Positions 1-64,000 of a stretch of DNA of 64,000 nucleotides are shown one piece after another. A program made the position numbers and the translations under genes. The notes beneath the pieces are model-generated. The model was given only the letters and a program-made list of their open reading frames with translations, was not told where the DNA came from and ran no database searches. Location of the stretch: positions 1 through 64,000 of the forward strand of contig SVCU01000008.1 in the NCBI GenBank assembly GCA_015058215.1. The letters run 5' to 3'. Position 1 is the stretch's first letter; every line of letters starts with the position of its first letter. The stretch comes from Clostridiales bacterium. GTDB taxonomy: Bacteria > Bacillota > Clostridia > Peptostreptococcales > Anaerovoracaceae.

Positions 1-131
1 AATGTTATATTTTACACCCATTTTTATCACCTCTAAAGGTAATAAAACAAACTGAGGTCATTTATGCATACATATGATATTTTTATGTCTATTTTTAAAA
101 TCAATACAGTGGGCTAACAGAGCCTTAATGT

Positions 132-163
132 AAGAGAGGCTCCCGATAGGGAGCCTCTCTTTT
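132..163 (+). terminator. Rho-independent terminator of an upstream gene
   Basis: A 13 bp G+C-rich stem (AAGAGAGGCTCCC paired with GGGAGCCTCTCTT) has a 4 nt loop and ends in TTTT. It can end a plus-strand gene left of the window and perhaps the minus-strand isomerase gene. Bases 1-120 are AT-rich with no gene that I can support. Confidence 0.85.
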
Positions 164-230
164 GCATCGTAAATTTGATAGGAACGGTTTTGTTACTGTT
201 TGTTGTTTTGATCTAAGGAACTTTTGCAAT

Positions 231-944
231 CTATTTGACCTGAAGATCTTTGTGAGCCTGGGCGGCAGCGCGGGCCATTTCCTGCAGGCGCAGGCCGGGA
301 TCGGGAGCCTTCACCACACCGGTGGTGGTACCGGTGCCGTCGGCACCGTGGATGATCACGTTGTAGACATCTTCGCCGGTGGTGATGCCGGAGGCGATCA
401 TGATCTTAGCATCCGGTGCTTCCTTCCGCAGGACCTCCACGCAGCGTTCGATGTAGCTGTTATCGGCAGCCTGACAGGTGCCGATCAGGTCCGTGGGTTC
501 GCAGAGAAGGATGTCGGGCTGGAAGGCGGCGATGGCCAGGGCTTCCGTGACGGAGTCCGCGCAGACGATGGAGTGCATTTTAAGCTCCTTGGCGCGAGCG
601 ATGGCCTTGCCCAGATCCGTGAGGGTCATGGGATGCTCCGCATGGTTCAGGAACACCGCATCGGCCCCGGCGGCCTTCAGTGCCTCCGGAAGCTGCCAGC
701 CGCAGCCTCTGCCGATGGGCAGGGGATCCATGTGCTGGGCGGTGACGATGATGTGCTTGGTGTGCTCCTTGATCAGCCGAAGGTCGGGAGCCTGTACGGC
801 GAAGTACAGGGAAATGCCGGTTTCCGCAGCGGCAGCGTCGGCGGCCAGAGCCAGCTTCAGGGCATCTTCGCCCCACAGGTGGCATTTGGTGCTGAAGACC
901 AGGAAGGGGGTCTTTACGGGGTTCACATACTTGGTTTTGCTCAT
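231..944 (-). CDS. Archaeal-type triosephosphate isomerase family protein
   Basis: This 237-residue protein matches the short archaeal-type triosephosphate isomerases rather than the roughly 250-residue bacterial TpiA. The family interconverts dihydroxyacetone phosphate and glyceraldehyde 3-phosphate on a TIM barrel. Catalytic residues look intact: Lys20 (STKCH), His101 (LNHAEH) and Glu149 (CEPTDLIGT), with a phosphate-binding glycine segment ASGITTG and GTTTG near the C-terminus. A GGAGG site precedes the ATG. It follows the aldolase gene by 9 bp and is surely co-transcribed with it. The pairing suggests a dedicated sugar-phosphate catabolic role, perhaps on a tetrose or ketose phosphate. 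Substrate specificity is inference. Confidence 0.85.
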   Translation of the reverse strand: MSKTKYVNPVKTPFLVFSTKCHLWGEDALKLALAADAAAAETGISLYFAVQAPDLRLIKEHTKHIIVTAQHMDPLPIGRGCGWQLPEALKAAGADAVFLNHAEHPMTLTDLGKAIARAKELKMHSIVCADSVTEALAIAAFQPDILLCEPTDLIGTCQAADNSYIERCVEVLRKEAPDAKIMIASGITTGEDVYNVIIHGADGTGTTTGVVKAPDPGLRLQEMARAAAQAHKDLQVK

Positions 945-953
945 GATGCCCTC

Positions 954-1793
954 CTACTTCAACAGGCCGCGGCAGATGCCGTAGTATTCTTCCAGCTTGG
1001 CAGCCATGGCCTGGTTGCTCAGCTTCTTCAGCTGGAAATAATCGGCGGGGGGAGTGGCTTCCAGCTGCGCCATGGCGGAGAGCAGGAAGTCGGTGAACAG
1101 GTTCAGCTTACAGATACCGCCGGCGGCACAGCGGCGCAGATTGTCTTCGCCGGTGCCGGAGCCGCCGTGGAGCACCAGAGGAACATCCAGGGCTTCCTGC
1201 AGCTGCTGCAGCCGTTCGAAATTCAGAACGGGCTTGCCGTTGCCTTTGTAGACGCCGTGGGCGGTACCGATGGAAACGGCCAGGGAGTCCACATTGGTCA
1301 GACGAACGAATTCGCGGGCTTCCTCCACAGACGTGTAGACGGAGTCGGATTCGTCGTAATTGGTGTAGTTTGCGCCCTGCCCTACATGGCCCATCTCTGC
1401 CTCCACAGTGATGTTGTGAGCATGAGCAAGCTCTACTGCTTCTTTGGTTTTTCGTACGTTCTCATCAAAAGGATCCATGGATGCGTCCAGCATGACGGAA
1501 GTGAAGCCCAGCGCCACTGCCCGGCGCACGTAGTCCATATCCTGGCCGTGGTCCAGATGCAGCACCACGGGGACGGATGCCCGCTCGCCCAGGAATTTAC
1601 CGATGACGGCGGCTTCTTCCAGGGAGATGGTGTCTTTGTGGATCTGTGCAAAGGACAGGATCACCGGCTTTCCCAGCTTTTCAGCCACCTGCACATAGGT
1701 GCGGGCGGAATCCAGGTCGAGGAAGTCCGGAGCAGGGACGGCATAATGGCCCTCTTTTGCCTCCAGAAGGATTTGTTTCGAATTCACAAGCAT
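954..1793 (-). CDS. Class II ketose-bisphosphate aldolase
   Basis: This 279-residue class II aldolase is of the FbaA/GatY/KbaY type. The enzyme cleaves a ketose 1,6-bisphosphate into two triose phosphates using a divalent metal. The metal-site motifs are visible: HLDHG (His79, Asp81, His82), EAEMGHVGQG near residues 131-140, GTAHGVY near 180 and the glycine loop HGGSGTG near 210. The start has an AGGAGGT site about 10 nt upstream. Fructose and tagatose bisphosphate cannot be told apart from sequence alone. The gene lies between the antiporter and the isomerase genes on the same strand, with a 126 bp gap upstream that holds two hairpins. Confidence 0.9.
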   Translation of the reverse strand: MLVNSKQILLEAKEGHYAVPAPDFLDLDSARTYVQVAEKLGKPVILSFAQIHKDTISLEEAAVIGKFLGERASVPVVLHLDHGQDMDYVRRAVALGFTSVMLDASMDPFDENVRKTKEAVELAHAHNITVEAEMGHVGQGANYTNYDESDSVYTSVEEAREFVRLTNVDSLAVSIGTAHGVYKGNGKPVLNFERLQQLQEALDVPLVLHGGSGTGEDNLRRCAAGGICKLNLFTDFLLSAMAQLEATPPADYFQLKKLSNQAMAAKLEEYYGICRGLLK

Positions 1794-1841
1794 AGCAAAA
1801 GTACCTCCTGTAAGAGTGAAATAAAAGATTGGTATTTCAAA

Positions 1842-1862
1842 GCCCCCGGCAGGACCGGGGGC
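1842..1862. repeat. G+C-rich hairpin between aldolase and antiporter genes
   Basis: A perfect 8 bp inverted repeat (GCCCCCGG, loop CAGGA, CCGGGGGC) lies in the leader between two co-directional minus-strand genes. It has no T-run on either side, so it is more likely an RNA processing or stability element than a terminator. Its loop is shorter than that of the dispersed repeat family next to it. Confidence 0.6.
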
Positions 1863-1878
1863 GTGAAAACAAGGGGAA

Positions 1879-1909
1879 GGCGGGCGCGAATGCAGAATCT
1901 GCGCCCGCC
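1879..1909. repeat. Dispersed hairpin element, copy A
   Basis: The element has 9 bp perfect arms (GGCGGGCGC and GCGCCCGCC) around a 13 nt centre, GAATGCAGAATCT. It begins 10 bp past the stop codon of the nhaC-type gene. It belongs to the repeat family described in the findings. Confidence 0.75.
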
Positions 1910-1919
1910 CTGTTCTGCC

Positions 1920-3239
1920 TTATTTGTTCTTCTTGCTGAACAGGATGGAGATCACAGAAGTGATGGCCAGCATGTAGGGATAGAACAGGAAGGGGATGAT
2001 GTCAAAGGCGGAGATGGCGTGGCCCAATACTGCCACAGCAGAAATGGCCAGCAGCATCTGTGCACCGTAGGGCAGGATGCCCTGGAAAATGCAGCTGAAG
2101 GTATCCAGCAGAGAAGCGGATTTCTGGGGAGAAATGCCGTATTCGGTGCTGATTTCCTTGGCGATGGGGCCGGCCATAACGATGGCAACGGTGTTGTTTG
2201 CGGTGGCGATGTCCATGGCACCTACCAGCAGCCCCACACCCAGCTGACCGCCCTTGTTGCCCTTGGCGCACTTACGGATCAGGTTCAGCAGGGATTCAAA
2301 GCCGCCGAATTCACGGACCAGGCCGCAGAGTGCGGAGACCAGAACGGTGACCAGAATGGTTTCGAACATACCGGATGCACCGCTGCCCATGTTGCCCATC
2401 AGGGTCAGGGGATCCACAGCACCCTGAGCTAGGACGATGACAGCGCCGGAAACGATACCGGCCAGCAGCACCAGGAATACGTTGATCCCGGCAAGACCGC
2501 CTGCCAGAACGATCAGGTAGGGGATCAGCAGTACCATGTTATAGTCTTTTTCCACCACGGAACCGGCATCGGTGGTCAGGGACAGGGCCAGAACCAGAAC
2601 GATGGTCAGCAGGGCGGCGGGCAGAGCGATGCGGAAGTTGGTGCGGAATTTATCCTTCATGGCGCAGCCCTGGGTGTTGCAGGCGGCGATGGTGGTGTCG
2701 GAAATGAAGGACAGGTTGTCACCGAACATGGAACCGCCCATGACGGAGCCGACACAGAAGGCCAGGCTGAAGCCGGACGCTTCGGAAACGGCCACAGCGA
2801 TAGGGACAAGCAGGGTGATGGTGCCGCAGGAAGTACCCATGGCGGTGGAAACGAAGGCGGCGGAGACGAACAGCACCGCGACGGCCAGTTTCGGGGGAGC
2901 GACGTCCAGCAGGAAGTAGGCAACGGCTTCGGCGCTGTCGCGGCCGGTAACACCGACGAAGATGCCGGCGGCCAGGAAGATCAGGATCATGGTGAAGATG
3001 TTTTTATCGCCCACACCTTTTGCCATCACTTCCAGTTTGTTATCAAATTTCAGAGCCGGGTTCTGGAAGCAGGCTACCAGGATGGCCACCAGGAAGGCAA
3101 CAACGATGGGGATGGAATAGAAGCCCATTTCAATTTTGAGACCGTATTCCAGGGTGATGCCCAGACCCAGATACAGGACCAGGAATACACCGATGGGCAG
3201 AAGGGCCCAGGGGTTGGATTTTTTCTTCAGATCGTTCAT
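1920..3239 (-). CDS. NhaC-family Na+/H+ antiporter-like transporter
   Basis: This integral membrane protein of about 439 residues has some 11 hydrophobic segments and resembles the NhaC/ion-transporter superfamily. Family traits are the GTSCGTITLLVP segment, the GDNLSFISDTT segment and the DIATANNT segment. I chose the ATG at 3239 (MNDLKKKSNPW) because a GAGG site stands 8 nt upstream; an in-frame ATG 30 bp earlier has a poorer site. NhaC relatives exchange Na+ for H+, but several carry organic substrates, and the neighbouring aldolase and isomerase genes make a substrate carrier possible. It is divergent from a MATE gene. Confidence 0.85.
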   Translation of the reverse strand: MNDLKKKSNPWALLPIGVFLVLYLGLGITLEYGLKIEMGFYSIPIVVAFLVAILVACFQNPALKFDNKLEVMAKGVGDKNIFTMILIFLAAGIFVGVTGRDSAEAVAYFLLDVAPPKLAVAVLFVSAAFVSTAMGTSCGTITLLVPIAVAVSEASGFSLAFCVGSVMGGSMFGDNLSFISDTTIAACNTQGCAMKDKFRTNFRIALPAALLTIVLVLALSLTTDAGSVVEKDYNMVLLIPYLIVLAGGLAGINVFLVLLAGIVSGAVIVLAQGAVDPLTLMGNMGSGASGMFETILVTVLVSALCGLVREFGGFESLLNLIRKCAKGNKGGQLGVGLLVGAMDIATANNTVAIVMAGPIAKEISTEYGISPQKSASLLDTFSCIFQGILPYGAQMLLAISAVAVLGHAISAFDIIPFLFYPYMLAITSVISILFSKKNK

Positions 3240-3319
3240 GGTTATGTCCTCGTAAAAACAAATTTTCATGCAGCCTTTTCGGAAAGACCGAGGCTTGAAA
3301 TAAACTGCAATTGCTTATG

Positions 3320-3347
3320 ATTATAGCAGAAAATCCGCCGTTGGCAA
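3320..3347 (-). promoter_or_regulatory. Sigma-A-type promoter for the nhaC-aldolase-isomerase operon
   Basis: On the minus strand TTGCCA is followed after 16 nt by TATAAT, which also carries the extended TG motif (TGCTATAAT). It reads toward the antiporter gene start at 3239. Confidence 0.75.
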
Positions 3348-3431
3348 GAGAAAGCACAGTCGGTTTCCGACTTCGCCGCGAAAAACATACAATTTGTTCT
3401 GCGCGAAAGCATCCCCATTTCTCCGGAAGTG

Positions 3432-3440
3432 TGCTATAAT
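3432..3440 (+). promoter_or_regulatory. Extended -10 promoter for the MATE gene
   Basis: TGCTATAAT is a consensus extended -10 element. I see no convincing -35 box at the right distance, as is common for extended -10 promoters. Transcription would begin near 3447, just before an AAGGGGGG ribosome binding site at 3457-3464. Confidence 0.7.
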
Positions 3441-3515
3441 AAAATTGTGTTTTGCTAAGGGGGGATCTTTACGAAAAAAACAGTTACCCGCGTCTGGAAA
3501 AACGGTGCCTCCGAT

Positions 3516-4856
3516 ATGACGGAGGGGACCATCTGGCAGCAGTTGCTGCAGTTTTCCGTTCCCACGGCCATCGGCCTTTTATTTCAGCAATTATACAATA
3601 CGGTAGACTCCATGATCGTCGGCCGATTCGTCGGCAAAGCGGCACTGGCAGCGGTGGGGGGCACTACGCCCATCATCAATATGCTGGTGGGCCTTTGTGC
3701 GGGCGTAGCCACCGGCGCAGGGGTCGTCATTTCCCAAAGTTATGGGGCCAAGGATAACGAACGGCTCCACAAAGCGGTACATACCACCATTCTTCTGACC
3801 CTGATCATGAGCATCGTGGCCACCATCGGCGGCATTTTCCTGGTCAGCCCCATGCTCACCTTTATGAAGACTCCTTCCGATGTATTTGCGGAAGCTCAGG
3901 AATATCTGACCATTTATTTTGCAGGTATCGTGGGCCTACTGATTTATAACATGGGCTCCGGCATCCTGCGGGCGGTGGGCGACTCCAAGCGGCCTCTGTA
4001 TTTCCTGTGCTTCTCCGCTTCCCTGAACGTGGTGCTGGACCTTCTCTTTGTTCTGGTGTTTAAATGGGGCATCGCCGGTGCAGGCTACGCCACTGTCCTG
4101 GCCCAGTTCATCTCCGCTATGCTGATCCTCCGGACTCTGACCAAAACCAAGGAGCCCTACGGCATTCAGTGGAAGGATCTGGCTCTGGATCGGGTGATGA
4201 TGCGGCGCATTTTCGCCATCGGTATGCCCGCCGGTATCCAGCAGGCCATCACCTCCTTCTCCAATGTGTTCGTCCAGTCTTACATCAATGCCTTCGGCGG
4301 CGACTGCATGGCCGGGTTCTCCAGCTACAACAAGCTGGACGGTTTCCTGCTGGTGCCCGTGCAGGCCATCGCCATGGCGGCCACCACCTTCATCGGCCAG
4401 AACTACGGTGCCGGCAAGTACGACCGCGCCCGGAAAGGCGTGCGGCAGTCTCTGTTTATGTCTCTGGGCATCACCGGCGTGCTGGCGGTGCTGCAGCTGA
4501 CCTTCGCGGATACGCTGCTGCTGCTGTTCAACGATCCTTCGGAAACGGAAGTGCTCTACTACGGCAAGGAATTCATCACCTGGATTTCGCCCTTCTACCT
4601 GATCATCTGCTTCAACCAGATCTACGCAGGGGCCATGCGCGGTATCGGCGACGGCAAGACACCCATGATCATCATGCTCAGCTGCTTCGTGGTCTTCCGT
4701 CAGTGCTATATGTTCGTGGCGGACATGCTGGGGGCAAATTTCATCGTCATCGGTCTGGCCTATCCTGCCGGCTGGCTGGTCTGCAGCGTGTTCATGTCCA
4801 TCTTCTACCGGCGTTCGGTGCTCTTTAAGGGCCTGAAACCGGAAACCTTCAAGTAA
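3516..4856 (+). CDS. MATE-family multidrug/Na+ exporter
   Basis: This 446-residue protein of the MATE family has about 12 membrane helices and begins with the typical LLFQQLYNTVDSMIVG segment, repeated in weaker form in the second half (GIQQAITSFSNVFVQ). MATE exporters expel drugs or metabolites in exchange for Na+ or H+. The first ATG at 3516 has no ribosome binding site. A strong AAGGGGGG site lies 6 nt before an in-frame ACG at 3471, which would add 15 residues (TKKTVTRVWKNGASD), a length normal for the family. The true start may therefore be ACG at 3471. It is divergent from the NhaC gene. Confidence 0.9.
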   Translation: MTEGTIWQQLLQFSVPTAIGLLFQQLYNTVDSMIVGRFVGKAALAAVGGTTPIINMLVGLCAGVATGAGVVISQSYGAKDNERLHKAVHTTILLTLIMSIVATIGGIFLVSPMLTFMKTPSDVFAEAQEYLTIYFAGIVGLLIYNMGSGILRAVGDSKRPLYFLCFSASLNVVLDLLFVLVFKWGIAGAGYATVLAQFISAMLILRTLTKTKEPYGIQWKDLALDRVMMRRIFAIGMPAGIQQAITSFSNVFVQSYINAFGGDCMAGFSSYNKLDGFLLVPVQAIAMAATTFIGQNYGAGKYDRARKGVRQSLFMSLGITGVLAVLQLTFADTLLLLFNDPSETEVLYYGKEFITWISPFYLIICFNQIYAGAMRGIGDGKTPMIIMLSCFVVFRQCYMFVADMLGANFIVIGLAYPAGWLVCSVFMSIFYRRSVLFKGLKPETFK

Positions 4857-4874
4857 AAACCAAAGCAAACCAAA

Positions 4875-4941
4875 TGCAACCGGCCTGCCCCGGCCGCATT
4901 TACTGTTCCCGTCATTCAGTGCCCGACGCAGTCCGGTTGCA
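4875..4941. repeat. Long-range inverted repeat between MATE and HD genes
   Basis: TGCAACCGG (4875-4883) and CCGGTTGCA (4933-4941) form perfect 9 bp arms around 49 nt. A smaller CGGCC/GGCCG hairpin lies inside. There is no T-run, so this is probably an RNA structure in the intergenic leader rather than a terminator. Confidence 0.5.
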
Positions 4942-4964
4942 CCTGCTGTAAGAAAGGATTTTTT

Positions 4965-5528
4965 ATGGATCATCGTACCTTTTTAGACATCCTGTCCGTA
5001 GCCGAACGCCTGAAAAATACCACCCGCCACAGTTGGACCTCTGCAGGCCGTCACGAAAGCGTGGCGGAGCACAGCTGGCGCGTCTCACTGATGGCCTATT
5101 TCCTGCGGGACGAGTTTCCCGAGATCAATATGGATAAGGTCATCCAAATGCTTTTGATCCACGACCTGGGGGAAGCCTTCACCGGAGACATTCCCGCTTT
5201 CGATAAAACGGCGGCGCACGAAGTGGAAGAGGAAACTCTTTTTTACAGTTGGGTGGACTCTCTTCCCAAACCCTACGCTGCGGAAATGCATGCTCTTTAC
5301 GAAGAAATGGGTGCTCTGGAAACACCGGAAGCCAAGCTGTACAAAGCGCTGGATAATATGGAAGCGGTGATTCAGCATAACGAAGCCCCTTTTTCCACCT
5401 GGATCCCCCGGGAATACGAACTGAACCTGACCTACGGCACGGACAAAGTGGCTTTTTCGCCCTGGCTTACTGAACTTCGCCGCATCACCCGCGAAGAGGG
5501 GGAAGAGAAAATCAAGACAGGGAAATAA
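4965..5528 (+). CDS. HD-domain phosphohydrolase, YfbR-like
   Basis: This 187-residue HD-superfamily protein resembles YfbR-type 5'-deoxynucleotidases. The metal-binding motif is complete: His36 in the AEHSW segment, His66-Asp67 in LLIHDLGE and an aspartate in KALDNME near residue 128. YfbR-type enzymes remove the 5' phosphate from deoxynucleoside monophosphates; other members of the group are uncharacterised, so the substrate is inference. The start has an AAGGA site about 7 nt upstream. The gene is followed by 540 bp without a convincing gene. Confidence 0.8.
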   Translation: MDHRTFLDILSVAERLKNTTRHSWTSAGRHESVAEHSWRVSLMAYFLRDEFPEINMDKVIQMLLIHDLGEAFTGDIPAFDKTAAHEVEEETLFYSWVDSLPKPYAAEMHALYEEMGALETPEAKLYKALDNMEAVIQHNEAPFSTWIPREYELNLTYGTDKVAFSPWLTELRRITREEGEEKIKTGK

Positions 5529-5671
5529 AACGGATCAGTAACAGAATCGGGTGATCGTTTCGCGTGTATGCACACCGCTGAGAGCCGTTTTATTTGACCG
5601 CGCGCACTTTTTTCTGGATTTGAGGGAAGTGGTGCGCAAAAAATGGATTTTTCTTATGGGGAAAAAGAATG

Positions 5672-5717
5672 AAAGCGCACCTTATCGTTAAATAAGCAAT
5701 AACGGGTGCGCTTTTTT
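5672..5717 (+). terminator. Rho-independent terminator after the HD gene
   Basis: AAGCGCACC pairs with GGTGCGCTT across a loop of about 23 nt, and a TTTTTT run follows. It is 145 bp past the HD gene, so it may instead end a small RNA of this gap. Confidence 0.6.
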
Positions 5718-5860
5718 AGCACCCAAATGTAGTTTTTTCGTAAGGAGTGCGTCTTGTTTAGCGGAGAACCTTCTTGAGTGTGTCACCAAAGTGCCAAAAA
5801 TGGGCAAAAAGATGCGTTTTTGCCCGAGAAAAAGAAAGCGATTCCTGCACTGACCGGAGA

Positions 5861-5964
5861 AATGAAGGGATTGGCGTGGAAATGGAGCAAAGTGACAGGA
5901 AAATGGAACGAAAAGGCGTGTGAATGGGATGAAATGGCAGGCGAACGGAGCGAAATGCTGGGCA
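5861..5964. repeat. Imperfect 21 bp tandem repeat, about five copies
   Basis: Units begin at 5861 (20 nt), 5881, 5902, 5923 and 5944. They share a core like AATGGARCRAAA followed by a GGC-rich spacer. The repeat is purine-rich on the plus strand and stays open in several frames because its period is a multiple of three. Confidence 0.7.
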
Positions 5965-6068
5965 TGCTAAGGTAGAAAACTTTTTTAACGGGCAGCTTTG
6001 CCGGGCGAAACAGTACAGGTGCTGCAATGCCTGCAGGCGGCCCGTAGCTGCGGAAGAGGAGTATAAGG

Positions 6069-6503
6069 ATGACGAACGATCACACCATCAATCTGCTGCG
6101 GGAGTGCAGCGCCGGGGCGAAAATGGCGGCCCGTTCCATCGATGAAGTGATGGGAAAGGTGAAGGACGAAAGCCTGGCAAAGACTCTGGCGGCCTCCCGG
6201 GAAAATCATGAAAAACTGGGAGACGAGACCCGGAAAGAGCTGGAAGCCAGAGGCTCCAAAACGGCGGAACCGGCCCTGATGGCCAAGGGGATGTCCTGGA
6301 TGAAAACCAACATGACTCTGGCGGTAGGAGCGGACGACGCTGCCATTGCGGACCTGATCACCGACGGCTGCACCATGGGGATCAAATCCCTCAGCCGCTA
6401 TGTGAACAAGAACCCGGAGGCGGAGCACAAAGCCAAGAGTTTGGCCAATTCCCTGGTGGGGCTGGAGGAAAAGCTGGCCCATGACCTGCGGGCTTATCTG
6501 TAG
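6069..6503 (+). CDS. Predicted helical-bundle protein, ferritin-like/DUF2383-type
   Basis: This 144-residue protein appears to be almost entirely alpha-helical, with no signal peptide or membrane segment. The pattern (HTINLLRECSAGAKMA near the start, then KLGDETRKEL, then a MGIKSLSRYVNK segment) resembles small clostridial four-helix-bundle proteins related to DUF2383/ferritin-like families. I recall such proteins only as uncharacterised, so I assign no function. A GAGGAG site precedes the ATG. It is monocistronic: a bidirectional terminator follows within 8 bp. Confidence 0.7.
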   Translation: MTNDHTINLLRECSAGAKMAARSIDEVMGKVKDESLAKTLAASRENHEKLGDETRKELEARGSKTAEPALMAKGMSWMKTNMTLAVGADDAAIADLITDGCTMGIKSLSRYVNKNPEAEHKAKSLANSLVGLEEKLAHDLRAYL

Positions 6504-6510
6504 CAAAAGA

Positions 6511-6542
6511 AAAAGCGCAAGGAAACAATCCTTGCGCTTTTT
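6511..6542. terminator. Bidirectional Rho-independent terminator
   Basis: AAAAGCGCAAGGA pairs with TCCTTGCGCTTTT over a 5 nt loop, with A-run and T-run on the two sides. It serves the helical-bundle gene and the converging APC permease gene. Confidence 0.85.
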
Positions 6543-6555
6543 GCGTGCGGTGGAA

Positions 6556-6626
6556 GCGGCCGCGGCAAAATGGATGGCGGCCGCAGCAAATTGGGAAGCG
6601 GCCGCGGCAGATCGGAAAGCGGCCGC
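6556..6626. repeat. GCGGCCGC array with exact 21 bp period (dispersed hairpin family, copy B)
   Basis: The palindrome GCGGCCGC occurs at 6556, 6577, 6598 and 6619. The three 13 nt spacers are GGCAAAATGGATG, AGCAAATTGGGAA and GGCAGATCGGAAA. Each adjacent pair equals one dispersed hairpin element, so this looks like a head-to-tail array sharing arms. It lies just past the APC permease stop codon. Confidence 0.85.
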
Positions 6627-6647
6627 TCCTGCGGAGCCTTTCGGCCC

Positions 6648-8036
6648 TTAGGCGTTGGCCTTCTTCTTGCGGATGGCGAAGAAGATGGTCATGGTGATGG
6701 CGGCCAGGGCCATCCATACCAGGGTACCGATGCTGTACTTGATGCCGGAAGAGAAAATCATGTAAACCAGCAGGCAGAAGGTGAATACGGGAACCACCTT
6801 GTACTTCAGAACGGCCACGATGCCCTTTTCGCCCAGACGGTCCTTGATGTTGGCCAGGCAGATGAACGCGTAAGCGATGCTGGCGCAGATGGACATGTAG
6901 GTGAAGATGTCGTTGACACCGTCGAACAGGTTTGCACCTTCGCCGAAGAGGCCTTCGCTGCTGTAGCAGTAGGAGCCGTAGAGGCAGGCGAAGAAGGCGA
7001 TGGAGCAGTAAGCGATCAGGCCGCCGGAGGGGGTCTGGTGCTTGTTCACCTTGGTGAAGAACTTGGGCAGATAGCCGGTGCGGCCCAGGTCATACATGAA
7101 GCGGCTCATCATGGTGGAGAAGCCGAAGAAGCAGCCCACGCAGGAAACGATGGTGGCCAGAGCGACCATCTTGTCGCCGGCGGCATAGCCTACCAGCGCG
7201 GTGTAGTCAGCCAGCAGAGTGCCGGAGCCAACCAGCTGATCCAGCTGTTCGGGGCTCATGGTTGCGGTCCAGACCCAGCAGGCGATGACGTAGATGACGC
7301 CGATGGCGATGCCGGATACGATGATGGCGAACTTCACGGACTTGGCGCCGCCCTTCAGTTCTTCGCCCATGTAGGCGGGAGCTTCAAAGCCTACATAGGA
7401 CCAGACGCAGACCAGAACGGCTGCCATCAGGCCGGAAAGGCCGAAGGTGGGAGTGAAGGCGTTGGAAACGGAGGTGCCCAGTTCGAAGCCTTCGGGAGCC
7501 ATGGTGATGATCTTGATGGCGGGCCAGATCAGCAGGACCATCTGGATGACCCAGACGATGATCAGTGCCTTGCTGGTCAGTTCCACGCCGCGCCAGTCGA
7601 TGAGGAAAATGGGGATCACCAGGAAGAAGAAGGCGACCCACATGGGGATGGCGGGGAACAGATAGTTGATGTAGGTGGAGAAGATGGTGGTGATGGCACC
7701 GCTGGTGGTGACCGTTACGCCGAAGTAGACGAAGGCGGTCCAGAAGCCGGCCTTTTCACCGAACACGTTGCTGATGTAGGCATAGGTGCCGCCGCAGCTG
7801 TTGTAGCGTTCGCTGAGACTGCCGTAGCTGATGCCCACCAGCAGGATGGCGATGGTAGCGATCAGGAAGGCGAGAGCGGCAGCGGTGCCGGAGCCTGCCA
7901 TGATGGTACCCATGGAGCCGCCCATACACATGGCGGGGGCCGCAGAGGAAATGGCCATGATGGTAACAGCGGTCTTGGACACGCTGTTGGCCTTCAGAGA
8001 CACTTCAGGAGCAGCGGTTTCGAGTTTGTTTTCCAT
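6648..8036 (-). CDS. APC-superfamily amino acid permease
   Basis: This 462-residue integral membrane protein has about 12 hydrophobic helices and belongs to the amino acid-polyamine-organocation group. The first helix segment SSAAPAMCMGGSMGTIMAGS and the CGGTYAYISNVFGEKAGF segment match the substrate-binding region of APC permeases. It likely imports an amino acid or amine by H+ symport or exchange; the substrate is not evident. The start is MENKLETAAPEV at 8036 with an AAAGGAG site, not the upstream in-frame codon at 8132. The leader from a strong promoter contains a dispersed hairpin element. Confidence 0.88.
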   Translation of the reverse strand: MENKLETAAPEVSLKANSVSKTAVTIMAISSAAPAMCMGGSMGTIMAGSGTAAALAFLIATIAILLVGISYGSLSERYNSCGGTYAYISNVFGEKAGFWTAFVYFGVTVTTSGAITTIFSTYINYLFPAIPMWVAFFFLVIPIFLIDWRGVELTSKALIIVWVIQMVLLIWPAIKIITMAPEGFELGTSVSNAFTPTFGLSGLMAAVLVCVWSYVGFEAPAYMGEELKGGAKSVKFAIIVSGIAIGVIYVIACWVWTATMSPEQLDQLVGSGTLLADYTALVGYAAGDKMVALATIVSCVGCFFGFSTMMSRFMYDLGRTGYLPKFFTKVNKHQTPSGGLIAYCSIAFFACLYGSYCYSSEGLFGEGANLFDGVNDIFTYMSICASIAYAFICLANIKDRLGEKGIVAVLKYKVVPVFTFCLLVYMIFSSGIKYSIGTLVWMALAAITMTIFFAIRKKKANA

Positions 8037-8093
8037 GATGAAATTACTCCTTTGAAAAGTGGTGAGATAGTGGATGTAGTGCGGACGAAGAGC

Positions 8094-8124
8094 GGGGCGG
8101 CCGAATTTGGGACCTGGCCGCCCC
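8094..8124. repeat. Dispersed hairpin element, copy C
   Basis: Perfect 9 bp arms GGGGCGGCC and GGCCGCCCC surround the 13 nt centre GAATTTGGGACCT. It lies inside the transcribed leader of the APC permease, between its promoter and its ribosome binding site. Confidence 0.8.
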
Positions 8125-8137
8125 TTCGCCACCTCCG

Positions 8138-8165
8138 ATTATATACCTGTGTCTGTTTTTTTCAA
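8138..8165 (-). promoter_or_regulatory. Promoter of the APC permease gene
   Basis: On the minus strand TTGAAA is separated by 16 nt from a consensus TATAAT. The predicted transcript start lies about 95 bp upstream of the ATG. Confidence 0.8.
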
Positions 8166-8198
8166 GCCCGTCGGGGCTCTTTTCTGCCCTTTTTTCGG

Positions 8199-8227
8199 TT
8201 GAAATGCAAACTGTTTTATAGTATGAT
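8199..8227 (+). promoter_or_regulatory. Promoter of the histidine phosphatase pair
   Basis: TTGAAA and TATGAT are separated by exactly 17 nt, about 65 bp before the first phosphatase gene. Confidence 0.8.
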
Positions 8228-8290
8228 ATTCTATTATACAATGCAAAATTTTTGGCCCTTGGGAGGGAAGGGCAGGAAGGAAGTATACAA

Positions 8291-9019
8291 ATGAAACTCA
8301 TCTTAGTTCGTCACCCCGAAACCGAAGCAAATGTGCAGAAGATCATCTACGGTCGTCTGGACTCCCACTACTCCGAACGAGGCTTCCGTACTGCCGAGCA
8401 GACTGCTGCCATCCTGAAGGATAAGAAGATCGACAAGGTCTACACCAGCCCCCTCTGGAGAGCCTCCTGGCTGGCTGAAAAAATCGCTGAAGATCACGGC
8501 CTCACCGTCACCGCAAAGGGCGGCGAAGTGCTGTCCGACGGCATCGCAAAAGAAGGAGACATCATTCCCGATGTCGTCCGCGATGACAGACTGATGGAAA
8601 TGAACTTCGGTCTCTTTGAAGGCAAGACCAACGCCGAAGCCAAGGAAATCTACGGCGACGGTTTCAGCCAGTTCTGGGCTGATCTGGCTCACTTTACCGC
8701 ACCCGAAGGCGAAAGCTGGCAGGATGTGCAGGACCGCGTTGTGGAATTCATGAAGGAAGTTCTGGCTCCCGAAATCGAAGGCCAGGGCGAGGATTCCTGG
8801 GGCTGGTCTCCTCTGACCATGCGCAGACCCGGCGAAGCCTGCTCCGACACCATCTGCATCGTGGCTCACGCTCTGGTGATCAGAGGTGCTATGGCCTGGT
8901 TCTTGAAGATGCCTCTCAACGACAGCTGGGGCATCGAGATCCGCACCGGCGGCTACATTGAAATGATCTTCGACAGCGAACGTCCCAGAATGTTCGGGCT
9001 GGCCGCTCCCACCGTCTAA
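8291..9019 (+). CDS. Histidine phosphatase family protein (first of tandem pair)
   Basis: This 242-residue member of the phosphoglycerate mutase-like histidine phosphatase superfamily has the phospho-accepting histidine in LVRHPETEAN (His8) and a second catalytic histidine in CIVAHALV near residue 200. The EMNFGLFEGKTN segment carries the catalytic acidic residue. The family dephosphorylates sugar phosphates, cofactors or nucleotides; the substrate here is unknown. I start at the ATG at 8291 (MKLILVRHP), preceded by a GGAAGG-type site, because the upstream in-frame codon adds residues unlike the family. The next gene is a paralogue. Confidence 0.85.
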   Translation: MKLILVRHPETEANVQKIIYGRLDSHYSERGFRTAEQTAAILKDKKIDKVYTSPLWRASWLAEKIAEDHGLTVTAKGGEVLSDGIAKEGDIIPDVVRDDRLMEMNFGLFEGKTNAEAKEIYGDGFSQFWADLAHFTAPEGESWQDVQDRVVEFMKEVLAPEIEGQGEDSWGWSPLTMRRPGEACSDTICIVAHALVIRGAMAWFLKMPLNDSWGIEIRTGGYIEMIFDSERPRMFGLAAPTV

Positions 9020-9030
9020 AGGAGGAAACT

Positions 9031-9723
9031 ATGAAATTCATCTTCATTCGCCATCCCGAAACCATGGCCAATGTAAACCGCATTATTTACGGTCAGACCG
9101 ATTCCGAGTACTCCCCCAAGGGCTGGGCGGATGTCCCCTGGGTCGTGAAGGAAATGACCGGTGAAAAAGTAGACTACATCTACACCAGCCCCCTGAAGAG
9201 AGCTTCCTACCTGGCCGGCGAAGTGGCCAAGGTGGTAGAATGGAAGGATCCCGCTCAGGCAGGTCTCAGAGAAGAACCCCGCATGATGGAAATGCACTTC
9301 GGCATCTTCGAAGGCAAAACCAACCAGGAAGCCCGCGAACTCTACGGCGAAGGCTACGAAGCCTTCTGGTACGATTTCAATCACTTCAAGGTACCCGGCG
9401 GCGAAACCTTCGACCAGGTCAAGGAACGGGTGGAAGAATTCCTGAAGGAGCTGCTGGTGGAAGAAACCGCCCAGCGCGACCCCGCAGATCTGTCCAAGCC
9501 CGAAGACCCCCGCACCAAGGAAGAACGGATCCGCGCAAACAGCAAGGTGGTGGTCATCGTTGCCCACTCCCTGGCCATCCGTGCCGCTCTGTCCTTCCTG
9601 CTGAACATCCCCCTGGATGACATCTGGAAGGTGGAAGCAAAGCCCGCCGGCATCGTGGAAATCGATTACACCTTCAATTACGGCAAACTGGACAGCTGCC
9701 GTTATCAGAAGCACAGAGATTAA
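9031..9723 (+). CDS. Histidine phosphatase family protein (second of tandem pair)
   Basis: This 230-residue paralogue of the preceding gene shares the opening IRHPETMANVNRIIYG, the EMHFGIFEGKTNQEA segment and the IVAHSLAIRAAL segment, so both catalytic histidines are kept. It follows after 11 bp with a near-perfect AAAGGAGG site and is clearly in the same operon. A charged stretch at residues 150-175 is specific to this copy. The pair seems to have arisen by local duplication followed by divergence. The substrate is unknown. Confidence 0.85.
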   Translation: MKFIFIRHPETMANVNRIIYGQTDSEYSPKGWADVPWVVKEMTGEKVDYIYTSPLKRASYLAGEVAKVVEWKDPAQAGLREEPRMMEMHFGIFEGKTNQEARELYGEGYEAFWYDFNHFKVPGGETFDQVKERVEEFLKELLVEETAQRDPADLSKPEDPRTKEERIRANSKVVVIVAHSLAIRAALSFLLNIPLDDIWKVEAKPAGIVEIDYTFNYGKLDSCRYQKHRD

Positions 9724-9730
9724 AATGGAA

Positions 9731-9761
9731 GGCGCCGCCAGATTTATCATTCGGCGGCGCC
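9731..9761. repeat. Dispersed hairpin element, copy D
   Basis: Perfect 9 bp arms GGCGCCGCC and GGCGGCGCC enclose AGATTTATCATTC. The arms are identical to those of the copy inside tilS, but the centre differs. It lies between the phosphatase pair and metG without a T-run. Confidence 0.8.
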
Positions 9762-9819
9762 CCTCCCCTAAAATATTATTTGCAGGTGCCCATTCGCATC
9801 TGCGGAAAGAGGAACGCTC

Positions 9820-11760
9820 ATGAGCGAAAAGAAACCCTATTATATTACCACCCCCATCTACTACCCCAGCGATAACCTGCACATCGGTCACACCTACTGC
9901 ACCGTTATGGCTGACGCTGTTGCCCGCTACAAGAGACTGCAGGGCTACGATGTGATGTTCCTGACCGGTACCGACGAACATGGCCAGAAGATCCAGAAGA
10001 AGGCAGAAGCCGTTGGCGTCACCCCCCAGCAGTACGTGGACAACATCGTTGACGGCATCAAGAAGCTGTGGGCCACCATGGAAATTTCCTACGACGATTT
10101 CATTCGTACCACCGAAGAACGCCACGTAAAGCGGGTTCAGGAAATCTTCATGAAGATGTACGAGAAGGGCGATATCTATAAGAGTGAATACGAAGGCTGG
10201 TACTGCACTCCCTGCGAATCCTTCTGGACCGAAACCCAGGCGGTGGACGGCAAGTGCCCCGACTGCGGCCGCCCCGTAGAAAAGGCCAAGGAAGAAGCTT
10301 ACTTCTTCAAGCTCTCCAAGTACCAGGATAAGCTCATCGAGCTCTTTGAAACCAATCCCGAATTCCTGCAGCCCGAAAGCCGCAGAAAGGAAATGCTGTC
10401 CTTCGCAAAGCAGGGTCTGGCAGATCTTTGCATCAGCCGTTCCTCCTTTGACTGGGGCATTCCCGTACCCATCGATCCCAAGCACGTCATCTACGTATGG
10501 CTGGATGCACTTACCAACTACATCACCGCTCTGGGCTATCCCGACGAACCCGAAAAGTACAACAAGTACTGGCCCGCAGACGTTCACCTGGTAGGGAAGG
10601 AAATCGTCCGTTTCCACTCCATCATCTGGCCCGCCATGCTGATGTCCGCCGATCTGCCCCTGCCCAAGAAGGTGCTGGGCCACGGCTGGATCCTCTTCGA
10701 CGGCGGCAAGATGTCCAAGTCCAAGGGCAACGTGGTAGACCCCGTGAAGCTGATCGAACGCTACGGTGTAGATGCCCTGAAGTACGTTCTGCTGCGTGAA
10801 TTCACCTTCGGCCAGGACGGCAACTTCACCAACGAGATCATGCTGAACCGCATGAACTACGATCTGTCCAACGACCTGGGCAACCTGGTTTCCAGAACCG
10901 TTTCCATGATCGAAAAGTATTGCGGCGGCATCGTTCCCGGTGCAGGCGCAGAAGAAGGCCCCGATGCTGAACTGAAGGCTCTGGCAGCAGCAGTTCCCGG
11001 CAAGGTGGATAAGGCCATGGAAGACTTCGCGTTCCAGGTAGCTCTGGAAGAGATCTGGACCCTGATCCGCAGAACCAATAAGTACATCGACGAAACCGCC
11101 CCCTGGGTACTGGCCAAGTCCGAAGAGACCAAGGCCCGCCTGGATGCCGTTATGCATAACCTGGCAGAATCCCTGCGTCTGGTATCCGTTCTGATCCAGC
11201 CCTTCATGCACACCACCACCACCCGCATGAGAGAACAGCTGGGTCTGGGCACTGCCGACCCCGCCTGGGAAGACCTGAACGCCTTCGACGTGATGGGTGG
11301 CCAGCAGGTGAAGAAGGGCGAAGCCCTGTTCCCCAGACTGGACGTTGCCAAGGAACTGGAAGAACTGGAAGCCATCCATCAGGCACAGCTGGCAGCAAAC
11401 GAAGCTCCCGCTGAACCCGTGAAGGAATACGCTCCCATCAAGCCCGACATCGAATTCGAAGACTTCGAAAAGATCGACCTCCGCGTAGGTCAGATCCTGG
11501 AAGCCAAGAAGCATCCCAAGGCCGACAAGCTGCTGATCTTCCAGGTGAAGATGGGAAGTGAAGTCCGCCAGATCATCTCCGGCGTGGCTCAGTCCTTCAA
11601 GCCCGAAGACTGCGTGGGCCAGAAGGTGGTCATCGTGGCCAACCTGAAGCCCAGAAAGCTGCGGGGCGAAGAATCCTTCGGCATGCTGCTCTTCGGCGAA
11701 AACGGAGAACGCCTTGAATTCGTAGAAACCAAGGCACCGGACGGGGAGACCGTAGGCTGA
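9820..11760 (+). CDS. metG: Methionine--tRNA ligase
   Basis: This 646-residue class I aminoacyl-tRNA synthetase charges tRNA-Met with methionine. The HIGH motif is HIGHTY near residue 23 and the KMSKS motif is KMSKSKGN near 303. A zinc-type cysteine cluster (CTPC and CPDC) lies near residues 129-148. The anticodon-binding helical domain follows, and residues of about 540-646 form the C-terminal tRNA-binding domain (DLRVGQILEAKKHPKADKL). This layout matches Bacillota MetG/MetS. A GAGGA site precedes the ATG. The stop codon overlaps the tatD start by 1 nt (TGATG), so the two are translationally coupled. Confidence 0.98.
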   Translation: MSEKKPYYITTPIYYPSDNLHIGHTYCTVMADAVARYKRLQGYDVMFLTGTDEHGQKIQKKAEAVGVTPQQYVDNIVDGIKKLWATMEISYDDFIRTTEERHVKRVQEIFMKMYEKGDIYKSEYEGWYCTPCESFWTETQAVDGKCPDCGRPVEKAKEEAYFFKLSKYQDKLIELFETNPEFLQPESRRKEMLSFAKQGLADLCISRSSFDWGIPVPIDPKHVIYVWLDALTNYITALGYPDEPEKYNKYWPADVHLVGKEIVRFHSIIWPAMLMSADLPLPKKVLGHGWILFDGGKMSKSKGNVVDPVKLIERYGVDALKYVLLREFTFGQDGNFTNEIMLNRMNYDLSNDLGNLVSRTVSMIEKYCGGIVPGAGAEEGPDAELKALAAAVPGKVDKAMEDFAFQVALEEIWTLIRRTNKYIDETAPWVLAKSEETKARLDAVMHNLAESLRLVSVLIQPFMHTTTTRMREQLGLGTADPAWEDLNAFDVMGGQQVKKGEALFPRLDVAKELEELEAIHQAQLAANEAPAEPVKEYAPIKPDIEFEDFEKIDLRVGQILEAKKHPKADKLLIFQVKMGSEVRQIISGVAQSFKPEDCVGQKVVIVANLKPRKLRGEESFGMLLFGENGERLEFVETKAPDGETVG

Positions 11761-12545
11761 TGCTGTTCGATTCTCACGCACACCTCAATTCGGAGGAATA
11801 CCAGTCCAAAATGCCTTTGCTGATCGCGGCCATCGAAGCTTCCGATCTGTCCTATGTGATGAACGTGGGCTTCGATCTGCCCAGCTCTGCGCTGGCCGCA
11901 GAGCAGGCGGCCAAGTATCCCTGGTGCTACGCTGCCGTAGGGGTCCATCCCCACGACACCCACTCCATGGATGAAAGCGTGCTGCAGCTGATCAAAGGCC
12001 TGGCCCGGAAGCCCAAGGTGAAAGCCATCGGCGAGATCGGCCTGGACTATCATTACGAAAATACCCAGAGGGATATCCAGCAGTACTGGTTCCGGAAGCA
12101 GATCGAGCTGGCTCTGAAGCTTTCCATGCCCATCATCATCCACGACCGCGAGGCCAACGATGATGTGCTGCGGATCCTGAAGGAAGAAGGGGTCCTGGCG
12201 GCCGGCAAGAAACCTGCCGTCGGCCTTTTGATGCACTGCTACTCCGGAAGCCGGGAGCTTGCGGAGCAGTACATCAAGCTGGGGGCCACCCTGTCCATCG
12301 CAGGCCCGGTCACCTACAAAAATGCACGAAAGACGGTAGAGGTGGTGGAAGCCATCGATCTCTCCCACCTGCTGGTGGAGACCGACTCGCCCTATCTCAC
12401 CCCGGAACCCTTCCGGGGCAAGAGAAACACCCCTGTCAACGTGGAATACACCGCACGGAAAGTGGCGGACATCAAGGGCCTTCCCTACGAGGAAGTGGCC
12501 CGTATTACCTGTGAAAACGCGCGGCGATTCTTCGGCATCGAATGA
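11760..12545 (+). CDS. tatD: TatD-family metal-dependent hydrolase
   Basis: This 261-residue TatD/YcfH-type protein is an amidohydrolase-fold deoxyribonuclease. Metal-ligand motifs are visible: DSHAHLN at the N-terminus, GEIGLDYHY near residue 92, IIHDREA near 127, HCYSG near 158 and ETDSPYL near 203. The metG-tatD order is conserved in Bacillota (metS-yabD in Bacillus subtilis). Family members cut DNA from the 3' end and are tied to repair or quality control; the physiological substrate here is not known. The start codon overlaps the metG stop. Confidence 0.93.
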   Translation: MLFDSHAHLNSEEYQSKMPLLIAAIEASDLSYVMNVGFDLPSSALAAEQAAKYPWCYAAVGVHPHDTHSMDESVLQLIKGLARKPKVKAIGEIGLDYHYENTQRDIQQYWFRKQIELALKLSMPIIIHDREANDDVLRILKEEGVLAAGKKPAVGLLMHCYSGSRELAEQYIKLGATLSIAGPVTYKNARKTVEVVEAIDLSHLLVETDSPYLTPEPFRGKRNTPVNVEYTARKVADIKGLPYEEVARITCENARRFFGIE

Positions 12546-12637
12546 TCGCCGCTGCCCTTTTTTGAGGCCTGCCCGTATCGCCGATCCGGCATGCAGGGCT
12601 CAGAGAACTATCAAAAGGAATATTGGAGGGAATCTGT

Positions 12638-13420
12638 ATGATCGAAATCATCGGAGTAACGAAAAAGTACGGCAAAGTGGTGGCCAACGAAGACCTGAGC
12701 TTTCTGGCCCGGGACGGCCAGATCACCGTTCTGCTGGGCCCCAACGGTGCCGGCAAAAGTACCATCATCAAGTGTATCGCCGGTTTGCTGCGGTTCTACG
12801 GCCTCATCACCATCGACGGCCATGCCAACAAGACGGTGGAAGCCAAGAAGCGTCTGGGCTACGTGCCCGAGATTCCCGCAGTGTACGACCTGCTGACGGT
12901 GGAAGAACATCTGCAGTTCATCGCCAAGGCCTATCAGCTGAAGGACTGGGAAGCCTACGGCGAAGAACTGCTGCACCGTCTGGAGATGGACGATAAAAAG
13001 AAGAAGTTGGGCAAGGACCTTTCCAAGGGCATGCAGCAGAAGCTGTGCATCATCATGGCACTGCTTCCCAAACCCAGAAACATCATCTTTGACGAACCCC
13101 TGGTGGGTCTGGACCCCCATGCCATCAAGGAACTGAAGGCCATCCTGCAGGAACTGAAGGCAGAGGGCTGCGCCATTCTCATCAGTACCCATATGCTGGA
13201 AAGCGCCGAAGAATATTGGGATACGGCCCACATCATGATCAAGGGCAAGTTTGCGGCCACCCGCACCCACGGGGATGCGGAGGCCGTCGGCCAGACCCTG
13301 GAAGAACAGTTCTTCGAGATCACGGAAGGGCCGGCCGAATCCGGCAGCCTGGCCGGCCCCGATGCGGCCGCAGCAAATCCGGACGCGGCCGCTGACCATC
13401 AGCAGGGGGCGGCAAAATGA
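12638..13420 (+). CDS. ABC transporter ATP-binding protein with repeat-derived C-terminal tail
   Basis: This 260-residue ABC ATPase powers the membrane protein encoded next. Walker A is LGPNGAGKST, the signature is LSKGMQQ and Walker B is IIFDEPLVGLD. The ATPase domain ends near residue 230 (EEQFFEITEG). The remaining residues, rich in Ala, Gly, Pro and Asp, are encoded by two back-to-back dispersed hairpin elements (13328-13392), so the tail looks like a later addition. I start at the ATG at 12638 after GGAGGG. The end overlaps the permease start by 4 nt (ATGA). Confidence 0.92.
   Translation: MIEIIGVTKKYGKVVANEDLSFLARDGQITVLLGPNGAGKSTIIKCIAGLLRFYGLITIDGHANKTVEAKKRLGYVPEIPAVYDLLTVEEHLQFIAKAYQLKDWEAYGEELLHRLEMDDKKKKLGKDLSKGMQQKLCIIMALLPKPRNIIFDEPLVGLDPHAIKELKAILQELKAEGCAILISTHMLESAEEYWDTAHIMIKGKFAATRTHGDAEAVGQTLEEQFFEITEGPAESGSLAGPDAAAANPDAAADHQQGAAK
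13328..13359. repeat. Dispersed hairpin element, copy E1 (in frame in the ABC ATPase gene)
   Basis: Arms GGGCCGGCC and GGCCGGCCC pair perfectly over 9 bp around the 14 nt centre GAATCCGGCAGCCT. It is translated as part of the C-terminal tail. Confidence 0.8.
13364..13392. repeat. Dispersed hairpin element, copy E2 (in frame in the ABC ATPase gene)
   Basis: Two GCGGCCGC palindromes enclose AGCAAATCCGGAC. The 21 bp unit is nearly the same as in the array at 6556-6626. It lies 4 bp from copy E1. Confidence 0.8.
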
Positions 13421-15012
13421 AGAGCCCCCTGCTGTACCTGCTTCTTGTGAGGCTGAAAAATAACATCAAACAAATTCTGCGAAGCCCGGGCAAGCTGATC
13501 TATACCATCCTGATGATCGCCATGGTGGTCCTGGTGCTGGTCGTAGGCAATATGGAGGATATGCCTGTTTTCGGATACGTTTCACTGGACGAACTGACCG
13601 CCGGCCTTCTGGCCTTCTTCGCCTTCCTGTTCGTCACCTCTGTGAACACGGGCCTCAGTTCCGGTGCCACCATCTACAAGATGGCGGACGTGAACTGGCT
13701 CTTCACGGGGCCCTTCCCGCCCCAGAAGGTATTGCTGTACGGCCTGGCCGGCCAGATGGGCACCTCCCTTCTGATGGGGGTGGTGATCCTCTATCAGTAT
13801 GGCTGGATGGGGAACCGCTACGGCATCACTCCTGCCGATCTTCTGGGGGTGATGATCGCTTACGCCCTGCTGTTCTTCCTGTCTCAGCTCACCTCCATGG
13901 GACTTTACATCTTCATCGATGCCGACGAAAAGCGGCGCAAGAAGGTAAAGTACAGTTTGTACGGTGTCATGGCCCTGGTGGTGCTGGCGGTGGCGGCTCC
14001 TGTGTTCCTGCAGGGCGGCTTCAACGAAGACATGGCGGCTGCGGATAAAATCGCACTTTTGCTGGAATCCGCCAACAGCAAGTGGGTCGAATTCCTGCCC
14101 GTACTGGGCTGGACCAAAGCCTTTGCGGCGGCCGCGCTGTATGGCAACTGGGGCATCGCCGTTCTGTGGCTGATCCCCTGTATCGTTTACGTAGCTGCGC
14201 TGGTGCTGGCCATTTCCAAAGCCAAGGCCGACTATTACGAAGATGTTCTGGAAACCACGGAACGGAGTTACGCCGCTCTGGAAGCGGCCAAACTGGGCCG
14301 GGTGAAGGAAGGTGCCGCCAAGACCAAAGTGGGAAAGAGCGGTATGGGAAAGGGCTGGGGTGCCTCCGCCTTCTTCTATAAGCATCTGACCGAAAGCCGC
14401 CGGGAATCCGTCATCGATAAGGGGATCCTCATCGGGACCATCGCCGGTGCCTTCTTCATGCTTCTGACGAAGGACGGCAGCGAGTCCGATATGATCGCCG
14501 CGCTGATCTTCACCACCTATATGCAGATCTTCACCATCAACATGGGCCGCTGGAACAAGGAACTGATCAAGCCTTACATCTATCTGGTGCCCCAGAGCAA
14601 TTTCAAGAAGCTGCTGGCCATTCTCAGCGAAAGCTTCCTGAAGCAGGCGGTGGATTCTGTAGTGGTCATGACCGTCATCGGTCTGATTTTGCAGCTGAAC
14701 GTGCAGCAGATCCTGATCTGCATCGTCACCCGCTACGGCTTCGGTCTGGTGCTCCTGGGAGCCAACATCTTTGCGGAACGGGTGCTGGGCGGCATTCAGA
14801 GCAAGAGCCTGATCCTGACGCTGTACCTGATCATGATGATGCTGGTGGCTGTGCCCGGCATGGTGCTGGCCTTCGTGCTGGCGGAAGTGGTGCCCGAAGT
14901 GGGCCTCTACGGCGGCATGCTGGTCTCCGTGGTCTGGAACGTGATCTGTGCATTCCTGATGCTGTTCTTCTGCCGCAATGTGCTGCAGAACCCGGAAATG
15001 AATCAAGGTTAA
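13417..15012 (+). CDS. ABC exporter membrane subunit (ABC_export-type)
   Basis: This 531-residue membrane protein has about 12 predicted helices in clusters. Its opening (LLLVRLKNNIKQILRSPGKL) and its overall layout match the putative ABC exporter family found in clostridia (ABC_export, PF16962-like). It is the obvious partner of the ATPase it overlaps. A soluble loop near residues 265-320 is rich in Lys and Glu. The exported substrate is unknown. A long-stem terminator follows 6 bp after the stop codon, so the two-gene transporter is one transcription unit, perhaps continuing from metG-tatD. Confidence 0.82.
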   Translation: MKSPLLYLLLVRLKNNIKQILRSPGKLIYTILMIAMVVLVLVVGNMEDMPVFGYVSLDELTAGLLAFFAFLFVTSVNTGLSSGATIYKMADVNWLFTGPFPPQKVLLYGLAGQMGTSLLMGVVILYQYGWMGNRYGITPADLLGVMIAYALLFFLSQLTSMGLYIFIDADEKRRKKVKYSLYGVMALVVLAVAAPVFLQGGFNEDMAAADKIALLLESANSKWVEFLPVLGWTKAFAAAALYGNWGIAVLWLIPCIVYVAALVLAISKAKADYYEDVLETTERSYAALEAAKLGRVKEGAAKTKVGKSGMGKGWGASAFFYKHLTESRRESVIDKGILIGTIAGAFFMLLTKDGSESDMIAALIFTTYMQIFTINMGRWNKELIKPYIYLVPQSNFKKLLAILSESFLKQAVDSVVVMTVIGLILQLNVQQILICIVTRYGFGLVLLGANIFAERVLGGIQSKSLILTLYLIMMMLVAVPGMVLAFVLAEVVPEVGLYGGMLVSVVWNVICAFLMLFFCRNVLQNPEMNQG

Positions 15013-15018
15013 TCAATC

Positions 15019-15078
15019 AGAAGGTTGTCGAAACTTTTTTGCTCTCGACGGGCGGGTTCGACAACCTTCTTTTTTTTT
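15019..15078 (+). terminator. Rho-independent terminator after the ABC exporter
   Basis: A perfect 14 bp stem (AGAAGGTTGTCGAA with TTCGACAACCTTCT) has a 24 nt loop and is followed by a T-run of 8. Confidence 0.9.
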
Positions 15079-15121
15079 GTAGTGTATGCTGAGAAAAAGA
15101 ACTGCCGGGAAGGAGAACACT

Positions 15122-16951
15122 ATGGAAAAAGTACAGGCTGTGGATCGAAGAGAACTGGCCGCGGCATATGCGGCCTCTGCAGGAAAGGTTTTGCTGCTGG
15201 CCGCCACGGTGTTTCTTTCCGGACGCTTCGCCGGACTCTACGAAATGGGCGGATGCGCCGCCGCCCTGGCGGCAGCGCTGATGGAAAAGCCCAGGGCCGG
15301 GCTGCCCCTTCTGGGAGCCCTGGCCCTGGGCATCCTCTCTGCGGGCAGCGGGGCGGATCTCTGGTTTGCGCCCGCTGCGCCGCAGCTTTTGCTGCTGGTA
15401 CAGGCCGGCCTCAGCGGCGGTCTGTTTTTTGCCTTGGGGAAGCGCCGGGCCGGCCTTCTGTTCCAGGTGGGGCTTTCGGCAGCGGCAGCTCTTTCCGTGC
15501 AGATCCTGTACCGGCTTTTGACCCGCACCATGACCCATTACGGCTTTCAGGATTCGCTCCTCTTGGTCCTGGAGCTTCTGGTGTTTACCTGTGCCTTTCG
15601 GCCCTTTTTCCGGGACAAGCCGCAGGAACTCTCATCCTCTTCCTCCATTGAGGCCCTGGTGTCCTTCACCCTTGTGGTGATGACCGCCAGTGCCGGAGTG
15701 GGCGTGCCGCTGCTGCAGCTGTTTTCCCTGCAGCGGCTGGCCGCCTCCTTCCTGGCACTGCTCATCGGCCACAGGACAGGCCCCATGGAAGGGGCAACGG
15801 CGGGGCTGCTTTCCGGCATTTTTATTTGCTTCGTAACGGGCGGTACCCCGGCCCAGGCCGGGATCCTGGGCGCGGCAGGTCTTGCCGCCGGCATCTGCAA
15901 GGGGCAGAGCCGCCGGGTCACCGCCATTTGCTACATATTGATGATCCTGCTGTTCAGCCTGATCCGGGGAAGTCTGCAGACGTATTTCGCCATCTACGAG
16001 CCTCTGGCCGCCGCTCTGCTCTTTTCCTTCCTGCCGGTGCAGTTCATGGAAAAGACAGCTGCCTGTTTTGCCGCCGGAGCCGGGAGTGAGACCTATTACG
16101 AGCAGAAAACCAAGCAGCACGTCCGGAAAACGCTGAAGAACTACGGGAATACGCTGGAACTTCTGGCCCGGAATTGCTACGACCCGGAGCACCCGAACCC
16201 GGCCCGGGATATTCTGAGCCTGCAGTTCCGCGGCCTGGCCGCCGCGCTGGACCAGCTCTCCGATGAGGTGGCCGGCATCCTGCCGCCGAAGCCGGTGCCA
16301 AAGGCCCGCTACCGGACCCGGGTGGGGGTGGCCACATACGCAAAGGAAGGAAACATCTGCGGCGACAGCTATCTCTGCACGGAATTCAAGGGCAACCAGC
16401 TTTTCCTGGGGCTCAGCGACGGTATGGGGAAGGGCCTTATGGCAGCCCGGGAGAGTGCCTTTACCGTGAACGCCCTTCACAGCCTGATGGAGGCGGGCTT
16501 CGATGCGGAACTCTCTCTGCGCATCATCAATTCGGTGCTGCTGCTCCGCTCCGACGATGAGATCTTCTCCACGGTGGATCTGGGCCTTCTGAACCTGGCC
16601 ACCGGCCGGTTCCGCCTGTTCAAGATCGGGGCTGCCGCCACCTATGTGAAACGGGGCGACCGGGTGAAAACCATCGGCCTGGCAGGCCTTCCCATGGGGA
16701 TCCTGCGCCGCATTTCCATGGACAGTGTGCAGATGGTACTGAAGCCCGGCGATCTTCTGGTGATGGTTTCCGACGGCATCACGGAAGCGGTACGGGGGAA
16801 GGACGGCCCCCAGTGGGTGGAAGAAGCCCTGGGTTCCATCCGCTCCCGCAATCCCCAGACCGTGGCGGACCTTTTGATCCGGCGGGCGGTGGAGCAATAC
16901 GGCCTGAAGGAAAAAGACGATATGACCGTCATTGCGGTGGAACTGATTTGA
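15122..16951 (+). CDS. spoIIE: Stage II sporulation protein E, PP2C-type phosphatase
   Basis: This 609-residue protein has a hydrophobic N-terminal half with about ten membrane helices (residues 20-320) and a PP2C phosphatase domain at about 390-609. Phosphatase metal-site aspartates are seen in GDSYL, LSDGMGKG, VSDGITEAV and KDDMTVIAV. SpoIIE dephosphorylates SpoIIAA to activate sigma-F in the forespore. Bacillus SpoIIE is about 820 residues, so the central region that binds FtsZ is much shorter here. The start at 15122 follows a GAAGGAG site. Its place upstream of tilS and ftsH matches Bacillus gene order, apart from inserted transporter genes. Confidence 0.92.
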   Translation: MEKVQAVDRRELAAAYAASAGKVLLLAATVFLSGRFAGLYEMGGCAAALAAALMEKPRAGLPLLGALALGILSAGSGADLWFAPAAPQLLLLVQAGLSGGLFFALGKRRAGLLFQVGLSAAAALSVQILYRLLTRTMTHYGFQDSLLLVLELLVFTCAFRPFFRDKPQELSSSSSIEALVSFTLVVMTASAGVGVPLLQLFSLQRLAASFLALLIGHRTGPMEGATAGLLSGIFICFVTGGTPAQAGILGAAGLAAGICKGQSRRVTAICYILMILLFSLIRGSLQTYFAIYEPLAAALLFSFLPVQFMEKTAACFAAGAGSETYYEQKTKQHVRKTLKNYGNTLELLARNCYDPEHPNPARDILSLQFRGLAAALDQLSDEVAGILPPKPVPKARYRTRVGVATYAKEGNICGDSYLCTEFKGNQLFLGLSDGMGKGLMAARESAFTVNALHSLMEAGFDAELSLRIINSVLLLRSDDEIFSTVDLGLLNLATGRFRLFKIGAAATYVKRGDRVKTIGLAGLPMGILRRISMDSVQMVLKPGDLLVMVSDGITEAVRGKDGPQWVEEALGSIRSRNPQTVADLLIRRAVEQYGLKEKDDMTVIAVELI

Positions 16952-16990
16952 CCCGATCTTTTTTCGGGCGGGAAATATTGAAAAAACAAC

Positions 16991-17028
16991 AAAAAGACCG
17001 CGAAATTTCCGAATTTCGCGGTCTTTTT
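16991..17028 (+). terminator. Rho-independent terminator after spoIIE
   Basis: AAAAAGACCGCGAAAT pairs with ATTTCGCGGTCTTTTT over a short loop, forming a strong stem with a T-run. It may act in both directions. Confidence 0.9.
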
Positions 17029-17030
17029 CC

Positions 17031-17059
17031 TTGCATAATCCGGCCGGATTTTGTAAACT
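17031..17059 (+). promoter_or_regulatory. Promoter of the NCS2 permease gene
   Basis: TTGCAT and TAAACT are 17 nt apart directly after the spoIIE terminator. The leader is only about 45 nt, too short for a purine riboswitch. Confidence 0.75.
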
Positions 17060-17109
17060 GGAACTGTATTTCTTATTCATCACTTCGTTAAAGGAGGAAA
17101 CTGAGCGTT

Positions 17110-18543
17110 ATGGAAAAAATCTTTAAGCTCAAAGAAAACGGCACCAATGTCCGTACAGAAGTGCTGGCCGGTCTTTCTACCTTCATGACCATGGCCTACA
17201 TCATCGCACTGAACCCCAACCTGCTGACCAACTTTGACACCGGTTCCCCGCTGTGGAACGGCGTTTTCCTGGCCACCGTCATCTCTTCCGGTATCGGCTG
17301 CCTGGTCATGGCATTCCTGGCCAATAAGCCCTTCGCCATGGCACCCGGCATGGGTCTGAACAGCTTCTTCGCCCTGGTCGTTGCCAACATCGCTACCATG
17401 ACCGGCATGGGCTACCTGGAATCCTTCCAGTCTGCTCTGGTGATCATTCTGATCGAAGGTATCGTGTTCATCCTGCTGTCCATCTTCAATGTTCGCGAAA
17501 AGATCGTGGACGCGATCCCCCTGGGCGTCCGCCTGGGCATCGGCCCCGCCATCGGCCTCATGCTGATGAACATCGGTCTGGGCTCCAACGTGGGCATCTA
17601 CGCAGAAGGCAACGGTTTCACCACCCCCTTCTATGTGATGCGCGATTTCTTCGGTGCTCTGACTCCCAGCGTCATTCAGGGCAACATGGGCGATGCCGGT
17701 TACACCCAGATGGTCCTGACCGTTATCACCATGTTCATCGGTCTGTTCGTGATCGTTGCACTGGACCACAAGAAGGTCAAGGGCTCCGTTCTGCTGGGCA
17801 TGCTGGCAGCTTCCGTCGTGTACTGGATCGGTTCTTTTGCCGTTCTGAACACCAACCCCTTTGCTTCCCTGGCAAACGCTTCCTTCCTGCCTCCTTTTGC
17901 TGATATGGCAGAAACCACCCTGTTCAAGCTGAACTTTGCCGGCTTCGCACAGATCGGCTGGTTCACCGTTATTACCCTGGTTATCACCTTCTGCGTCATC
18001 GATATGTTCGATACCATCGGCACCCTGGTAGGTACCGCAAGCCGCGCCGGTATGCTGGATGAAAAGGGCAACATGCCCAAGATGAAGGAAGCCCTGATGG
18101 CTGACGCTGTCGGCACCACCGTTGGTTCCGTAACCGGTACTTCCACCGTTACCACCTTCGTGGAATCCGCAGCCGGCGTGGAAGCAGGCGGCCGCACCGG
18201 TCTCACCGCACTGACCGTCGGTGTCATGTTCCTGCTGAGCATGTTCATCGCTCCCATCGCAGCCATCATCCCCGCAGCCGCTACTTCCGCTGCCCTGATC
18301 TACGTCGGTATCCTGATGCTGGGCAACCTGAAGAAGATCGATTTCGGCGATATGACCCAGCTGCTGCCCGTCTGCATCATGCTGCTGGCAATGCCCGTTT
18401 CCGGCTCCATCGGTCACGGCATCGGCCTGGCTCTGATCACCTACACCATCATGAAGATGGTTACCGGCAAGGCAAAGGAAGTTTCCGTACTGACCTATGT
18501 CCTGTCCCTGATCTTCCTGGTGAAGTTCTTCCTGGTGGCATAA
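17110..18543 (+). CDS. NCS2-family purine permease (guanine/hypoxanthine type)
   Basis: This 477-residue membrane protein of the nucleobase-cation symporter 2 family has about 13-14 helices. Family segments are TEVLAGLSTFMTMAYIIALNP near the start, ANKPFAMAPGMGLNSFFA, the central DMFDTIGTLVGTASRAG and GTSTVTTFVESAAGVEAGGR. These match the AzgA/PbuG branch that imports hypoxanthine, guanine or adenine with H+. The GGAGG site is about 12 nt from the ATG, longer than usual. The gene sits where purine salvage (hprT) is often found near tilS and ftsH, which fits purine uptake. A terminator follows. Confidence 0.92.
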   Translation: MEKIFKLKENGTNVRTEVLAGLSTFMTMAYIIALNPNLLTNFDTGSPLWNGVFLATVISSGIGCLVMAFLANKPFAMAPGMGLNSFFALVVANIATMTGMGYLESFQSALVIILIEGIVFILLSIFNVREKIVDAIPLGVRLGIGPAIGLMLMNIGLGSNVGIYAEGNGFTTPFYVMRDFFGALTPSVIQGNMGDAGYTQMVLTVITMFIGLFVIVALDHKKVKGSVLLGMLAASVVYWIGSFAVLNTNPFASLANASFLPPFADMAETTLFKLNFAGFAQIGWFTVITLVITFCVIDMFDTIGTLVGTASRAGMLDEKGNMPKMKEALMADAVGTTVGSVTGTSTVTTFVESAAGVEAGGRTGLTALTVGVMFLLSMFIAPIAAIIPAAATSAALIYVGILMLGNLKKIDFGDMTQLLPVCIMLLAMPVSGSIGHGIGLALITYTIMKMVTGKAKEVSVLTYVLSLIFLVKFFLVA

Positions 18544-18562
18544 AAAAAGCAATTTCTACTAC

Positions 18563-18597
18563 AAAAAGAGGCAGTCTGTATGGACTGCCTCTTTTTT
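18563..18597 (+). terminator. Rho-independent terminator after the NCS2 permease
   Basis: AAAAAGAGGCAGTC pairs with GACTGCCTCTTTTT, with a T-run at the end. Confidence 0.9.
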
Positions 18598-18630
18598 CGT
18601 GAAAAATACATTTAATTAAAGAAAAAGGGA

Positions 18631-18639
18631 TGTTATACT
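18631..18639 (+). promoter_or_regulatory. Extended -10 promoter for the heterodimeric ABC exporter
   Basis: TGTTATACT fits an extended -10 element. The -35 region at 18611-18616 (TTTAAT) is weak. Confidence 0.55.
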
Positions 18640-18714
18640 GTAAAGATAGAGTCTGCTCCCATGGGGCAGACAAGAGGTATTGGACCAAATAAAACAGAAT
18701 TTGGGAGAACGATT

Positions 18715-20442
18715 GTGATTAAAAAACTTGCAGTGTATCTGCGGGAATACCGGCTTCCCGCCATTCTGGCACCCATCACCATCATCGGGGAAGTGATCAT
18801 GGAGATCCTGATCCCCATGCTGATGGCACAGATCATCAACATTGGCCTGCCTGCCGGCGATATCGGGTATGTGGTCAAAACCGGCGGCCTCATGGTGCTT
18901 CTGGCACTGCTGAGCCTGGCCTTCGGTGCGCTTTCCGGACGGTTCGCTTCCGTGGCCGGTGCCGGTTTCGCCAAGAATCTGCGCAATGCTCTTTTCGGCA
19001 AGGTGCAGGATTTTTCCTTTGCCAACATCGATAAATTCAGCACCGCTTCGCTGATCACCCGTCTTACCACCGACGTGACCGGCGTGCAGAACACCCTGCA
19101 GATGATGCTGCGGATCATGTTCCGCGCCCCTGTGATGCTGATCTCCGCCGCCTTTATGGCCACCCGCATCAACGGCCGTCTGGCCCTGGTATTCGCCGTG
19201 GCAGGGCCCATCATCATTGCCGGTGCCGTGCTGGTGATGACCCAGGCCTTCCCCCGGTTCCAGGCCATGCTGAAGAAGTACGACCTTCTGAATGCCTCCA
19301 TACAGGAAAACCTGACCGCCATCCGGGTGGTGAAGGCGTTTGTGCGTACCGACCACGAAACCGAGAAATTCCGCAAGGCGGCCGACGATGTGCGCCGCGC
19401 CCAGATCCGCGCCGAAAAGGTGATGGTGTTCGCCATGCCCTGCATGCAGCTGGTGATGAACGGCTGTATGATCGCTGTCTGCTGGTTCGGCGGCCTCATG
19501 ATCATCGGTGAGGAAATGCTGGCCGGCGACCTGATGAGCTTCTTCACCTATGTGTCGCAGGTGCTTTCTTCCATTATGATGATCGCCATGATCTCCGTCA
19601 GCCTGGTGATGAGCCGTGCTTCCGCCTCCCGTATCATCGAAGTGCTGGAGGAACGCCCTGACGTGGCAGACCCCGCCGCACCTCTCACCGAAGTGGAAGA
19701 CGGCAGCGTGGTGTTCGATCACGTGAATTTCAGCTATGCCAAGGATCCGAACAATCTGATCCTGGAAGATGTTGTTCTGAATATCAAAGCCGGGGAAACC
19801 ATCGGCATCATCGGCGGCACCGGCTCCGCCAAGACCACTCTGGTGCAGCTGATCCCCCGTCTTTACGACGTGCTCTCCGGCAGCGTGCTGGTGGGCGGTC
19901 ATGACGTGCGGGAATACTCCATGGAAGCTCTCCGCGATTCCGTTGCCATGGTGCTGCAGAAGAACGTGCTCTTCAGCGGCTCCATCAAGGAAAACTTGCG
20001 CTGGGGCAAGGAAGATGCCACCGACGAAGAACTGATCGCCGTCTGCAAAACTGCGGATGCCCACGATTTCATCAGCAGCTTTCCCAACGGCTACGATACG
20101 GACCTGGGCCAGGGCGGTGTAAACCTGTCCGGCGGCCAGAAGCAGCGCCTCTGCATCGCGCGGGCTCTGCTGAAGGATCCGAAGATTTTGATCCTGGACG
20201 ACAGCACCAGCGCCGTGGATACCGCCACCGACAGCCGTATCCGGGCCGGGTTTGCCACCCGCTTCGGCCATGTGACCACCTTTATCATCGCCCAGCGGAT
20301 CGCTTCCGTGCAGGAAGCAGACCGCATTCTGGTGATGGATGACGGCAAGGTCAGCGACATCGGCACCCATGAGGAACTGCTGGCTCGCAGCGAGATCTAC
20401 CGCGAAGTGTACGAATCCCAGAGAAAGGGGGCTGAGGAATAA
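18715..20442 (+). CDS. ABC exporter half-transporter with degenerate ATP site (TM287-like)
   Basis: This 575-residue protein joins a six-helix exporter domain (residues 1-300) to an ATPase domain (about 330-575). Walker A is GGTGSAKTT and the signature is LSGGQKQR. The catalytic glutamate after Walker B is replaced by Asp (LILDDSTSAVD) and the H-loop histidine by Gln (IIAQRIASV). Such changes mark the degenerate partner of heterodimeric exporters. I chose the GTG at 18715 with GGGAG 7 nt upstream over an ATG at 18661 that has no site. The stop overlaps the next start (TAATG), so the two halves are co-translated. Confidence 0.88.
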   Translation: MIKKLAVYLREYRLPAILAPITIIGEVIMEILIPMLMAQIINIGLPAGDIGYVVKTGGLMVLLALLSLAFGALSGRFASVAGAGFAKNLRNALFGKVQDFSFANIDKFSTASLITRLTTDVTGVQNTLQMMLRIMFRAPVMLISAAFMATRINGRLALVFAVAGPIIIAGAVLVMTQAFPRFQAMLKKYDLLNASIQENLTAIRVVKAFVRTDHETEKFRKAADDVRRAQIRAEKVMVFAMPCMQLVMNGCMIAVCWFGGLMIIGEEMLAGDLMSFFTYVSQVLSSIMMIAMISVSLVMSRASASRIIEVLEERPDVADPAAPLTEVEDGSVVFDHVNFSYAKDPNNLILEDVVLNIKAGETIGIIGGTGSAKTTLVQLIPRLYDVLSGSVLVGGHDVREYSMEALRDSVAMVLQKNVLFSGSIKENLRWGKEDATDEELIAVCKTADAHDFISSFPNGYDTDLGQGGVNLSGGQKQRLCIARALLKDPKILILDDSTSAVDTATDSRIRAGFATRFGHVTTFIIAQRIASVQEADRILVMDDGKVSDIGTHEELLARSEIYREVYESQRKGAEE

Positions 20443-22424
20443 TGGCAGGACCCGGAAGAGGACCCAAAGGTCCCGTGCAGAAGCCCCAGGACGCGGGGAA
20501 AACCATCCGTCGCGTGTTCTCCTACATGGACGGGTACCAGAAGCAGATGGTTCTGATTTTGATCGGCCTTCTGCTGAACGCTGCCGCCGGTGTGGCGGGA
20601 GCCTATTTCCTGAAGCCTTTGATCAACAACTGCATCGTTCCCTATGTGGGACAGCAGAACCCCGATCTTTCCCAGTTCATTTCCACCCTGGGAGCGATGG
20701 CTTGCATTTATCTGGTAGGGGCCGCAGGCTCCTTCCTGTATAATCGTCTCATGATCAACGTGGCTACCGGTACGCTGTACCGCATTCGCACGGACCTGTT
20801 CACCAAAATGGAAAAGCTGCCCCTGCGGTACTTCGACAGCCATCCCCACGGCGAGCTGATGAGCCGATTCACAAACGATACCGACACCCTGCGGGAAATG
20901 ATCAGCAACGCGCTGCCCCACATGATCTCCTCCGTGGTTTCCGTGGTGGGTGTATTCACCATGATGCTGCTCCTGAGCCCCATCCTGACCGCCATCATCG
21001 TGATCATGCTGTTCCTGATGCTGAAGGTGGTCATGACCCTGGGCGGCAAGAGCGGTATGTATTTCAAAAAGCAGCAGGGGGCTCTGGGCAAGGTCAACGG
21101 CTACATCGAAGAAATGATCGAAGGCCAGAAGGTGGTCAAGGTTTTCTGCCATGAAGACAAGACCGTGGCCCATTTCCGCCGGATCAACGACGAACTTTGC
21201 GATGCGGCCACCAACGCGCACACCTTTGCCAGCATTCTGATGCCCATCATGGGCAATCTGTCCCATATGGTGTATGCCCTGATCGCCGCCGCAGGCGGCG
21301 GCATCGCCATCGCCTTCCCGGCTCTGATGGACCTGGGTACCATCGCTGCCTTCCTGCAGTACACCCGGTCCTTCTACCAGCCCATCACCCAGATCTCGCA
21401 GCTGTTCAACTCCATCCTGACCGCCCTGGCCGGTGCGGAACGGATCTTCGGCCTCATCGATCAGGAACCGGAACTGGACGAAGGCAAGGTCACTCTGGTC
21501 TACGCGGAAAAGGTCCTGGACGAAGCGGGGAGGGAAGCGGCCGGTGAAAACGGGCTGCCTCTGCTGAAGGAAAGCAGCGCACGCACCGGTCTCTGGGCCT
21601 GGAAGGTACCTGCCGGTACCGCCGCAGCTTTGGAAGCCGGGGGGATTTCCCTTGCGGGAAGCCCTGCCGCCGGCGGTCTTCTGGTGCAGGTGCGGGGCGA
21701 CGTGCGCTTCGCGGATGTGACCTTCAGCTACGACGGCAAGAAGACCGTTCTCCACGACGTCTCCCTGTACGCCAAACCGGGCCAGAAGATCGCTTTCGTC
21801 GGCTCCACCGGCGCCGGGAAGACCACCATCACCAACCTGATCAACCGGTTCTACGATGTGGACGAAGGGGCCATCACCTACGACGGTATCCCTGTGAAAG
21901 AGATCCGGAAGGACGATCTGCGGCGGTCTTTGGCCATGGTACTGCAGGATACCCATCTGTTCACCGGTACCGTCAAAGAAAATATCCGCTACGGCAAGCT
22001 GGATGCCACCGACGAAGAAATCGTGCGGGCCGCCAAGCTGGCCAACGCGCACTGGTTCATTCAACATCTGCCTCAGGGTTACGATACGGTGCTCACCGCC
22101 GACGGGGCCAACCTGTCCCAGGGACAGCGGCAGCTTCTGGCCATTGCAAGAGCTGCGGTGGCCGACCCGCCGGTACTGATCCTGGACGAAGCCACCAGTT
22201 CCATTGACACCCGTACGGAAGCCCTGATCGAAAAGGGCATGGACAGCCTGATGGAAGGCAGAACCGTGTTCGTCATCGCCCACAGACTGTCCACCGTCCG
22301 AAACTCCAATGCCATCATGGTGCTGGAGCATGGCCGCATCATCGAACGGGGCGACCACGACGATCTGCTGCAGCAGAAGGGCAAATATTACCAACTCTAC
22401 ACCGGCATGTTTGAACTGTCCTAA
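20442..22424 (+). CDS. ABC exporter half-transporter with canonical ATP site (TM288-like)
   Basis: This 660-residue partner of the preceding gene has a six-helix exporter domain (about 30-330) and a complete ATPase domain (about 420-660): Walker A GSTGAGKTT, signature LSQGQRQ, Walker B LILDEATSSID and H-loop AHRLSTV. LSQGQ is typical of the canonical half in heterodimers. An unusual linker of about 55 residues (near 365-420), rich in Ala and Gly, separates the two domains and has no counterpart in most relatives. The proteins likely export drugs or lipids; the substrate is unknown. Confidence 0.92.
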   Translation: MAGPGRGPKGPVQKPQDAGKTIRRVFSYMDGYQKQMVLILIGLLLNAAAGVAGAYFLKPLINNCIVPYVGQQNPDLSQFISTLGAMACIYLVGAAGSFLYNRLMINVATGTLYRIRTDLFTKMEKLPLRYFDSHPHGELMSRFTNDTDTLREMISNALPHMISSVVSVVGVFTMMLLLSPILTAIIVIMLFLMLKVVMTLGGKSGMYFKKQQGALGKVNGYIEEMIEGQKVVKVFCHEDKTVAHFRRINDELCDAATNAHTFASILMPIMGNLSHMVYALIAAAGGGIAIAFPALMDLGTIAAFLQYTRSFYQPITQISQLFNSILTALAGAERIFGLIDQEPELDEGKVTLVYAEKVLDEAGREAAGENGLPLLKESSARTGLWAWKVPAGTAAALEAGGISLAGSPAAGGLLVQVRGDVRFADVTFSYDGKKTVLHDVSLYAKPGQKIAFVGSTGAGKTTITNLINRFYDVDEGAITYDGIPVKEIRKDDLRRSLAMVLQDTHLFTGTVKENIRYGKLDATDEEIVRAAKLANAHWFIQHLPQGYDTVLTADGANLSQGQRQLLAIARAAVADPPVLILDEATSSIDTRTEALIEKGMDSLMEGRTVFVIAHRLSTVRNSNAIMVLEHGRIIERGDHDDLLQQKGKYYQLYTGMFELS

Positions 22425-22441
22425 AAAATAGGAAGAAGACT

Positions 22442-23941
22442 ATGGAAAAAAGTTTGGAACAACTGAAAAACGCCATTCGGGAAAGCGGCTGCTTTTCTGC
22501 AGGTGACCGGGTGGCCGTCGCGTTCAGCGGCGGTGCCGATTCCCTGTGCCTGCTTTATGGTCTTCTGGCCCTGCGGGAGGAACTGAACCTGGACCTGCGG
22601 GCCTTTCATGTGAATCACGGACTCCGGGGAGCGGAGTCCGATGGAGATGCGGCGGCAGCGGAAGAACTGTGCCGCCGCCTTGGCGTGCCCTGCTGCGTGG
22701 TCACTGTGGACGCGGCCGGGTACGCAGCCGAAGCGGGCTGCAGCGTGGAAACGGCAGCCCGCCTCCTGCGCTACGAAGCCCTGGACCGGCTCTGCCGGGA
22801 GGAAGGGGGCTTCAAACTGGCCGCAGCCCACAATAAGAGCGACCTGGCGGAAACGGTGCTGATGCGGATCCTGCGGGGGACCGGCCCGGACGGACTGGCT
22901 CCCATGGAAGCTGTAGGTACTGTGCCCGGCGGCAGCAGCGTTTTGTGCCGCCCTCTGCTGTCCCTCAGCGGGAGCCGTCTCAGGGAACTCTGCGGAGAAC
23001 TGGGCCTGCAGCCCAGAGAGGACTCCACCAACGGCGAGACCGCCTATCTGCGAAACAAGGTGCGTCTGCAGCTGTTACCTCTTTTGAAAGAAGAATACAA
23101 TCGCAATATAGAAGATGCGCTGGTGCGCCTCAGCACCATTGCGGCGGAAGACCGCTTCTTCCTGGCAAAGCTTACGGAAGAAGCGCTGGAACGGGCCGCC
23201 AAGCCGGCGATCCGGCGGCCCGCAGAAGGCGCCGCCCCCGAATCCGAAGGCGGCGCCGCCGGCTCCGCCTCCGCGCTTTCCGGCGGAGCCCTGCCCCTTT
23301 CCCGCATCCATTTGAACTCTTTGGACCCCGCTCTGGAAAAACGGGCCCTGGCAGAGGGCCTGCGCCGTCTGGGCATGGTGCAGGATCTTACGGAGGCCCA
23401 CCTGGCCGCTGCCTGCCGCCTCATTGCGGGGGAAGCCGCCTCCGGCGAATTGGAACTGCCCGGCGGTTTCGGTTTACGTCTTGTTTATGATACCGTGTTA
23501 CTGTACGTAAAGACAGAAGATCCCTTCTGTCTGAAAGAAGGCTCTCTGACGGTGAACACCTTCACCCGGGAGCAGTGGGAGGTCTTTTGCCGAACCCGGG
23601 AAGCAGCGGCTTCTTCCGGCCCGGCGGAGCAGCCCGCGCCTCTCTGCGCCTGGTTCGATCTGGACCGGCTGCTGCAGCAGGCTTCGGCCGATGCCGCAGA
23701 CCTTTCCGGACTTCTGCAGCTCCGCACCCGTCGCCCCGGCGACCGCATCGCCCTGAAACAGGGCAGCCAGAAGCTGCAGGATGCTTTGGTCAATGCCAAA
23801 GTGCCCAAGGCCGCACGGGACACCCTGCCCCTGGTGGCGCTGGGAAGCCAGATCCTCTGGATCCCCGGCCTGCGCCGCAGCGGTGCCTTCTCTGTTACAG
23901 ACGAAACCACGAAGATTCTTTACCTTGAATATAAAGCGTGA
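22442..23941 (+). CDS. tilS: tRNA(Ile)-lysidine synthase
   Basis: This 499-residue enzyme modifies C34 of the CAU-anticodon isoleucine tRNA to lysidine, which changes both codon reading and charging. The N-terminal PP-loop SGGADS is at residues 29-34, followed by HVNHGLRGAESDGD and NKSDLAETVLMRILRG. The substrate-binding and C-terminal domains follow (TRRPGDRI near 430, KVPKAARDTLPLV near 450). Residues of about 255-285 form an Ala/Gly/Pro/Glu-rich insertion encoded by a dispersed hairpin element. The gene lies 17 bp after the ABC exporter. A hprT gene, often between tilS and ftsH, is absent. Confidence 0.95.
   Translation: MEKSLEQLKNAIRESGCFSAGDRVAVAFSGGADSLCLLYGLLALREELNLDLRAFHVNHGLRGAESDGDAAAAEELCRRLGVPCCVVTVDAAGYAAEAGCSVETAARLLRYEALDRLCREEGGFKLAAAHNKSDLAETVLMRILRGTGPDGLAPMEAVGTVPGGSSVLCRPLLSLSGSRLRELCGELGLQPREDSTNGETAYLRNKVRLQLLPLLKEEYNRNIEDALVRLSTIAAEDRFFLAKLTEEALERAAKPAIRRPAEGAAPESEGGAAGSASALSGGALPLSRIHLNSLDPALEKRALAEGLRRLGMVQDLTEAHLAAACRLIAGEAASGELELPGGFGLRLVYDTVLLYVKTEDPFCLKEGSLTVNTFTREQWEVFCRTREAAASSGPAEQPAPLCAWFDLDRLLQQASADAADLSGLLQLRTRRPGDRIALKQGSQKLQDALVNAKVPKAARDTLPLVALGSQILWIPGLRRSGAFSVTDETTKILYLEYKA
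23228..23257. repeat. Dispersed hairpin element, copy F (in frame in tilS)
   Basis: Perfect 9 bp arms GGCGCCGCC and GGCGGCGCC enclose the 12 nt centre CCCGAATCCGAA. The arms equal those of copy D. It encodes a low-complexity segment between TilS domains. Confidence 0.8.
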
Positions 23942-23953
23942 TTGTGGTAAACT
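23925..23953 (+). promoter_or_regulatory. Promoter of ftsH
   Basis: TTGAAT and TAAACT are separated by 17 nt, overlapping the end of tilS. Confidence 0.65.
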
Positions 23954-24050
23954 AATCCGTAAGCTTGCGCCCTTTTTGCAGGCCATCGGTGTTTAACCCT
24001 GTTCGCAGACCATCTGCGGCACAGTCATTACGAATAGGAGGAACGAATCC

Positions 24051-26177
24051 TTGAACAGATTTGTAAAAAGTCTCGGCATCTATCTGCTCCTCTTTGCTTT
24101 GGTCATCGGCGTTGCCTGGTTCTTCCAGGGCTCCGGCGGTCAGACCGTCACTGCGGTGGAATTCTCCGAATTCATCCAGTATGCAAAAGAAGAACGAATT
24201 GCTGAAGTCACAATCGTTGATACGAGCATTTCCGCCAAACTGAGAAGCGGCGAGCTGGTCTCCACCTATGCGCCCACCTCCATGGACCTGATGCTCCTGT
24301 CGGAAACCTATTTCTTCCCCCAGGCGGAGGAAGGCAAACTTCTGGTCCACAGCGTGAAGCCCTCCAACGGCTCTCTGTTCCTCAGCCTGCTTCCCACCCT
24401 GATCATGGTCGCACTGGTGATCGTGTTCTTCGTGTTCATGAACCAGCAGCAGGGCGGCGGCAAGGGCGTCATGGGCTTCGGCAAGAGCAGAGCGCACATG
24501 CATAAGGCGGACGATCTCAAGAAGAAAGTCACCTTCGCGGACGTTGCCGGTCTCGACGAAGAAAAAGAAGAACTGGAAGAAATCGTGGATTTCCTCAAGT
24601 TCCCCAGAAAGTACAGAAACCTGGGTGCCCGCATTCCCAAGGGCATCCTGCTGGTCGGCCCTCCGGGCACCGGTAAAACCTACATTTCCAAGGCAGCTGC
24701 CGGCGAAGCGGGGGTTCCCTTCTTCACCATCAGCGGTTCCGACTTTGTGGAAATGTTCGTCGGTGTGGGCGCATCCCGTGTCCGCGACCTGTTCACCGAA
24801 GCCAAGAAGAACGCTCCCTGCATCGTGTTCATCGACGAAATCGATGCTGTGGGCCGTAAGCGCGGCGCCGGTCTGGGCGGCGGTCACGACGAAAGAGAAC
24901 AGACCCTGAACCAGCTGCTGGTAGAAATGGACGGTTTCGGCGAAAACAGCGGCGTCATCGTGCTGGCTGCCACCAACCGCCCCGACATCCTGGACCCCGC
25001 ACTGCTCCGTCCCGGCCGCTTCGACCGTCAGGTCATCATCGGCGTTCCCGATATCAAGGGCAGAGAAGAGATCTTCGCGGTCCACTCCAAGAACAAGCCC
25101 CTGGCAGAAGATGTGAATCCCAAGGTGCTGGCTCGCCGCACTCCCGGCTTCACCCCTGCCGATATTGAGAACCTGCTGAACGAAGCCGCTCTTCTCACCG
25201 CTCGCCGCAACGGCAAGCAGATCACCATGAATGAGATCGAAGAAGCCATCACCAAGGTCATGGCCGGTCCCGAAAAGAAGAGCCGCATCATCACCCCCGA
25301 AGAAAAGAAACTGACCGCTTACCACGAAGCCGGTCACGCGCTGGTGGCAAGCCTGATCCCCGGCTCCGACCCCGTGCATCAGATCACCATCATTCCCAGA
25401 GGCAGAGCCGGCGGTTTCACCATGACCCTGCCCAAGGAAGAAAAGTACTACGCCACCAAGAAGAAGATGGAAAATATGATCGTCCATCTGCTGGGCGGCC
25501 GTGTGGCAGAAGCCCTGACTCTGGACGATATCAGCACCGGTGCCAGCAACGACATCCAGCGTGCTACGGAATGCGCCCGTGAAATGGTCACCAAGTACGG
25601 CATGAGCGATCGCCTGGGTCCTGTGGACTACAGCGGTTCCGACGAAGTGTTCCTGGGCAAGGATTTCTCCACCCGCCGCAACTACTCCGAGGAAATGGCC
25701 AAGGAGATCGACGAAGAAGTGCGCCGCATCATTGAAGAAGGCTACGACAGAGCGGAAAAGCTGCTGTCCGACAACATCGATAAGCTCCACGAACTGGCTC
25801 AGGTCCTTCTGGAAGTGGAAACCCTGGACGGCGAACAGTTCCAGATGCTGATGGACGGCAAGGTCACCGGCCCCGAACTGGTGGAAAAGATGCGCAGCGA
25901 AGCTGCAGCCCGCAAGGCCGCAGAAGAAAAGGAAGCTGCCGAGCACCTGGCCGAAATGAAGGCACAGGAAGAAGCGGAAGCCGCTAAGCGCGCCGCCGAG
26001 ATCAAAGAAGCAGGCAACACCAACAGCCTGCGCTGGGCCATCGATACGGCTGCAAAGGAAGCGGAACAGATCCGCTACGAAGAAGAGCATCTGGATGAGT
26101 TCTACGAACACACCACCAGAGCCGACAAGACGGAAGCAGCCCCCGAGAAGAACAAGGACGATTCCGCAGAAAAATAA
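24051..26177 (+). CDS. ftsH: ATP-dependent zinc metalloprotease FtsH
   Basis: This 708-residue membrane-anchored AAA+ protease degrades unneeded or damaged membrane and regulatory proteins. Helix 1 covers about residues 8-25 and helix 2 about 112-134, with an extracytoplasmic domain between them. The AAA module has Walker A GPPGTGKT near 202, Walker [13 protein letters not shown] and the second region of homology ending [10 protein letters not shown]. The zinc site HEAGH lies near 425. The C-terminus is a long charged tail rich in Glu, Ala and Lys. Translation starts at TTG, 9 nt after a perfect AGGAGG, a choice that can lower expression. Confidence 0.97.
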
Positions 26178-26192
26178 AGAAACGAGTAAGCG

Positions 26193-26220
26193 AAAAAGGC
26201 GACCCGAAGGGTCGCCTTTT
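26193..26220 (+). terminator. Rho-independent terminator after ftsH
   Basis: AAAAAGGCGACCC pairs with GGGTCGCCTTTT over a GAA loop. The next gene starts only 12 bp later. Confidence 0.85.
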
Positions 26221-26231
26221 CGGAGGTTATA

Positions 26232-27614
26232 ATGACACAGGACATGACGAAAAAACCAAAACGCTTAACACAGGACTTCACCGCAGGAAATATCACCAAG
26301 CAGATGATCGTTTTTGCAAGCCCGCTGTTCCTTTCCAACCTGCTGCAGGCCGTCTACAACATGGTGGATATGATCATCGTCGGCCAGGAGGTGGGCAAGG
26401 CCGGTCTTTCCGCTGTATCCATCGGCGGCGACGTGCTCCACTTTCTGACCTTTTTGGCCATGGGCTTTTCCAGCGCCGGTCAGGTGATCATCGCCCAGCA
26501 CATCGGTGCGGGCAAGGAAGAACGGCTGGATAAAATCGTAGGCAATCTGTTCACCATCCTGTTCAGCGCCGCTGCGGTGTTCAGCGTCCTTTGCTTCCTG
26601 CTGCGGGAGCCCATCCTGCAGATCATGAACACGCCGGAAGAATCCTGGGACAATGCTCTGGCCTACTGCAGCACCTGCATTCTGGGCATGGTGTTTATCT
26701 ACGGCTATAACGTGGTGAGCGCCATCATGCGCGGCATGGGCGATTCCCGTCACCCCTTCGTGTTCATCGCTATCGCCGCGCTTCTGAACATGGTTCTGGA
26801 CCTGGTCTTCGTAATGGGTTTTGGCATGGAAGCCTTCGGCGCTGCCCTTGCCACCGTCATCAGCCAGGGGGCCAGTTTTCTGTTCGGGCTGGGATTCATT
26901 ATCCGTCACCGGGGGGAGATGAACCTGCATCTTTCCCGCCGAAGCTTCGCCCTGGACCGCAGTGTGGTGGGTGACCTGATGAAGCTGGGCATCCCCATGG
27001 CCATCAAGAGCGCTGCCATCAGCGTATCCATGCTCTTTGTCAATTCCTGGGTCAACTCTTACGGCGTGGTGCCCTCCGGCACGGCCGGCGTGTTCCATAA
27101 GCTGAACACGGTAAGCAATCTGTTCTGCAATGCCACCAACGCGGCCTGCAGTACCATGATCGGCCAGAACATCGGCGGCGAGAAGTACAAACGTGTCCCC
27201 CGCATCCTCTACACGGGTTATGCCATCAACCTGTCTCTGGTAGCGGTGCTGGCCCTGCTTCTGGTGCTGTTCCCCAACGCCATCTTCGGTATCTTCACCG
27301 ATGATGCGGAAATTCTGGAAGCCTCTTCCCGGCTGGTGCCTGTGCTGCTGCTGGCCTTCTTCGCCAGTGCCATCCGGTCTCCCAGCAGCGGCCTCATCGA
27401 CGGCAGCGGCAATTATAAATTGAATTTCGCCGTAGCCTTCCTGGACGGCATGCTGAACCGCATCGGTTTCTCTCTGCTGTTCGGTCTGGCCTTTGATATG
27501 GGATGGATCGGCTTCCTGTACGGCGATGCCGTAGCCGGTCTGACTCCCTTCTTCATCGGTTACATTTACTTCCTGACCGGGAAATGGAAGACCCGCAAGT
27601 ATCTGATCCGTTAG
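26232..27614 (+). CDS. MATE-family exporter (second copy)
   Basis: This 460-residue MATE transporter has about 12 helices. It has the family segment LLQAVYNMVDMIIVGQEVG in the first half and a related segment (IKSAAISVSMLFVNSWVN) in the second. It is distantly related to the MATE protein encoded at 3.5 kb but lies on a different branch. A GGAGG site stands 5 nt from the ATG. It probably reads partly from upstream through the weakly spaced ftsH terminator, or from a promoter I could not pick out. The substrate is unknown. Confidence 0.92.
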   Translation: MTQDMTKKPKRLTQDFTAGNITKQMIVFASPLFLSNLLQAVYNMVDMIIVGQEVGKAGLSAVSIGGDVLHFLTFLAMGFSSAGQVIIAQHIGAGKEERLDKIVGNLFTILFSAAAVFSVLCFLLREPILQIMNTPEESWDNALAYCSTCILGMVFIYGYNVVSAIMRGMGDSRHPFVFIAIAALLNMVLDLVFVMGFGMEAFGAALATVISQGASFLFGLGFIIRHRGEMNLHLSRRSFALDRSVVGDLMKLGIPMAIKSAAISVSMLFVNSWVNSYGVVPSGTAGVFHKLNTVSNLFCNATNAACSTMIGQNIGGEKYKRVPRILYTGYAINLSLVAVLALLLVLFPNAIFGIFTDDAEILEASSRLVPVLLLAFFASAIRSPSSGLIDGSGNYKLNFAVAFLDGMLNRIGFSLLFGLAFDMGWIGFLYGDAVAGLTPFFIGYIYFLTGKWKTRKYLIR

Positions 27615-27662
27615 TGCTGATGTGCGGATCCCTGTGATCCGCAGCCAAACTTCCCATAAAAC

Positions 27663-27700
27663 AAATCCCCGTTTCGCCCTGCGGCGTTACGGGGATTTTT
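27663..27700. terminator. Bidirectional terminator between MATE and nitroreductase genes
   Basis: AAATCCCCGT pairs with ACGGGGATTT across a 16 nt loop, with T-rich flanks on both strands. It serves the two converging genes. Confidence 0.85.
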
Positions 27701-27735
27701 GATTCCGGCTCCGCTTTTGGTATTGCGGGGCATTT

Positions 27736-28230
27736 CTATTTTACATAATGGATGCGGCTTTCATCGAAGCGGTCCTGCTGCGGTCTTGCTTCCGCCGGAT
27801 AGCCAAAGGGGAAAATGGCGAAGGCCCGCAGAGTGTCCGGAATGTCCAGGATCTTTTCTACGGCTTCCATCCGTTCTTCCACGGGAGCGATGCCCAGCCA
27901 AACACCGCCCAGCCCCTGGGCGTCCGTTTCCAGCCAGAGGTTTTCCATGGCGATGGAAAGGTCGATCTGTGCGTATCTGGGGGTAGAGCAATCCTTCCGG
28001 TAGACCGATACGATGGCGACAGGGGCATCTTTGGTCATGCCCGCGTAGGGGCTTACTTCGGAAAGGGCCTGCAGTTTTTCTTTGTCGGTCACCACATAGA
28101 ATTCCCAGGGCTGCTGGTTTCTGGCAGACGGTGCCTGCATGGCGGCCCGCAGCATGGCTATGATCTTTTCCTCCTCCACAGGTCTGTCCTGATACTTGCG
28201 GACGCTGATTCTTGTGTAAATGGAATTCAT
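27736..28230 (-). CDS. Nitroreductase-family protein
   Basis: This 164-residue FMN-dependent nitroreductase-fold protein has the typical start SIYTRISVRKYQDRPVEEE, the APSARNQQPWEFYVV segment that binds FMN phosphate and the GLGGVWLGI segment. Family members reduce nitro groups, quinones or flavins with NAD(P)H. It follows thiT by 23 bp on the same strand and so falls under the TPP riboswitch. This makes a role in thiamine-related metabolism possible, but that is inference from position only. It is at the short end of the family length range. Confidence 0.88.
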   Translation of the reverse strand: MNSIYTRISVRKYQDRPVEEEKIIAMLRAAMQAPSARNQQPWEFYVVTDKEKLQALSEVSPYAGMTKDAPVAIVSVYRKDCSTPRYAQIDLSIAMENLWLETDAQGLGGVWLGIAPVEERMEAVEKILDIPDTLRAFAIFPFGYPAEARPQQDRFDESRIHYVK

Positions 28231-28253
28231 AGGGTTACCTCCTTATGATGGGG

Positions 28254-28979
28254 TCAGTTCAGGTACTTGCGGTATTCGCGGCGCAGGCGGGCGAAGAGCT
28301 CGCGGACGCTGGGGACGCAAAGCAGGGCAATGGTCAGCACCAGCTCGATGCCGATGTAGAGACCGTTGTAGTAGAGGCTCCAGGTGACGGCATTGAAGCC
28401 TTCGGGAGCGTATTCACCGAAAAAGATGGTGCCGGAAAGGAAGGTGCAGAAATAGCGGCCCAGACAGCCCAGAACGGAACCGGGGATCAGTACCAGAGAA
28501 GAATCGAACAGGGCGGCCAGCTTGGAAGGCTTGGAGGCAGCCGCAGGACCGGTCTGGGTTTCAGCGGACTTCTTTCCGGGACGTTTCAGGAAGGCGATGC
28601 CGGCCAGGGCCAGAGAGCCGACGGCCAGAGGATAATCCAGCAGCAGCTGGACCGGATGGATCACGTAGGGATTGATCAGGAGATCCATGAAGCCGGCCAC
28701 CATGCCGGTCATGAGACCGCGCCGGATCCCCATCACGTAGGTGGCCACGATGATCACCAGCATGCTGAAGGGGGTAACGGAGCCGCCGCTGGGCATACGG
28801 TACAGAGAAAGGGTATCCAGCACCATGTACAGGGCGACGAAAATGGCGGACAGCACCAGACCGCGCACGTCGGCCTTTTTGCCCTTACCGCGGATCAGCA
28901 CCAAAAGAAAGGCGATGAGGATCGCGCCGATGACGACGATCTGCCCCTGCCGGGTTTCAAAAAAAGTTTCCCAATTCAT
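28254..28979 (-). CDS. thiT: Energy-coupled thiamine transporter substrate-binding subunit
   Basis: This 241-residue membrane protein matches ThiT, the thiamine-binding S component of group II ECF transporters. ThiT works with a shared EcfA-A'-T module, which is not encoded in this window. Recognisable segments are GGSVTPFSMLVI, GFMDLLINP and HPVQLLLDYPLAVGSLALAG, which carry thiamine-binding residues. An extra N-terminal helix and a polar stretch at about 150-170 make it longer than the usual 190 residues. A TPP aptamer lies directly upstream, in agreement with the assignment. The start codon follows GGAGG, which is buried in a hairpin. Confidence 0.93.
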   Translation of the reverse strand: MNWETFFETRQGQIVVIGAILIAFLLVLIRGKGKKADVRGLVLSAIFVALYMVLDTLSLYRMPSGGSVTPFSMLVIIVATYVMGIRRGLMTGMVAGFMDLLINPYVIHPVQLLLDYPLAVGSLALAGIAFLKRPGKKSAETQTGPAAASKPSKLAALFDSSLVLIPGSVLGCLGRYFCTFLSGTIFFGEYAPEGFNAVTWSLYYNGLYIGIELVLTIALLCVPSVRELFARLRREYRKYLN

Positions 28980-28986
28980 AAAAAAT

Positions 28987-29008
28987 CCTCCTTGCTTTGC
29001 ACAGGAGG
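28987..29008 (-). promoter_or_regulatory. Ribosome-binding-site sequestering hairpin of thiT
   Basis: In the mRNA, CCTCCT pairs with AGGAGG across a 10 nt loop. The AGGAGG is the thiT ribosome binding site, so this stem can close translation when thiamine pyrophosphate is bound. Confidence 0.7.
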
Positions 29009-29061
29009 GGAGTTTGCGGGATTCCGGCTGTACGGGCCTTTTGCCCGAAAGCGGAATTGTT

Positions 29062-29157
29062 GCTTCCCTACGCCGGTATTGTCCGGATCAGGTGATGAGG
29101 GTGCGATCTTCGGCGGCTGTTGCTGCGTCGGAAGGCTCTCAGCGTATGCTCCCCTAG
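29062..29157 (-). ncRNA. TPP riboswitch (THI element)
   Basis: The minus strand reads AGGGGAGC, then CTGAGA (29137-29142), then CACCTGATCCGGACAATACC and GGCGTAGGGA. These are the hallmark conserved blocks of the thiamine pyrophosphate aptamer. It lies between a promoter and thiT, with an expression platform of about 80 nt holding a Shine-Dalgarno-sequestering stem and another G+C-rich stem-loop without a T-run. Control therefore appears to be translational. Confidence 0.95.
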
Positions 29158-29178
29158 CGATATGTGATTCTGGCTCAA

Positions 29179-29207
29179 ATGGTACTCTCGGTTTTCTGCG
29201 TTGTCAA
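29179..29207 (-). promoter_or_regulatory. Promoter of the thiT-nitroreductase operon
   Basis: On the minus strand a consensus TTGACA is 17 nt from TACCAT, placing the transcript start about 15 bp before the riboswitch. Confidence 0.75.
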
Positions 29208-29278
29208 GGGGGTATTTTGCCGATGATAAGGGATCCTGTTCTCCGGGAAGAGGCGGCGGAAGAAAAAAGCCTCGTCCG

Positions 29279-29307
29279 TTGACAGGGGAAAAGGCCTGCG
29301 CTAAAAT
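29279..29307 (+). promoter_or_regulatory. Promoter of the DUF4097 lipoprotein gene
   Basis: Consensus TTGACA is followed after 17 nt by TAAAAT, 38 bp before the start codon. Confidence 0.85.
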
Positions 29308-29344
29308 GTAGAAAATCAGCAAAGGGATGAAAAGAGGGATTTCG

Positions 29345-30250
29345 ATGAGAAAGCAATTTGCACTGGCCCTGGTTCTGGTCTTGCTGTGCTGCGGCCTGAC
29401 GGGCTGCATTCGCATCACCGGATTGGGGCATGGCATCGTCAATAACCGGGTGGATTACACCTACGAGAACGCCGGCGAGTACACCGGCGGCGGCACCGAA
29501 CTTGCAGAACCCGTCAGAGAACTGGATATTTCCTGGGTCAGCGGCACCGTGACGGTGGAATACCATGAAGGCAGCACCGTGAAGATCGAGGAACGCTGCG
29601 GCAAACGTCTCACGGACAGCACCCGGCTCTTCTACCGGTACAAGGATGGTCGGCTGCAGATCAAGTACGCGGAAGCAGGTCTGCTGCAGGTGAACGATCT
29701 GGAAAAGTATCTGACCGTATCTCTGCCTCAGGGGATGGAGCCGGAACTTTTGACACTGCAAACCACGTCTGCCGATGGGAAGCTGATGAGCATCGCCGCC
29801 CGGAAGGTGGCGTTTGACAGCGTCTCCGGCGACCTGTACATTGAGGGCGGCCGCATCCAAAACGAACTGGAAGCCGAAACCACCAGCGGCGGCATGGTCG
29901 CGGTTCTGCTGGATGATCTAAAGAAATTGGACTGGGAAACCGTTTCCGGCAGTCTGGAAGTGGTCAGTGAAGGCACCATCAACAAGGTTTCCTCCGGAAG
30001 CACCAGCGGTGACATGGAACTGGCGCTGACGGCGGTTCCGCAGGAACTGGAATGGGATGCGGTATCCGGGGACTGCAAGCTGTATCTGCCCGGCGATTCC
30101 TCCTTCACCGCGGAATTTGATTCTGTCAGCGGCGTGTGGAAAAGCGATATCCCCGTTACGGCGGACGGCAGCACTTACACGGCCGGGTCCGGTACCGCGA
30201 ATCTGGAATTTGACACCACCAGCGGCGATGTGACCATTATTCGAAACTAA
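29345..30250 (+). CDS. DUF4097-type beta-solenoid lipoprotein
   Basis: This 301-residue protein starts with a lipoprotein signal peptide ending in LTGC (Cys near residue 21). The rest is built from about seven repeats with a turn like DTTSGD, VSGDL or TVSGSL, the mark of DUF4097 beta-solenoid proteins. These are surface or membrane-anchored proteins of unknown function that often accompany stress-response genes. I chose the ATG at 29345 because GAGGG lies 6 nt upstream; the ATG 18 bp earlier abuts its purine run. It has its own strong promoter. Confidence 0.85.
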   Translation: MRKQFALALVLVLLCCGLTGCIRITGLGHGIVNNRVDYTYENAGEYTGGGTELAEPVRELDISWVSGTVTVEYHEGSTVKIEERCGKRLTDSTRLFYRYKDGRLQIKYAEAGLLQVNDLEKYLTVSLPQGMEPELLTLQTTSADGKLMSIAARKVAFDSVSGDLYIEGGRIQNELEAETTSGGMVAVLLDDLKKLDWETVSGSLEVVSEGTINKVSSGSTSGDMELALTAVPQELEWDAVSGDCKLYLPGDSSFTAEFDSVSGVWKSDIPVTADGSTYTAGSGTANLEFDTTSGDVTIIRN

Positions 30251-30340
30251 ACTACACGGCCAGTTCGCAAAAGAACTTTTGCTCTGAACTCCTGAACGGT
30301 ATAAATGAACGGCGCAGAATTTGCGCGGAAAGGAACTTAC

Positions 30341-31618
30341 ATGGCGGAATCCTTATACGTTTTTGGCACCGGGAATGCCGGTGCGGTGAACTGCTACAAC
30401 ACCTGCTTCGCCCTGCGGAAGGAGGATGAATACCTGATGGTGGATGCCGGCGGCGGCAACGGGATCCTGCGGATCCTGCGGGATATGAACGTGCCCATGT
30501 CCGCCATCCATCACATGATCGTGACCCATGAACATACGGATCACGTGCTGGGCGTGGTCTGGATGGTGCGTATGATCGCCACCGCCATGCTGCAGGGAAA
30601 GTACGAAGGAAACCTGCACATCTATGGCCACGAAGAACTGCTGGGCAAGGTGCGGACCCTCTGCGCCCTGACCCTGCAGAAGAAGCACTGCGCCGTTTTC
30701 GATGACCGCATCCTCTTCGAAGTGGTGGCGGACGGCGAGAGCCGGCAGGCTCTGGGCTATGATATTACTTTCTTCGATATCCACTCCACCAAGGCTCCCC
30801 AGTTCGGCTTCAGTCTGAAGCTGGAATCGGGTGAAACGTTCACCTGCCTGGGGGACGAACCCTACAATCCTCTCTGCAAAATCTACGCGGAACATGCGGA
30901 CTGGCTGCTTTCGGAAGCCTTCTGTCTGTACGAGGACCGGGAGCGGTTCAAGCCCTACGAAAAGCATCACAGCACCGCCAAGGACGGCGCGCAGCAGGCT
31001 GCGGAGCTGGGCGTGAAAAACCTGGTGCTCTGGCATACGGAAGACAGCAATCTTGCTCACCGCAAGGCACGCTACACCGCGGAAGCCGCCGCTTATTTCA
31101 GCGGCAACATTCTGGTGCCCGACGACCGGGAGATCATCCCGCTGAGTGCTTCTGCTGCCAAAGACGGTGCACAGAACACCGCGCAGGGCCCTGCACAGAA
31201 AAACAGAGAAAAGGAAAGCTGCGGAATGGAAAGCATCAAGGTGGGATTCCTGAAGGTGACGTGCAAAGGCGTTCGGGGAGAGGGCGCACTGCGCTATGCC
31301 GCTTTCCGCGCAGAAAACTCCACGGTGCGGAATCTGTACTTATCCCTGGACTCGGCAAATGGCCGTGCGCAAAGCTCTGAAATTCTGAAATTGGAGCCCG
31401 GAACTGCGGAAGAGAATGCGAAGTTTGCAGTCGTGCTGCCGGAACAGGAATGGCAAAAGGACAGCATCACGCTGGTGCTCTCCCAGAGAGACCGGGTGCT
31501 GAATCCGGATTACGATGCCCAGATGGAAGCCCATCAGGAAAATGTCGATGTGCCGGAGCCGCCCAAATACTTTTTCAAGATTTCCGAAAAAGTCGCTGTG
31601 ACCGTTCCGCTTCGGTAG
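30341..31618 (+). CDS. MBL-fold hydrolase with an unidentified C-terminal domain
   Basis: This 425-residue protein has a metallo-beta-lactamase domain at residues 1-275 related to RNase Z-type and other MBL hydrolases. The metal motif is THEHTDH near residue 65, with further ligands in CLGDEPYN and LWHTED. A Lys/Ala/Gln-rich linker near 275-295 joins it to about 125 C-terminal residues that I cannot place and that appear rich in beta strands. An internal methionine (MESIKVGFLKV) could be a separate start, but no ribosome binding site marks it. I start at the ATG at 30341 after AAAGGAA. The substrate is unknown. Confidence 0.75.
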   Translation: MAESLYVFGTGNAGAVNCYNTCFALRKEDEYLMVDAGGGNGILRILRDMNVPMSAIHHMIVTHEHTDHVLGVVWMVRMIATAMLQGKYEGNLHIYGHEELLGKVRTLCALTLQKKHCAVFDDRILFEVVADGESRQALGYDITFFDIHSTKAPQFGFSLKLESGETFTCLGDEPYNPLCKIYAEHADWLLSEAFCLYEDRERFKPYEKHHSTAKDGAQQAAELGVKNLVLWHTEDSNLAHRKARYTAEAAAYFSGNILVPDDREIIPLSASAAKDGAQNTAQGPAQKNREKESCGMESIKVGFLKVTCKGVRGEGALRYAAFRAENSTVRNLYLSLDSANGRAQSSEILKLEPGTAEENAKFAVVLPEQEWQKDSITLVLSQRDRVLNPDYDAQMEAHQENVDVPEPPKYFFKISEKVAVTVPLR

Positions 31619-31671
31619 GCGTTTGCGTTGCTTGATCTACCGCTTGGTTGCTTTTGAAGGAGGAATTTTCC

Positions 31672-32058
31672 ATGAAGTGCTACACGCAGGTCTATGTGAT
31701 GAACAGCCTCGAGGCAGTGGAAACCTATTGCCGCGCCTTCGGTGCAGAGGTGACTTTCGCCATGAAAACACCGGACGGGAGTGCCTATGAACACTGCGAA
31801 CTTTCCGTAAACGGAGACCCCATCCTGGCCGCTGCCGAGGCTGCAGAGCCTTACGATATTGCTGCCATCCACCGCATGAAGCTGCAGACCATGACTTTTA
31901 ACGCCTTCGAACTGGGCAGCGAAGAAGCGGTGAAGAACGCCCTGGCCGTCCTGCGGGAAGGCGGGCTGGTTCTGGAAGAACTGCACTCCCTGCCCTGGAG
32001 CAGCTGCTGCGCCACCGTCATCGACCGCTACGGCGTCTGCTGGTGGATCTCGATTTAA
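31672..32058 (+). CDS. VOC/PhnB-like glyoxalase-fold protein
   Basis: This 128-residue protein has a vicinal-oxygen-chelate fold like PhnB and other small glyoxalase-type proteins: VYVMNSLEAVETYCRAFGAEV at the start and WSSCCATVIDRYGVCWWISI at the end. Such proteins bind metals or small ligands and include antibiotic-binding and isomerase members; the activity here is unknown. AAGGAGG stands about 8 nt before the ATG at 31672, which I prefer to an upstream in-frame non-ATG codon. It follows the MBL gene by 53 bp and is followed by a bidirectional terminator. Confidence 0.82.
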   Translation: MKCYTQVYVMNSLEAVETYCRAFGAEVTFAMKTPDGSAYEHCELSVNGDPILAAAEAAEPYDIAAIHRMKLQTMTFNAFELGSEEAVKNALAVLREGGLVLEELHSLPWSSCCATVIDRYGVCWWISI

Positions 32059-32172
32059 GAAAGCACCGCCCGGCACAGTATCCGTTCAAACCGCCGGAAA
32101 GAGACCTGCCGCAGCCTTTGGGAACTTGGAAGAAAGCACCGGCGAAACGAACAGCAATCTTTGATCCAAACA

Positions 32173-32208
32173 AAAACCCCGTAACTCCGAAAGGAGAAAC
32201 GGGGTTTT
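32173..32208. terminator. Bidirectional terminator between VOC and metY-like genes
   Basis: AAAACCCCGT pairs with ACGGGGTTTT around a 16 nt loop that itself folds (CTCC/GGAG). T-runs are present on both strands. The remaining sequence up to 32323 shows no gene. Confidence 0.85.
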
Positions 32209-32323
32209 GTTTTCAAAGTTGGCGAGTTGAGCCGCTGCGCTTTCCCAAGATCACAATCAGCTGCGGCAGGGCTCTTTCCGGCGGCTTTTCTGTGCGATCA
32301 GCTGTGCCGGGAGGTGCTTGCTC

Positions 32324-33613
32324 TTACTTCAGGGCGGCGGTCAGAGCCTGGTCGATGTCGGCGATCAGGTCGGCAGCATCTTCCAGACCGCAGCTGAAGC
32401 GGACCAGGTCGGGGCTGACGCCGGCGGCCTTCAGTTCGTCGTCATTCATCTGACGGTGCGTGGCGCTGGCGGGATGCAGGCAGCAGGTACGAGCATCGGC
32501 AACGTGGGTGGCGATGGCAGCGATCTTCAGTTCCTTCATGAAGGCTTCTGCAGCGGCACGGCCGCCTTTCACGCCGAAGCTGACCACACCGCAGGAACCG
32601 TTCGGCAGGTACTTCTGGCCCAGATCGTAATAGGGATCGCCGGGCAGACCGCAGTAACGGACCCAGGTAACTCTGGGATCCTTGCTCAGGTATTCGGCCA
32701 CAGCCTGACCGTTTTCACAGTGGCGCTTCATGCGGACATGGAGACTTTCCAGACCCAGGTTCAGCAGGAAGGCGTTCTGGGGAGACTGGATGGAACCGAA
32801 GTCTCTCATCAGCTGTGCGGTGGCCTTGGTGATGTAAGCGCCTTCCAGGCCGAAGCGTTCGGTGTAGGTAACGCCGTGGTAGCTGTCGTCGGGAGTGCAG
32901 AGGCCGGGGAACTTTTCGGGATACTTGGTCCAGTCGAACTTGCCGGAATCTACGATGCAGCCGCCGACTCCTGCGCCGTGACCGTCCATGTACTTGGTGG
33001 TGGAGTGGATCACGATATCGGCACCCCATTCCATGGGACGGCAGTTGACGGGAGTGGCGAAGGTGTTATCGATGATGAGGGGAACGCCGTGGGCGTGAGC
33101 GGCCTTGGCGAACTTTTCGATATCCAGCACGGTGAGGGCGGGGTTGGCGATGGTTTCACCGAACACGGCCTTGGTGTTGGGACGGAATGCGGCATTCAGT
33201 TCTTCTTCGGTGCAGTCGGGGCTGACGAAGGTGAAGTCGATGCCCATGCGCTTCATGGTGACGGCGAACAGGTTGTAGGTGCCGCCGTAGATGCTGGAGG
33301 AGCTGACCACGTGGTCGCCGCAGGAAGCGATGTTGAAAACGGAGTAGAAGGATGCGGCCTGGCCGGAAGAGGTGAGCATGGCTGCGGTACCGCCTTCCAG
33401 TTCGGCGATCTTGGCTGCTACGAAATCGTTGGTGGGATTCTGCAGACGGGTGTAGAAGTAACCGTTTGCCTCCAGGTCAAACAGCTTGCCCATGTCTTCG
33501 CTGGTGTTGTACTTGAACGTGGTGCTCTGAACGATGGGGATCTGGCGGGGTTCGCCGTTGCCGGGCTGGTAGCCGCCCTGTACGCACTTGGTGCCGGTGT
33601 TGAAGTTGCTCAT
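32324..33613 (-). CDS. O-acetylhomoserine sulfhydrylase family enzyme (MetY-like)
   Basis: This 429-residue PLP enzyme of the Cys/Met-metabolism family matches O-acetylhomoserine aminocarboxypropyltransferases, which make homocysteine from O-acetylhomoserine and sulfide. Segments seen are TKCVQGGYQPGNGEPRQIPI at the start, the YTRLQNPT motif, SSSSIYGGTYNLF and the PLP lysine in HSTTKYMDGHG. C-terminal active-site residues are in HPASATHRQM. A methionine gamma-lyase activity cannot be excluded. It follows mgtE by 55 bp on the same strand. Confidence 0.9.
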   Translation of the reverse strand: MSNFNTGTKCVQGGYQPGNGEPRQIPIVQSTTFKYNTSEDMGKLFDLEANGYFYTRLQNPTNDFVAAKIAELEGGTAAMLTSSGQAASFYSVFNIASCGDHVVSSSSIYGGTYNLFAVTMKRMGIDFTFVSPDCTEEELNAAFRPNTKAVFGETIANPALTVLDIEKFAKAAHAHGVPLIIDNTFATPVNCRPMEWGADIVIHSTTKYMDGHGAGVGGCIVDSGKFDWTKYPEKFPGLCTPDDSYHGVTYTERFGLEGAYITKATAQLMRDFGSIQSPQNAFLLNLGLESLHVRMKRHCENGQAVAEYLSKDPRVTWVRYCGLPGDPYYDLGQKYLPNGSCGVVSFGVKGGRAAAEAFMKELKIAAIATHVADARTCCLHPASATHRQMNDDELKAAGVSPDLVRFSCGLEDAADLIADIDQALTAALK

Positions 33614-33668
33614 GATGGAATACCTCCTATGGTGTTCGCCGCGAGGGGCGAGGATTTGTATGGGAAAT

Positions 33669-35054
33669 TTAGATGCCCAGGATCAGGGATGCCATGGCGA
33701 AATAAGTGACGGTGGAGACCAGGTCGGTCAGGGAAGAAATGAAGGGGCTTGCCATGAGGGCGGGGTCGATCTTCAGCAGCTTGGCCAGCATGGGAAGCAT
33801 GCCGCCGATGCACTTTGCCACCACGACGACGGCCAGCATGGAGACGGAGACCGTCAGGGCCACCAGAAGACCGTTGCTGTCCAGGAAGTAGATGCGGGCA
33901 AAATTGATGAGGCAGAGGGCGAGACCGATGATGGTACTGACCCGAAGCTCCTTCCAGAGGACCCGCAGGGCATCGGAAAGTTCGATGTCGCCGGTGGCAA
34001 GACCACGGATCACCAGGGTGGCTGCCTGGGAGCCGGAGTTGCCGCCGGTGCCCATCAGCATGGGCATGTAGGTGACCAGGCAGATCACGGAAGAAAGCAT
34101 ATCCTGGAAACCGGCGATGATGCTGCCGGTGACCACGTAGGAAAGCATGAGGACGAACAGCCAGGGGAGACGGGACCACACGTGGCGGAATACGCCGGTA
34201 TCCAGGTATTCGCGGGTGGAGTCGTCCGTCATAACGCCGGCCATCTTCTGGAAGTCTTCTTCCGTTTCTTCTTCGATGACGTCCAGAATGTCGTCCACGG
34301 TGATGATACCCACCAGACGGTCTTCTTTATCCACGACGGGGATGGCCAGGAAGCCGTAGCGCTTGAACTGTTCGGAAGCTACTTCCTGGTCGTCGGTGAC
34401 GCCGATGGAAACGAAATCTTCCGTCATCAGATCTTCTACCAGCTGGTCTTCTTTGGCCACCACCAGGCTTCTGAGAGAGACGACGCCCAGAAGCTTGCGG
34501 CCTGCGTCTTTGACGTAGCAGGTGTAGATGGTTTCGCTGTCCAGAGCTACGGTGCGGATGGAAGCCAGGGCTTCGGCCACGGTCATGTCTCTGCGGAGGC
34601 TGATGTAGTCCGGGGTCATCAGGCTGCCGGCGCTGTTTTCGGGGTAGTTCAGGAAGGCGTTGATCTGCTTGCGCTCCTCTTTGGTGGCGCGGGCCAGGAT
34701 CTTGTCCACCACGTTGGCGGGCAGCTCTTCCAGAACGTCGATCATATCGTCGAAGGGCAGTTCATCCATGATGAAGTGCATTTCTTTATCGGTGATGCCG
34801 GTGATGATATCGACCTGGGTATCTACGGAGAGGTAAGAGAAAACGTCGACGGAGAGATCCTTGGGCAGGATGCGGTAGAGGACGATGACCTTTTCCAGGC
34901 CTAGTTCGTCCAGGATCTCTTCCAGAAGTTCCGCGATGTCTACGGCGTTGAATTCCAGCAGTTCTTCGCGGGCCTGTACGTATTTTTTTTCGGAAAGAAG
35001 GTCCATGATGAGCTCGAGGCTTTCATCAAGGGCTCTGTCGCGTTCAGTTTCCAT
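33669..35054 (-). CDS. mgtE: Magnesium transporter MgtE
   Basis: This 461-residue Mg2+ channel/transporter has three parts. Residues 1-140 form an acidic N domain (DIAELLEEI, LPKDLSVDVFSYL, ANVVDKIL). Two CBS domains cover about 145-275. The C-terminal part has five membrane helices (TGGNSGSQAATLVIRGLATG, typical of the pore). The cytosolic domains sense intracellular Mg2+ and close the pore. I chose the ATG at 35054, with GGAGG 8 nt upstream; the longer frame to 35288 runs through the promoter. No M-box riboswitch is seen in the short leader. Confidence 0.95.
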   Translation of the reverse strand: METERDRALDESLELIMDLLSEKKYVQAREELLEFNAVDIAELLEEILDELGLEKVIVLYRILPKDLSVDVFSYLSVDTQVDIITGITDKEMHFIMDELPFDDMIDVLEELPANVVDKILARATKEERKQINAFLNYPENSAGSLMTPDYISLRRDMTVAEALASIRTVALDSETIYTCYVKDAGRKLLGVVSLRSLVVAKEDQLVEDLMTEDFVSIGVTDDQEVASEQFKRYGFLAIPVVDKEDRLVGIITVDDILDVIEEETEEDFQKMAGVMTDDSTREYLDTGVFRHVWSRLPWLFVLMLSYVVTGSIIAGFQDMLSSVICLVTYMPMLMGTGGNSGSQAATLVIRGLATGDIELSDALRVLWKELRVSTIIGLALCLINFARIYFLDSNGLLVALTVSVSMLAVVVVAKCIGGMLPMLAKLLKIDPALMASPFISSLTDLVSTVTYFAMASLILGI

Positions 35055-35094
35055 GGGCGAGACCTCCTTTTTTGTGTTGTTCCTGTATCCTAAA

Positions 35095-35123
35095 AGTTTA
35101 CACTTTTTTGGAAGAATGTGCAA
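35095..35123 (-). promoter_or_regulatory. Promoter of mgtE
   Basis: On the minus strand TTGCAC and TAAACT are separated by 17 nt, about 40 bp before the start codon. Confidence 0.75.
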
Positions 35124-35258
35124 CGGAAAAGCAGGAAAATTTTTGGAATATGACAAGGCAGTTACATTCCCTCGCCAGCGGTTTACGGGAGGGCAAAAAA
35201 GGAGTACACTATATAAGATAAAAACGAAAGAAAAACCCGAAACAGGGAGGAACGATCC

Positions 35259-36173
35259 ATGTGTTTGATTACGGAAAAAACGGTCCATACTCTCATTAAG
35301 CCGCGAGGCAGAGAACTACATAAGGGCAGCTTCGGAAAGGTGCTGATCATTGCCGGCAGCAAGGGCATGACGGGCGCGGCGATCCTGGCGGCCCGGGGGG
35401 CTCTGCGCAGCGGTGCGGGGCTGGTGCGGATGGCTCTTCCGGAAGAGCTGTACCCCATTGCACAGGTGGCGGTTCCGGAAGCTACCTGCGTGCCCCGGAA
35501 GTTCAATGAGGAAGATCTGAACGGATACAATGCTGTGGTGATGGGGCCCGGCCTGGGCACCGGCGAGGAAAGCGCAGCCCTGGTGGACCGGGTGCTGCGC
35601 CTGTATAGGGGCAAATTGGTGCTGGACGCTGACGCTCTGACAATTGTGGCCCGGCAGGGACTGCCGGGCGACGGGGCGGCCGCAAATTCTGACGCCGCCC
35701 CCGAAAGCGGCCTGCCAAATGCGGGCCCGGCAGGCCGCCCGCAGCTGATCCTGACCCCCCATCCCGGGGAAGCCGCCCGGCTTCTTTCCTGCAGCACCAA
35801 AGAGATCCAGCAGGACCGCCCCGGGGCGGTGAAAGCCATGGCACAAAAGTATCATGCGGTGGCTGTTCTGAAAGGTGCCGGCACCCTGGTCACCACACCG
35901 GAAGGACAGACATATACTAATACCACAGGCAATCCGGGCATGGCCACGGGAGGCAGCGGCGATGTGCTTTCCGGCATCACCGGCAGCCTGGCAGCTCAGG
36001 GCCTTTCCGCGGAAGAAGCGGCTGTGGCAGCGGTCTATGTGCACGGTCTTGCCGGTGACATCATGGCCGGTGTGATGGGAGAATACGGCCTGACCGCCGG
36101 CGACCTGCCGGAAGGTGCGGCACTGGCTCTGCGGCAGATCACAAAAGTCCAATTGGATCAATCTTCCTTTTGA
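35259..36173 (+). CDS. nnrD: ADP-dependent (S)-NAD(P)H-hydrate dehydratase
   Basis: This 304-residue enzyme of the YjeF C-terminal/carbohydrate kinase-like family repairs hydrated NADH and NADPH. Conserved segments are KGSFGKVLIIAGSKGMTGAA, VMGPGLGTGEE, LVLDADAL, LTPHPGEAARLL and the catalytic GNPGMATGGSGDVLSGI. The NnrE epimerase domain found in fused forms is absent. Residues of about 131-160 are an Ala/Gly/Pro/Asn-rich insertion encoded by three successive hairpins, including two dispersed elements. GGGAGG precedes the ATG. mazEF follows; in many Firmicutes an alr gene lies between, but not here. Confidence 0.92.
   Translation: MCLITEKTVHTLIKPRGRELHKGSFGKVLIIAGSKGMTGAAILAARGALRSGAGLVRMALPEELYPIAQVAVPEATCVPRKFNEEDLNGYNAVVMGPGLGTGEESAALVDRVLRLYRGKLVLDADALTIVARQGLPGDGAAANSDAAPESGLPNAGPAGRPQLILTPHPGEAARLLSCSTKEIQQDRPGAVKAMAQKYHAVAVLKGAGTLVTTPEGQTYTNTTGNPGMATGGSGDVLSGITGSLAAQGLSAEEAAVAAVYVHGLAGDIMAGVMGEYGLTAGDLPEGAALALRQITKVQLDQSSF
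35650..35668. repeat. Small hairpin in nnrD insertion
   Basis: CCCGGCA and TGCCGGG form a perfect 7 bp stem around GGGAC, 4 bp before a dispersed element. It may be a shortened or decayed relative. Confidence 0.5.
35673..35701. repeat. Dispersed hairpin element, copy G (in frame in nnrD)
   Basis: Perfect 8 bp arms GGGGCGGC and GCCGCCCC enclose CGCAAATTCTGAC. The centre is close to the spacers of the 21 bp array. Confidence 0.8.
35707..35738. repeat. Dispersed hairpin element, copy H (in frame in nnrD)
   Basis: Perfect 10 bp arms GCGGCCTGCC and GGCAGGCCGC enclose AAATGCGGGCCC, 5 bp after copy G. Confidence 0.8.
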
Positions 36174-36198
36174 CAAATTGCGACACCTCAGTTAGAAT
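36170..36198 (+). promoter_or_regulatory. Promoter of mazEF
   Basis: Consensus TTGACA overlaps the nnrD stop codon and is followed after 17 nt by TAGAAT. Transcription would begin near 36205, at the edge of the AT-rich operator-like repeats. Confidence 0.9.
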
Positions 36199-36202
36199 AG
36201 GA

Positions 36203-36265
36203 TATATAAAAAGATATACCGCGATATATATCGATGTATATATAATAATATATACAAAAAGATAT
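36203..36265. promoter_or_regulatory. AT-rich operator-like repeats in the mazEF leader
   Basis: A perfect 12 bp palindrome CGATATATATCG (36222-36233) lies between two direct repeats, TATATAAAAAGATAT (36203-36217) and TATATACAAAAAGATAT (36249-36265). The block is strikingly AT-rich in a G+C-rich region and covers the predicted transcription start. It is a good candidate for binding by the ribbon-helix-helix antitoxin encoded downstream. Confidence 0.7.
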
Positions 36266-36307
36266 CTGTTCGGCGGATCGCAGCAAAAACAGTGCAGAGG
36301 TGATCAC

Positions 36308-36589
36308 ATGCCCAATATGAAAAAAGTGATCGTCGCTCTGCCGGAAGAACTGCTGGCTCGCATCGATGGGGCCGCAGCGGCAGAGGACAAAAGCAGAAGT
36401 GAGCTGGTGCGGGAAGCTCTCCATCTCCTGCTGGAAAACAAGCGGAGAGAAGAGATCCGGGAGGCTCTTGTGACCGGTTACGAGGTCATGGGGAGCCTGA
36501 ACCTGGAACTGGCGGAGGAAGGGTTCGCAGAGGATGCGGATACCTATTTCCGCTATGAGGAAAGCCTGGCATCGGCGGAGAGAGTGTGA
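36308..36589 (+). CDS. mazE: Ribbon-helix-helix antitoxin, MazE/EndoAI type
   Basis: This 93-residue protein has an N-terminal ribbon-helix-helix DNA-binding domain ([19 protein letters not shown], then [16 protein letters not shown]) and an acidic C-terminus likely to wrap the toxin. This is the Bacillus EndoAI (YdcD) layout, not the AbrB-like fold of E. coli MazE. It neutralises the downstream endoribonuclease and probably represses its own operon through the AT-rich leader. I chose the ATG at 36308, where AGAGGTGAT gives strong pairing with 16S rRNA. The longer frame from 36170 reads through the promoter. Confidence 0.9.
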
Positions 36590-36594
36590 AGAAC

Positions 36595-36945
36595 ATGAAC
36601 GTCAAACGCGGTGACTTGTACTTTGCGGACCTGAGCCCTGTGGTGGGGTCCGAACAGGGAGGGACCAGACCGGTTTTGGTGGTGCAGAACGACGTGGGGA
36701 ACAAATACAGCCCCACGGTGATCGTGGCCGCCGTCACCTCCCGCATCAATAAAGCAAAGCTGCCCACCCACGTGGAGGTGAAGGCCGACGAAAACGGCCT
36801 TTCGCGGGATTCGGTGATCCTGCTGGAGCAGCTTCGAACCATCGATAAAAAGCGGCTCAGGGAGAAGGTGGGCCGGGTGGATGAAGACACCCTGGCTTCC
36901 GTGGCGGAAGCCCTTTCCATCAGCCTGGGCATTTTGGAACTATAA
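36595..36945 (+). CDS. mazF: Endoribonuclease toxin MazF (EndoA/NdoA)
   Basis: This 116-residue PemK/MazF toxin is close to Bacillus EndoA, which cuts mRNA at UACAU. Conserved parts are [21 protein letters not shown], the [20 protein letters not shown] segment with the catalytic region, and [16 protein letters not shown] list the ATG at 36595, the position usual in the family. A GTG at 36586 overlapping the mazE stop codon (GTGA) is an alternative and better placed relative to GGAG. Either way, mazE and mazF are translationally coupled. Confidence 0.95.
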
Positions 36946-36964
36946 TACGAAGGAGATCCACAAA

Positions 36965-37570
36965 ATGAAGAAGAAAACGTTTGCAGCATCCATCGGTTTC
37001 ATCCTTATGGTGGCCCTGGCAGGGGCACTGTTCATGGGCAATACCCTCGGCGCCCCCGGCTCCGAAGCGGATCCCGTTGTGACCAAAAGCTACGTGGAAA
37101 ACTACGTGACCACCGCTCTGAACAACGCCCTGAACGGTCCCATCAAGAGCGCCATCGATTCGGCGGTCTCCAAGGCCAAGACCGACATCAAGGCAGAACT
37201 CTCCGGCACCGGCACTGAGGGCGGCTCCAATACCGACACCGAAGGAAATACCGGTACCGAAGGCGGTAACAACACCGAAGAAACTACCGGAACTGCCGCA
37301 TCCGCACCCACCTTCATCGTCGTGAATGTGCCTGCCGGTACCAAGATCATCGGCAAGGGCGGCACCGAAATGATCCTCCGCGGCGGCAGTGCCAAGGCCA
37401 TCGACAACGGTGTGGACGGCGTATCCGACCTGACCGGTGCAAAGGACCTGCTGGGCGGCACCAAGATCAGCCCCAATCATCTTCTGCTGATCCCCAGAGA
37501 CGACGGCCGCGGCATCGAAGCCACTTCCGAAGTCTGGGTCATGGTGAAGGGCGACTACATTCTGAAATAG
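36965..37570 (+). CDS. Secreted or membrane-anchored protein of unknown function
   Basis: I do not recognise a family for this 201-residue protein. It has an N-terminal signal or anchor helix (residues 8-28), then a helical stretch (VTKSYVENYVTTALNNAL) at about 40-75, a Gly/Thr/Glu/Asn-rich linker at about 78-107 and a compact C-terminal domain (about 110-201) with repeated short beta patterns (NVPAGTKIIGKGGTEMILRGG). An AAGGAG site lies 9 nt before the ATG. It sits 19 bp after mazF and 33 bp before the SLH-domain protein gene, so it likely belongs to the cell-surface unit that starts here. Confidence 0.7.
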   Translation: MKKKTFAASIGFILMVALAGALFMGNTLGAPGSEADPVVTKSYVENYVTTALNNALNGPIKSAIDSAVSKAKTDIKAELSGTGTEGGSNTDTEGNTGTEGGNNTEETTGTAASAPTFIVVNVPAGTKIIGKGGTEMILRGGSAKAIDNGVDGVSDLTGAKDLLGGTKISPNHLLLIPRDDGRGIEATSEVWVMVKGDYILK

Positions 37571-37603
37571 CATCACGAGCAGCGAAAGAAAAGAGGTTAG
37601 GGA

Positions 37604-40600
37604 ATGAGAAGCAATTTTAGAAACATGCAGCGGGGAAGAAGAACCATCGCCTTTGTGCTTGCACTGGTGATGCTCTTTACGCCGACCTTCGGCATCACCG
37701 CGTTTGCAGATGACGCAGGGGATGAGATCGTCCACGCCAGCCTGTCCCTGGGGGATAACATGACCCTTCACACCGGCGTGCTGTGGAACAGCAGTATGGA
37801 GGACCGCATTGCGGAAAATTATCTGCTGTATCTGCCCGGCGGTACCGTGAAGACCATGGTCATTTACGGCCATGATATTTACGGCCAGGCCACCTTGAAA
37901 AACGCCATCAAATACGTGGAAGAGGAAGAAGGAAAGCACGTGGTCGCAGCGGTCAACGGCGACTTCTTCAGCATCGCCACCGGTGTACCCGTGGGTATGG
38001 CCATCAAGAACGGCATCCTGCGTACCTCCGACACCGACCCCAGAAACGTGGTGGCCTTCCAGGCGGACGGCAGTGCCAAGATCGGCCCCTCCGGCCTGAA
38101 AATCAAGATCAGCGGCCACAATATGCTGCAGACTCTGGAAAATGTAAAATTCAACAAGGTGCTGGATAAAAGCTCCGGTGCCGTGCTGTACAGCAGTGAT
38201 TTCGAAGACACCAACAAAACTTCCGGCAAGCACACCAGTTATTACCTGAGCATCGTGGAAGGGGAACTGAAGGTGGGCAGCACTCTCACCGCAAAGGTGG
38301 AGAACATGACGAGCAGTTCATCTCCCGACCTGCTCCCGGAGAACGGCCTCGTGCTGTGCTTCGCCGATGACAGCATTTATATTAATGAAGTGAAAGCCAT
38401 GAGCACCCTGCGGATCGGCGATGAGATCACCATCGAGATCACCGGCAACGAACTGCTGAACGGCGCAGAAAACGCCGTGGGCGGCGGCGATCTGCTGCTG
38501 GTGAACGGGGAAAACGTGGCTCCCTCCGGCAGCACCAGAGCCCCCAGAACCGCCGTCGGCGTTCTGGAGAACGGCAAGGTGGTCTATTACACGGCTGACG
38601 GCCGCCAGAGCGGCTACAGCGGCGGCCTCACCCTGAAGGAACTGGCAGACCGCATGAAGGAACTGGGCTGTGTGGATGCCATCAATATGGACGGCGGCGG
38701 TTCCACCACCCTGCAGACCATGTATCCCGGTGAGTCCGAAATGACCACCATCAACAAGCCCTCCGGCGGCTCCCTGAGAAGCTGCGGCAATTACATCGTA
38801 TTCTACACGGACCAGCCGGCCACCGGTAAGGCCGCCCGGCTGTTCCTGTATCCCTTTAATGCCATGCTCCTGACCGGCGGCTCCGTTGAACTGACCGCCA
38901 AGGCGGCGGATGCGGCCTACCATCCTGTGAGCATCTCCGCCGAAAAGGTGACCTATAAGAGCCAGAAGGGGCTCGGCACCGTGGAGGGGAACGTGTTCAC
39001 CGCCGGGAAAAAGGCGGGGACGGAAACCCTGATCGCCGGCTACGGCGAAGTGGGCGGCCTCGTCAACATCAACATCATCGATACGCCCGAAAGCGTACAG
39101 CTGCGCAGCCAGGCGGGCGGGAACGAGGTCTCTCAGGTCACCCTGTACAGCGGCGAAAGCTACGATTTTACCGCTTCCGCCCATTACCATACCGTGCCTC
39201 TGATCAGCGATGACAGCTGCTACACCTGGACGGTCACCGGCGACATCGGTACCATCGATGAGAACGGTCTGTTCACCGCTGCAGACATCACCAAGGGGCA
39301 GGGCACTGTCACCGTTTCTGCCGGCGGCATCACCGCTTCCGCCGAAGTGAAGGTGGTCTCCGAAGGCTACCTGGTGGAAGATTTTGAAGAGTATCAGGTC
39401 TTTGCGAACGGCACCGCAGCCGGTATCGAAGGCAAGCTGATGGATAACAACAAGGCTCTGGTGCGCTACGGCAGCAAGAGCCTGCAGCTGGATTACGATT
39501 TCACCGCAGCGGAAGGCAAGACCGAACTGGTGCTGCCTCTGGAACTGCCCCTGACTAAGGAACTGAACACCCTGAACCTGTGGGTCTACGGCGATCACTC
39601 CAAGAATTCCCTGTCCGCCACCTTCCACAGCAACGAAGGCGCGGTCACGGTAGCCGGTTCCGCCATTGATTTTGAAGGCTGGAAGCGGATCTCCTTCGCC
39701 GTTCCCCAGGGCGTTACCGCGCTGCAGGGCATCGGCATCATGGGCGGCGGCGCGGCCTCCGGTACCATCTATGCAGACCAGATCGTAGCCAGCAAGGGCA
39801 CCTATGTGGACAATCAGGCTCCCTCTGTGGAACTGACCCTGGACGGCCTTTCCGTGGTGGGTGTCATCTCCGATGATGCGGATGGTGCCATCACCCAGCA
39901 GCAGGTACAGCTGACCTATGACGGCAAGCCTCTGGCATTCGTCTATTCCCAGGAAGGGCAGAGCTTCACCGCCGAACTTCCCGCAGCGGATCCCTACGAC
40001 CATCAGGTGGCCGTCACCGTCCGCGACCTTTCCGGCAACATGGCCCGTAAGTTCCTGACCCTGGCACCGGAAGAAAAGAACGAAGAGGAAGGCGATACCG
40101 GCAGCGGTGAAATTTACGCAGCCGAGATCCCCTTCAAGGATACGGAAGGCCACTGGGCGGAAAGTTACGCCAACTACCTGTACCAGCAGGGTCTCACCAA
40201 GGGCGTTGAGACCGCAAACGGCATCGAATACCAGCCCAACAACAAGATGACCCGTCAGGAGATCGCCGTAATGATGGCCCGCTGGCTGGGCATCGAAGGC
40301 CGTTACGATGATGTGGAACTGCCCTATACCGATGCGGACAAGATCCCCGAATGGGCGCTTCCCGCAGCCAAAGCCATGTACGCTACCGGCATCATCGCCG
40401 GTGTGAAATACAACGACGGGGTCCGCTTCAACGGCACCTCTCAGGTGACCCGTCAGGAAGTAATGACCATCATCGGTCGTATCCAGGAACGAGGCTACAC
40501 CGAAGCGGAACTGGATTTCAAGGATGCAAATAAAGTGGCCTCCTGGGCAGCTCCCTACGTGAAGAGCCTGGTGGGCCAGGGCATCATCAGCGGTGATGCG

Positions 40601-40669
40601 GGCATGCTGCGCCCCCTGGATCCCGTATCCAGAGGCGAAGCCGCCAAAATCATCTTCTGCCTGTACTAA
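37604..40669 (+). CDS. Phosphodiester glycosidase (NAGPA) domain surface protein with SLH repeats
   Basis: This 1021-residue secreted protein has a signal peptide (cleavage after about residue 35, AFA), then a phosphodiester glycosidase/NAGPA domain at about 40-405 (NGDFFS at 118-123, INMDGGGSTTL near 360). Ig-like and carbohydrate-binding-like beta domains follow at about 405-830, and three SLH repeats at about 840-1021 (DTEGHWAESYANYL, MTRQEIAVMMARWLG). SLH repeats hold proteins to a pyruvylated wall polymer. The enzyme domain likely acts on a phosphodiester-linked sugar in the envelope; substrate is inference. The next gene encodes the pyruvyltransferase needed for SLH anchoring. Confidence 0.92.
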   Translation: MRSNFRNMQRGRRTIAFVLALVMLFTPTFGITAFADDAGDEIVHASLSLGDNMTLHTGVLWNSSMEDRIAENYLLYLPGGTVKTMVIYGHDIYGQATLKNAIKYVEEEEGKHVVAAVNGDFFSIATGVPVGMAIKNGILRTSDTDPRNVVAFQADGSAKIGPSGLKIKISGHNMLQTLENVKFNKVLDKSSGAVLYSSDFEDTNKTSGKHTSYYLSIVEGELKVGSTLTAKVENMTSSSSPDLLPENGLVLCFADDSIYINEVKAMSTLRIGDEITIEITGNELLNGAENAVGGGDLLLVNGENVAPSGSTRAPRTAVGVLENGKVVYYTADGRQSGYSGGLTLKELADRMKELGCVDAINMDGGGSTTLQTMYPGESEMTTINKPSGGSLRSCGNYIVFYTDQPATGKAARLFLYPFNAMLLTGGSVELTAKAADAAYHPVSISAEKVTYKSQKGLGTVEGNVFTAGKKAGTETLIAGYGEVGGLVNINIIDTPESVQLRSQAGGNEVSQVTLYSGESYDFTASAHYHTVPLISDDSCYTWTVTGDIGTIDENGLFTAADITKGQGTVTVSAGGITASAEVKVVSEGYLVEDFEEYQVFANGTAAGIEGKLMDNNKALVRYGSKSLQLDYDFTAAEGKTELVLPLELPLTKELNTLNLWVYGDHSKNSLSATFHSNEGAVTVAGSAIDFEGWKRISFAVPQGVTALQGIGIMGGGAASGTIYADQIVASKGTYVDNQAPSVELTLDGLSVVGVISDDADGAITQQQVQLTYDGKPLAFVYSQEGQSFTAELPAADPYDHQVAVTVRDLSGNMARKFLTLAPEEKNEEEGDTGSGEIYAAEIPFKDTEGHWAESYANYLYQQGLTKGVETANGIEYQPNNKMTRQEIAVMMARWLGIEGRYDDVELPYTDADKIPEWALPAAKAMYATGIIAGVKYNDGVRFNGTSQVTRQEVMTIIGRIQERGYTEAELDFKDANKVASWAAPYVKSLVGQGIISGDAGMLRPLDPVSRGEAAKIIFCLY

Positions 40670-40702
40670 AGCACAAACCAAAATTAGGAGATCAAGTTTA
40701 CT

Positions 40703-42916
40703 ATGAGAATCATGATCCTGGCCGCCGGCGGTGATATCGGCGGCGGCAAGACCCATATCCTGTCCCTCTGCAAAGAACTTTCCCGGGATAACGACCTGCA
40801 GCTGATCAGCTTCCGCAAGGGCGTACTGGCCCAGGAAGGGAAGGAAATGGGCCTCAACGTGATCGAAACGGAAAACGGCATGATGGCCCAGAGAGACGTA
40901 AAGGTGGCTCTGGATGCGGTGGATGCCTTCAAGCCCGAAGTGATCCACTGCCACGGTGCCCGTGCCAACATGGTGGGGGCCATCGTGGGACGAAAGCGGA
41001 AGATCCCCGTTATGTCCACCGTCCATTCGGACCCCCGGCTGGATTATCTGGGTATGCCCTTCAAACAGCATACCTTCGGCACCATCAACAACATCGCCCT
41101 GCGGCGCATGGACTATCTGGTGTCTGTGGCCAGCGATATGCAGAAACGGCTCATCAGCCGCAATTTTGACCCGCAGCGGATCTTTATCGTCTACAACGGT
41201 CTGGATTTCGGCACGCCGGAGGAAGCGGCCCTGGTGGAAAAGAAACGGGCCGCCGAGCAGTATCCCAAAGAACGGGTGGTGGTGGGCATCGCCGCCCGTC
41301 TGAACCCCATCAAGGATATCAGCACCGTCATCCGGGCGGTGTCCCTGGCGGCGGAGACCGACGACCGCATCTGCCTGAAGATCGCCGGCAGCGGCGAAGA
41401 GGAAGAGCTGCTGCGGAACCTGGTGAAGGAGCTCCATGCGGAGGACCGGGTGGAATTCTGCGGCTGGGTCAGCGATATGAAGGGCTTCTTCCAGGACGTG
41501 GACATCAACGTTCTGGCCTCCCTGTCCGAAACCTTTCCGTATTCCCTGCTGGAAGGCGCGCAGGTGCGCTGCCCCGCTGTGGCTAGCTGTGTGGGCGGCA
41601 TTCCCGACCTGATCACTCACGGCGAAACCGGCTTCCTCTTCGAACCCGGCGACGTGGAAACCTTTGCGGGCTACCTGGTACGTCTGGCGGGCAACCCCGC
41701 TCTGCGGAAGGAACTGGGGGAAGCGCTGTATAAGAAAGCGCGCGACACCTTCAGTCTGGAACGCATGAAGAAAGACCAGGAGGAGATCTACCGTACGGTG
41801 ATCCGCCGCCGCAGCATCCCCGAAGGCCGGAACGGTGCCGTTCTCTGCGGTGCTTACGGCAAGGGCAATGCCGGTGACGAAGCCATCCTGCGGGCCATCC
41901 TGATGCAGCTCCGCGAGGTGGACCCCGACATGGACTTCTGGGTCATGAGCCGCAACAAAGAGGAGACCAGACTTTCTCACAAGGTAAATTCCTTCTATAT
42001 TTTTAACCTGTTCAAGTTCTTCAGCCGCCTGCGGAAGGCCAAGCTCTTCGTCAACGGCGGCGGCAGCCTGATCCAGGATGTGACCTCTTCCCGCTCTCTG
42101 CTGTTCTACCTGTTCACCCTGGCCGCTGCCAAGGCCTGCGGCTGCAAGGTGATCATGTACGGCTGCGGCATCGGTCCCCTGATCAACGATAAGAACCGGA
42201 AGAAGGTCACCAGGGTGCTCAATGCAAAGCCCGATGTGATCACCCTCCGGGACAGCAATTCCTACGAATTCCTGAAGGAACTCAATGTGACCAGGCCCCG
42301 CATCACGCTGGCGGCGGATCCTGTGGTCAATCTGACTCCTGCCTCCAAGGGCGCTGTGGAAGCAGCCTTCGAAGCCGAAGGCGTACCCGCGGATGCAAAG
42401 AAAATGGGCTTCTGCCTGCGAAACTGGGATTCCTTCCGCAATTACGAAGCGGTGGCAGAGGCTGCCGACTACGCTTCCCGTACTTATGGCGTGCTGCCCG
42501 TGTTCCTGCCCGTGGAGATCCCCAAGGATATCGCCGCGGCCGAAAAGGTGACCGCCCTCATGAAAGAACCGTTCTGCGCCTGCAAGAACCGTCATTCCGC
42601 CGAGGAACTGATCGGTATGCTGGGCTCCATGGAAGCTGTGGTGGGTATGCGCCTCCACTCCCTGGTGTTCTCTGCAGCCGGCGGCACTCCCACCGTGGGC
42701 ATCTCCTACGACGTGAAGGTGGACAGCTTCATCAAGGATATGGGCTCCGATGCCTGCATCCCCGTGGCGGAACTAACCGCGGAGGCCTTGAAGCATGAAA
42801 TCGACCGTGTCATGGGTGCGGAAAGAGAACGGGCCGCAGAAGCCGCCGCAGCCCTGAAGGAACGGGAAAAAATGAACAGAAGAGCAGCCGCAGAGCTGCT
42901 GCAGCAGTGGAAGTAG
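40703..42916 (+). CDS. csaB: GT4 glycosyltransferase fused to CsaB polysaccharide pyruvyltransferase
   Basis: This 737-residue fusion has an N-terminal GT-B glycosyltransferase of family 4 (residues 1-365: GGDIGGGKTHIL, the GIAARLNPIKDI donor-site segment, ETFPYSLLEGAQVRCPAVAS) joined to a CsaB-type pyruvyltransferase (about 375-715: LCGAYGKGNAGDEAILRAIL, FVNGGGSLIQDVTSSRSL, YGCGIGPL, MRLHSLVFSAAGG). CsaB adds pyruvate ketal to secondary wall polysaccharide, the ligand of SLH domains. Fusing the two implies that sugar addition and pyruvylation are coupled. It follows the SLH protein gene by 33 bp. A dispersed hairpin begins just after the stop codon. Confidence 0.93.
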   Translation: MRIMILAAGGDIGGGKTHILSLCKELSRDNDLQLISFRKGVLAQEGKEMGLNVIETENGMMAQRDVKVALDAVDAFKPEVIHCHGARANMVGAIVGRKRKIPVMSTVHSDPRLDYLGMPFKQHTFGTINNIALRRMDYLVSVASDMQKRLISRNFDPQRIFIVYNGLDFGTPEEAALVEKKRAAEQYPKERVVVGIAARLNPIKDISTVIRAVSLAAETDDRICLKIAGSGEEEELLRNLVKELHAEDRVEFCGWVSDMKGFFQDVDINVLASLSETFPYSLLEGAQVRCPAVASCVGGIPDLITHGETGFLFEPGDVETFAGYLVRLAGNPALRKELGEALYKKARDTFSLERMKKDQEEIYRTVIRRRSIPEGRNGAVLCGAYGKGNAGDEAILRAILMQLREVDPDMDFWVMSRNKEETRLSHKVNSFYIFNLFKFFSRLRKAKLFVNGGGSLIQDVTSSRSLLFYLFTLAAAKACGCKVIMYGCGIGPLINDKNRKKVTRVLNAKPDVITLRDSNSYEFLKELNVTRPRITLAADPVVNLTPASKGAVEAAFEAEGVPADAKKMGFCLRNWDSFRNYEAVAEAADYASRTYGVLPVFLPVEIPKDIAAAEKVTALMKEPFCACKNRHSAEELIGMLGSMEAVVGMRLHSLVFSAAGGTPTVGISYDVKVDSFIKDMGSDACIPVAELTAEALKHEIDRVMGAERERAAEAAAALKEREKMNRRAAAELLQQWK

Positions 42917-42917
42917 C

Positions 42918-42946
42918 GGCCCGCCAAATTCCGAATCCGGCGGGCC
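42918..42946. repeat. Dispersed hairpin element, copy I
   Basis: Perfect 8 bp arms GGCCCGCC and GGCGGGCC enclose AAATTCCGAATCC in the 46 bp gap between csaB and the TagA-like gene. Confidence 0.8.
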
Positions 42947-42962
42947 TCAAAAGGACGAAACA

Positions 42963-43703
42963 ATGGAACGCAACAAACTGAACATTTTAGGTGTGGCCGT
43001 AGACAAGGTGGACCGGAAGGGTGCCATGGCAGCCTATAAGGAACTGCTGACCCGGGAGGGCTGTGACCTGATCGTCACCCCCAACTCCGAGATCGTGGTA
43101 CGGGCCGGTGAAGACGAAGAACTGGCCCGCATCCTGAAGGAAGCAGCTCTGGTAATCCCCGACGGCATCGGTCTGGTCTATGCCTCCCGCATCCTGAAGG
43201 ATCCTCTGACGGAGCGGGTCACCGGTGTGGACTTCCTCAGCGACATTCTGGCCGATGCAGCAAAGGAAGGCTACGGTGTCTACATTCTGGGCTCCAAGCC
43301 CGGCACCGCCGATGCGGCAGCGGAGGCCATGAAGAAGGCCTATCCCGGTCTGATTATTTCCGGTACGCACCACGGGTACTTCAAGCCCGAAGAAGAGCGG
43401 GCCCTGGCCGAAGAGATCGGCCGCTCCGGGGCCAGGTTCCTCTGCGTGGCCCTGGGTGCTCCCAAGCAGGAAAAGTTCGTGGAAGCCTATAAGGACATTC
43501 TGAACGTGCGCTGCGCCATGGGCGTGGGCGGCAGCCTGGATGTGTGGGCCGGCAACGTGAAACGGGCCCCTGAATTCTACCAGAAGCACGGTCTGGAATG
43601 GCTGTATCGCCTGCTGCAGGAGCCTTCCCGCATCGGCCGCATGATGGCCCTGCCCGTATTCATGCTGCGGGTCATCTTCAGCAAAAAGGAGAAAAAGCAG
43701 TGA
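42963..43703 (+). CDS. tagA: WecG/TagA/CpsF-family glycosyltransferase
   Basis: This 246-residue GT26-family enzyme transfers N-acetylmannosamine or a related sugar to a lipid-linked acceptor in wall polymer synthesis. Family marks are LIVTPNSEIVVRA, VIPDGIGLVYASRIL, TGVDFLSDIL, YILGSKPG and VALGAPKQEKF, then GVGGSLDVWAGNVKRAPE and GLEWLYRLLQEPSRIGR. Together with csaB it points to synthesis of the polymer that anchors the SLH protein. The C-terminus is basic and amphipathic, as usual for membrane association. The stop overlaps the ABC exporter start by 4 nt (GTGA). Confidence 0.93.
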   Translation: MERNKLNILGVAVDKVDRKGAMAAYKELLTREGCDLIVTPNSEIVVRAGEDEELARILKEAALVIPDGIGLVYASRILKDPLTERVTGVDFLSDILADAAKEGYGVYILGSKPGTADAAAEAMKKAYPGLIISGTHHGYFKPEEERALAEEIGRSGARFLCVALGAPKQEKFVEAYKDILNVRCAMGVGGSLDVWAGNVKRAPEFYQKHGLEWLYRLLQEPSRIGRMMALPVFMLRVIFSKKEKKQ

Positions 43704-45463
43704 GCAAGCATACCGGAACAACAATGAAAACGTCCTATCTGGTGAAACGCTTTCTGCCTTACTTCAAGAAATACAAGTGGATCCTGGTGATGGACCTGTT
43801 CTGTGCCGCGCTGACCACGATCTGTGATCTGGTGCTGCCTCTCATCGTGCGCCGCATCACCGATACCGCCATCGACGATCTGGCGTCCCTCACCGTCTCC
43901 CTGGTTCTGAAACTGGGGGTTCTGTACATAGTTCTGCGCATCATCGATGTGGCCGCAAACTATTATATGGCCTATACGGGTCATGTGATGGGTGCCCGCA
44001 TCGAGACCGATATGCGGAGAGACCTGTTCCACCATCTGCAGGATCTTTCCTTCTCGTATTACAGCAACACCAAAGTGGGGCAGATCATGGGCCGCATCAC
44101 CAGCGACCTGTTCGACGTGACGGAATTCGCCCACCACTGCCCGGAGGAATATTTCATCGCCGGGCTGAAGCTGGTGGTATCCTTCGTCATTCTGGCCCAG
44201 ACGGACCTGCTGCTGACGGTGATCATCTTCGCCATGATCCCCTTCATGATCGCCTGCTCCATGGCCTTCCGGGGCCGTATGCGCCGGGCGTTCAAAAAAT
44301 CCCGCTACCAGATCGGTGAACTGAACGCACAGGTGGAAGACAGCCTTCTGGGCATCCGGGTGGTGAAGTCCTTCGCCAACGAAACCGTGGAAGAAGAGAA
44401 GTTCAACAAGGGCAACGTGGATTTCCTGGAGATCAAAAAAGAGCAGTACAACGCCATGGCCGGGTTCCAGAGCACCGTTCGCTTCTTTGACGGTGCCATG
44501 TACATCATCGTTGTGGTGGTGGGGGCGCTGTTCCTCATCGCCGACCGCATCGACGCGGCAGACCTGATGGCCTACCTGCTGTACGTTTCCATGCTGCTGA
44601 CCGCCATCCGCAAGATCATCGATTTCACGGAACAGTTCCAGAAGGGCATGAGCGGCATCGAACGCTTCATCGAGATCATGGATGCCACTTCCGAAATCAC
44701 CGATCGGCCCGATGCGAAGGAACTGCCTCCCGTGAAGGGCGAGATCGTTTTCGATAAGGTCAGCTTCCATTATTCCGACGACGAAAAACAGATCCTTTCC
44801 AATATCGATCTGCGGGTCCCTGCCGGTGAAAGCGTGGCCCTTGTGGGTCCCTCCGGCGGCGGCAAGACCACCCTCTGCAATCTGATCCCCCGGTTCTACG
44901 ATGTGACGGCGGGTCGGATCCTGGTGGACGGCCACGATGTGAAAGACGTGACCAGCCGTTCCCTGCGGTCCCAGATCGGCGTGGTGCAGCAGGACGTCTA
45001 CCTGTTCAGCGGTACCGTGCTGGAAAACATCGAGTACGGCAAGCCCGGCGCTTCCCGGGAAGAAGTGATGGAAGCGGCCAAGAAGGCCGGTGCCCATGAA
45101 TTCATCCTGGCCCTCCCCGACGGCTACGACACCTACGTGGGCGAACGGGGCGTGAAGCTTTCCGGCGGTCAGAAGCAGCGCATCAGCATCGCCCGGGTCT
45201 TCCTGAAGAATCCGCCCATCCTGATCCTGGATGAAGCTACCAGCGCACTGGATAACGAAAGTGAACTGCTGGTGCAGCAGAGTCTGGAAAAGCTGGCCAA
45301 AGGCCGCACCACCTTCACCATCGCCCACCGGCTCACCACCATCCGCAATGCCAGGGTGATCCTGGTGCTGACGGAAGAAGGTATCGCCGAACAGGGTACC
45401 CATGAAGAACTGATGGCGAAGAACGGGGTCTACGCCGGCCTCTACCGGATGTACCAGCGGTAG
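43700..45463 (+). CDS. ABC exporter, fused membrane and ATPase domains
   Basis: This 587-residue exporter has a six-helix domain (about 15-325) and an ATPase domain (about 345-587) with Walker A GPSGGGKTT, signature LSGGQKQR, Walker B LILDEATSALD and H-loop AHRLTTI, all canonical, so it can work as a homodimer. I choose the GTG at 43700, with GGAG 9 nt upstream and a 4 nt overlap with tagA; an ATG at 43724 is the alternative. Its place after glycosyltransferase genes suggests export or flipping of an envelope lipid or glycolipid, but drug export is also possible. A terminator follows. Confidence 0.88.
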   Translation: MSKHTGTTMKTSYLVKRFLPYFKKYKWILVMDLFCAALTTICDLVLPLIVRRITDTAIDDLASLTVSLVLKLGVLYIVLRIIDVAANYYMAYTGHVMGARIETDMRRDLFHHLQDLSFSYYSNTKVGQIMGRITSDLFDVTEFAHHCPEEYFIAGLKLVVSFVILAQTDLLLTVIIFAMIPFMIACSMAFRGRMRRAFKKSRYQIGELNAQVEDSLLGIRVVKSFANETVEEEKFNKGNVDFLEIKKEQYNAMAGFQSTVRFFDGAMYIIVVVVGALFLIADRIDAADLMAYLLYVSMLLTAIRKIIDFTEQFQKGMSGIERFIEIMDATSEITDRPDAKELPPVKGEIVFDKVSFHYSDDEKQILSNIDLRVPAGESVALVGPSGGGKTTLCNLIPRFYDVTAGRILVDGHDVKDVTSRSLRSQIGVVQQDVYLFSGTVLENIEYGKPGASREEVMEAAKKAGAHEFILALPDGYDTYVGERGVKLSGGQKQRISIARVFLKNPPILILDEATSALDNESELLVQQSLEKLAKGRTTFTIAHRLTTIRNARVILVLTEEGIAEQGTHEELMAKNGVYAGLYRMYQR

Positions 45464-45550
45464 AGAAATCCGGTCTGTACAAGGCCGCTGCCCGGTGACG
45501 GGTCCGCGGTCGCGTGCGATCTGGATTGCATAAATGAATAAAAATTCCTC

Positions 45551-45587
45551 AAAAACCGGCTGTTTATCCTCAAAACAGCCGGTTTTT
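45551..45587 (+). terminator. Rho-independent terminator after the surface gene block
   Basis: AAAAACCGGCTGTTT pairs with AAACAGCCGGTTTTT over a short loop, with a T-run. It can work on both strands. Confidence 0.9.
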
Positions 45588-45629
45588 ATGCATAATATAA
45601 ATTTTGTATAAATTTTTATAGAAATAGAC

Positions 45630-45658
45630 TTGCAAATTTTCGGGCGGTGTAGTAGAAT
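45630..45658 (+). promoter_or_regulatory. Promoter of the NhaC-racemase operon
   Basis: TTGCAA and TAGAAT are 17 nt apart, with the start codon about 60 bp downstream. Confidence 0.8.
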
Positions 45659-45717
45659 GGCTTCATTCCCTTAGAGGACACACTGCCCAAAGGGCAAAAA
45701 GAAAGGTATTATCTAAA

Positions 45718-47166
45718 ATGAACGAAGAAAAGAAGACCAAGTCCGTGAAAGAAACCAAGCTGATCCACGGTCTGATCACCATGATCCTTCTGATCGCGAT
45801 CATGGCAGTCGCCATTCTGGTTTATGGCGTTGATCCCCACATCCCCATGTTCATCGGTGTTATCATCGCAGCACTGATGGCTCTCTATCTGAAATATTCC
45901 TGGGAAGACATCGAAAAGGCAATGATGAGCGGCATCAACAGTGCCATGCAGTCCATCATCATTCTGGCCATCATTGGTGTACTGATCGGTATCTGGCTGG
46001 ATGCCGGCGTCGTCCCCGCCATGATCTACTACGGTCTGAAGATCCTGCATCCCTCCATCTTCTTCGTGGCAGTTCTGCTGATCTGCTCCATCACTTCTCT
46101 GGCAACCGGTACTTCCTGGGGTACCATCGGTACCATGGGCGTTGCCATGATGGGTATCGCAGTCGGTCTGGATATGGACCCTGCCATGACCGCCGGTGCC
46201 GTTCTGTCCGGTGCTTACTTCGGTGACAAGATGTCCCCCCTGTCCGATACCACCAACCTGGCTCCCGCCATGGCCGGTACCGACGTTATGACCCACGTGA
46301 AGTTCATGCTGCTGCCCACCGGTATCACCTACGGAATCAGCATCGTCTTCTTCGCAGTGCTGGGCATCCTGCAGTACCACGGCGGCGAAGCCGACACCAG
46401 CAAGGTGGTGGAACTTTCCTCCACTCTGTCCGAAATGTTCAACCTGAACCCCCTGCTGCTGCTGCCTCCCCTCGTTGTTATCGTGGCGGTTGCTATGAAG
46501 ATGCCCGCCATCCCCGGCATCACCCTGGGCATCATCACCGGTGCTGTTATGGGCCTGATCTTCCAGGGCGGCGACTGCACTCTGGGCTCCCTGCTCTATG
46601 CCGGCATGAACGGTTTTGAATGCGAAACCGGCATCTACGAAATCGACGAACTGCTGAACAGCGGCGGTCTGATGAACATGATGTTCTCCATCTCCCTGAC
46701 CATCCTGGCTATGATGTTCGGCGGTATTGTCGAATACACCGGTCAGCTGGGTGTTATCGTAGATAAGATCAAGAAGCTGGCCAAGAGTCCCGCTTCTCTG
46801 GTCACCCTCACCGAAGCCACCTGCGTACTGTCCAACGCCACCATGCCCGAACAGTACATTTCCATCATCATCCCCGGCCGTATGTATGCGGAAGAATATC
46901 GCAAGAAGGGCCTCCATCCCAAGACTCTGTCCAACGCTCTGGAAAGTTCCGGTACCGTTACTTCCGCTCTGATCCCCTGGAACACCTGCGGCGTTTTCAT
47001 CGCCGGTACCCTGGGCCTGGGTGTTGCTGAATACGGCATCTACGCCATCTTCAACTGGCTGATGCCCATCGTCACCATCGCACTGGCCTTCATGGGCATC
47101 ACCGTTGCCAACGCGGAAGGTGTTCGCCTGGCAAAGGCTAAGAAACTGGCAAAGGAAGCAAAGTAA
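45718..47166 (+). CDS. NhaC-family Na+/H+ antiporter-like transporter (second copy)
   Basis: This 482-residue membrane protein has about 11-12 helices and the NhaC hallmarks GTSWGTIGTMGVAMMGIAVG, GAYFGDKMSPLSDTTNLAPAM and SGTVTSALIPWNTCGVF. It is only distantly similar to the NhaC-like protein at 1.9 kb. The next gene, for an alanine/ornithine-racemase-family enzyme, begins on the base after its stop codon, so the two are tightly coupled. This pairing suggests the transporter may move an amino acid or amine rather than only Na+; that is inference. Confidence 0.88.
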   Translation: MNEEKKTKSVKETKLIHGLITMILLIAIMAVAILVYGVDPHIPMFIGVIIAALMALYLKYSWEDIEKAMMSGINSAMQSIIILAIIGVLIGIWLDAGVVPAMIYYGLKILHPSIFFVAVLLICSITSLATGTSWGTIGTMGVAMMGIAVGLDMDPAMTAGAVLSGAYFGDKMSPLSDTTNLAPAMAGTDVMTHVKFMLLPTGITYGISIVFFAVLGILQYHGGEADTSKVVELSSTLSEMFNLNPLLLLPPLVVIVAVAMKMPAIPGITLGIITGAVMGLIFQGGDCTLGSLLYAGMNGFECETGIYEIDELLNSGGLMNMMFSISLTILAMMFGGIVEYTGQLGVIVDKIKKLAKSPASLVTLTEATCVLSNATMPEQYISIIIPGRMYAEEYRKKGLHPKTLSNALESSGTVTSALIPWNTCGVFIAGTLGLGVAEYGIYAIFNWLMPIVTIALAFMGITVANAEGVRLAKAKKLAKEAK

Positions 47167-48258
47167 ATGAAACAAAATGAGATCCGGTATCCGGCCCTGG
47201 AAATCGATCTCGATCAATTGCAGGAAAATCTGGCAGCGCTGAAAGGGCGCTGCCAGTTTTCGTCTATCGGGATCGCCGGCGTGGTAAAGGGGTTCACCGC
47301 CCTGCCGGAAGTGGTGAAAACATTTGACGAAAGCGGTCTGGCTTTCATTGCCTCCTCCCGTATCGAGCAGCTAAAGCGCTGCAAGGAAAACGGCATCCGG
47401 ACTCCGCTGCTGCTGATCCGCATCCCCATGCTCTCCGAGCTGGCGGACGTGGTCCGCTACAGCGAAGCCAGTCTGGAGAGCGAACTCACCGTGCTGCGCG
47501 CCCTGAACGAAGAGGCTGCCCGCCAGGGCAAGACCCACCAGGTGCTGCTGATGGTGGATCTGGGCGATCTGCGGGAAGGCTTTTGGGACCGTGCAGAACT
47601 GGCTGCCGCCGCCCTGGAAGTGGAACGGGAGCTGGACAATTTGGAACTTGTAGGCATCGGCACCAACCTGGGCTGCTACGGCTCTGTGGCCGCCACCCCT
47701 GAAAAAATGGAAGAACTTCTGGATGCCGCCCGGGCCGTGGAAGAAGCCATCGGCCGCAAACTGCAGTGGATCAGCGGGGGCTCCACCTCCTCCGTCCCCA
47801 TGGTACTGGAAGGCACCATGCCCGCCGGCATCAACCTGCTCCGCCTGGGAGAAAGCATTCTGCAGGGCAACATCTGGGGCTATGAAACAGATCTGCTGCA
47901 CCGTCATGTCTTTACCCTGAAGGCGGAAGTGGTGGAACTGAAAACCAAGCCCAGCCACCCCGTGGGTAAACTCTCCTACGACTCCTTCGGCCGCCAGCCC
48001 GTCTACGAAGACCGGGGCGACCGCTGCCGCGCCCTGGTGGCCATCGGCCGGGTGGACTACGGTGAGCCCGGCGACCTGACCCCACGCATGGAAGGGGTGG
48101 AAGTGCTGGGGGCTTCCTCGGACCATACCATCCTGGATGTGGAGGCGGTGAAGGATCGGATCCACGTGGGGGACGTGCTGGAATTCGACCTGTGCTACTC
48201 CAATGCGGTCTACCTGACCAACACGGAAAGCGTCCACGTGTACACAAAAAAGAAATAA
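47167..48258 (+). CDS. Alanine/ornithine racemase family PLP enzyme
   Basis: This 363-residue fold-type III PLP enzyme has an alanine-racemase-like barrel. The likely PLP lysine is Lys41 in IAGVVKGF, the same position as in ornithine racemase (Orr) of amino-acid-fermenting clostridia. Other segments are LVGIGTNLGCYG, WISGGSTSSVP, LRLGESIL and the C-terminal beta domain (AIGRVDYGEPGDL). It likely racemises a basic or neutral amino acid; ornithine is the best guess by family. It has no ribosome binding site of its own beyond the end of the nhaC gene, which implies coupled translation. Confidence 0.85.
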   Translation: MKQNEIRYPALEIDLDQLQENLAALKGRCQFSSIGIAGVVKGFTALPEVVKTFDESGLAFIASSRIEQLKRCKENGIRTPLLLIRIPMLSELADVVRYSEASLESELTVLRALNEEAARQGKTHQVLLMVDLGDLREGFWDRAELAAAALEVERELDNLELVGIGTNLGCYGSVAATPEKMEELLDAARAVEEAIGRKLQWISGGSTSSVPMVLEGTMPAGINLLRLGESILQGNIWGYETDLLHRHVFTLKAEVVELKTKPSHPVGKLSYDSFGRQPVYEDRGDRCRALVAIGRVDYGEPGDLTPRMEGVEVLGASSDHTILDVEAVKDRIHVGDVLEFDLCYSNAVYLTNTESVHVYTKKK

Positions 48259-48475
48259 CTGCCCCGGCGGCGGAATCGTATTTTGTTTTCCCGTGTCCAT
48301 ACGGACGCTTCCAGCGTGTTATTCGGATTTGTCGTTCCTGGACATTTGGCTGTGGCCCTAAAGGGTCAGCGCCAAGTTATAAACTCGGCAATTTCGCGAG
48401 AATTAAATATGCATGGTTGAAAGATTGAAGAGTGTGCAGGTCTAATAATCGCAGAGGCAAAGCGGTCGGGCGATA

Positions 48476-48504
48476 TTGAATTATAGTAATGGGTGCTATA
48501 TAAT
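48476..48504 (+). promoter_or_regulatory. Promoter of the AT-rich SAP-domain gene
   Basis: TTGAAT and a consensus TATAAT are separated by 17 nt. The transcript would start near 48511, leaving a leader of under 20 nt. The rest of the 48259-48475 gap shows no gene. Confidence 0.85.
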
Positions 48505-48528
48505 TATTGCAAAAAAGGAGGCGGGGAA

Positions 48529-50322
48529 GTGGCAAAAAAGAACTACTGGGGTTTTGATAAAAAGAATGCAGATAGACGTAGGAGAGGGCAGGACTATTTT
48601 TATGAACTTGGAAAGGCCTTGAAGAAAATGCCTTCGGGACGAAAGAGGAAGGGAAAGAAGCGATCTTATTCGTCAAAAAAAACATATTCAGGTTCTAAAA
48701 CTCGAAATAGTTCCACGCATGTGCCAGTGACGCAGTATCAAGCACAAGAACCAGCAACCTTTGGAGATTTTATGTTCGGCCTTGGTTTTATGGCCGTAAT
48801 TATTATAATACTTATCCTTTTCCTTGTGATTGGCTTTTGGAAAACAATACTGCTTGCGGCAGGGATATTCGTTGCGATTATTGTTATTCTAGTAGCAATT
48901 GAGTTAGTGAAGGAAAATAAGAAAAACCAAAAGACTACGTATTCTGAAGATAGAAGTAACCAAATACCATATATTAAAAGTCTTCTCGGAAATCTCAAAC
49001 GGTACCAGGATGTTGCAAATACGTCGAATAATCCTGATGAAGTAAAGAAAAACTTGGATTATTTACTTGGGGTTATCGATGAAATAATGACATTCGATGA
49101 AGCGCTACTGAAACAAGCTGGTATGACAAAAGTAAATGCGGTTTCGGTAAAAGAAGATATTTTGAAAGTGTATGATGAAATGATTGCACAAGCCGGTCAG
49201 ACGGATGAAATGGATTCTGCAATCACTGAACAAGCAACAGAATCTTCGCTTCCAGAAGAAATTGCGAAACCACAGCCTATAGTTTCTAAAGAAGGGATTA
49301 TTCCGCTAGAAACACTTTTGAAGACAGCCACCCTTTCCAAGCAGGGGCTTTATCCCCATGAAATTCTTATGTTGCATTATGCTAACACCTATAAAGTGGG
49401 TGGAGGTAATTCGTTCCAACACTTCTGGCTATATCAGTATTCTGTTGGGAACCCGCAGAATGTTTTAAATTCTTTACTTGAACGAGGATTCCTTGTCATT
49501 GGAGACTTGAAGTCTGCTTTGGAACGTCAAACAGTTATTGATATTAAAGCTGAACTCCAAGCAATTGGCGAAAAGACAGCAGGAAAAAAGGCTGAGTTAA
49601 TAACTCGTTTGCTCAATAGTGGTAATATTGACAGACTGGAAGTGAAATATCCAGAACGCTATTATGCTTTAACCGAAGCAGCTATTAAGGAACTGGAGGA
49701 AAACGAGTATGTTTTATACCTGCATCGGACAAAGCGAATGTCTGTGTGGGATATGAATTATATGCTCTTTCATGACAACCCTTTGCATTTGAGGTATAGA
49801 GATATCCTCTGGCGAGAATTCAATATTCAAGCTGGAGAGCATTTTAAAGTAGGTGATATGGGACTTTATCGAAATACTCGAATGAACATGTATCAATTCC
49901 TTATGGAAGAGGATCGTATAAAATCGGCGTTTACTATGCTTTGCGAAGTGGTAGCCTATGATTTGAGTGGCATGGGAAACCAAGAAATCTTCCAACCTTC
50001 TGAGGAAATGAAGAAGGTTGTGATGGAGTATACCCTTAAATCTTGCTTCCCTTACAACGCTTCAAGCGCAACAATGCCCCCGGCTGTCATTGAGTGGATG
50101 ACAGACATAAAAGAACAGCTCGGAATGTCTGAAAAAGAATTTAGGGCTGCACTTCTAGAAAACTTTGAGAAAATCAAACTTTTTAGAAGGATATTTACAA
50201 ACGAAGAATGTGTTGAAATCGTAATGAACGAGATAAATAATCATCCTCGGAAGCAGGCTGCCATTTATAAACAGGCGGAAGAACGTATGAGACGGGAATA
50301 TGAGTCTTTGAATATCTCGTGA
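48529..50322 (+). CDS. AT-rich SAP-domain membrane protein, likely acquired by transfer
   Basis: This 598-residue protein starts with a very basic region (residues 1-65, many Lys, Arg and Ser), then two close hydrophobic helices (about 85-135), a helical region (150-240) and a SAP-like motif at about 335-365 (TVIDIKAELQAIGEKTAGKK, then AELITRLLNSG), which in other proteins binds nucleic acids. The C-terminal 200 residues match no family I know. Start is GTG at 48529, 7 nt after AAGGAGG. Codon use is AT-rich (AAA, GAA, ATT, TTA), unlike every neighbour, a sign of recent transfer. Relatives occur as accessory proteins of unknown function. Confidence 0.8.
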   Translation: MAKKNYWGFDKKNADRRRRGQDYFYELGKALKKMPSGRKRKGKKRSYSSKKTYSGSKTRNSSTHVPVTQYQAQEPATFGDFMFGLGFMAVIIIILILFLVIGFWKTILLAAGIFVAIIVILVAIELVKENKKNQKTTYSEDRSNQIPYIKSLLGNLKRYQDVANTSNNPDEVKKNLDYLLGVIDEIMTFDEALLKQAGMTKVNAVSVKEDILKVYDEMIAQAGQTDEMDSAITEQATESSLPEEIAKPQPIVSKEGIIPLETLLKTATLSKQGLYPHEILMLHYANTYKVGGGNSFQHFWLYQYSVGNPQNVLNSLLERGFLVIGDLKSALERQTVIDIKAELQAIGEKTAGKKAELITRLLNSGNIDRLEVKYPERYYALTEAAIKELEENEYVLYLHRTKRMSVWDMNYMLFHDNPLHLRYRDILWREFNIQAGEHFKVGDMGLYRNTRMNMYQFLMEEDRIKSAFTMLCEVVAYDLSGMGNQEIFQPSEEMKKVVMEYTLKSCFPYNASSATMPPAVIEWMTDIKEQLGMSEKEFRAALLENFEKIKLFRRIFTNEECVEIVMNEINNHPRKQAAIYKQAEERMRREYESLNIS

Positions 50323-50672
50323 TAAAACATAATTAAAAGAAAGGCTTTCGACATAGAGGTAAGAGCAAACAAGTGGTTGAATCGCTACAGGATCCAAGAG
50401 GAAAGATTGAGATTTGGGAAACCGCGGCGGGGCGGCCTGGAAGAAGCTTTCTCGAAAGATGGCCATGCTTTCCCGCGCCGCGAGTGAGAAAATTGGCTCG
50501 GGGCTTTGGAGTGTTTGAAAAAAGAGGTAGGGTACAAGTTGTACCCTGCCTCTTTTTGAGTTCTCCAAATCCCCCAATTTTCATGAGGGGAGCGGTCTGA
50601 AAGCATCCATCTTGCGAGCTGCTTCGGAGGGCTGCTCCGTCGCGGCTTTTTTCAAGGCAGTGCCCTTCGGAA
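50323..50672. other. Intergenic region after the foreign gene
   Basis: No gene is supported. It contains a near-palindrome around 50453-50471 (GAAAGATGGCCATGCTTTC), the terminator at 50518-50557 and G+C-rich sequence near 50630-50655. Base composition returns to that of the host chromosome across this stretch, so the right edge of the foreign segment probably lies near 50340-50420. Confidence 0.5.
50518..50557. terminator. Bidirectional Rho-independent terminator
   Basis: AAAAGAGGTAGGGTACAA pairs with TTGTACCCTGCCTCTTTT with one G-T type mismatch. A- and T-runs flank it, so it can serve the SAP-domain gene and cyuA. Confidence 0.85.
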
Positions 50673-51971
50673 TTATTCGTCCTTCTGGTCGATCATGATC
50701 TTCAGGATTTCGGTATCGGTGCTTCTCATGCCCACGCGGCCGATGTGGCCCATGCTGGCGATGGTGGCTTCGATGTCGTCCTGTACGATGCCTTCGCCGG
50801 ACTGGAATACGTGATCGGCGCTGTCCAGGTGGTGGGCCAGGATGGCGGCATCCACGGCGGAAGCGATCTTGGCTGCGCAGGAGCTCTTGGCACCGTCACA
50901 GACGATACCGCCCACGTTGGCGATGGTGTTGACGATGGTGTTGCAGATGGCGTTGTAGTCGCCGCCGCAGAGATAGGAGATGGCAGCACCGGCACCGCTG
51001 GCAGCGGTGACTGCGCCGCAGTAGGCGGAGAGGCTGCCGATGTACTTTTTCTGGTGGACGGAGATCAGGTTGCTGATGCAGAGGGCTCTGTAGAGCTTTT
51101 CGTCGGAAACGCCCAGTTCTTTGGCGTATTCGATAACGGGCAGGGAAACGGTCATGCCCTGGTTGCCGCTGCCGGAGTTGATGACAACGGGCAGGGAGCA
51201 GCCGCCCATACGGGCATCGGAGCCTGCGGCTGCGCGGGCGCGGGCGCGAACCTTGATGTCGTCACCGTAGACGTTCAGCAGGGTGCGGCCTACCTGTGCG
51301 CCGTAGGCATTCTTCATGCCTTCGTCGGAAATGGTGCTGTTCATCTGGATCTGGCGGTCCAGCACGTCCTTCACGTCTTCCACATTGACGGATTCAGCGA
51401 ATTCCAGGATGCGGGCAATGGAGAGCAGGGAACGGTCTGCGGCCTCTTCCTCGGCGGCGGCGATGCCCTTCTTGTCGGCCATGGGGTCCAGGGAGTAGAT
51501 CACTTCCCAGTCCTTTACGATCTTGGTGATCAGGGTGTGGCGGTTGACGATGGTGACTTCGACGAAGTGATCGCGGGTGATGACCTTGGCGGCGACATAG
51601 AGGTTTTCTACGCCTTCGGCCAGACGGCAGGTGCAGTAATCGGTGCCGATCAGGTCTTTGGTACGGGCGATGTGGTCTGCGGTGACGCTTTCCAGAACTT
51701 CCAGTTCCACGTCGGCATCGCCGCCCAGAACACCCAGGATGGCGGCGGCTTCAATGCCTTTCAGGCCGCCGGAGTTGGGAACGGTTACGCCTTTTACGTT
51801 TTTGATGATATTGCCGGAGCAGAGAACTTCGATGCGATCCGGCTGCTGACCCAGAATGGACCGTGCCTTAGCGGCGGCATAGGCGATGGCGATGGGTTCG
51901 GTGCAGCCCAGTGCGGGAACCAGTTCCTGCTTCAAGATGTTGACAAAATTACGATAGATTTTCTGGTCCAT
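50673..51971 (-). CDS. cyuA: L-cysteine desulfidase family protein (CyuA/YhaM, UPF0597)
   Basis: This 432-residue protein matches the UPF0597/CyuA family, iron-sulfur enzymes that break L-cysteine into pyruvate, ammonia and sulfide; relatives include serine dehydratase subunits. Conserved parts are ALGCTEPIAIAYAAAKAR, GNIIKNVKGVTVPNSGG, MGGCSLPVVINSGSGNQG and CDGAKSSCAAKI, with cysteines that could hold the cluster. Its promoter is overlapped by a 23 bp perfect palindrome and faces a GntR regulator gene, so cysteine catabolism is likely controlled by a small effector. The ATG at 51971 follows AGGAGG. Confidence 0.9.
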   Translation of the reverse strand: MDQKIYRNFVNILKQELVPALGCTEPIAIAYAAAKARSILGQQPDRIEVLCSGNIIKNVKGVTVPNSGGLKGIEAAAILGVLGGDADVELEVLESVTADHIARTKDLIGTDYCTCRLAEGVENLYVAAKVITRDHFVEVTIVNRHTLITKIVKDWEVIYSLDPMADKKGIAAAEEEAADRSLLSIARILEFAESVNVEDVKDVLDRQIQMNSTISDEGMKNAYGAQVGRTLLNVYGDDIKVRARARAAAGSDARMGGCSLPVVINSGSGNQGMTVSLPVIEYAKELGVSDEKLYRALCISNLISVHQKKYIGSLSAYCGAVTAASGAGAAISYLCGGDYNAICNTIVNTIANVGGIVCDGAKSSCAAKIASAVDAAILAHHLDSADHVFQSGEGIVQDDIEATIASMGHIGRVGMRSTDTEILKIMIDQKDE

Positions 51972-51999
51972 TTCGGGATATCCTCCTACGGTAAGCTTC

Positions 52000-52022
52000 T
52001 GATATGATTACTAATCATATCA
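52000..52022. promoter_or_regulatory. Perfect palindromic operator over the cyuA promoter
   Basis: TGATATGATTA, one base, then TAATCATATCA gives perfect 11 bp half-sites. It covers the -10 box of the cyuA promoter completely. The divergent GntR-family protein is the natural candidate to bind it. Confidence 0.85.
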
Positions 52023-52042
52023 CGGAGAAATGGGGCGGTCAA
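52014..52042 (-). promoter_or_regulatory. Promoter of cyuA
   Basis: On the minus strand TTGACC and TATGAT are separated by 17 nt. The -10 box lies inside the palindromic operator. Confidence 0.85.
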
Positions 52043-52054
52043 GAGGAAAGGACA

Positions 52055-52083
52055 TGGACAAATGCGGGTTTTCAAATTATAAT
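52055..52083 (+). promoter_or_regulatory. Promoter of the gntR-mutY-ung unit
   Basis: TGGACA and a consensus TATAAT are 17 nt apart. This promoter is back to back with that of cyuA and does not overlap the palindrome. Confidence 0.85.
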
Positions 52084-52115
52084 GATTTCATTGAGAGAAA
52101 CTTTGGAGGTACCTT

Positions 52116-52745
52116 ATGAAAAAGGACAGCACTCTGAAAGACGCGGTCTACGCCGCGGTGCTGGATGGTATTATTCGGGATGAATATAAACCCGGCCAGA
52201 TCATCAGTGAGAAGGATCTGACGGAGAAGCACGGCGTCAGCAAGGCTCCGGTGCGGGAAGCGCTGATCGCTCTCTGCAGTCAGGGGGTGCTGCGCAGCAT
52301 TCCCCGGTGCGGATACCAGATCATCGCGCTGACCACAAAGGATATTTACGAGATCCTGACCTTCCGTTCCATCCTGGAAAAGGTCTGTCTGCGGACCTTC
52401 TGCGGCAAACTGACGGAGGAACAGTTTGCGGAGCTGGAGGAACTGAACCGACTGTGCTGTGACACGGAGGCGGGGGACGATATGTGGGCCCACTGGGACC
52501 ATAATGCGGCCTTCCACCTGAAGCTGGCATCCTATGCCGAAAACAATTATATTTACAAGGAACTGGAACGCTCCATGGATATTCTGCGGCGCGCTTATGC
52601 CCAGCATTACTGGGATAAATGGACGCCTTCCTCGGGACTGCTGGATGTAAAGTCCCACAAGCAGCTGATCAATGCGCTGCGGGAAGGCAATCTGATGGCG
52701 GCGGAGATCTATCTGGAAGCGGACATCGGAGATTTCGGCGTATGA
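52116..52745 (+). CDS. GntR-family transcriptional regulator, FadR subfamily (FCD domain)
   Basis: This 209-residue regulator has an N-terminal winged helix (about 5-72: LDGIIRDEYKPGQIISEKDL, GVSKAPVREALIALCSQGVL) and a C-terminal all-helical FCD ligand domain (about 78-200) with the metal-binding type pattern DHNAAFHLKLA. FCD regulators sense small acids or amino acid derivatives. It is divergent from cyuA, whose promoter holds a 23 bp palindrome, so control of cysteine breakdown is the most likely role. GGAGG precedes the ATG. Its end overlaps the mutY start by 4 nt (ATGA), an unusual pairing. Confidence 0.92.
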   Translation: MKKDSTLKDAVYAAVLDGIIRDEYKPGQIISEKDLTEKHGVSKAPVREALIALCSQGVLRSIPRCGYQIIALTTKDIYEILTFRSILEKVCLRTFCGKLTEEQFAELEELNRLCCDTEAGDDMWAHWDHNAAFHLKLASYAENNYIYKELERSMDILRRAYAQHYWDKWTPSSGLLDVKSHKQLINALREGNLMAAEIYLEADIGDFGV

Positions 52746-53857
52746 CGAAAGAACAAGACAAAGCACTGCTGGAGCGCATCGTATCGCCTCTGCTGGAATG
52801 GTACGGCCGGGAGGCCCGGGATCTTCCCTGGCGGAAGGAACCGAAGCCCTATCACATCTGGCTTTCGGAAATCATTTTTCAGCAGACCCGCATCGAGGCG
52901 GGAACGGCTTATTACCTGCGCTTTTTGCAGGAAGTGCCCGGCGTGAAGGAACTGGCGGAGCTTCCCGAAGAAAAGCTGCTGAAGCTGTGGGAAGGTCTTG
53001 GGTATTACAACCGGGCCCGCAATTTGCAGAAGGCGGCAAAACTGGTAATGGCGGAGTACGGGGGAGAGCTTCCCGGTACGGCCGCAGAGCTGGAAAAACT
53101 GCCGGGCATCGGAAGCTATACGGCGGGGGCCATTGCCTCCATTGCCTTCGGACAGCCCGTGCCGGCGGTGGACGGAAACGTGCTGCGGGTGCTGTCCCGG
53201 GTCCTTGCCCGGTACAACGACATCGCCCTGCAGGAAACCAAGAAGAATATGGAGCGGGAGCTGGCACCGGTGATCCCGGAAGAAGCCCCCGGTGATTTCA
53301 ATCAGGCTCTCATGGATCTGGGTGCCATGGTCTGCATCCCCAATGGAGAGCCGCGCTGCGGCCTCTGTCCCCTGCGGGGCCTTTGCAGAGCCGCGGCGGA
53401 AGGGCTGACGGCGGAACTTCCCGTGAAGGGGGCTGCGAAAGCCCGGCGGACAGAGCAGCGGACGCTGCTCCTTCTGACCTATCCGGGGAAGGACGGAAAA
53501 AAACGCTGCTTCCTGCGGAAAAGAGAGGGAAAAGGGCTGCTGGCCGGTCTGTGGGAAATCCCCGGCGCAGAGGGCGATCTGGGGCCTTCTGAAGCGAAGG
53601 AAACAGCGGCGGACTTGCTGAGAACCATGGGCTGCGGCCCGGAGGCGGAATCCGCTGCAGCGAAAGCGGCCTGCAAGCCTTTGCCAGATAGCAAGCACGT
53701 GTTCAGTCATGTGGAGTGGCATATGAAGGCCTGGGAAATCGCCTTTCCCGAGGCACCGCAAGGCAACGCTCATCAGGTATGGGCAACGGCAGAGGAAGTG
53801 GAACGCGCTTACAGTCTGCCGTCGGCGTTTAAAGCCTACAAAAAGTTTTTGAAATAG
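52742..53857 (+). CDS. mutY: A/G-specific adenine glycosylase
   Basis: This 371-residue DNA repair enzyme removes adenine mispaired with 8-oxoguanine or guanine. The N-terminal part has the helix-hairpin-helix glycosylase core ([17 protein letters not shown], then [12 protein letters not shown] with the catalytic Asp) and an iron-sulfur ligand cluster (C-x7-C-x2-C-x5-C ending [10 protein letters not shown], near residues 199-215). A NUDIX-like C-terminal domain (about 235-371) recognises 8-oxoguanine; the region near 295-315 is low in complexity ([10 protein letters not shown]). The start overlaps the gntR stop. Confidence 0.95.
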
Positions 53858-53894
53858 GGCGGCGCACCGAGCTGTGCCGCTGACGGAGGATCCT

Positions 53895-54566
53895 ATGGTA
53901 CACCTGGGAAACGACTGGGATAATCTCCTGGCCGACGAATTCGAAAAAGAGTATTACCGGAATCTGCGGCAGTTCCTGCTGAGCGAATATCGCAGCGGCC
54001 CTGTGTATCCGCCGGCGGGGGATCTTTTCAACGCCCTGAAGCACACCGCGTACAGCGATGTAAAAGTGGTGATCCTGGGGCAGGACCCTTACCACGGACC
54101 GGGCCAGGCCCATGGCCTCTGCTTCTCCGTGCAGAAGGGAGTACCGCAGCCGCCTTCCCTGAAGAATATTTTCAAGGAGCTGGAGAGCGATCTGGGGATC
54201 CCGGCGCCGTCCCATGGGTTCCTGGAAGCCTGGGCGGACCAGGGGGTGCTGCTTCTGAACACGGTGCTTTCCGTGCGGGGCGGCCAGGCCAATTCTCACA
54301 AGGGAAAGGGTTGGGAAACCTTCACCGACCGGGTGATCCGCCTGCTGGATCAGCGGGAGAAACCCATGGTATTTCTGCTGTGGGGAGCCAATGCGGGGGC
54401 GAAGAAAGCCTTGTTGGAAAATCCGAACCATCTGATTTTGTCCGCACCCCATCCCAGCCCGCTGTCCGCTTACAGCGGCTTCTTCGGCTGCAGACATTTC
54501 TCCAGAGCCAACACCTTCCTGCAGGCCAATGGCATCGCACCTGTGGATTGGCGGATCCCGGAATAA
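53895..54566 (+). CDS. ung: Uracil-DNA glycosylase, family 1
   Basis: This 223-residue enzyme excises uracil from DNA. The water-activating loop [18 protein letters not shown] begins near residue 62, the uracil-binding LLNTVLSV segment is near 122 and the DNA-intercalation loop [14 protein letters not shown] is near 187. All key catalytic residues are present. The ATG at 53895 has GGAGG 5 nt upstream. It lies 37 bp after mutY, so two base-excision repair glycosylases share a transcript that begins at the GntR gene. Confidence 0.97.
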
Positions 54567-54585
54567 AAGAAACCGAAACGAACAG

Positions 54586-54618
54586 GGGCTGCCCGGAAGG
54601 ATCCGGACAGCCCTTTTT
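54586..54618 (+). terminator. Rho-independent terminator after ung
   Basis: GGGCTG-C-CCGGA pairs with TCCGG-A-CAGCCC and is followed by TTTTT. Confidence 0.9.
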
Positions 54619-54711
54619 ATATGAACCCGTTCGCCGGCGGTGCCTTCCCGGGGAGGCAGCCCGCAGAGTCCCGTCAGTAGGGACGAACGAAGGGGATGCC
54701 GGATGGCCTTG

Positions 54712-55257
54712 TCAGTAAAGGTTGACGAAGGGGATGCCGAAGTACTCGGTGAGGGAGAGCACCAGATTGGCGGCGATGGCCTCGATGTTTTCCGCGATCC
54801 AGACCGCATCGGCCCAGTTGTCGTGATAGGCGATCTCGATCAGGTTGGAAGGTACGCGGATGCGGCGCAGCTCTGCCAGAGTGGTGCTCGGAATGATGCC
54901 TACGGCAGAAGGCTCCGGATAGATCTTCTGCAGATTGGATGCGAAGAGTTCGGCGGCGGCGCGGCCGGGAGTGCTGGTGGCATAATAGTACACATCGGGG
55001 CCGCGAAGAACGCCTACAAGATGATCCGGTGCGGCGTTGGAATGGAGAGCCAGATGGAAATCGTAGTTTCCTGCGTTGGACTGGGCGATGACCTGGGCCA
55101 GGGTCATGCCGGGATCGTTTCTGCCGTAAGTAATGCCGGAAGCCTCCAGATAGGGAATCATGGCATCGGCGATCAGGTTCATGAAAAATTCTTCGCTTTC
55201 GCCCAGAATGGTGGTGTTGAAATCCTGGACGGAGGGGCTGAGATAAACTGAGGGCAA
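54712..55257 (-). CDS. N-acetylmuramoyl-L-alanine amidase, Amidase_3 type
   Basis: This 181-residue protein is a bare Amidase_3 (AmiC-like) zinc domain without an obvious signal peptide: PSVYLSPSVQDFN at the start, DFHLALHSNAAP (a zinc histidine) near residue 67 and LIEIAYHDNWADAVWI near 141. The family cleaves the bond between muramic acid and the stem peptide. I set the start at a TTG (55257) because AAAGGAG lies 8 nt upstream and the family begins MPSxYLSPS; the GTG 9 bp earlier falls inside that site. Lack of a signal suggests release by lysis, a spore role or export by another route. Confidence 0.88.
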   Translation of the reverse strand: MPSVYLSPSVQDFNTTILGESEEFFMNLIADAMIPYLEASGITYGRNDPGMTLAQVIAQSNAGNYDFHLALHSNAAPDHLVGVLRGPDVYYYATSTPGRAAAELFASNLQKIYPEPSAVGIIPSTTLAELRRIRVPSNLIEIAYHDNWADAVWIAENIEAIAANLVLSLTEYFGIPFVNLY

Positions 55258-55379
55258 GGGACTCACTCCTTTCTGCGATTCACTGTCTTTTCATAGTATG
55301 CGGCCGGCGGCGTTTGGTGCGGCAGCGGCGAAGATGGAAATACAGGAACCGCATGGAGAAGGAGAAAAAGAAAAGAGGC

Positions 55380-55408
55380 TTGAAATTCCAGAAAATGGAA
55401 TGTATAAT
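55380..55408 (+). promoter_or_regulatory. Promoter of comEC-holA
   Basis: TTGAAA and a consensus TATAAT are separated by 17 nt, about 40 bp before comEC. Confidence 0.88.
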
Positions 55409-55447
55409 GGGGGCAGATGTTGAGGACGACCCGGAAAGGAGAGACCG

Positions 55448-58027
55448 GTGCGGCGTCCTCTTTGTGTTTTTTGTTGTGCCTTTTTGGCAGGAATTTATTA
55501 CGCGGCCTGGTGCAGGCCGGAGCTGGCAGAGTCTGCCCTTTTAGGAGGGGCGCTGGCGCTATTGGCAGGTGGCTGGGCGCTGGCGCGGGCCGGATCCTGG
55601 AGTTTGGCCCGCGCAGAAACGGGCAGCCCGGAACCGGACGGAGGGCAGCCCCTGCGGCCCCGGCTTCGCCGGGAGCCGCTGCCGCCGGACCTTCAAAAGC
55701 GGCAGCGGCGGGCTGCCGCCCTGGCCGCAGTGCTGTTCCTGGCGGGCGGCTTCCGGTTTCAGGCCGCCCGCCACAGCTCTACGGAACTGATGGACCTGGC
55801 CGGCCGGGAAGTGCTTTTGACCGGCCGGGTCCAAGCAGTAGAGCGGCGGGAAAACGGCTGCCGCCTGTTGCTGCGGGCGGAAGCCGTCTCAATGGAAAGC
55901 GCCGGTGCTTCTGAACTCGGCACCGGTGTCGGAATGGGCTGCGATGAAACGGTGCTGATCGACTGCACCGGACTGCCGGAACACTGGGACCGGCTGGGGG
56001 GCCGGGAGATCACCCTTTGGACCAAACTGGAGCTCCCCGTCGGCCTGCGAAACCCCGGCGGGTTTGATTATGCTGCCTATTTGAGGGGAAAAGAGATCCG
56101 GGTGCTGGGCAGCACCCAAGGGGATTTCGTCCGGGAGACGGGCCGCTTCCGACCGCTTCCGGGCCTGCCGGATCTGCTGCGGCAGCGGTTTGGCCTTTGG
56201 CTGGAGGAGAACACGGACCGGGACACAGCATCGCTTCTGACCGCCATGGTGCTGGGAGATAAAAGCCTGCTGGAGGACGATCTGCAGGCGGCCTTTCAGA
56301 ACAGCGGCCTTTCCCATCTGCTGGCGGTTTCGGGTCTTCATGTGACCATCCTTTGCCTGTGGCTGGGGAAGGTGGCGGGAAGCAAAGGCGGCCGGGCGGG
56401 GACCCTGATCAGCCTGGGCGCGCTGTTCTTCTATGGTGCGCTGTGCTCCTTCTCGCCGTCTGTGGTGCGGGGCATCACCATGATCGTGCTGCGGAAAGTC
56501 GGAGATCTGCTGCACCGGCGATACGACCTCCTGACCGGGGCCCTTGCGGCTGCGGTGGCGACAGCGCTCTGGAATCCGTATCGGGCACTGCAGACCGGTT
56601 TCCTTTTGTCCTATGGCGCGGTGCTCTCTCTGGCACTGTTTCTGCCGCCCTGGATGGCCTGGGTAGAGGCGCGCCGTCGGGTACGGCAGGATCTTGGGAT
56701 GCGGCTGGTTCTGGCTGCAGCTTCGGCTCTGGGGGCGTCGGTGGTGATCTTTCTCGGTATGGCACCGGTGACGGCGCTTTTCTTTCAGCAGGTGGCACCG
56801 GCCTCCTTGCTGCTGAATGTGCCGGCCATGGCCCTGGCGGGGACCATTATGCCTTTGGGCTTCGCCCTGTTCCTGTTCTGCGCCTGCGGCGGAGCGGGCG
56901 GCAGCCTGGAGCCCGCCGCCCGCCTGGGGGTCATCGCCGAGGAGCTGCTTCTGGAACTTTTGGCAGCTCTCGGCAAACTGGGCGCCGGGGCGCCCCTGAA
57001 GCTGGAGGCTCCCGGCGCCGCCTTTCTGATCCTCTGGTACGGCGGTGCTTTCCTGCTGTTTTCCGAATGGGGCAGGATGATGCTGGGGCGGCGGCAGACT
57101 GTGAAATTCGCCGCCGCCATTGCCTGCCTCCTGCTTCTGGCGCTGGTTCTTCCGCTGTTTGGCCCGCAGGGCCTTGGAGATGCGGGGCTCATTTTCGTGG
57201 ATGTAGGCCAGGGAGACTGCCTTCACATCCGGACACCCGGTGGCAAGGATTTTCTCATCGATGGCGGCGGTTCCGCAAATTCCGATGTGGGAAAGGACCT
57301 GCTGCTTCCCTATCTGCTGGGAAACGGTATCACGCGTCTTTCCGGTGTGTTGGTGACCCATCTCCACGACGACCATTACAAGGGATTGGTCACCGTCTGC
57401 CGTGAACTCCCCGTAGGCGGGCTGGTCCTGTACGAAGGGTATCGCGGGCGGCAGCAGGAGGTGCTGGAGGATACGGGCCTTGCGGCGGAGAAGCTCACCT
57501 ATGTGTCCGCCGGCGACGTGATCCATCTGGAGGAAGGCATCTGGATGGAGATCCTTTGGCCCCTGGCTCCTGCACACTCCGGCACTGCGGACTTCTCTGC
57601 TGAAAGCGCCGATGGATCCGCTGACGAAAATGCCAATTCTCTGGTGGTGAAGGTCCATTATCTGGGCGTTACTGTCCTCATGACCGCCGATCTGGGCTTC
57701 GAAGGGGAAGAGGGGATGCTTGCCCTCTGCGGGCAGAGTGCTGCGGCAAAAACGGGAAGCAATGTTCCCGGGCCGGATCTCTTTTCCCATATCCTGAAAG
57801 TGGGTCATCACGGTTCCGCGTCCTCCACCGGGGATGCGTTTCTGGAGGCGGTTTCGCCCCTGGCTGCGGTCATCCAGGTGGGAGCCGGCAATTCCTACGG
57901 CCATCCCGCACCATCCGTTCTTGAAAAGCTGCAGGATTCGGGTATAATGGTATACAGAAACGATCATTCGGGGGCGGTGCTGGTCACCGTTACGGAGAAG
58001 GGCTTCCGCGTCCGCACAGTCCGCTGA
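55448..58027 (+). CDS. comEC: DNA internalization channel ComEC/Rec2
   Basis: This 859-residue membrane protein is the channel for single-stranded DNA during natural transformation. It has N-terminal helices, an OB-fold-like soluble part (about 115-220), the competence domain (about 245-510; LLAVSGLHVTILCLWLG) and a C-terminal MBL nuclease-like domain (about 575-859; VDVGQGDCLHI, VTHLHDDHYKG, KVGHHGSASSTG). Residues 46-56 and 76-88 are encoded by two dispersed hairpin elements and lie in the poorly conserved N-terminal linker. Start is GTG, with AAAGGAG upstream. No other com genes are in this window. Confidence 0.94.
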   Translation: MRRPLCVFCCAFLAGIYYAAWCRPELAESALLGGALALLAGGWALARAGSWSLARAETGSPEPDGGQPLRPRLRREPLPPDLQKRQRRAAALAAVLFLAGGFRFQAARHSSTELMDLAGREVLLTGRVQAVERRENGCRLLLRAEAVSMESAGASELGTGVGMGCDETVLIDCTGLPEHWDRLGGREITLWTKLELPVGLRNPGGFDYAAYLRGKEIRVLGSTQGDFVRETGRFRPLPGLPDLLRQRFGLWLEENTDRDTASLLTAMVLGDKSLLEDDLQAAFQNSGLSHLLAVSGLHVTILCLWLGKVAGSKGGRAGTLISLGALFFYGALCSFSPSVVRGITMIVLRKVGDLLHRRYDLLTGALAAAVATALWNPYRALQTGFLLSYGAVLSLALFLPPWMAWVEARRRVRQDLGMRLVLAAASALGASVVIFLGMAPVTALFFQQVAPASLLLNVPAMALAGTIMPLGFALFLFCACGGAGGSLEPAARLGVIAEELLLELLAALGKLGAGAPLKLEAPGAAFLILWYGGAFLLFSEWGRMMLGRRQTVKFAAAIACLLLLALVLPLFGPQGLGDAGLIFVDVGQGDCLHIRTPGGKDFLIDGGGSANSDVGKDLLLPYLLGNGITRLSGVLVTHLHDDHYKGLVTVCRELPVGGLVLYEGYRGRQQEVLEDTGLAAEKLTYVSAGDVIHLEEGIWMEILWPLAPAHSGTADFSAESADGSADENANSLVVKVHYLGVTVLMTADLGFEGEEGMLALCGQSAAAKTGSNVPGPDLFSHILKVGHHGSASSTGDAFLEAVSPLAAVIQVGAGNSYGHPAPSVLEKLQDSGIMVYRNDHSGAVLVTVTEKGFRVRTVR
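55583..55614. repeat. Dispersed hairpin element, copy J (in frame in comEC)
   Basis: Perfect 9 bp arms GCGCGGGCC and GGCCCGCGC enclose GGATCCTGGAGTTT. Confidence 0.75.
55675..55709. repeat. Dispersed hairpin element, copy K (in frame in comEC)
   Basis: Perfect 11 bp arms GCCGCTGCCGC and GCGGCAGCGGC enclose CGGACCTTCAAAA. These are the longest arms of the family. Confidence 0.75.
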
Positions 58028-58126
58028 GCTTGTGCGAAGCGCACCGAACTGCAGAATTTGCGCGCAGCGCACAGATCTGCAAAGGGTTCTCTGTGCTTCC
58101 CCCGAAAACCAAAGAGAGGGTTCCCC

Positions 58127-59209
58127 ATGGCTGCAAAAACGGCAACTCCGGGCGGTGCATCCGTCCTGCGCAAGTTCATAGACCAACTGGAGAAGGGCGC
58201 TGTCCGCGGTGCGGTCCTTCTGTTCGGCCGCGAGCAATACCTGGTGAAAAAGGCCATGGAGCGGATCATGGAAGCCTGCATCAACGATGCGGTCAAAGAT
58301 CTGGATTTCACCCGCATCGACCCCGCAAACCTGACCGTTCAGACTTTGCAGGAGCAGTGTGAGACCCTGCCTATTTTCTCGCCCAAACGCGTGGTGCTGA
58401 TCCCCGATTTCCCGCCGCTGGAGGGCAAAGCGCTGCGCGGCTTCGGTGAAAAGGACGAAGAAGCCCTGCTGAAATACATGGACGATCTTCCCGAAAGCTG
58501 CCTGCTGGTGTTCACCTCCGGCAAGGTGGATAAACGCTTGAAACTCTACAAAAAGATCCAGAACCTGGGCGGTGCCCACGAATTCGGCCCCATGGAAAAG
58601 GCGGACCTGGAAAAATTCGCGGCTCGCACCCTGAAACCCTACGGCAAGACCATGGATGCCTACGCCTTCCGCACCTTGCTGGATCTGACGGGCTACTACC
58701 CTGACGAAGTTCGCAAAAATGCCGCCCGCGAGGTGGATTACACCCTGTATCATCTGGAAAACGACCTGAAAAAACTGGCCGGTGTCAGCCCTGATCCCCG
58801 CATCACGGAGGAAGACGTGACGGAGACCATTGGGGGCAACCTGGAACTGGATGTGTTCCGCATTCTGGATAGTGCTGCCGAAGGCAAGAAGGGGGAATCC
58901 CTGCTGCAGCTCCGCAGTCTTCTGCGCCGGGGCGAGCCCATGTACCGCATCCTGGCTCTGCTCTGTTCCCAGTTGGAAATTTTCCTGGTGGTGAAAGAAA
59001 TGAAGGAAGCCGGGCGCAGCACCGGCGAAATGGTGTCCGCTCTCGGTGTCCACGAGTTCCGCGTCAAAAAATCCCTGCCGGTGGTGAGCAGGTATACCGT
59101 CGCGCATCTGCGGCAGGTGCTGCAGAATGCCATGGAAGTGGACGGCAACGTAAAACGGGGCAAAATGGACGGCAACGTGGCCCTAGAACTTCTCATTGCT
59201 CAGTTATAA
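58127..59209 (+). CDS. holA: DNA polymerase III delta subunit
   Basis: This 360-residue clamp-loader delta subunit opens the sliding clamp at the replication fork. Family segments are AVLLFGREQYLVKKAMERI near the start, SPKRVVLIPDFPPLEG near 88, TGYYPDEVRKNAAREVDYTL near 190 and ELDVFRILDSAAEGKKGESL near 240. The comEC-holA order is conserved in Bacillota. I start at the ATG at 58127 (GAGAGGG upstream) rather than the in-frame codon at 58058. The 99 bp gap from comEC carries GTGCG/CGCAC-type repeats and a CTGCAGAATTTGCGC motif like the centres of the dispersed elements. Confidence 0.94.
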   Translation: MAAKTATPGGASVLRKFIDQLEKGAVRGAVLLFGREQYLVKKAMERIMEACINDAVKDLDFTRIDPANLTVQTLQEQCETLPIFSPKRVVLIPDFPPLEGKALRGFGEKDEEALLKYMDDLPESCLLVFTSGKVDKRLKLYKKIQNLGGAHEFGPMEKADLEKFAARTLKPYGKTMDAYAFRTLLDLTGYYPDEVRKNAAREVDYTLYHLENDLKKLAGVSPDPRITEEDVTETIGGNLELDVFRILDSAAEGKKGESLLQLRSLLRRGEPMYRILALLCSQLEIFLVVKEMKEAGRSTGEMVSALGVHEFRVKKSLPVVSRYTVAHLRQVLQNAMEVDGNVKRGKMDGNVALELLIAQL

Positions 59210-59220
59210 CAGGATTCAAA

Positions 59221-59254
59221 AAAAACCGGCCTGCGGGTATCGCAGGTCGGTTTT
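59221..59254. terminator. Bidirectional terminator after holA
   Basis: AAAACCGGCCTGCG pairs with CGCAGGTCGGTTTT around a 5 nt loop, with A- and T-runs on either side. It serves holA and the converging small membrane protein operon. Confidence 0.85.
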
Positions 59255-59300
59255 GTTTTTGAATCATTCAATGAAAGAGAAGTTTCTATAGGTTCCTCAG

Positions 59301-59486
59301 TTAGAACGGGAACAGCAAACGAAGCCCTACCAGTATAAATAAGACACCGCCAATCCGGCCCCAAACCAGGGCTGCATCCGATGGCTCTGCGTCGCGAAAG
59401 CGCCATCCGGTGGTAAGTTGCCAACCGATTTCCGGGTTGATCACATTAACAAGTCCAATAATGAGAAAAATAGCACCGATCAACAT
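59301..59486 (-). CDS. Small DUF6199-like membrane protein
   Basis: This 61-residue protein has two hydrophobic helices (about 2-16 and 44-60) joined by a polar loop containing GWRFRDAEPSDAALVWGRIGG, a pattern I associate with the DUF6199 family of small membrane proteins. Function is unknown. GGAGG lies 8 nt before the ATG, good evidence that it is a real gene despite its size. It is the last gene of a minus-strand operon, 24 bp after the HAD gene. Confidence 0.8.
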   Translation of the reverse strand: MLIGAIFLIIGLVNVINPEIGWQLTTGWRFRDAEPSDAALVWGRIGGVLFILVGLRLLFPF

Positions 59487-59510
59487 GTCTAGATCCTCCG
59501 TATCGAAAAA

Positions 59511-60245
59511 TTAAAGAAGCTGTTTCATTTGGGTCAAAGTATCGAATTCGTAGGCGGCAGGCACCAGGTCCTCCACGGTGGTCTTTTTATGAACAAGGAT
59601 GCAGGGGAGCCCCACCCGGGAGGCACCGAAGACGTCGGCCACCGGGTTATCGCCCACCATGAAGCATTGCACTTCGCTGCCCTCGGCATCCACGAAACCG
59701 GAAGAAACCCTGCGGATCCCGGCCAGATCCAAAGCGTATTGGAACAGTTCGGCGCGGGGCTTATCCCAGCCCAGCCGGGCGGAGATCACCATGTCCTTGA
59801 AGTAAGGGGTGAGGCCCAGGGCATCCATGGTCAGGTCCATATCCGGATAGTTGTTGGAAAGGATGTAATTCTCCCAGCCCCGGTCGATGGCGTACTGCAG
59901 AACCTCTTTGGTGTCGGGGTAGATCTCGTAATTGGAGATGCGCAGGATCTCTTCCTGCATACGGCGGGCGGCGGGCAGGGCACGATCCTCCGGAACGCCG
60001 AACAGTTTCAGGACTTCGGCGAAACGCACGAACATGCGCTCCCACCAGAGCTGGCCCTTGTAACCGGTATGGTCATCGTCGGGGGTATGCCAGGTGAAAC
60101 CGATGCGGGTATGGGGGCGGATGTCGTGGAAGGTCAGATCGGTGCGGCCGGTTTCGCTTTGAATGATCCGCAGCATGGCCTCCGGCCACATGGGGTTGGA
60201 CACCACCAGGGTGCCGTCGAAATCCCAGAACAGTACTTTTCTCAT
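59511..60245 (-). CDS. HAD-family hydrolase
   Basis: This 244-residue haloacid dehalogenase-fold phosphatase has motif I FWDFDGTLV (nucleophile Asp near residue 9), motif II ILSNNYPD near 128, the lysine in LGWDKPRAELF and motif IV MVGDNPVADVFGA. An alpha-helical cap lies between motifs I and II. It resembles phosphoglycolate-phosphatase-like and YjjG-like enzymes; the substrate cannot be told. CGGAGG precedes the ATG. It lies 40 bp downstream of the M42 peptidase gene on the same strand. Confidence 0.9.
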   Translation of the reverse strand: MRKVLFWDFDGTLVVSNPMWPEAMLRIIQSETGRTDLTFHDIRPHTRIGFTWHTPDDDHTGYKGQLWWERMFVRFAEVLKLFGVPEDRALPAARRMQEEILRISNYEIYPDTKEVLQYAIDRGWENYILSNNYPDMDLTMDALGLTPYFKDMVISARLGWDKPRAELFQYALDLAGIRRVSSGFVDAEGSEVQCFMVGDNPVADVFGASRVGLPCILVHKKTTVEDLVPAAYEFDTLTQMKQLL

Positions 60246-60285
60246 AAAACCTCCGGTGCGGCTGCAAAGGGGCGGCCGCCCTTTC

Positions 60286-61338
60286 CTATTTCAGATAAGC
60301 CAGCAGCAGGGCCAGATTGTTTTCCAGCCCCAGAATGTGGGTGCGTTCGTAACCGTGGGTTTCCAGAACGCCGGGGCCCACCAGGGAGTGGCGCACGTCG
60401 TGGCCGGCGGCCAGAGCGCCGTCACCGTCGGAGCCGTAGGTGGGCAGGAACATATCCAGCACGTAGTCCACACCGGCGGCTTCCGCAGCCTTGGCAAGAG
60501 CGTCCACGGTGCCCATGTGATAGGGATAGCGGCTGTCCTTCACACCGATGGTCACCTTCTTTTCGGAACTGTACTGGCGGGGGCCAACGCAGCCGATATC
60601 CAGGGAAAGGTATTCCACATAGTCGTTGCCGGGGAAGGCGGTGCCGCCGTGCCCGATCTCTTCGTACATGCTGAAGAGCAGGGTGATCTTGCGGGCGGGG
60701 GTGATGTTATTGTCTTTCAGGTACTTGGCATAGGCCATGAGCACGGCGGCGCAGGCCTTGTCATCCAGGAAACGGCTCTTGATGTAGCCGCTTTCAGTGA
60801 CTGCGAAGCGGGGCTCCAGCGAAACGATGTCGCCGCAGCAGATGCCCAGAGCCTGTACGTCTTCCGCCTTGGAAATATCCTCGTCCAGGGTGACCACGAT
60901 GTTCTTTTCGAAATCGGCCAGTACTTCCCGTTCTGCCAGGGGCGTGGTGTGCAGGGACGCGTAGGTGCGTCGAACGGTGCCGGTGTAGACCTTGCCGAAG
61001 CGGGTCTTGATGCGCACGTTTTCACCCTGTGCGGAGGGAGCCTTCAGGCCGCCCACGGGAGTCACTTCCAGGGTACCGTCGCTGTTGATGTAACGGACCA
61101 TGAGGCCGATGTCATCCACGTGAGCGTTCACCAGAATGTGGTCGCCTTCGCCGCCCAGCTCCACCAGCAGACCACCCTTGTTCAGGGAAGCGGTGGGGTA
61201 GCCCAGGGCCTGGAATTCAGCCTCCAGCCAGGCCTGGATCTCGGTGTAATCGCCGGTGGTGCTGTCGATGGAAAGAAGCTGCTGCAGCTTTTCCAGCACG
61301 TAAGGGGTATAGGATCTTGCGGTTTCCATTGCGTTCAT
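60286..61338 (-). CDS. M42-family metallopeptidase
   Basis: This 350-residue metal-dependent aminopeptidase or glutamyl-peptidase-like protein of family M42 normally forms large hollow complexes that trim peptides. Metal and catalytic residues are visible in VNAHVDDIGLMVR, RFLDDKACAAVL, SMYEEIGHGG and YLSLDIGCVGP; the final histidine lies in the LETHGYERTH segment. I start at the ATG at 61338 (MNAMETARSY) with AAAGGA upstream. The longer frame to 61467 reads into the preceding gene. It follows the EEP-domain gene by 16 bp. Confidence 0.9.
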   Translation of the reverse strand: MNAMETARSYTPYVLEKLQQLLSIDSTTGDYTEIQAWLEAEFQALGYPTASLNKGGLLVELGGEGDHILVNAHVDDIGLMVRYINSDGTLEVTPVGGLKAPSAQGENVRIKTRFGKVYTGTVRRTYASLHTTPLAEREVLADFEKNIVVTLDEDISKAEDVQALGICCGDIVSLEPRFAVTESGYIKSRFLDDKACAAVLMAYAKYLKDNNITPARKITLLFSMYEEIGHGGTAFPGNDYVEYLSLDIGCVGPRQYSSEKKVTIGVKDSRYPYHMGTVDALAKAAEAAGVDYVLDMFLPTYGSDGDGALAAGHDVRHSLVGPGVLETHGYERTHILGLENNLALLLAYLK

Positions 61339-61354
61339 GAGGTGTATCCTTTCT

Positions 61355-63943
61355 CTATCTGCCGAAGGGGAGTTCCAGAAGCTGCAGGGTATCGGAGGGA
61401 TAGCTGCGGCACAGGATCCCGATGGTATCATCGTGGGTGTAGGTGATGGAATGGAAGGCGGCTGCACTGTCGGAGAACCGGTAGGTCAGCAGCACGTCGC
61501 CGGTTTCGGCGTCGAAGACCCGGAGCAGCATGCCTTTGGCAGTCCAGCAGGTGAAAAGCACGGTCTTGCCGTCGGGGCCTGCGGTCTGGAAGTAGCAGCC
61601 CGCCTGGTGCAGAGCGTCCATATCGGTGACTTCCGCACCGTTTGCACCGACGGGGAAGGAAATGGCCAGATCTTTAACTTCCATGGTGGAGAGATCCACC
61701 CGCTTGGGGTTCAGCCAGGTACCGCTGCCCTCTTCATCCACGAAGAGGATGGTTCCGCAAAGGGATACGGCCCGGACGGGAAGCGGTTTGCCGTCTGCAC
61801 CGGCCACCCAGGTGATCTGATCGGTTTCGATGTCATAGATACCGCAGCCCTTGGAACCGCTCCAGCTGCCGGCAGAGAACACGAACCGGGTCTCGCTGAG
61901 AGCGCCCTGTACCTGGTAGTGGATCGCGGCATCGGGGCCGTCGGCGGTGGCATCCAGCAGCAGGGTTTCCGTTCCGGTGGAACGGTCCAGCAGGAAGATG
62001 TCGCCTTCGCGGTTGACCAGAGCCTTCGCCTCGGAAAGGACCAGATCGCCGCGGGTCTCCAGAAGCTGGTATTCGCCGTCGGGAGCGACCCGGTAGAGAC
62101 CTTCCTCAAGATCCACAAGCAGGGTCTCACCATCTACATAAGCACCGTAGAAATGGCCTTCCAGAATGGTGGAGGCCTCCACGCGGCCCAGATCCTTGCG
62201 GTAGAAGTAGCAGTAGACCAGGTTGGTCAGGTAGCCGTCGGAATCGTTTTTCACCACAGCGTACAGGTTTTCGGAGGCCCGGTTCATGTGGAAAATGGCC
62301 TGCAGATATTCGCCGGGGAAAAGGTAATCGGGGAAGTCGGTGACCACTGCGTTTGCGGGAAGATCCAGGCTGTCGAAACCGGTGATCTGACCGGCGAAGC
62401 GGGGGTCCTCTTCCAGATAAGCGTAAATATCGCGGCGGAATTCGATCACCTGGTCATCCAGAAGGACGCCGGAGAGAGTACGGGTGGTGGTATAGCCGGA
62501 ACCGCCGTAGGCGTAGGCTTCAAAGTCCACGATCTGCACCGTGTGCGTTTCTTCTTCGCCGGCGGCATTGCGCCAGACCACGCGCCAGGCGGTGGCACCG
62601 CCGTAGTAATTGCCGCCCATGTAGCAGGCGGGGGTCAGGATGTGGCTGTCAAACGTCCAGGAGAGAAGGTCTTCCTTGGGGATGCCCAGAGCGCCCACCA
62701 CGTAATCCTGCAGCCAGAGCTCGGTGCACTGGTAGTCGTCGCCGGTAATGGTGCCGGGCACGTTGTAGCCGGTCCAGCCTTCTTCAAAGATGGCGCTGCG
62801 TTCGTACTTGCCGAAATCGTGGAGAGAAATGGTCAGCAGCACCGGGTTGTGGTCGGAGTACTCAAAGTCCTGATCCAAGGTGCGGACGCCGTTCACAATC
62901 ACGTTGGGAGAGACCATGAAGCCGTCGATCACGTAGAACTGGTTGTCTTCGTCGGCAGGGTCGTAGGGCCGATCCAGAAGACGGGCGGTGGGGGAGGAAG
63001 GATCGTAGGCGTAGGTCCAGCCGGCGGGAAGCATCTCGGCGGGCAGTGTCTCCGCCACGAAAGGCGCATCCTCGCGAACAGGGTAGAGGCTGGGATCCAG
63101 ATCCGGGAAGGTCTGGTTCCAGTCACCGCCGGCGATGCAGTAGTTCCCCTTGGCGTATTCTGCCTTCAGGAAGTTCACCAGGATCTCCGTCTGGGCCTGC
63201 TTGGCTTCTTCGGGAGCGTAGGCTTCCAGGTGCAGGTTCACCAGAACCAGCTGCTGCTCGGTGCCTTCGATGGGAATGCGGGTCACCAGCAGGCAGCGCT
63301 TCAGCTGCGCCAGCCGCACGGGCCAGGCGTAACTGGTGGGCAGAGGCACCCGGGTGTTTTCAGCGGTAGTGAAGGTACTCAGGGTCAGAAGACCGCTGTC
63401 CACCTTGCCCATGGGGGGCAGGGGGATGGGCACAAATTCACATTTATAGTTCAGGGCATAAGCGGCAGTAAGGCCTCGGCCTCCCTGGAGACCCTTCAGG
63501 GCCTCGGCCAGAGCAGCCGTCTGATCCACGTGGTAGGAACGGTCGGAGTTCCGGTCCACTTCCTGCAGCAGCACGAAGTCCGGCTCCACATCGGAGAGGA
63601 CCTTGGAAATGCCGGCCAGATTTTCGTTCACAAGATCTGCGCTGTCTGGCTTGGCCTTGGTGCCGCCGTCCATGAAGAAATCTTCCGTGGCGGAAAGGGC
63701 ACCGTAGCCCACGTTCCAGGTGAGGATCTCGATGGGCTCTCCGGCGGTGAGCTTGGTTTCGGAAGAACCGCTCACCTCAGCAGGGGTATTTTCCTTGGGA
63801 TAATACTCTCCGGCCCAGAGCCAGCCCAGAAGGCCGATGACGGCCAGCAGCACCAGGGCGATCAGGCCCAGAGGCACATACCACCAGCGGAATTTTCTTT
63901 GCTTTGCGTTGTTTGTTTTCTCGTTTGAAGTCTTCTGTTTCAT
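61355..63943 (-). CDS. Membrane-anchored EEP-family phosphodiesterase-like protein with large C-terminal domain
   Basis: This 862-residue protein has a basic cytoplasmic tail (1-19), one membrane helix (about 20-45) and an extracytoplasmic endonuclease/exonuclease/phosphatase domain at about 70-375 (ILTWNVGYG, LLQEVDRNS, LVNLHLEAY, GDWNQTF, SDHNPV). All EEP metal and catalytic motifs are present. The other 480 residues form a domain I cannot name, with repeated short beta patterns such as ETLLVDLEEGLYRVAPDG that suggest a beta-propeller. It likely hydrolyses a phosphodiester or phosphate at the cell surface. GGAGG stands before the ATG. Confidence 0.85.
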   Translation of the reverse strand: MKQKTSNEKTNNAKQRKFRWWYVPLGLIALVLLAVIGLLGWLWAGEYYPKENTPAEVSGSSETKLTAGEPIEILTWNVGYGALSATEDFFMDGGTKAKPDSADLVNENLAGISKVLSDVEPDFVLLQEVDRNSDRSYHVDQTAALAEALKGLQGGRGLTAAYALNYKCEFVPIPLPPMGKVDSGLLTLSTFTTAENTRVPLPTSYAWPVRLAQLKRCLLVTRIPIEGTEQQLVLVNLHLEAYAPEEAKQAQTEILVNFLKAEYAKGNYCIAGGDWNQTFPDLDPSLYPVREDAPFVAETLPAEMLPAGWTYAYDPSSPTARLLDRPYDPADEDNQFYVIDGFMVSPNVIVNGVRTLDQDFEYSDHNPVLLTISLHDFGKYERSAIFEEGWTGYNVPGTITGDDYQCTELWLQDYVVGALGIPKEDLLSWTFDSHILTPACYMGGNYYGGATAWRVVWRNAAGEEETHTVQIVDFEAYAYGGSGYTTTRTLSGVLLDDQVIEFRRDIYAYLEEDPRFAGQITGFDSLDLPANAVVTDFPDYLFPGEYLQAIFHMNRASENLYAVVKNDSDGYLTNLVYCYFYRKDLGRVEASTILEGHFYGAYVDGETLLVDLEEGLYRVAPDGEYQLLETRGDLVLSEAKALVNREGDIFLLDRSTGTETLLLDATADGPDAAIHYQVQGALSETRFVFSAGSWSGSKGCGIYDIETDQITWVAGADGKPLPVRAVSLCGTILFVDEEGSGTWLNPKRVDLSTMEVKDLAISFPVGANGAEVTDMDALHQAGCYFQTAGPDGKTVLFTCWTAKGMLLRVFDAETGDVLLTYRFSDSAAAFHSITYTHDDTIGILCRSYPSDTLQLLELPFGR

Positions 63944-64000
63944 AACAGCCCCTCCAGTCTCCCAAAAGTCCCTTTTCTTTTGAATTTTCTAACACTATTT

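Follow-up and report, generated by a model that had tools for sequence, protein, structure and literature searches.

ACG is a start codon hardly ever used by bacteria. Where, then, does translation begin in a MATE gene whose Shine-Dalgarno sequence stands before an ACG, and is that ACG used? We addressed this question for one gene in a window of 64,000 nucleotides (the whole stretch of DNA that was analysed), which belongs to a genome of 1.73 Mb assembled in 34 contigs with a completeness of 95.4%. The relevant features are the following.

1920-3269, minus strand: divergent ORF upstream of the MATE gene, with its own promoter-like site
3432..3440, plus strand: extended -10 element TGCTATAAT, with TATAAT at 3435-3440 and TG at 3432-3433, read directly from the sequence
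3457..3464, plus strand: Shine-Dalgarno sequence AAGGGGGG, forming a duplex of -10.3 kcal/mol with the 16S tail, spacing 6 to the ACG
3471..3473, plus strand: ACG in the putative start-codon slot of the MATE gene, placed by homologue start positions
3474..3515, plus strand: extension of 14 codons, KKTVTRVWKNGASD, recognised by codon scores and alignment
3504..3530, plus strand: hairpin predicted at -12.8 kcal/mol, whose loop holds ATG 3516 and whose stem holds the GGT of CGGTGC
3516..3518, plus strand: first in-frame ATG, matching by homologue comparison the Met that family members carry internally in a (D/N)MTxG motif

The gene and its leader

The ORF at 3471..4856 (plus strand) has 461 codons when counted from the ACG and 446 from ATG 3516. 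Its stop ends at 4856, and the frame from the ACG is unbroken, with neither frameshift nor internal stop. Judged by its profile matches, the product is a MATE family efflux transporter, since it passes the cut-offs of both TIGR00797 (248 bits against 147.4) and Pfam MatE, PF01554 (227.3 bits against 24.9). The SolL MATE model gives 154.2 bits to the translation from 3471 and 150.3 bits to the one without the extension, both far under its cut-off of 780; the gain arises because the N-terminal extension aligns. Other MATE models score about equally with or without it. We searched for decay at conserved columns, using the 79 of 82 homologues that have a complete C-terminus. At 90%-conserved columns the protein deviates at 3 of 119, and 41/79 homologues deviate at least as often (among the matches listed), so that decay is not visible in the protein by this measure. 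At 97%-conserved columns it deviates at 3 of 77, the homologue mean being 0.94 and 9/79 homologues being as bad (among the matches listed), which may be a slight hint of relaxed constraint. The genome holds 17 matches to the MATE protein at E <= 1e-3, 16 besides the protein itself.

The sequence-only reading had placed the best ribosome binding site of the gene six nucleotides before an in-frame ACG. Direct reading bears this out: AAGGGGGG is separated from ACG 3471-3473 by the spacer ATCTTT. From the stop TAA at 3456-3458 to ATG 3516 the frame reads GGG GGG ATC TTT ACG AAA AAA ACA GTT ACC CGC GTC TGG AAA AAC GGT GCC TCC GAT, and there is no in-frame ATG, GTG or TTG in this interval. The extended -10 element that the same reading saw just upstream is also present; no -35 is recognisable before it, and our promoter scan did not report the element because it demands a -35. 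On the minus strand, upstream of the divergent ORF, a near-consensus promoter lies at 3320-3347 (TTGCCA and TATAAT separated by 16, 11/12, with TG before the -10).

The 16S rRNA has no match in the assembly, and duplex energies were therefore computed with the standard 16S tail, which we take to be the usual one. Of the 1634 ACG triplets that the window holds on its two strands, only 17 have a Shine-Dalgarno sequence at least as strong as -10.3 kcal/mol at 4-10 nt before them. The combination at 3471 is thus more than expected by chance. The predicted structure of the leader as a whole is ordinary (z -0.19). Within it the G run of AAGGGGGG is partly paired, with unpaired probabilities of 0.04-0.52 at 3459-3463, and such pairing would count against easy use of the ACG. 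Opening a ribosome-sized footprint would cost 7.4 kcal/mol at ACG 3471 and 17.8 kcal/mol at ATG 3516. The former lies within the range of inferred starts in 78 homologues (mean 9.2 kcal/mol, sd 3.7, among the matches listed), a set made of L010 and 77 of 80 contig loci after leaving out two at contig edges and one without ATG at the conserved position.

The 14 codons between the ACG and ATG 3516 look coding-like, at the low end. By a scoring trained on eight hand-picked ORFs of the window, their codon log-odds are +2.06 in frame, whereas the two remaining frames give -8.27 and -1.93. A value of +2.06 or higher is reached by 2.4% of 974 overlapping windows of intergenic DNA, and 9.9% of coding windows do not exceed it. 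The Asp just before Met 3516 is invariant across a five-sequence alignment.

ATG 3516 was said to have no ribosome binding site. This was overstated, since a weak site exists (CGGTGC, spacing 7, -5.4 kcal/mol); what stands is that the site is only weak and, in the predicted fold, buried in a hairpin. The core of this hairpin (3508-3525, CCTCCG-ATATGA-CGGAGG) carries the ATG within its loop and would hinder initiation there. It is probably a by-product of the codons. The opening cost at the conserved Met of homologues averages 13.9 kcal/mol (sd 4.2) and is at least 17.8 in 15/78 (among the matches listed). The value at ATG 3516 is therefore at the high end of internal positions, and the hairpin is not exceptional. 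Similarly, a site at least as good as -5.4 kcal/mol precedes the internal Met in 14/79 homologues (among the matches listed).

Start positions in homologues

Close relatives would be the most direct guide to the start, and we searched for them widely. The genus search spanned one genome, the window's own, and thus held no other strain. Neither the scan of genome contigs with the MATE protein nor the searches of viral contigs and plasmids found a relative. No relative exceeds 60% identity: the best match is 60% in a contig scan with a profile (alignment A1, among the matches listed) and 58% in the family search (349 genomes). In the order search, over 393 genomes from the larger group, the best non-self matches were in genomes already matched in the family search. 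The comparison thus rests on more distant homologues.

The profile scan with alignment A1 provided at least 80 contig loci of 47-60% identity. We looked back up to 35 codons from the conserved Met in 78 of them (L071 and L124 were dropped because the contig ends there). A canonical ATG, GTG or TTG lies 7-33 codons before the conserved Met in 78/78 (among the matches listed). The best-scoring upstream codon is ATG in 55, TTG in 15 and GTG in 8, and the conserved Met codon itself is ATG in 77/78 (among the matches listed). The whole-genome set comprised 53 loci (L010-L063, leaving out L039, which is the window gene), of which L035 and L050 were dropped for edges. There, the conserved Met is preceded by a canonical codon at a distance of four codons or more in 48/51. 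The exceptions are L020, with an ATG three codons before it, and L043 (50% identity, same family) and L023, in which no canonical start of the stretch that was read has a site and long open frames continue farther up. L043 has no canonical start within 35 codons before its Met, and such an absence is therefore not unique in the wider family. The closest homologue in the family, L010 (58%, among 349 genomes), has a GTG behind AAAGGAGG; this GTG precedes the Met by 15 codons, just as ACG 3471 does. This distance is exactly 15 codons in 7/80 homologues and 13-17 codons in 34/80 (among the matches listed).

A canonical triplet would arise by chance within about 20 open codons in roughly 60% of genes, by our estimate. 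Hence, the count of 78/78 weighs mainly together with the strength of the Shine-Dalgarno sequences. Strength was compared in the contig loci together with L010 and L011, 80 of these 82 being usable. In 71/80 the best upstream start has a stronger site than the conserved Met, and in 56/80 it attains -6 kcal/mol (among the matches listed); the comparison leans somewhat toward upstream, where the top one of several candidates was chosen. A site of -6 kcal/mol or better at the conserved Met is seen in 11/79 homologues (among the matches listed). Homologue starts, site strengths and extension codons agree, and the translation start slot of the MATE gene is for this reason very probably 3471. The earlier view that the 15 added residues are natural for the family is likewise upheld by the extensions, upstream starts and opening costs of the homologues.

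The ACG itself is another matter. No contig homologue lacks a canonical start (0/78), and ACG is therefore not conserved among the matches listed, which are at most 60% identical. Upstream of the conserved Met, homologues have 31 in-frame ACGs, only two of which reach -8 kcal/mol (among the matches listed). In-frame ACGs with -8 kcal/mol or better were rejected as starts in L143, where the codon is inside a longer repetitive N-terminus, and in L013, where an ATG lies two codons earlier.

Two homologues deserve mention on their own account. In the distant L019 (36% identity, genome G004 C33), AAAGGGG is followed after 8 nt by an ACG located 36 bases upstream of where the conserved Met aligns. 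Ahead of its internal ATGs no canonical codon makes a good start, and the site falls short of -8 kcal/mol. Its genus relatives (54-60% identity) differ near the start, and two of them, L145 and L146, have an ATG thereabouts. L019 is possibly a second case of start loss or of ACG use. In L150, a MATE homologue of genome G071, the likely start region reads AAGGGAGTGACACTGACG, and GTG, CTG or ACG might serve as start.

Weighing the explanations of the ACG

We consider the chances about even that the ACG sits in the true start slot and is used weakly. A transcript would start at around 3446-3449, judging from the -10 element, and AAGGGGGG would bring the ACG into the ribosomal P site. There, the ordinary initiator tRNA (CAU) would pair with positions 1 and 3 of the codon and mismatch at position 2. 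Given this mismatch at the middle base, initiation would be weak, and the low-level product would be an exporter of 461 residues with Met first. Three points here are inferred: some use of the ACG, a low level of expression and the recent replacement of a canonical codon at this position. Since relatives have a canonical start where this gene has ACG, we are probably dealing with an allele that is poorly expressed or was damaged lately (or with an error in the base call), and not with a new mechanism. One might go further and propose a natural, functional ACG start, kept by the strong Shine-Dalgarno sequence and the short leader as a fixed low-expression setting of an efflux pump, which we regard as unlikely.

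The same observations may be read in other ways. Somewhat unlikely is a start-loss allele, in which the canonical start became an ACG that is not usefully used, the exporter being either silent or made as 446 residues from ATG 3516. The truncated form would retain the MTEG motif and everything after it, two homologues (L020 and L016) have just 3-5 residues ahead of the Met position, ATG 3516 does have its weak site, and the three deviations in the 97%-conserved columns, a count that few homologues among the matches listed equal or exceed, go in the same direction. The 16 further matches in the genome imply that loss of this MATE gene could be tolerated. Yet, ATG 3516 would lie in the loop of the hairpin, with its high cost of footprint opening, and a site of -5.4 kcal/mol does not surpass what chance provides, given its frequency at the internal Met of homologues (among the matches listed). 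Moreover, the -10 element, the Shine-Dalgarno sequence and the whole ORF are intact, and any start loss would therefore be recent. Quite unlikely, in our view, is a wrong base at 3472, from sequencing or assembly, in an organism that really has a canonical start there. ACG is one base away from a canonical start, the assembly comprises 34 contigs with a completeness of 95.4%, and the case stands alone among the genome sites examined and the contig homologues (among the matches listed). Against an error speak the 461 codons without frameshift or stop. Consensus errors are also rare in general (around 1e-5 per base), and it is thus unlikely that one should hit a start codon in a 1.7 Mb genome. 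Use of the ACG, a mutated start with lowered expression and a base error were likewise the three alternatives of the sequence-only reading, and they are still the right ones.

Much less credit is due to a plain start at ATG 3516, with 3457-3515 as an untranslated leader and its Shine-Dalgarno sequence a product of chance, which we find very improbable. ATG 3516 does come first among the canonical codons of the frame, with a weak site before it, and the codon score of the extension is low for a coding stretch. But the Met appears internal in homologues, the extension codons are coding-like in this frame only, and a strong Shine-Dalgarno sequence would be left without a start codon. An altered initiator tRNA, or a tolerance of ACG across the genome, is scarcely conceivable. 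The pattern AAGGRGG-N4-8-ACG occurs at 25 sites, against 108 for the pattern read backwards, and 24 of the 25 were examined for an ORF of at least 100 codons, an upstream stop within 10 codons and no canonical start within two codons. Only 3471 emerged as an ACG-only start candidate. At L179 and L185 ORF and stop fit, but a TTG or ATG lies one or two codons on, and both were rejected; the 25th site, L194 (window 904-918), lies antisense within the minus-strand ORF 231-944. The 45 tRNA matches in the genome include a single initiator-type tRNA; its anticodon is CAT, and it shows C1/A72 and a GGG:CCC stem, features which we take to be the hallmarks of an initiator. No initiator with a CGT anticodon was found among these 45, the sole CGT tRNA being a Thr tRNA with the acceptor end and stem of an elongator. 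Since only 3471 qualifies among the AAGGRGG sites examined and the initiator tRNA is ordinary, the ACG appears to be a one-off, and a genome-wide cause is unlikely.

To our knowledge, annotation pipelines do not offer ACG as a start, and a functional ACG start would thus be invisible to them. A gene caller restricted to canonical codons would begin this MATE gene 15 residues short. Comparing start slots between homologues, as done here, uncovers start-loss alleles that are masked when gene callers shift to the next ATG. If the weak use of the ACG that we favour is real, the gene would be an example of ACG starting a protein naturally in a bacterium, despite a middle base that mismatches the initiator anticodon, and would show that a strong Shine-Dalgarno sequence can carry such a codon.

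Known starts outside the canonical codons

A study in E. coli reportedly measured all 64 codons. Four non-cognate upstream starts have been reported in E. coli, with ACG possibly among them (PMC13245402), and an in vitro study used ACG as one of its model start codons (PMC8266586). In the available part of a reconstruction of 61,358 ancestral AUG starts, the switches listed are to GUG, UUG, CUG and AUU only, which weighs against ACG being readily used; the study may not have registered ACG (PMC5622118). The available portions of the literature searched (including PMC11445065, PMC11497404, PMC10715070, PMC2794547 and PMC9845219) contained no natural bacterial ACG start. Its own protein family is the MATE family, both cut-offs of which the gene passes; it differs from 78/78 contig homologues, which carry a canonical start (among the matches listed).

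The closest parallels come from other poor start codons. In S. aureus, AUU and AUA starts with extended Shine-Dalgarno sequences initiate in poor medium at about 10% of the AUG level, one of them rising to as much as 30% in rich medium (PMC13009471). As in cvfC1, ccpN and infC of that species, a strong Shine-Dalgarno sequence precedes a poor codon, and low initiation is what we propose for the MATE gene (PMC13009471). Those starts were ribosome-profiled and reporter-tested and mismatch at position 3, whereas the MATE ACG mismatches at position 2 and comes from the sequence of a single genome; the starts of cvfC1 and ccpN are moreover conserved between species, unlike this ACG (PMC13009471). 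The GTC start reported for Streptomyces sigR offers a similar association between a codon outside ATG, GTG and TTG and a strong upstream ribosome-binding site (PMC5472188). It is backed by N-terminal residues, stop-codon mutants and conservation across Streptomyces, whereas the MATE ACG is a candidate start predicted from DNA (PMC5472188). Finally, in Listeria rsbW, start-codon mutations of ATG to ATA or ATT lower expression and arise under selection (PMC13068326). These cases were selected and reporter-tested, and the non-canonical codons named in the available part of that report are ATA, ATC, ATT and CTG, with ACG not among them (PMC13068326). Nevertheless, the MATE gene resembles rsbW in that a single-base change of the start codon may lower translation and yet keep it (PMC13068326).

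Follow-up and report, generated by a model that had tools for sequence, protein, structure and literature searches.

The analysed window, a 64,000-nucleotide stretch of DNA from a Clostridiales bacterium, carries an L-cysteine desulfidase gene, cyuA, and, in the divergent orientation, a gene encoding a GntR-family regulator (Table 1). The region singled out by a sequence-only reading, 51972-52115, is precisely the intergenic gap between these two genes. The CyuA protein of the window matches the solved L-cysteine desulfidase 9he0/9fsl (E 8.9e-22) and keeps the three [4Fe-4S] cluster ligands C318, C358 and C365 together with the catalytic C23, which align with Cys287, Cys329, Cys336 and Cys23 of MmCyuA, respectively. 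Judged by this alignment, it has the cluster and catalytic cysteines expected of an L-cysteine desulfidase. The window also contains an NhaC-type antiporter gene directly followed by an ornithine-racemase-like gene (45718-48258). At 48493-50322 it encodes a 609-residue protein whose only assigned domain is SAP and which includes a hydrophobic segment of membrane-spanning appearance.

Table 1. Predicted genes, promoter elements and candidate operator sites of the cyuA-gntR region
Feature	Position	Strand	Remarks
cyuA, L-cysteine desulfidase, 432 aa	50673..51971	-	start codon at 51971; Pfam SDH_alpha PF03313, 4.7e-64
Candidate two-site operator array (perfect 23-bp palindrome)	52000..52022		TRATNNNATYA-N-TRATNNNATYA, 0 mismatches
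Candidate operator site 2, TAATCATATCA on minus strand	52000..52010	-	~-3 to +7 of predicted cyuA transcription start
Candidate operator site 1, TGATATGATTA on minus strand	52012..52022	-	holds cyuA extended -10 element
-10 box of predicted cyuA promoter, TATGAT	52014..52019	-	17-nt spacer, TG before (extended)
-35 box of predicted cyuA promoter, TTGACC	52037..52042	-	sigma-70-type
Predicted gntR promoter, TGGACA-17-TATAAT	52055..52083	+	adjoins array without overlap
GntR-family regulator, FadR/FCD subfamily, 209 aa	52116..52745	+	Pfam hits, subfamily alignment

The regulator is composed of an N-terminal GntR winged helix-turn-helix (HTH) domain (PF00392, 6.8e-13) and a C-terminal FCD domain (PF07729, 2e-15), both scoring above the cut-off, which bears out its earlier description as a FadR-type protein encoded divergently from cyuA. 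Only about 7 residues precede the HTH domain. In many FCD domains the metal-site residues are Asp/Asn-His-His-His. Residues N130, H134, H181 and D203 of the regulator, invariant across the 24 homologs in the subfamily alignment, align with D, H, H and H of 3sxy, the last His being replaced by Asp. Such an Asn-His-His-Asp site could change metal or ligand binding. A thiol switch at C114 was considered but not adopted: this residue is suggestive in most cyuA-linked members, but it is absent from two of them (L116 and L123; L-numbers denote the other genomes compared) and is present in two unlinked ones. The end of gntR overlaps by 4 bases (ATGA) a gene for a MutY-type A/G mismatch glycosylase (HhH-GPD and NUDIX_4; 52742-53857), after which lies a uracil-DNA-glycosylase-like gene recognized by motif only (approximately 53895-54566), and the regulator may be cotranscribed with these DNA repair genes.

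The perfect palindrome previously claimed for the gap, with two 11-nt arms around a single base, is present at 52000-52022 (TGATATGATTA-C-TAATCATATCA), and its arms are exactly complementary. At up to 3 mismatches it is its own sole match in the window, 100 dinucleotide shuffles of the window gave 0 matches, and the proposed search of the whole 1.73-Mb genome returned a single copy, the one at cyuA. The only other perfect palindrome of such length in the window, a 12-3-12 structure at 26194-26220, is GC-rich, flanked by A and T runs and terminator-like. The palindrome at 52000-52022 covers, as had been proposed, the cyuA -10 box (TATGAT, 52019-52014), and the predicted cyuA transcription start, at approximately 52007, lies inside it.

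Related genomes provided the basis for an operator rule. The unit TRATNNNATYA, with one base between adjacent units, was read from seven intergenic regions. When gapped 4-mer palindromes were counted without bias over ten regions, the highest ranks went to ATAT-N8-ATAT, CTGA-N5-TCAG, GATA-N1-TATC and TGAT-N3-ATCA, the first of which, representing a 12-bp step, was found in 8/10 regions versus 0.05 expected. Among pairs of 11-mers lying within 30 bp of each other, 20 were spaced by exactly 12 bp (0.07 expected), and no other spacing gave a comparable peak. The two-unit array (TRATNNNATYA-N-TRATNNNATYA, up to 2 mismatches) was sought within 300 bp upstream of cyuA and was detected in 17 of the 19 non-redundant cases in which cyuA is linked to the regulator (the window and 18 other genomes). 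These comprise all 7 genomes that defined the motif and 10 of the 12 that had no part in its definition (shuffle mean 0.09, largest 2), although 6 of the latter (L124, L060, L049, L121, L122 and L123) had been inspected before the test, so not all of them were blind. The departures are L123, with a single site, and L117, with none; L044 was excluded, as only the last part of cyuA adjoins its gntR. The array also stays with cyuA where the regulator gene is codirectional (L109, L112 and L116). In contrast, only 1 of the 29 upstream regions of cyuA genes without the regulator had an array (shuffle mean 0.32), and this array-like AT-rich sequence (L085, 1 mismatch) is compatible with chance. Chance array matches at 1 mismatch do occur in AT-rich genomes, and those of L127, located inside a coding gene of such a genome, were set aside.

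The order of the 11-mers differs between genomes. L122 has the two 11-mers of the window swapped (TAATCATATCA-T-TGATATGATTA) and still forms, like the window, a perfect 23-bp palindrome. Further orders are found in L032, L039, L049 and others, the units being direct, head-to-head or tail-to-tail, always at the 12-bp step, and L049 and L120 have three 11-mers in a row. The swapped order in L122 suggests that the functional unit is probably an 11-bp site and that two such sites in an array make up the 23-bp palindrome, which is probably one outcome of placing two near-symmetric 11-mers side by side. A single 23-bp palindrome was therefore rejected as the general conserved unit, since relatives share the 11-mers and their step but not their order. 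The claim that the palindrome is an operator is supported insofar as the array tracks the regulator at cyuA, but two adjacent 11-bp sites with their centres 12 bp apart describe the sequence better than one 23-bp palindromic operator. The regulator promoter had been described as adjacent but free. It does not overlap the palindrome, but a weak single 11-mer, TAATGATTTCA (52080-52090, 1 mismatch), touches its -10 box, so that its freedom is only probable; this 11-mer may be a chance match.

Genes for regulators of this subfamily adjoin cyuA in many genomes, drawn from several families of the class to which the window belongs. A close relative with 56% identity, found by genome scan in a Lachnospiraceae (Hungatella) genome, is also divergent from cyuA, and searches of related genomes gave further homologs at 34-51% identity. 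Of the members from the family of the window, nearly all of those sharing more than approximately 42% identity are divergent from cyuA; in other families the pair is divergent, codirectional or absent. Viral contigs and plasmids that were searched contained no relatives of the regulator. In a tree of 31 regulators, with poor basal resolution, the cyuA-linked members occupy several branches and the protein of the window is nearest to regulators from families of the class other than its own, a position that would fit transfer but does not demonstrate it.

The arrays occupy preferred positions relative to the predicted promoters. In 13/19 upstream regions the best array spans -27..-5 or -15..+7 as counted from the predicted start, and a second array in L116 raises the number of regions with such an array to 14/19; these counts are to be read with the caveat that the promoter finder uses a -10 box lying within the 11-mer unit. 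The -35 boxes, which were placed independently, are mostly TTGAC-like and favour the promoter predictions. In addition, each site shares sequence with the promoter itself (TGnTATnAT), yet the control promoters lack the array. In either position the extended -10 element falls on one 11-mer, and the second 11-mer is displaced from it by one 12-bp step. The array of the window is at -15..+7, which, as predicted from the promoter, is a blocking position of the kind used by a simple ligand-released repressor.

The regulator and its putative operator can be compared with several known systems. Most sites of the FadR subfamily conform to TKGT-N3-ACMA, and members with other motifs include NanR and BioR (PMC4494728). 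The pair described here resembles the local repressors of this subfamily acting in divergons in that it consists of a GntR protein with an FCD domain, a divergent gene pair and a near-palindromic site with 3-nt spacing, located nearer to the structural gene (PMC4494728). It differs from them in the core, which is TRAT-N3-ATYA, in the 12-bp-phased array fused to an extended -10 element, and in the target, a cysteine desulfidase. The TRAT core does not bar membership in the subfamily, as TKGT-N3-ACMA is common but not defining (PMC4494728). An Arg at HTH position 28 has been linked to the core G, which a Pro at position 40 avoids (PMC4494728); our regulator has Lys33 and Pro45 at these positions (alignment read by eye), which fits the change of the core from G to A.

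NanR of E. coli offers the nearest parallel to a repeat operator occupied by more than one FCD-GntR dimer: several NanR dimers bind cooperatively to the (GGTATA)3 operator by means of a 32-residue N-terminal extension (PMC8012715). In both systems an FCD-type GntR protein goes with closely spaced repeat sites, but the sequence, step and symmetry of the repeats differ, and with its few residues before the HTH domain the regulator of the window lacks the extension of NanR. In E. coli and enteric bacteria, cyuPA is activated in a cysteine-dependent manner by the Lrp-family protein CyuR/DecR (PMC9040844, PMC11408624). The contrast with CyuR drawn in the sequence-only reading proved correct: both systems act at cyuA, but the adjoining regulator here belongs to the unrelated GntR/FCD family and the operator does not match the CyuR motif, GAAwAAATTGTxGxxATTTsyCC (PMC11408624, PMC9040844). 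In Clostridium difficile, cdsB has a sigma-54 (-24/-12) promoter and depends on CdsR (PMC5767170). As proposed for the window, a Clostridia-type bacterium places its cysteine desulfidase under separate control, but the window has a predicted sigma-70 promoter and a GntR regulator instead. Our search of the openly accessible literature revealed neither a GntR regulator of a cysteine desulfidase nor the 11-mers; absence from it is not proof.

Based on these observations, we consider it probable that the neighbouring GntR/FCD regulator has its operator at 52000-52022 and that this operator serves in ligand-relieved repression of cyuA. Sequence comparison shows the family of the regulator, the association of the array with it, the spacing of the sites and their phase with the predicted promoter, and it strongly supports the proposed link between regulator and operator. 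Binding, repression, dimer number and ligand are what we infer beyond this, repression by the regulator being likely and cysteine as the ligand plausible. According to the proposed mechanism, two internally near-symmetric 11-bp sites, the first on the extended -10 element and the second across the transcription start, would be occupied by regulator dimers side by side, which would block RNA polymerase. Binding of a cysteine-related ligand to the FCD domain would release the dimers from the DNA and allow transcription of cyuA, so that cysteine would be converted to pyruvate, ammonia and sulfide only when it is in supply. The promoter of gntR itself would be outside the control of this array. 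We also put forward, more tentatively and with rather less than even confidence, that a distinct FCD subfamily with an altered Asn-His-His-Asp effector site might govern cysteine use in many Clostridia-type bacteria by means of 11-bp sites arranged as a ladder with a fixed 12-bp step, in which one rung lies on the extended -10 element, others lie upstream or downstream, and dimers stack cooperatively.

The half-sites of many HTH dimers are usually spaced by about one helical turn. The 12-bp step is close to this value, and the arrays of both the window and L122 are perfect 23-bp palindromes, as would be expected if one regulator dimer covered the whole 23 bp and each 11-mer were a half-site for one helix-turn-helix, about one turn of DNA apart. 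We regard this as unlikely, since the 11-mers of other genomes stand in direct, head-to-head and tail-to-tail orders, even three in a row (L049 and L120), and the 11-mer has a symmetry of its own, with the same 3-nt spacing as FadR-type sites. The examples of CyuR, which activates cyuPA in E. coli (PMC9040844, PMC11408624), and of C. difficile cdsB, which needs CdsR (PMC5767170), raise the question of whether the array is instead an activator site, from which the regulator would, in the presence of cysteine, assist RNA polymerase at cyuA. This is quite improbable, as the arrays cover the -10 element and the predicted start, or the -35/-10 spacer, and the promoters keep a good -35 box and an extended -10 element, which by sequence need no activator. 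A perfect inverted repeat is also able to fold in RNA, but a hairpin or attenuator, or a promoter-linked repeat unconnected to the regulator, has hardly any likelihood: with the predicted start inside the palindrome, part of it would be transcribed at most, and control cyuA genes lack the array. An Rfam scan of the cyuA leader and the palindrome matched no family, and an RNA element at this position was rejected on these grounds.

Within the repressor-operator interpretation, which we prefer, the nature of the ligand calls for separate consideration. The operator reading may be right and the ligand may be other than cysteine, e.g. a peptide, a thiazoline or thiazolidine carboxylate, serine or a breakdown product. 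Array-bearing paralogs at ATC-hydrolase, peptide/amino-acid ABC transporter and URO-D-like genes speak for this, as do cyuA neighbours that include SDF symporters and Liv-type and Dpp-type transporters. Some members of the subfamily are not located beside cyuA, so cyuA is not the sole target across the subfamily. We nevertheless consider a different ligand somewhat doubtful, because cyuA is the commonest partner of the regulator, the only array of its own genome is at cyuA, and the name of ATC hydrolase refers to a reaction with L-cysteine as its product. With up to 1 mismatch allowed, the genome of the window contains no array beyond the one at cyuA (at 2 mismatches there are only two further matches), which makes cyuA the likely sole target there. 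Arrays of paralogs lie upstream of an ATC-hydrolase family gene in L114 (5088-5110, 0 mismatches), as a run of TRATNNNATYA units upstream of an ATC-hydrolase family gene near a regulator paralog in L120 (4773-4819), and, in L128 (1501-1523), between an ATC-hydrolase-like gene, assigned by resemblance, and a peptide-transporter operon that also contains a regulator paralog. These locations point to cysteine or a related thiol compound as the putative ligand, and the arrays of L128, L114 and L120 suggest a wider cysteine- or thiazoline-related regulon.

Anaerobic bacteria release hydrogen sulfide when they break down cysteine, and the literature searched gave us no description of how this breakdown is controlled in the present group. 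The GntR/FCD protein would be a third, unrelated type of cysteine desulfidase regulator, after Lrp-type CyuR and sigma-54/CdsR. The precise operator rule can be used to annotate the regulon in other genomes, and the analysis provides a set of ligand candidates for a subfamily of otherwise unnamed regulators.

Two further features of the gene neighbourhoods were recorded. Regulator paralogs are found near URO-D-like (methyltransferase-type) genes in L058, L059, L113, L118 and L119, the paralog of L058 being also near a more distant cyuA homolog. In L109 (7912-9189) and L112 (7916-9175) an SDF (sodium:dicarboxylate) symporter gene is located directly downstream of cyuA, and its product is a candidate for the importer of cysteine or serine in the operon.
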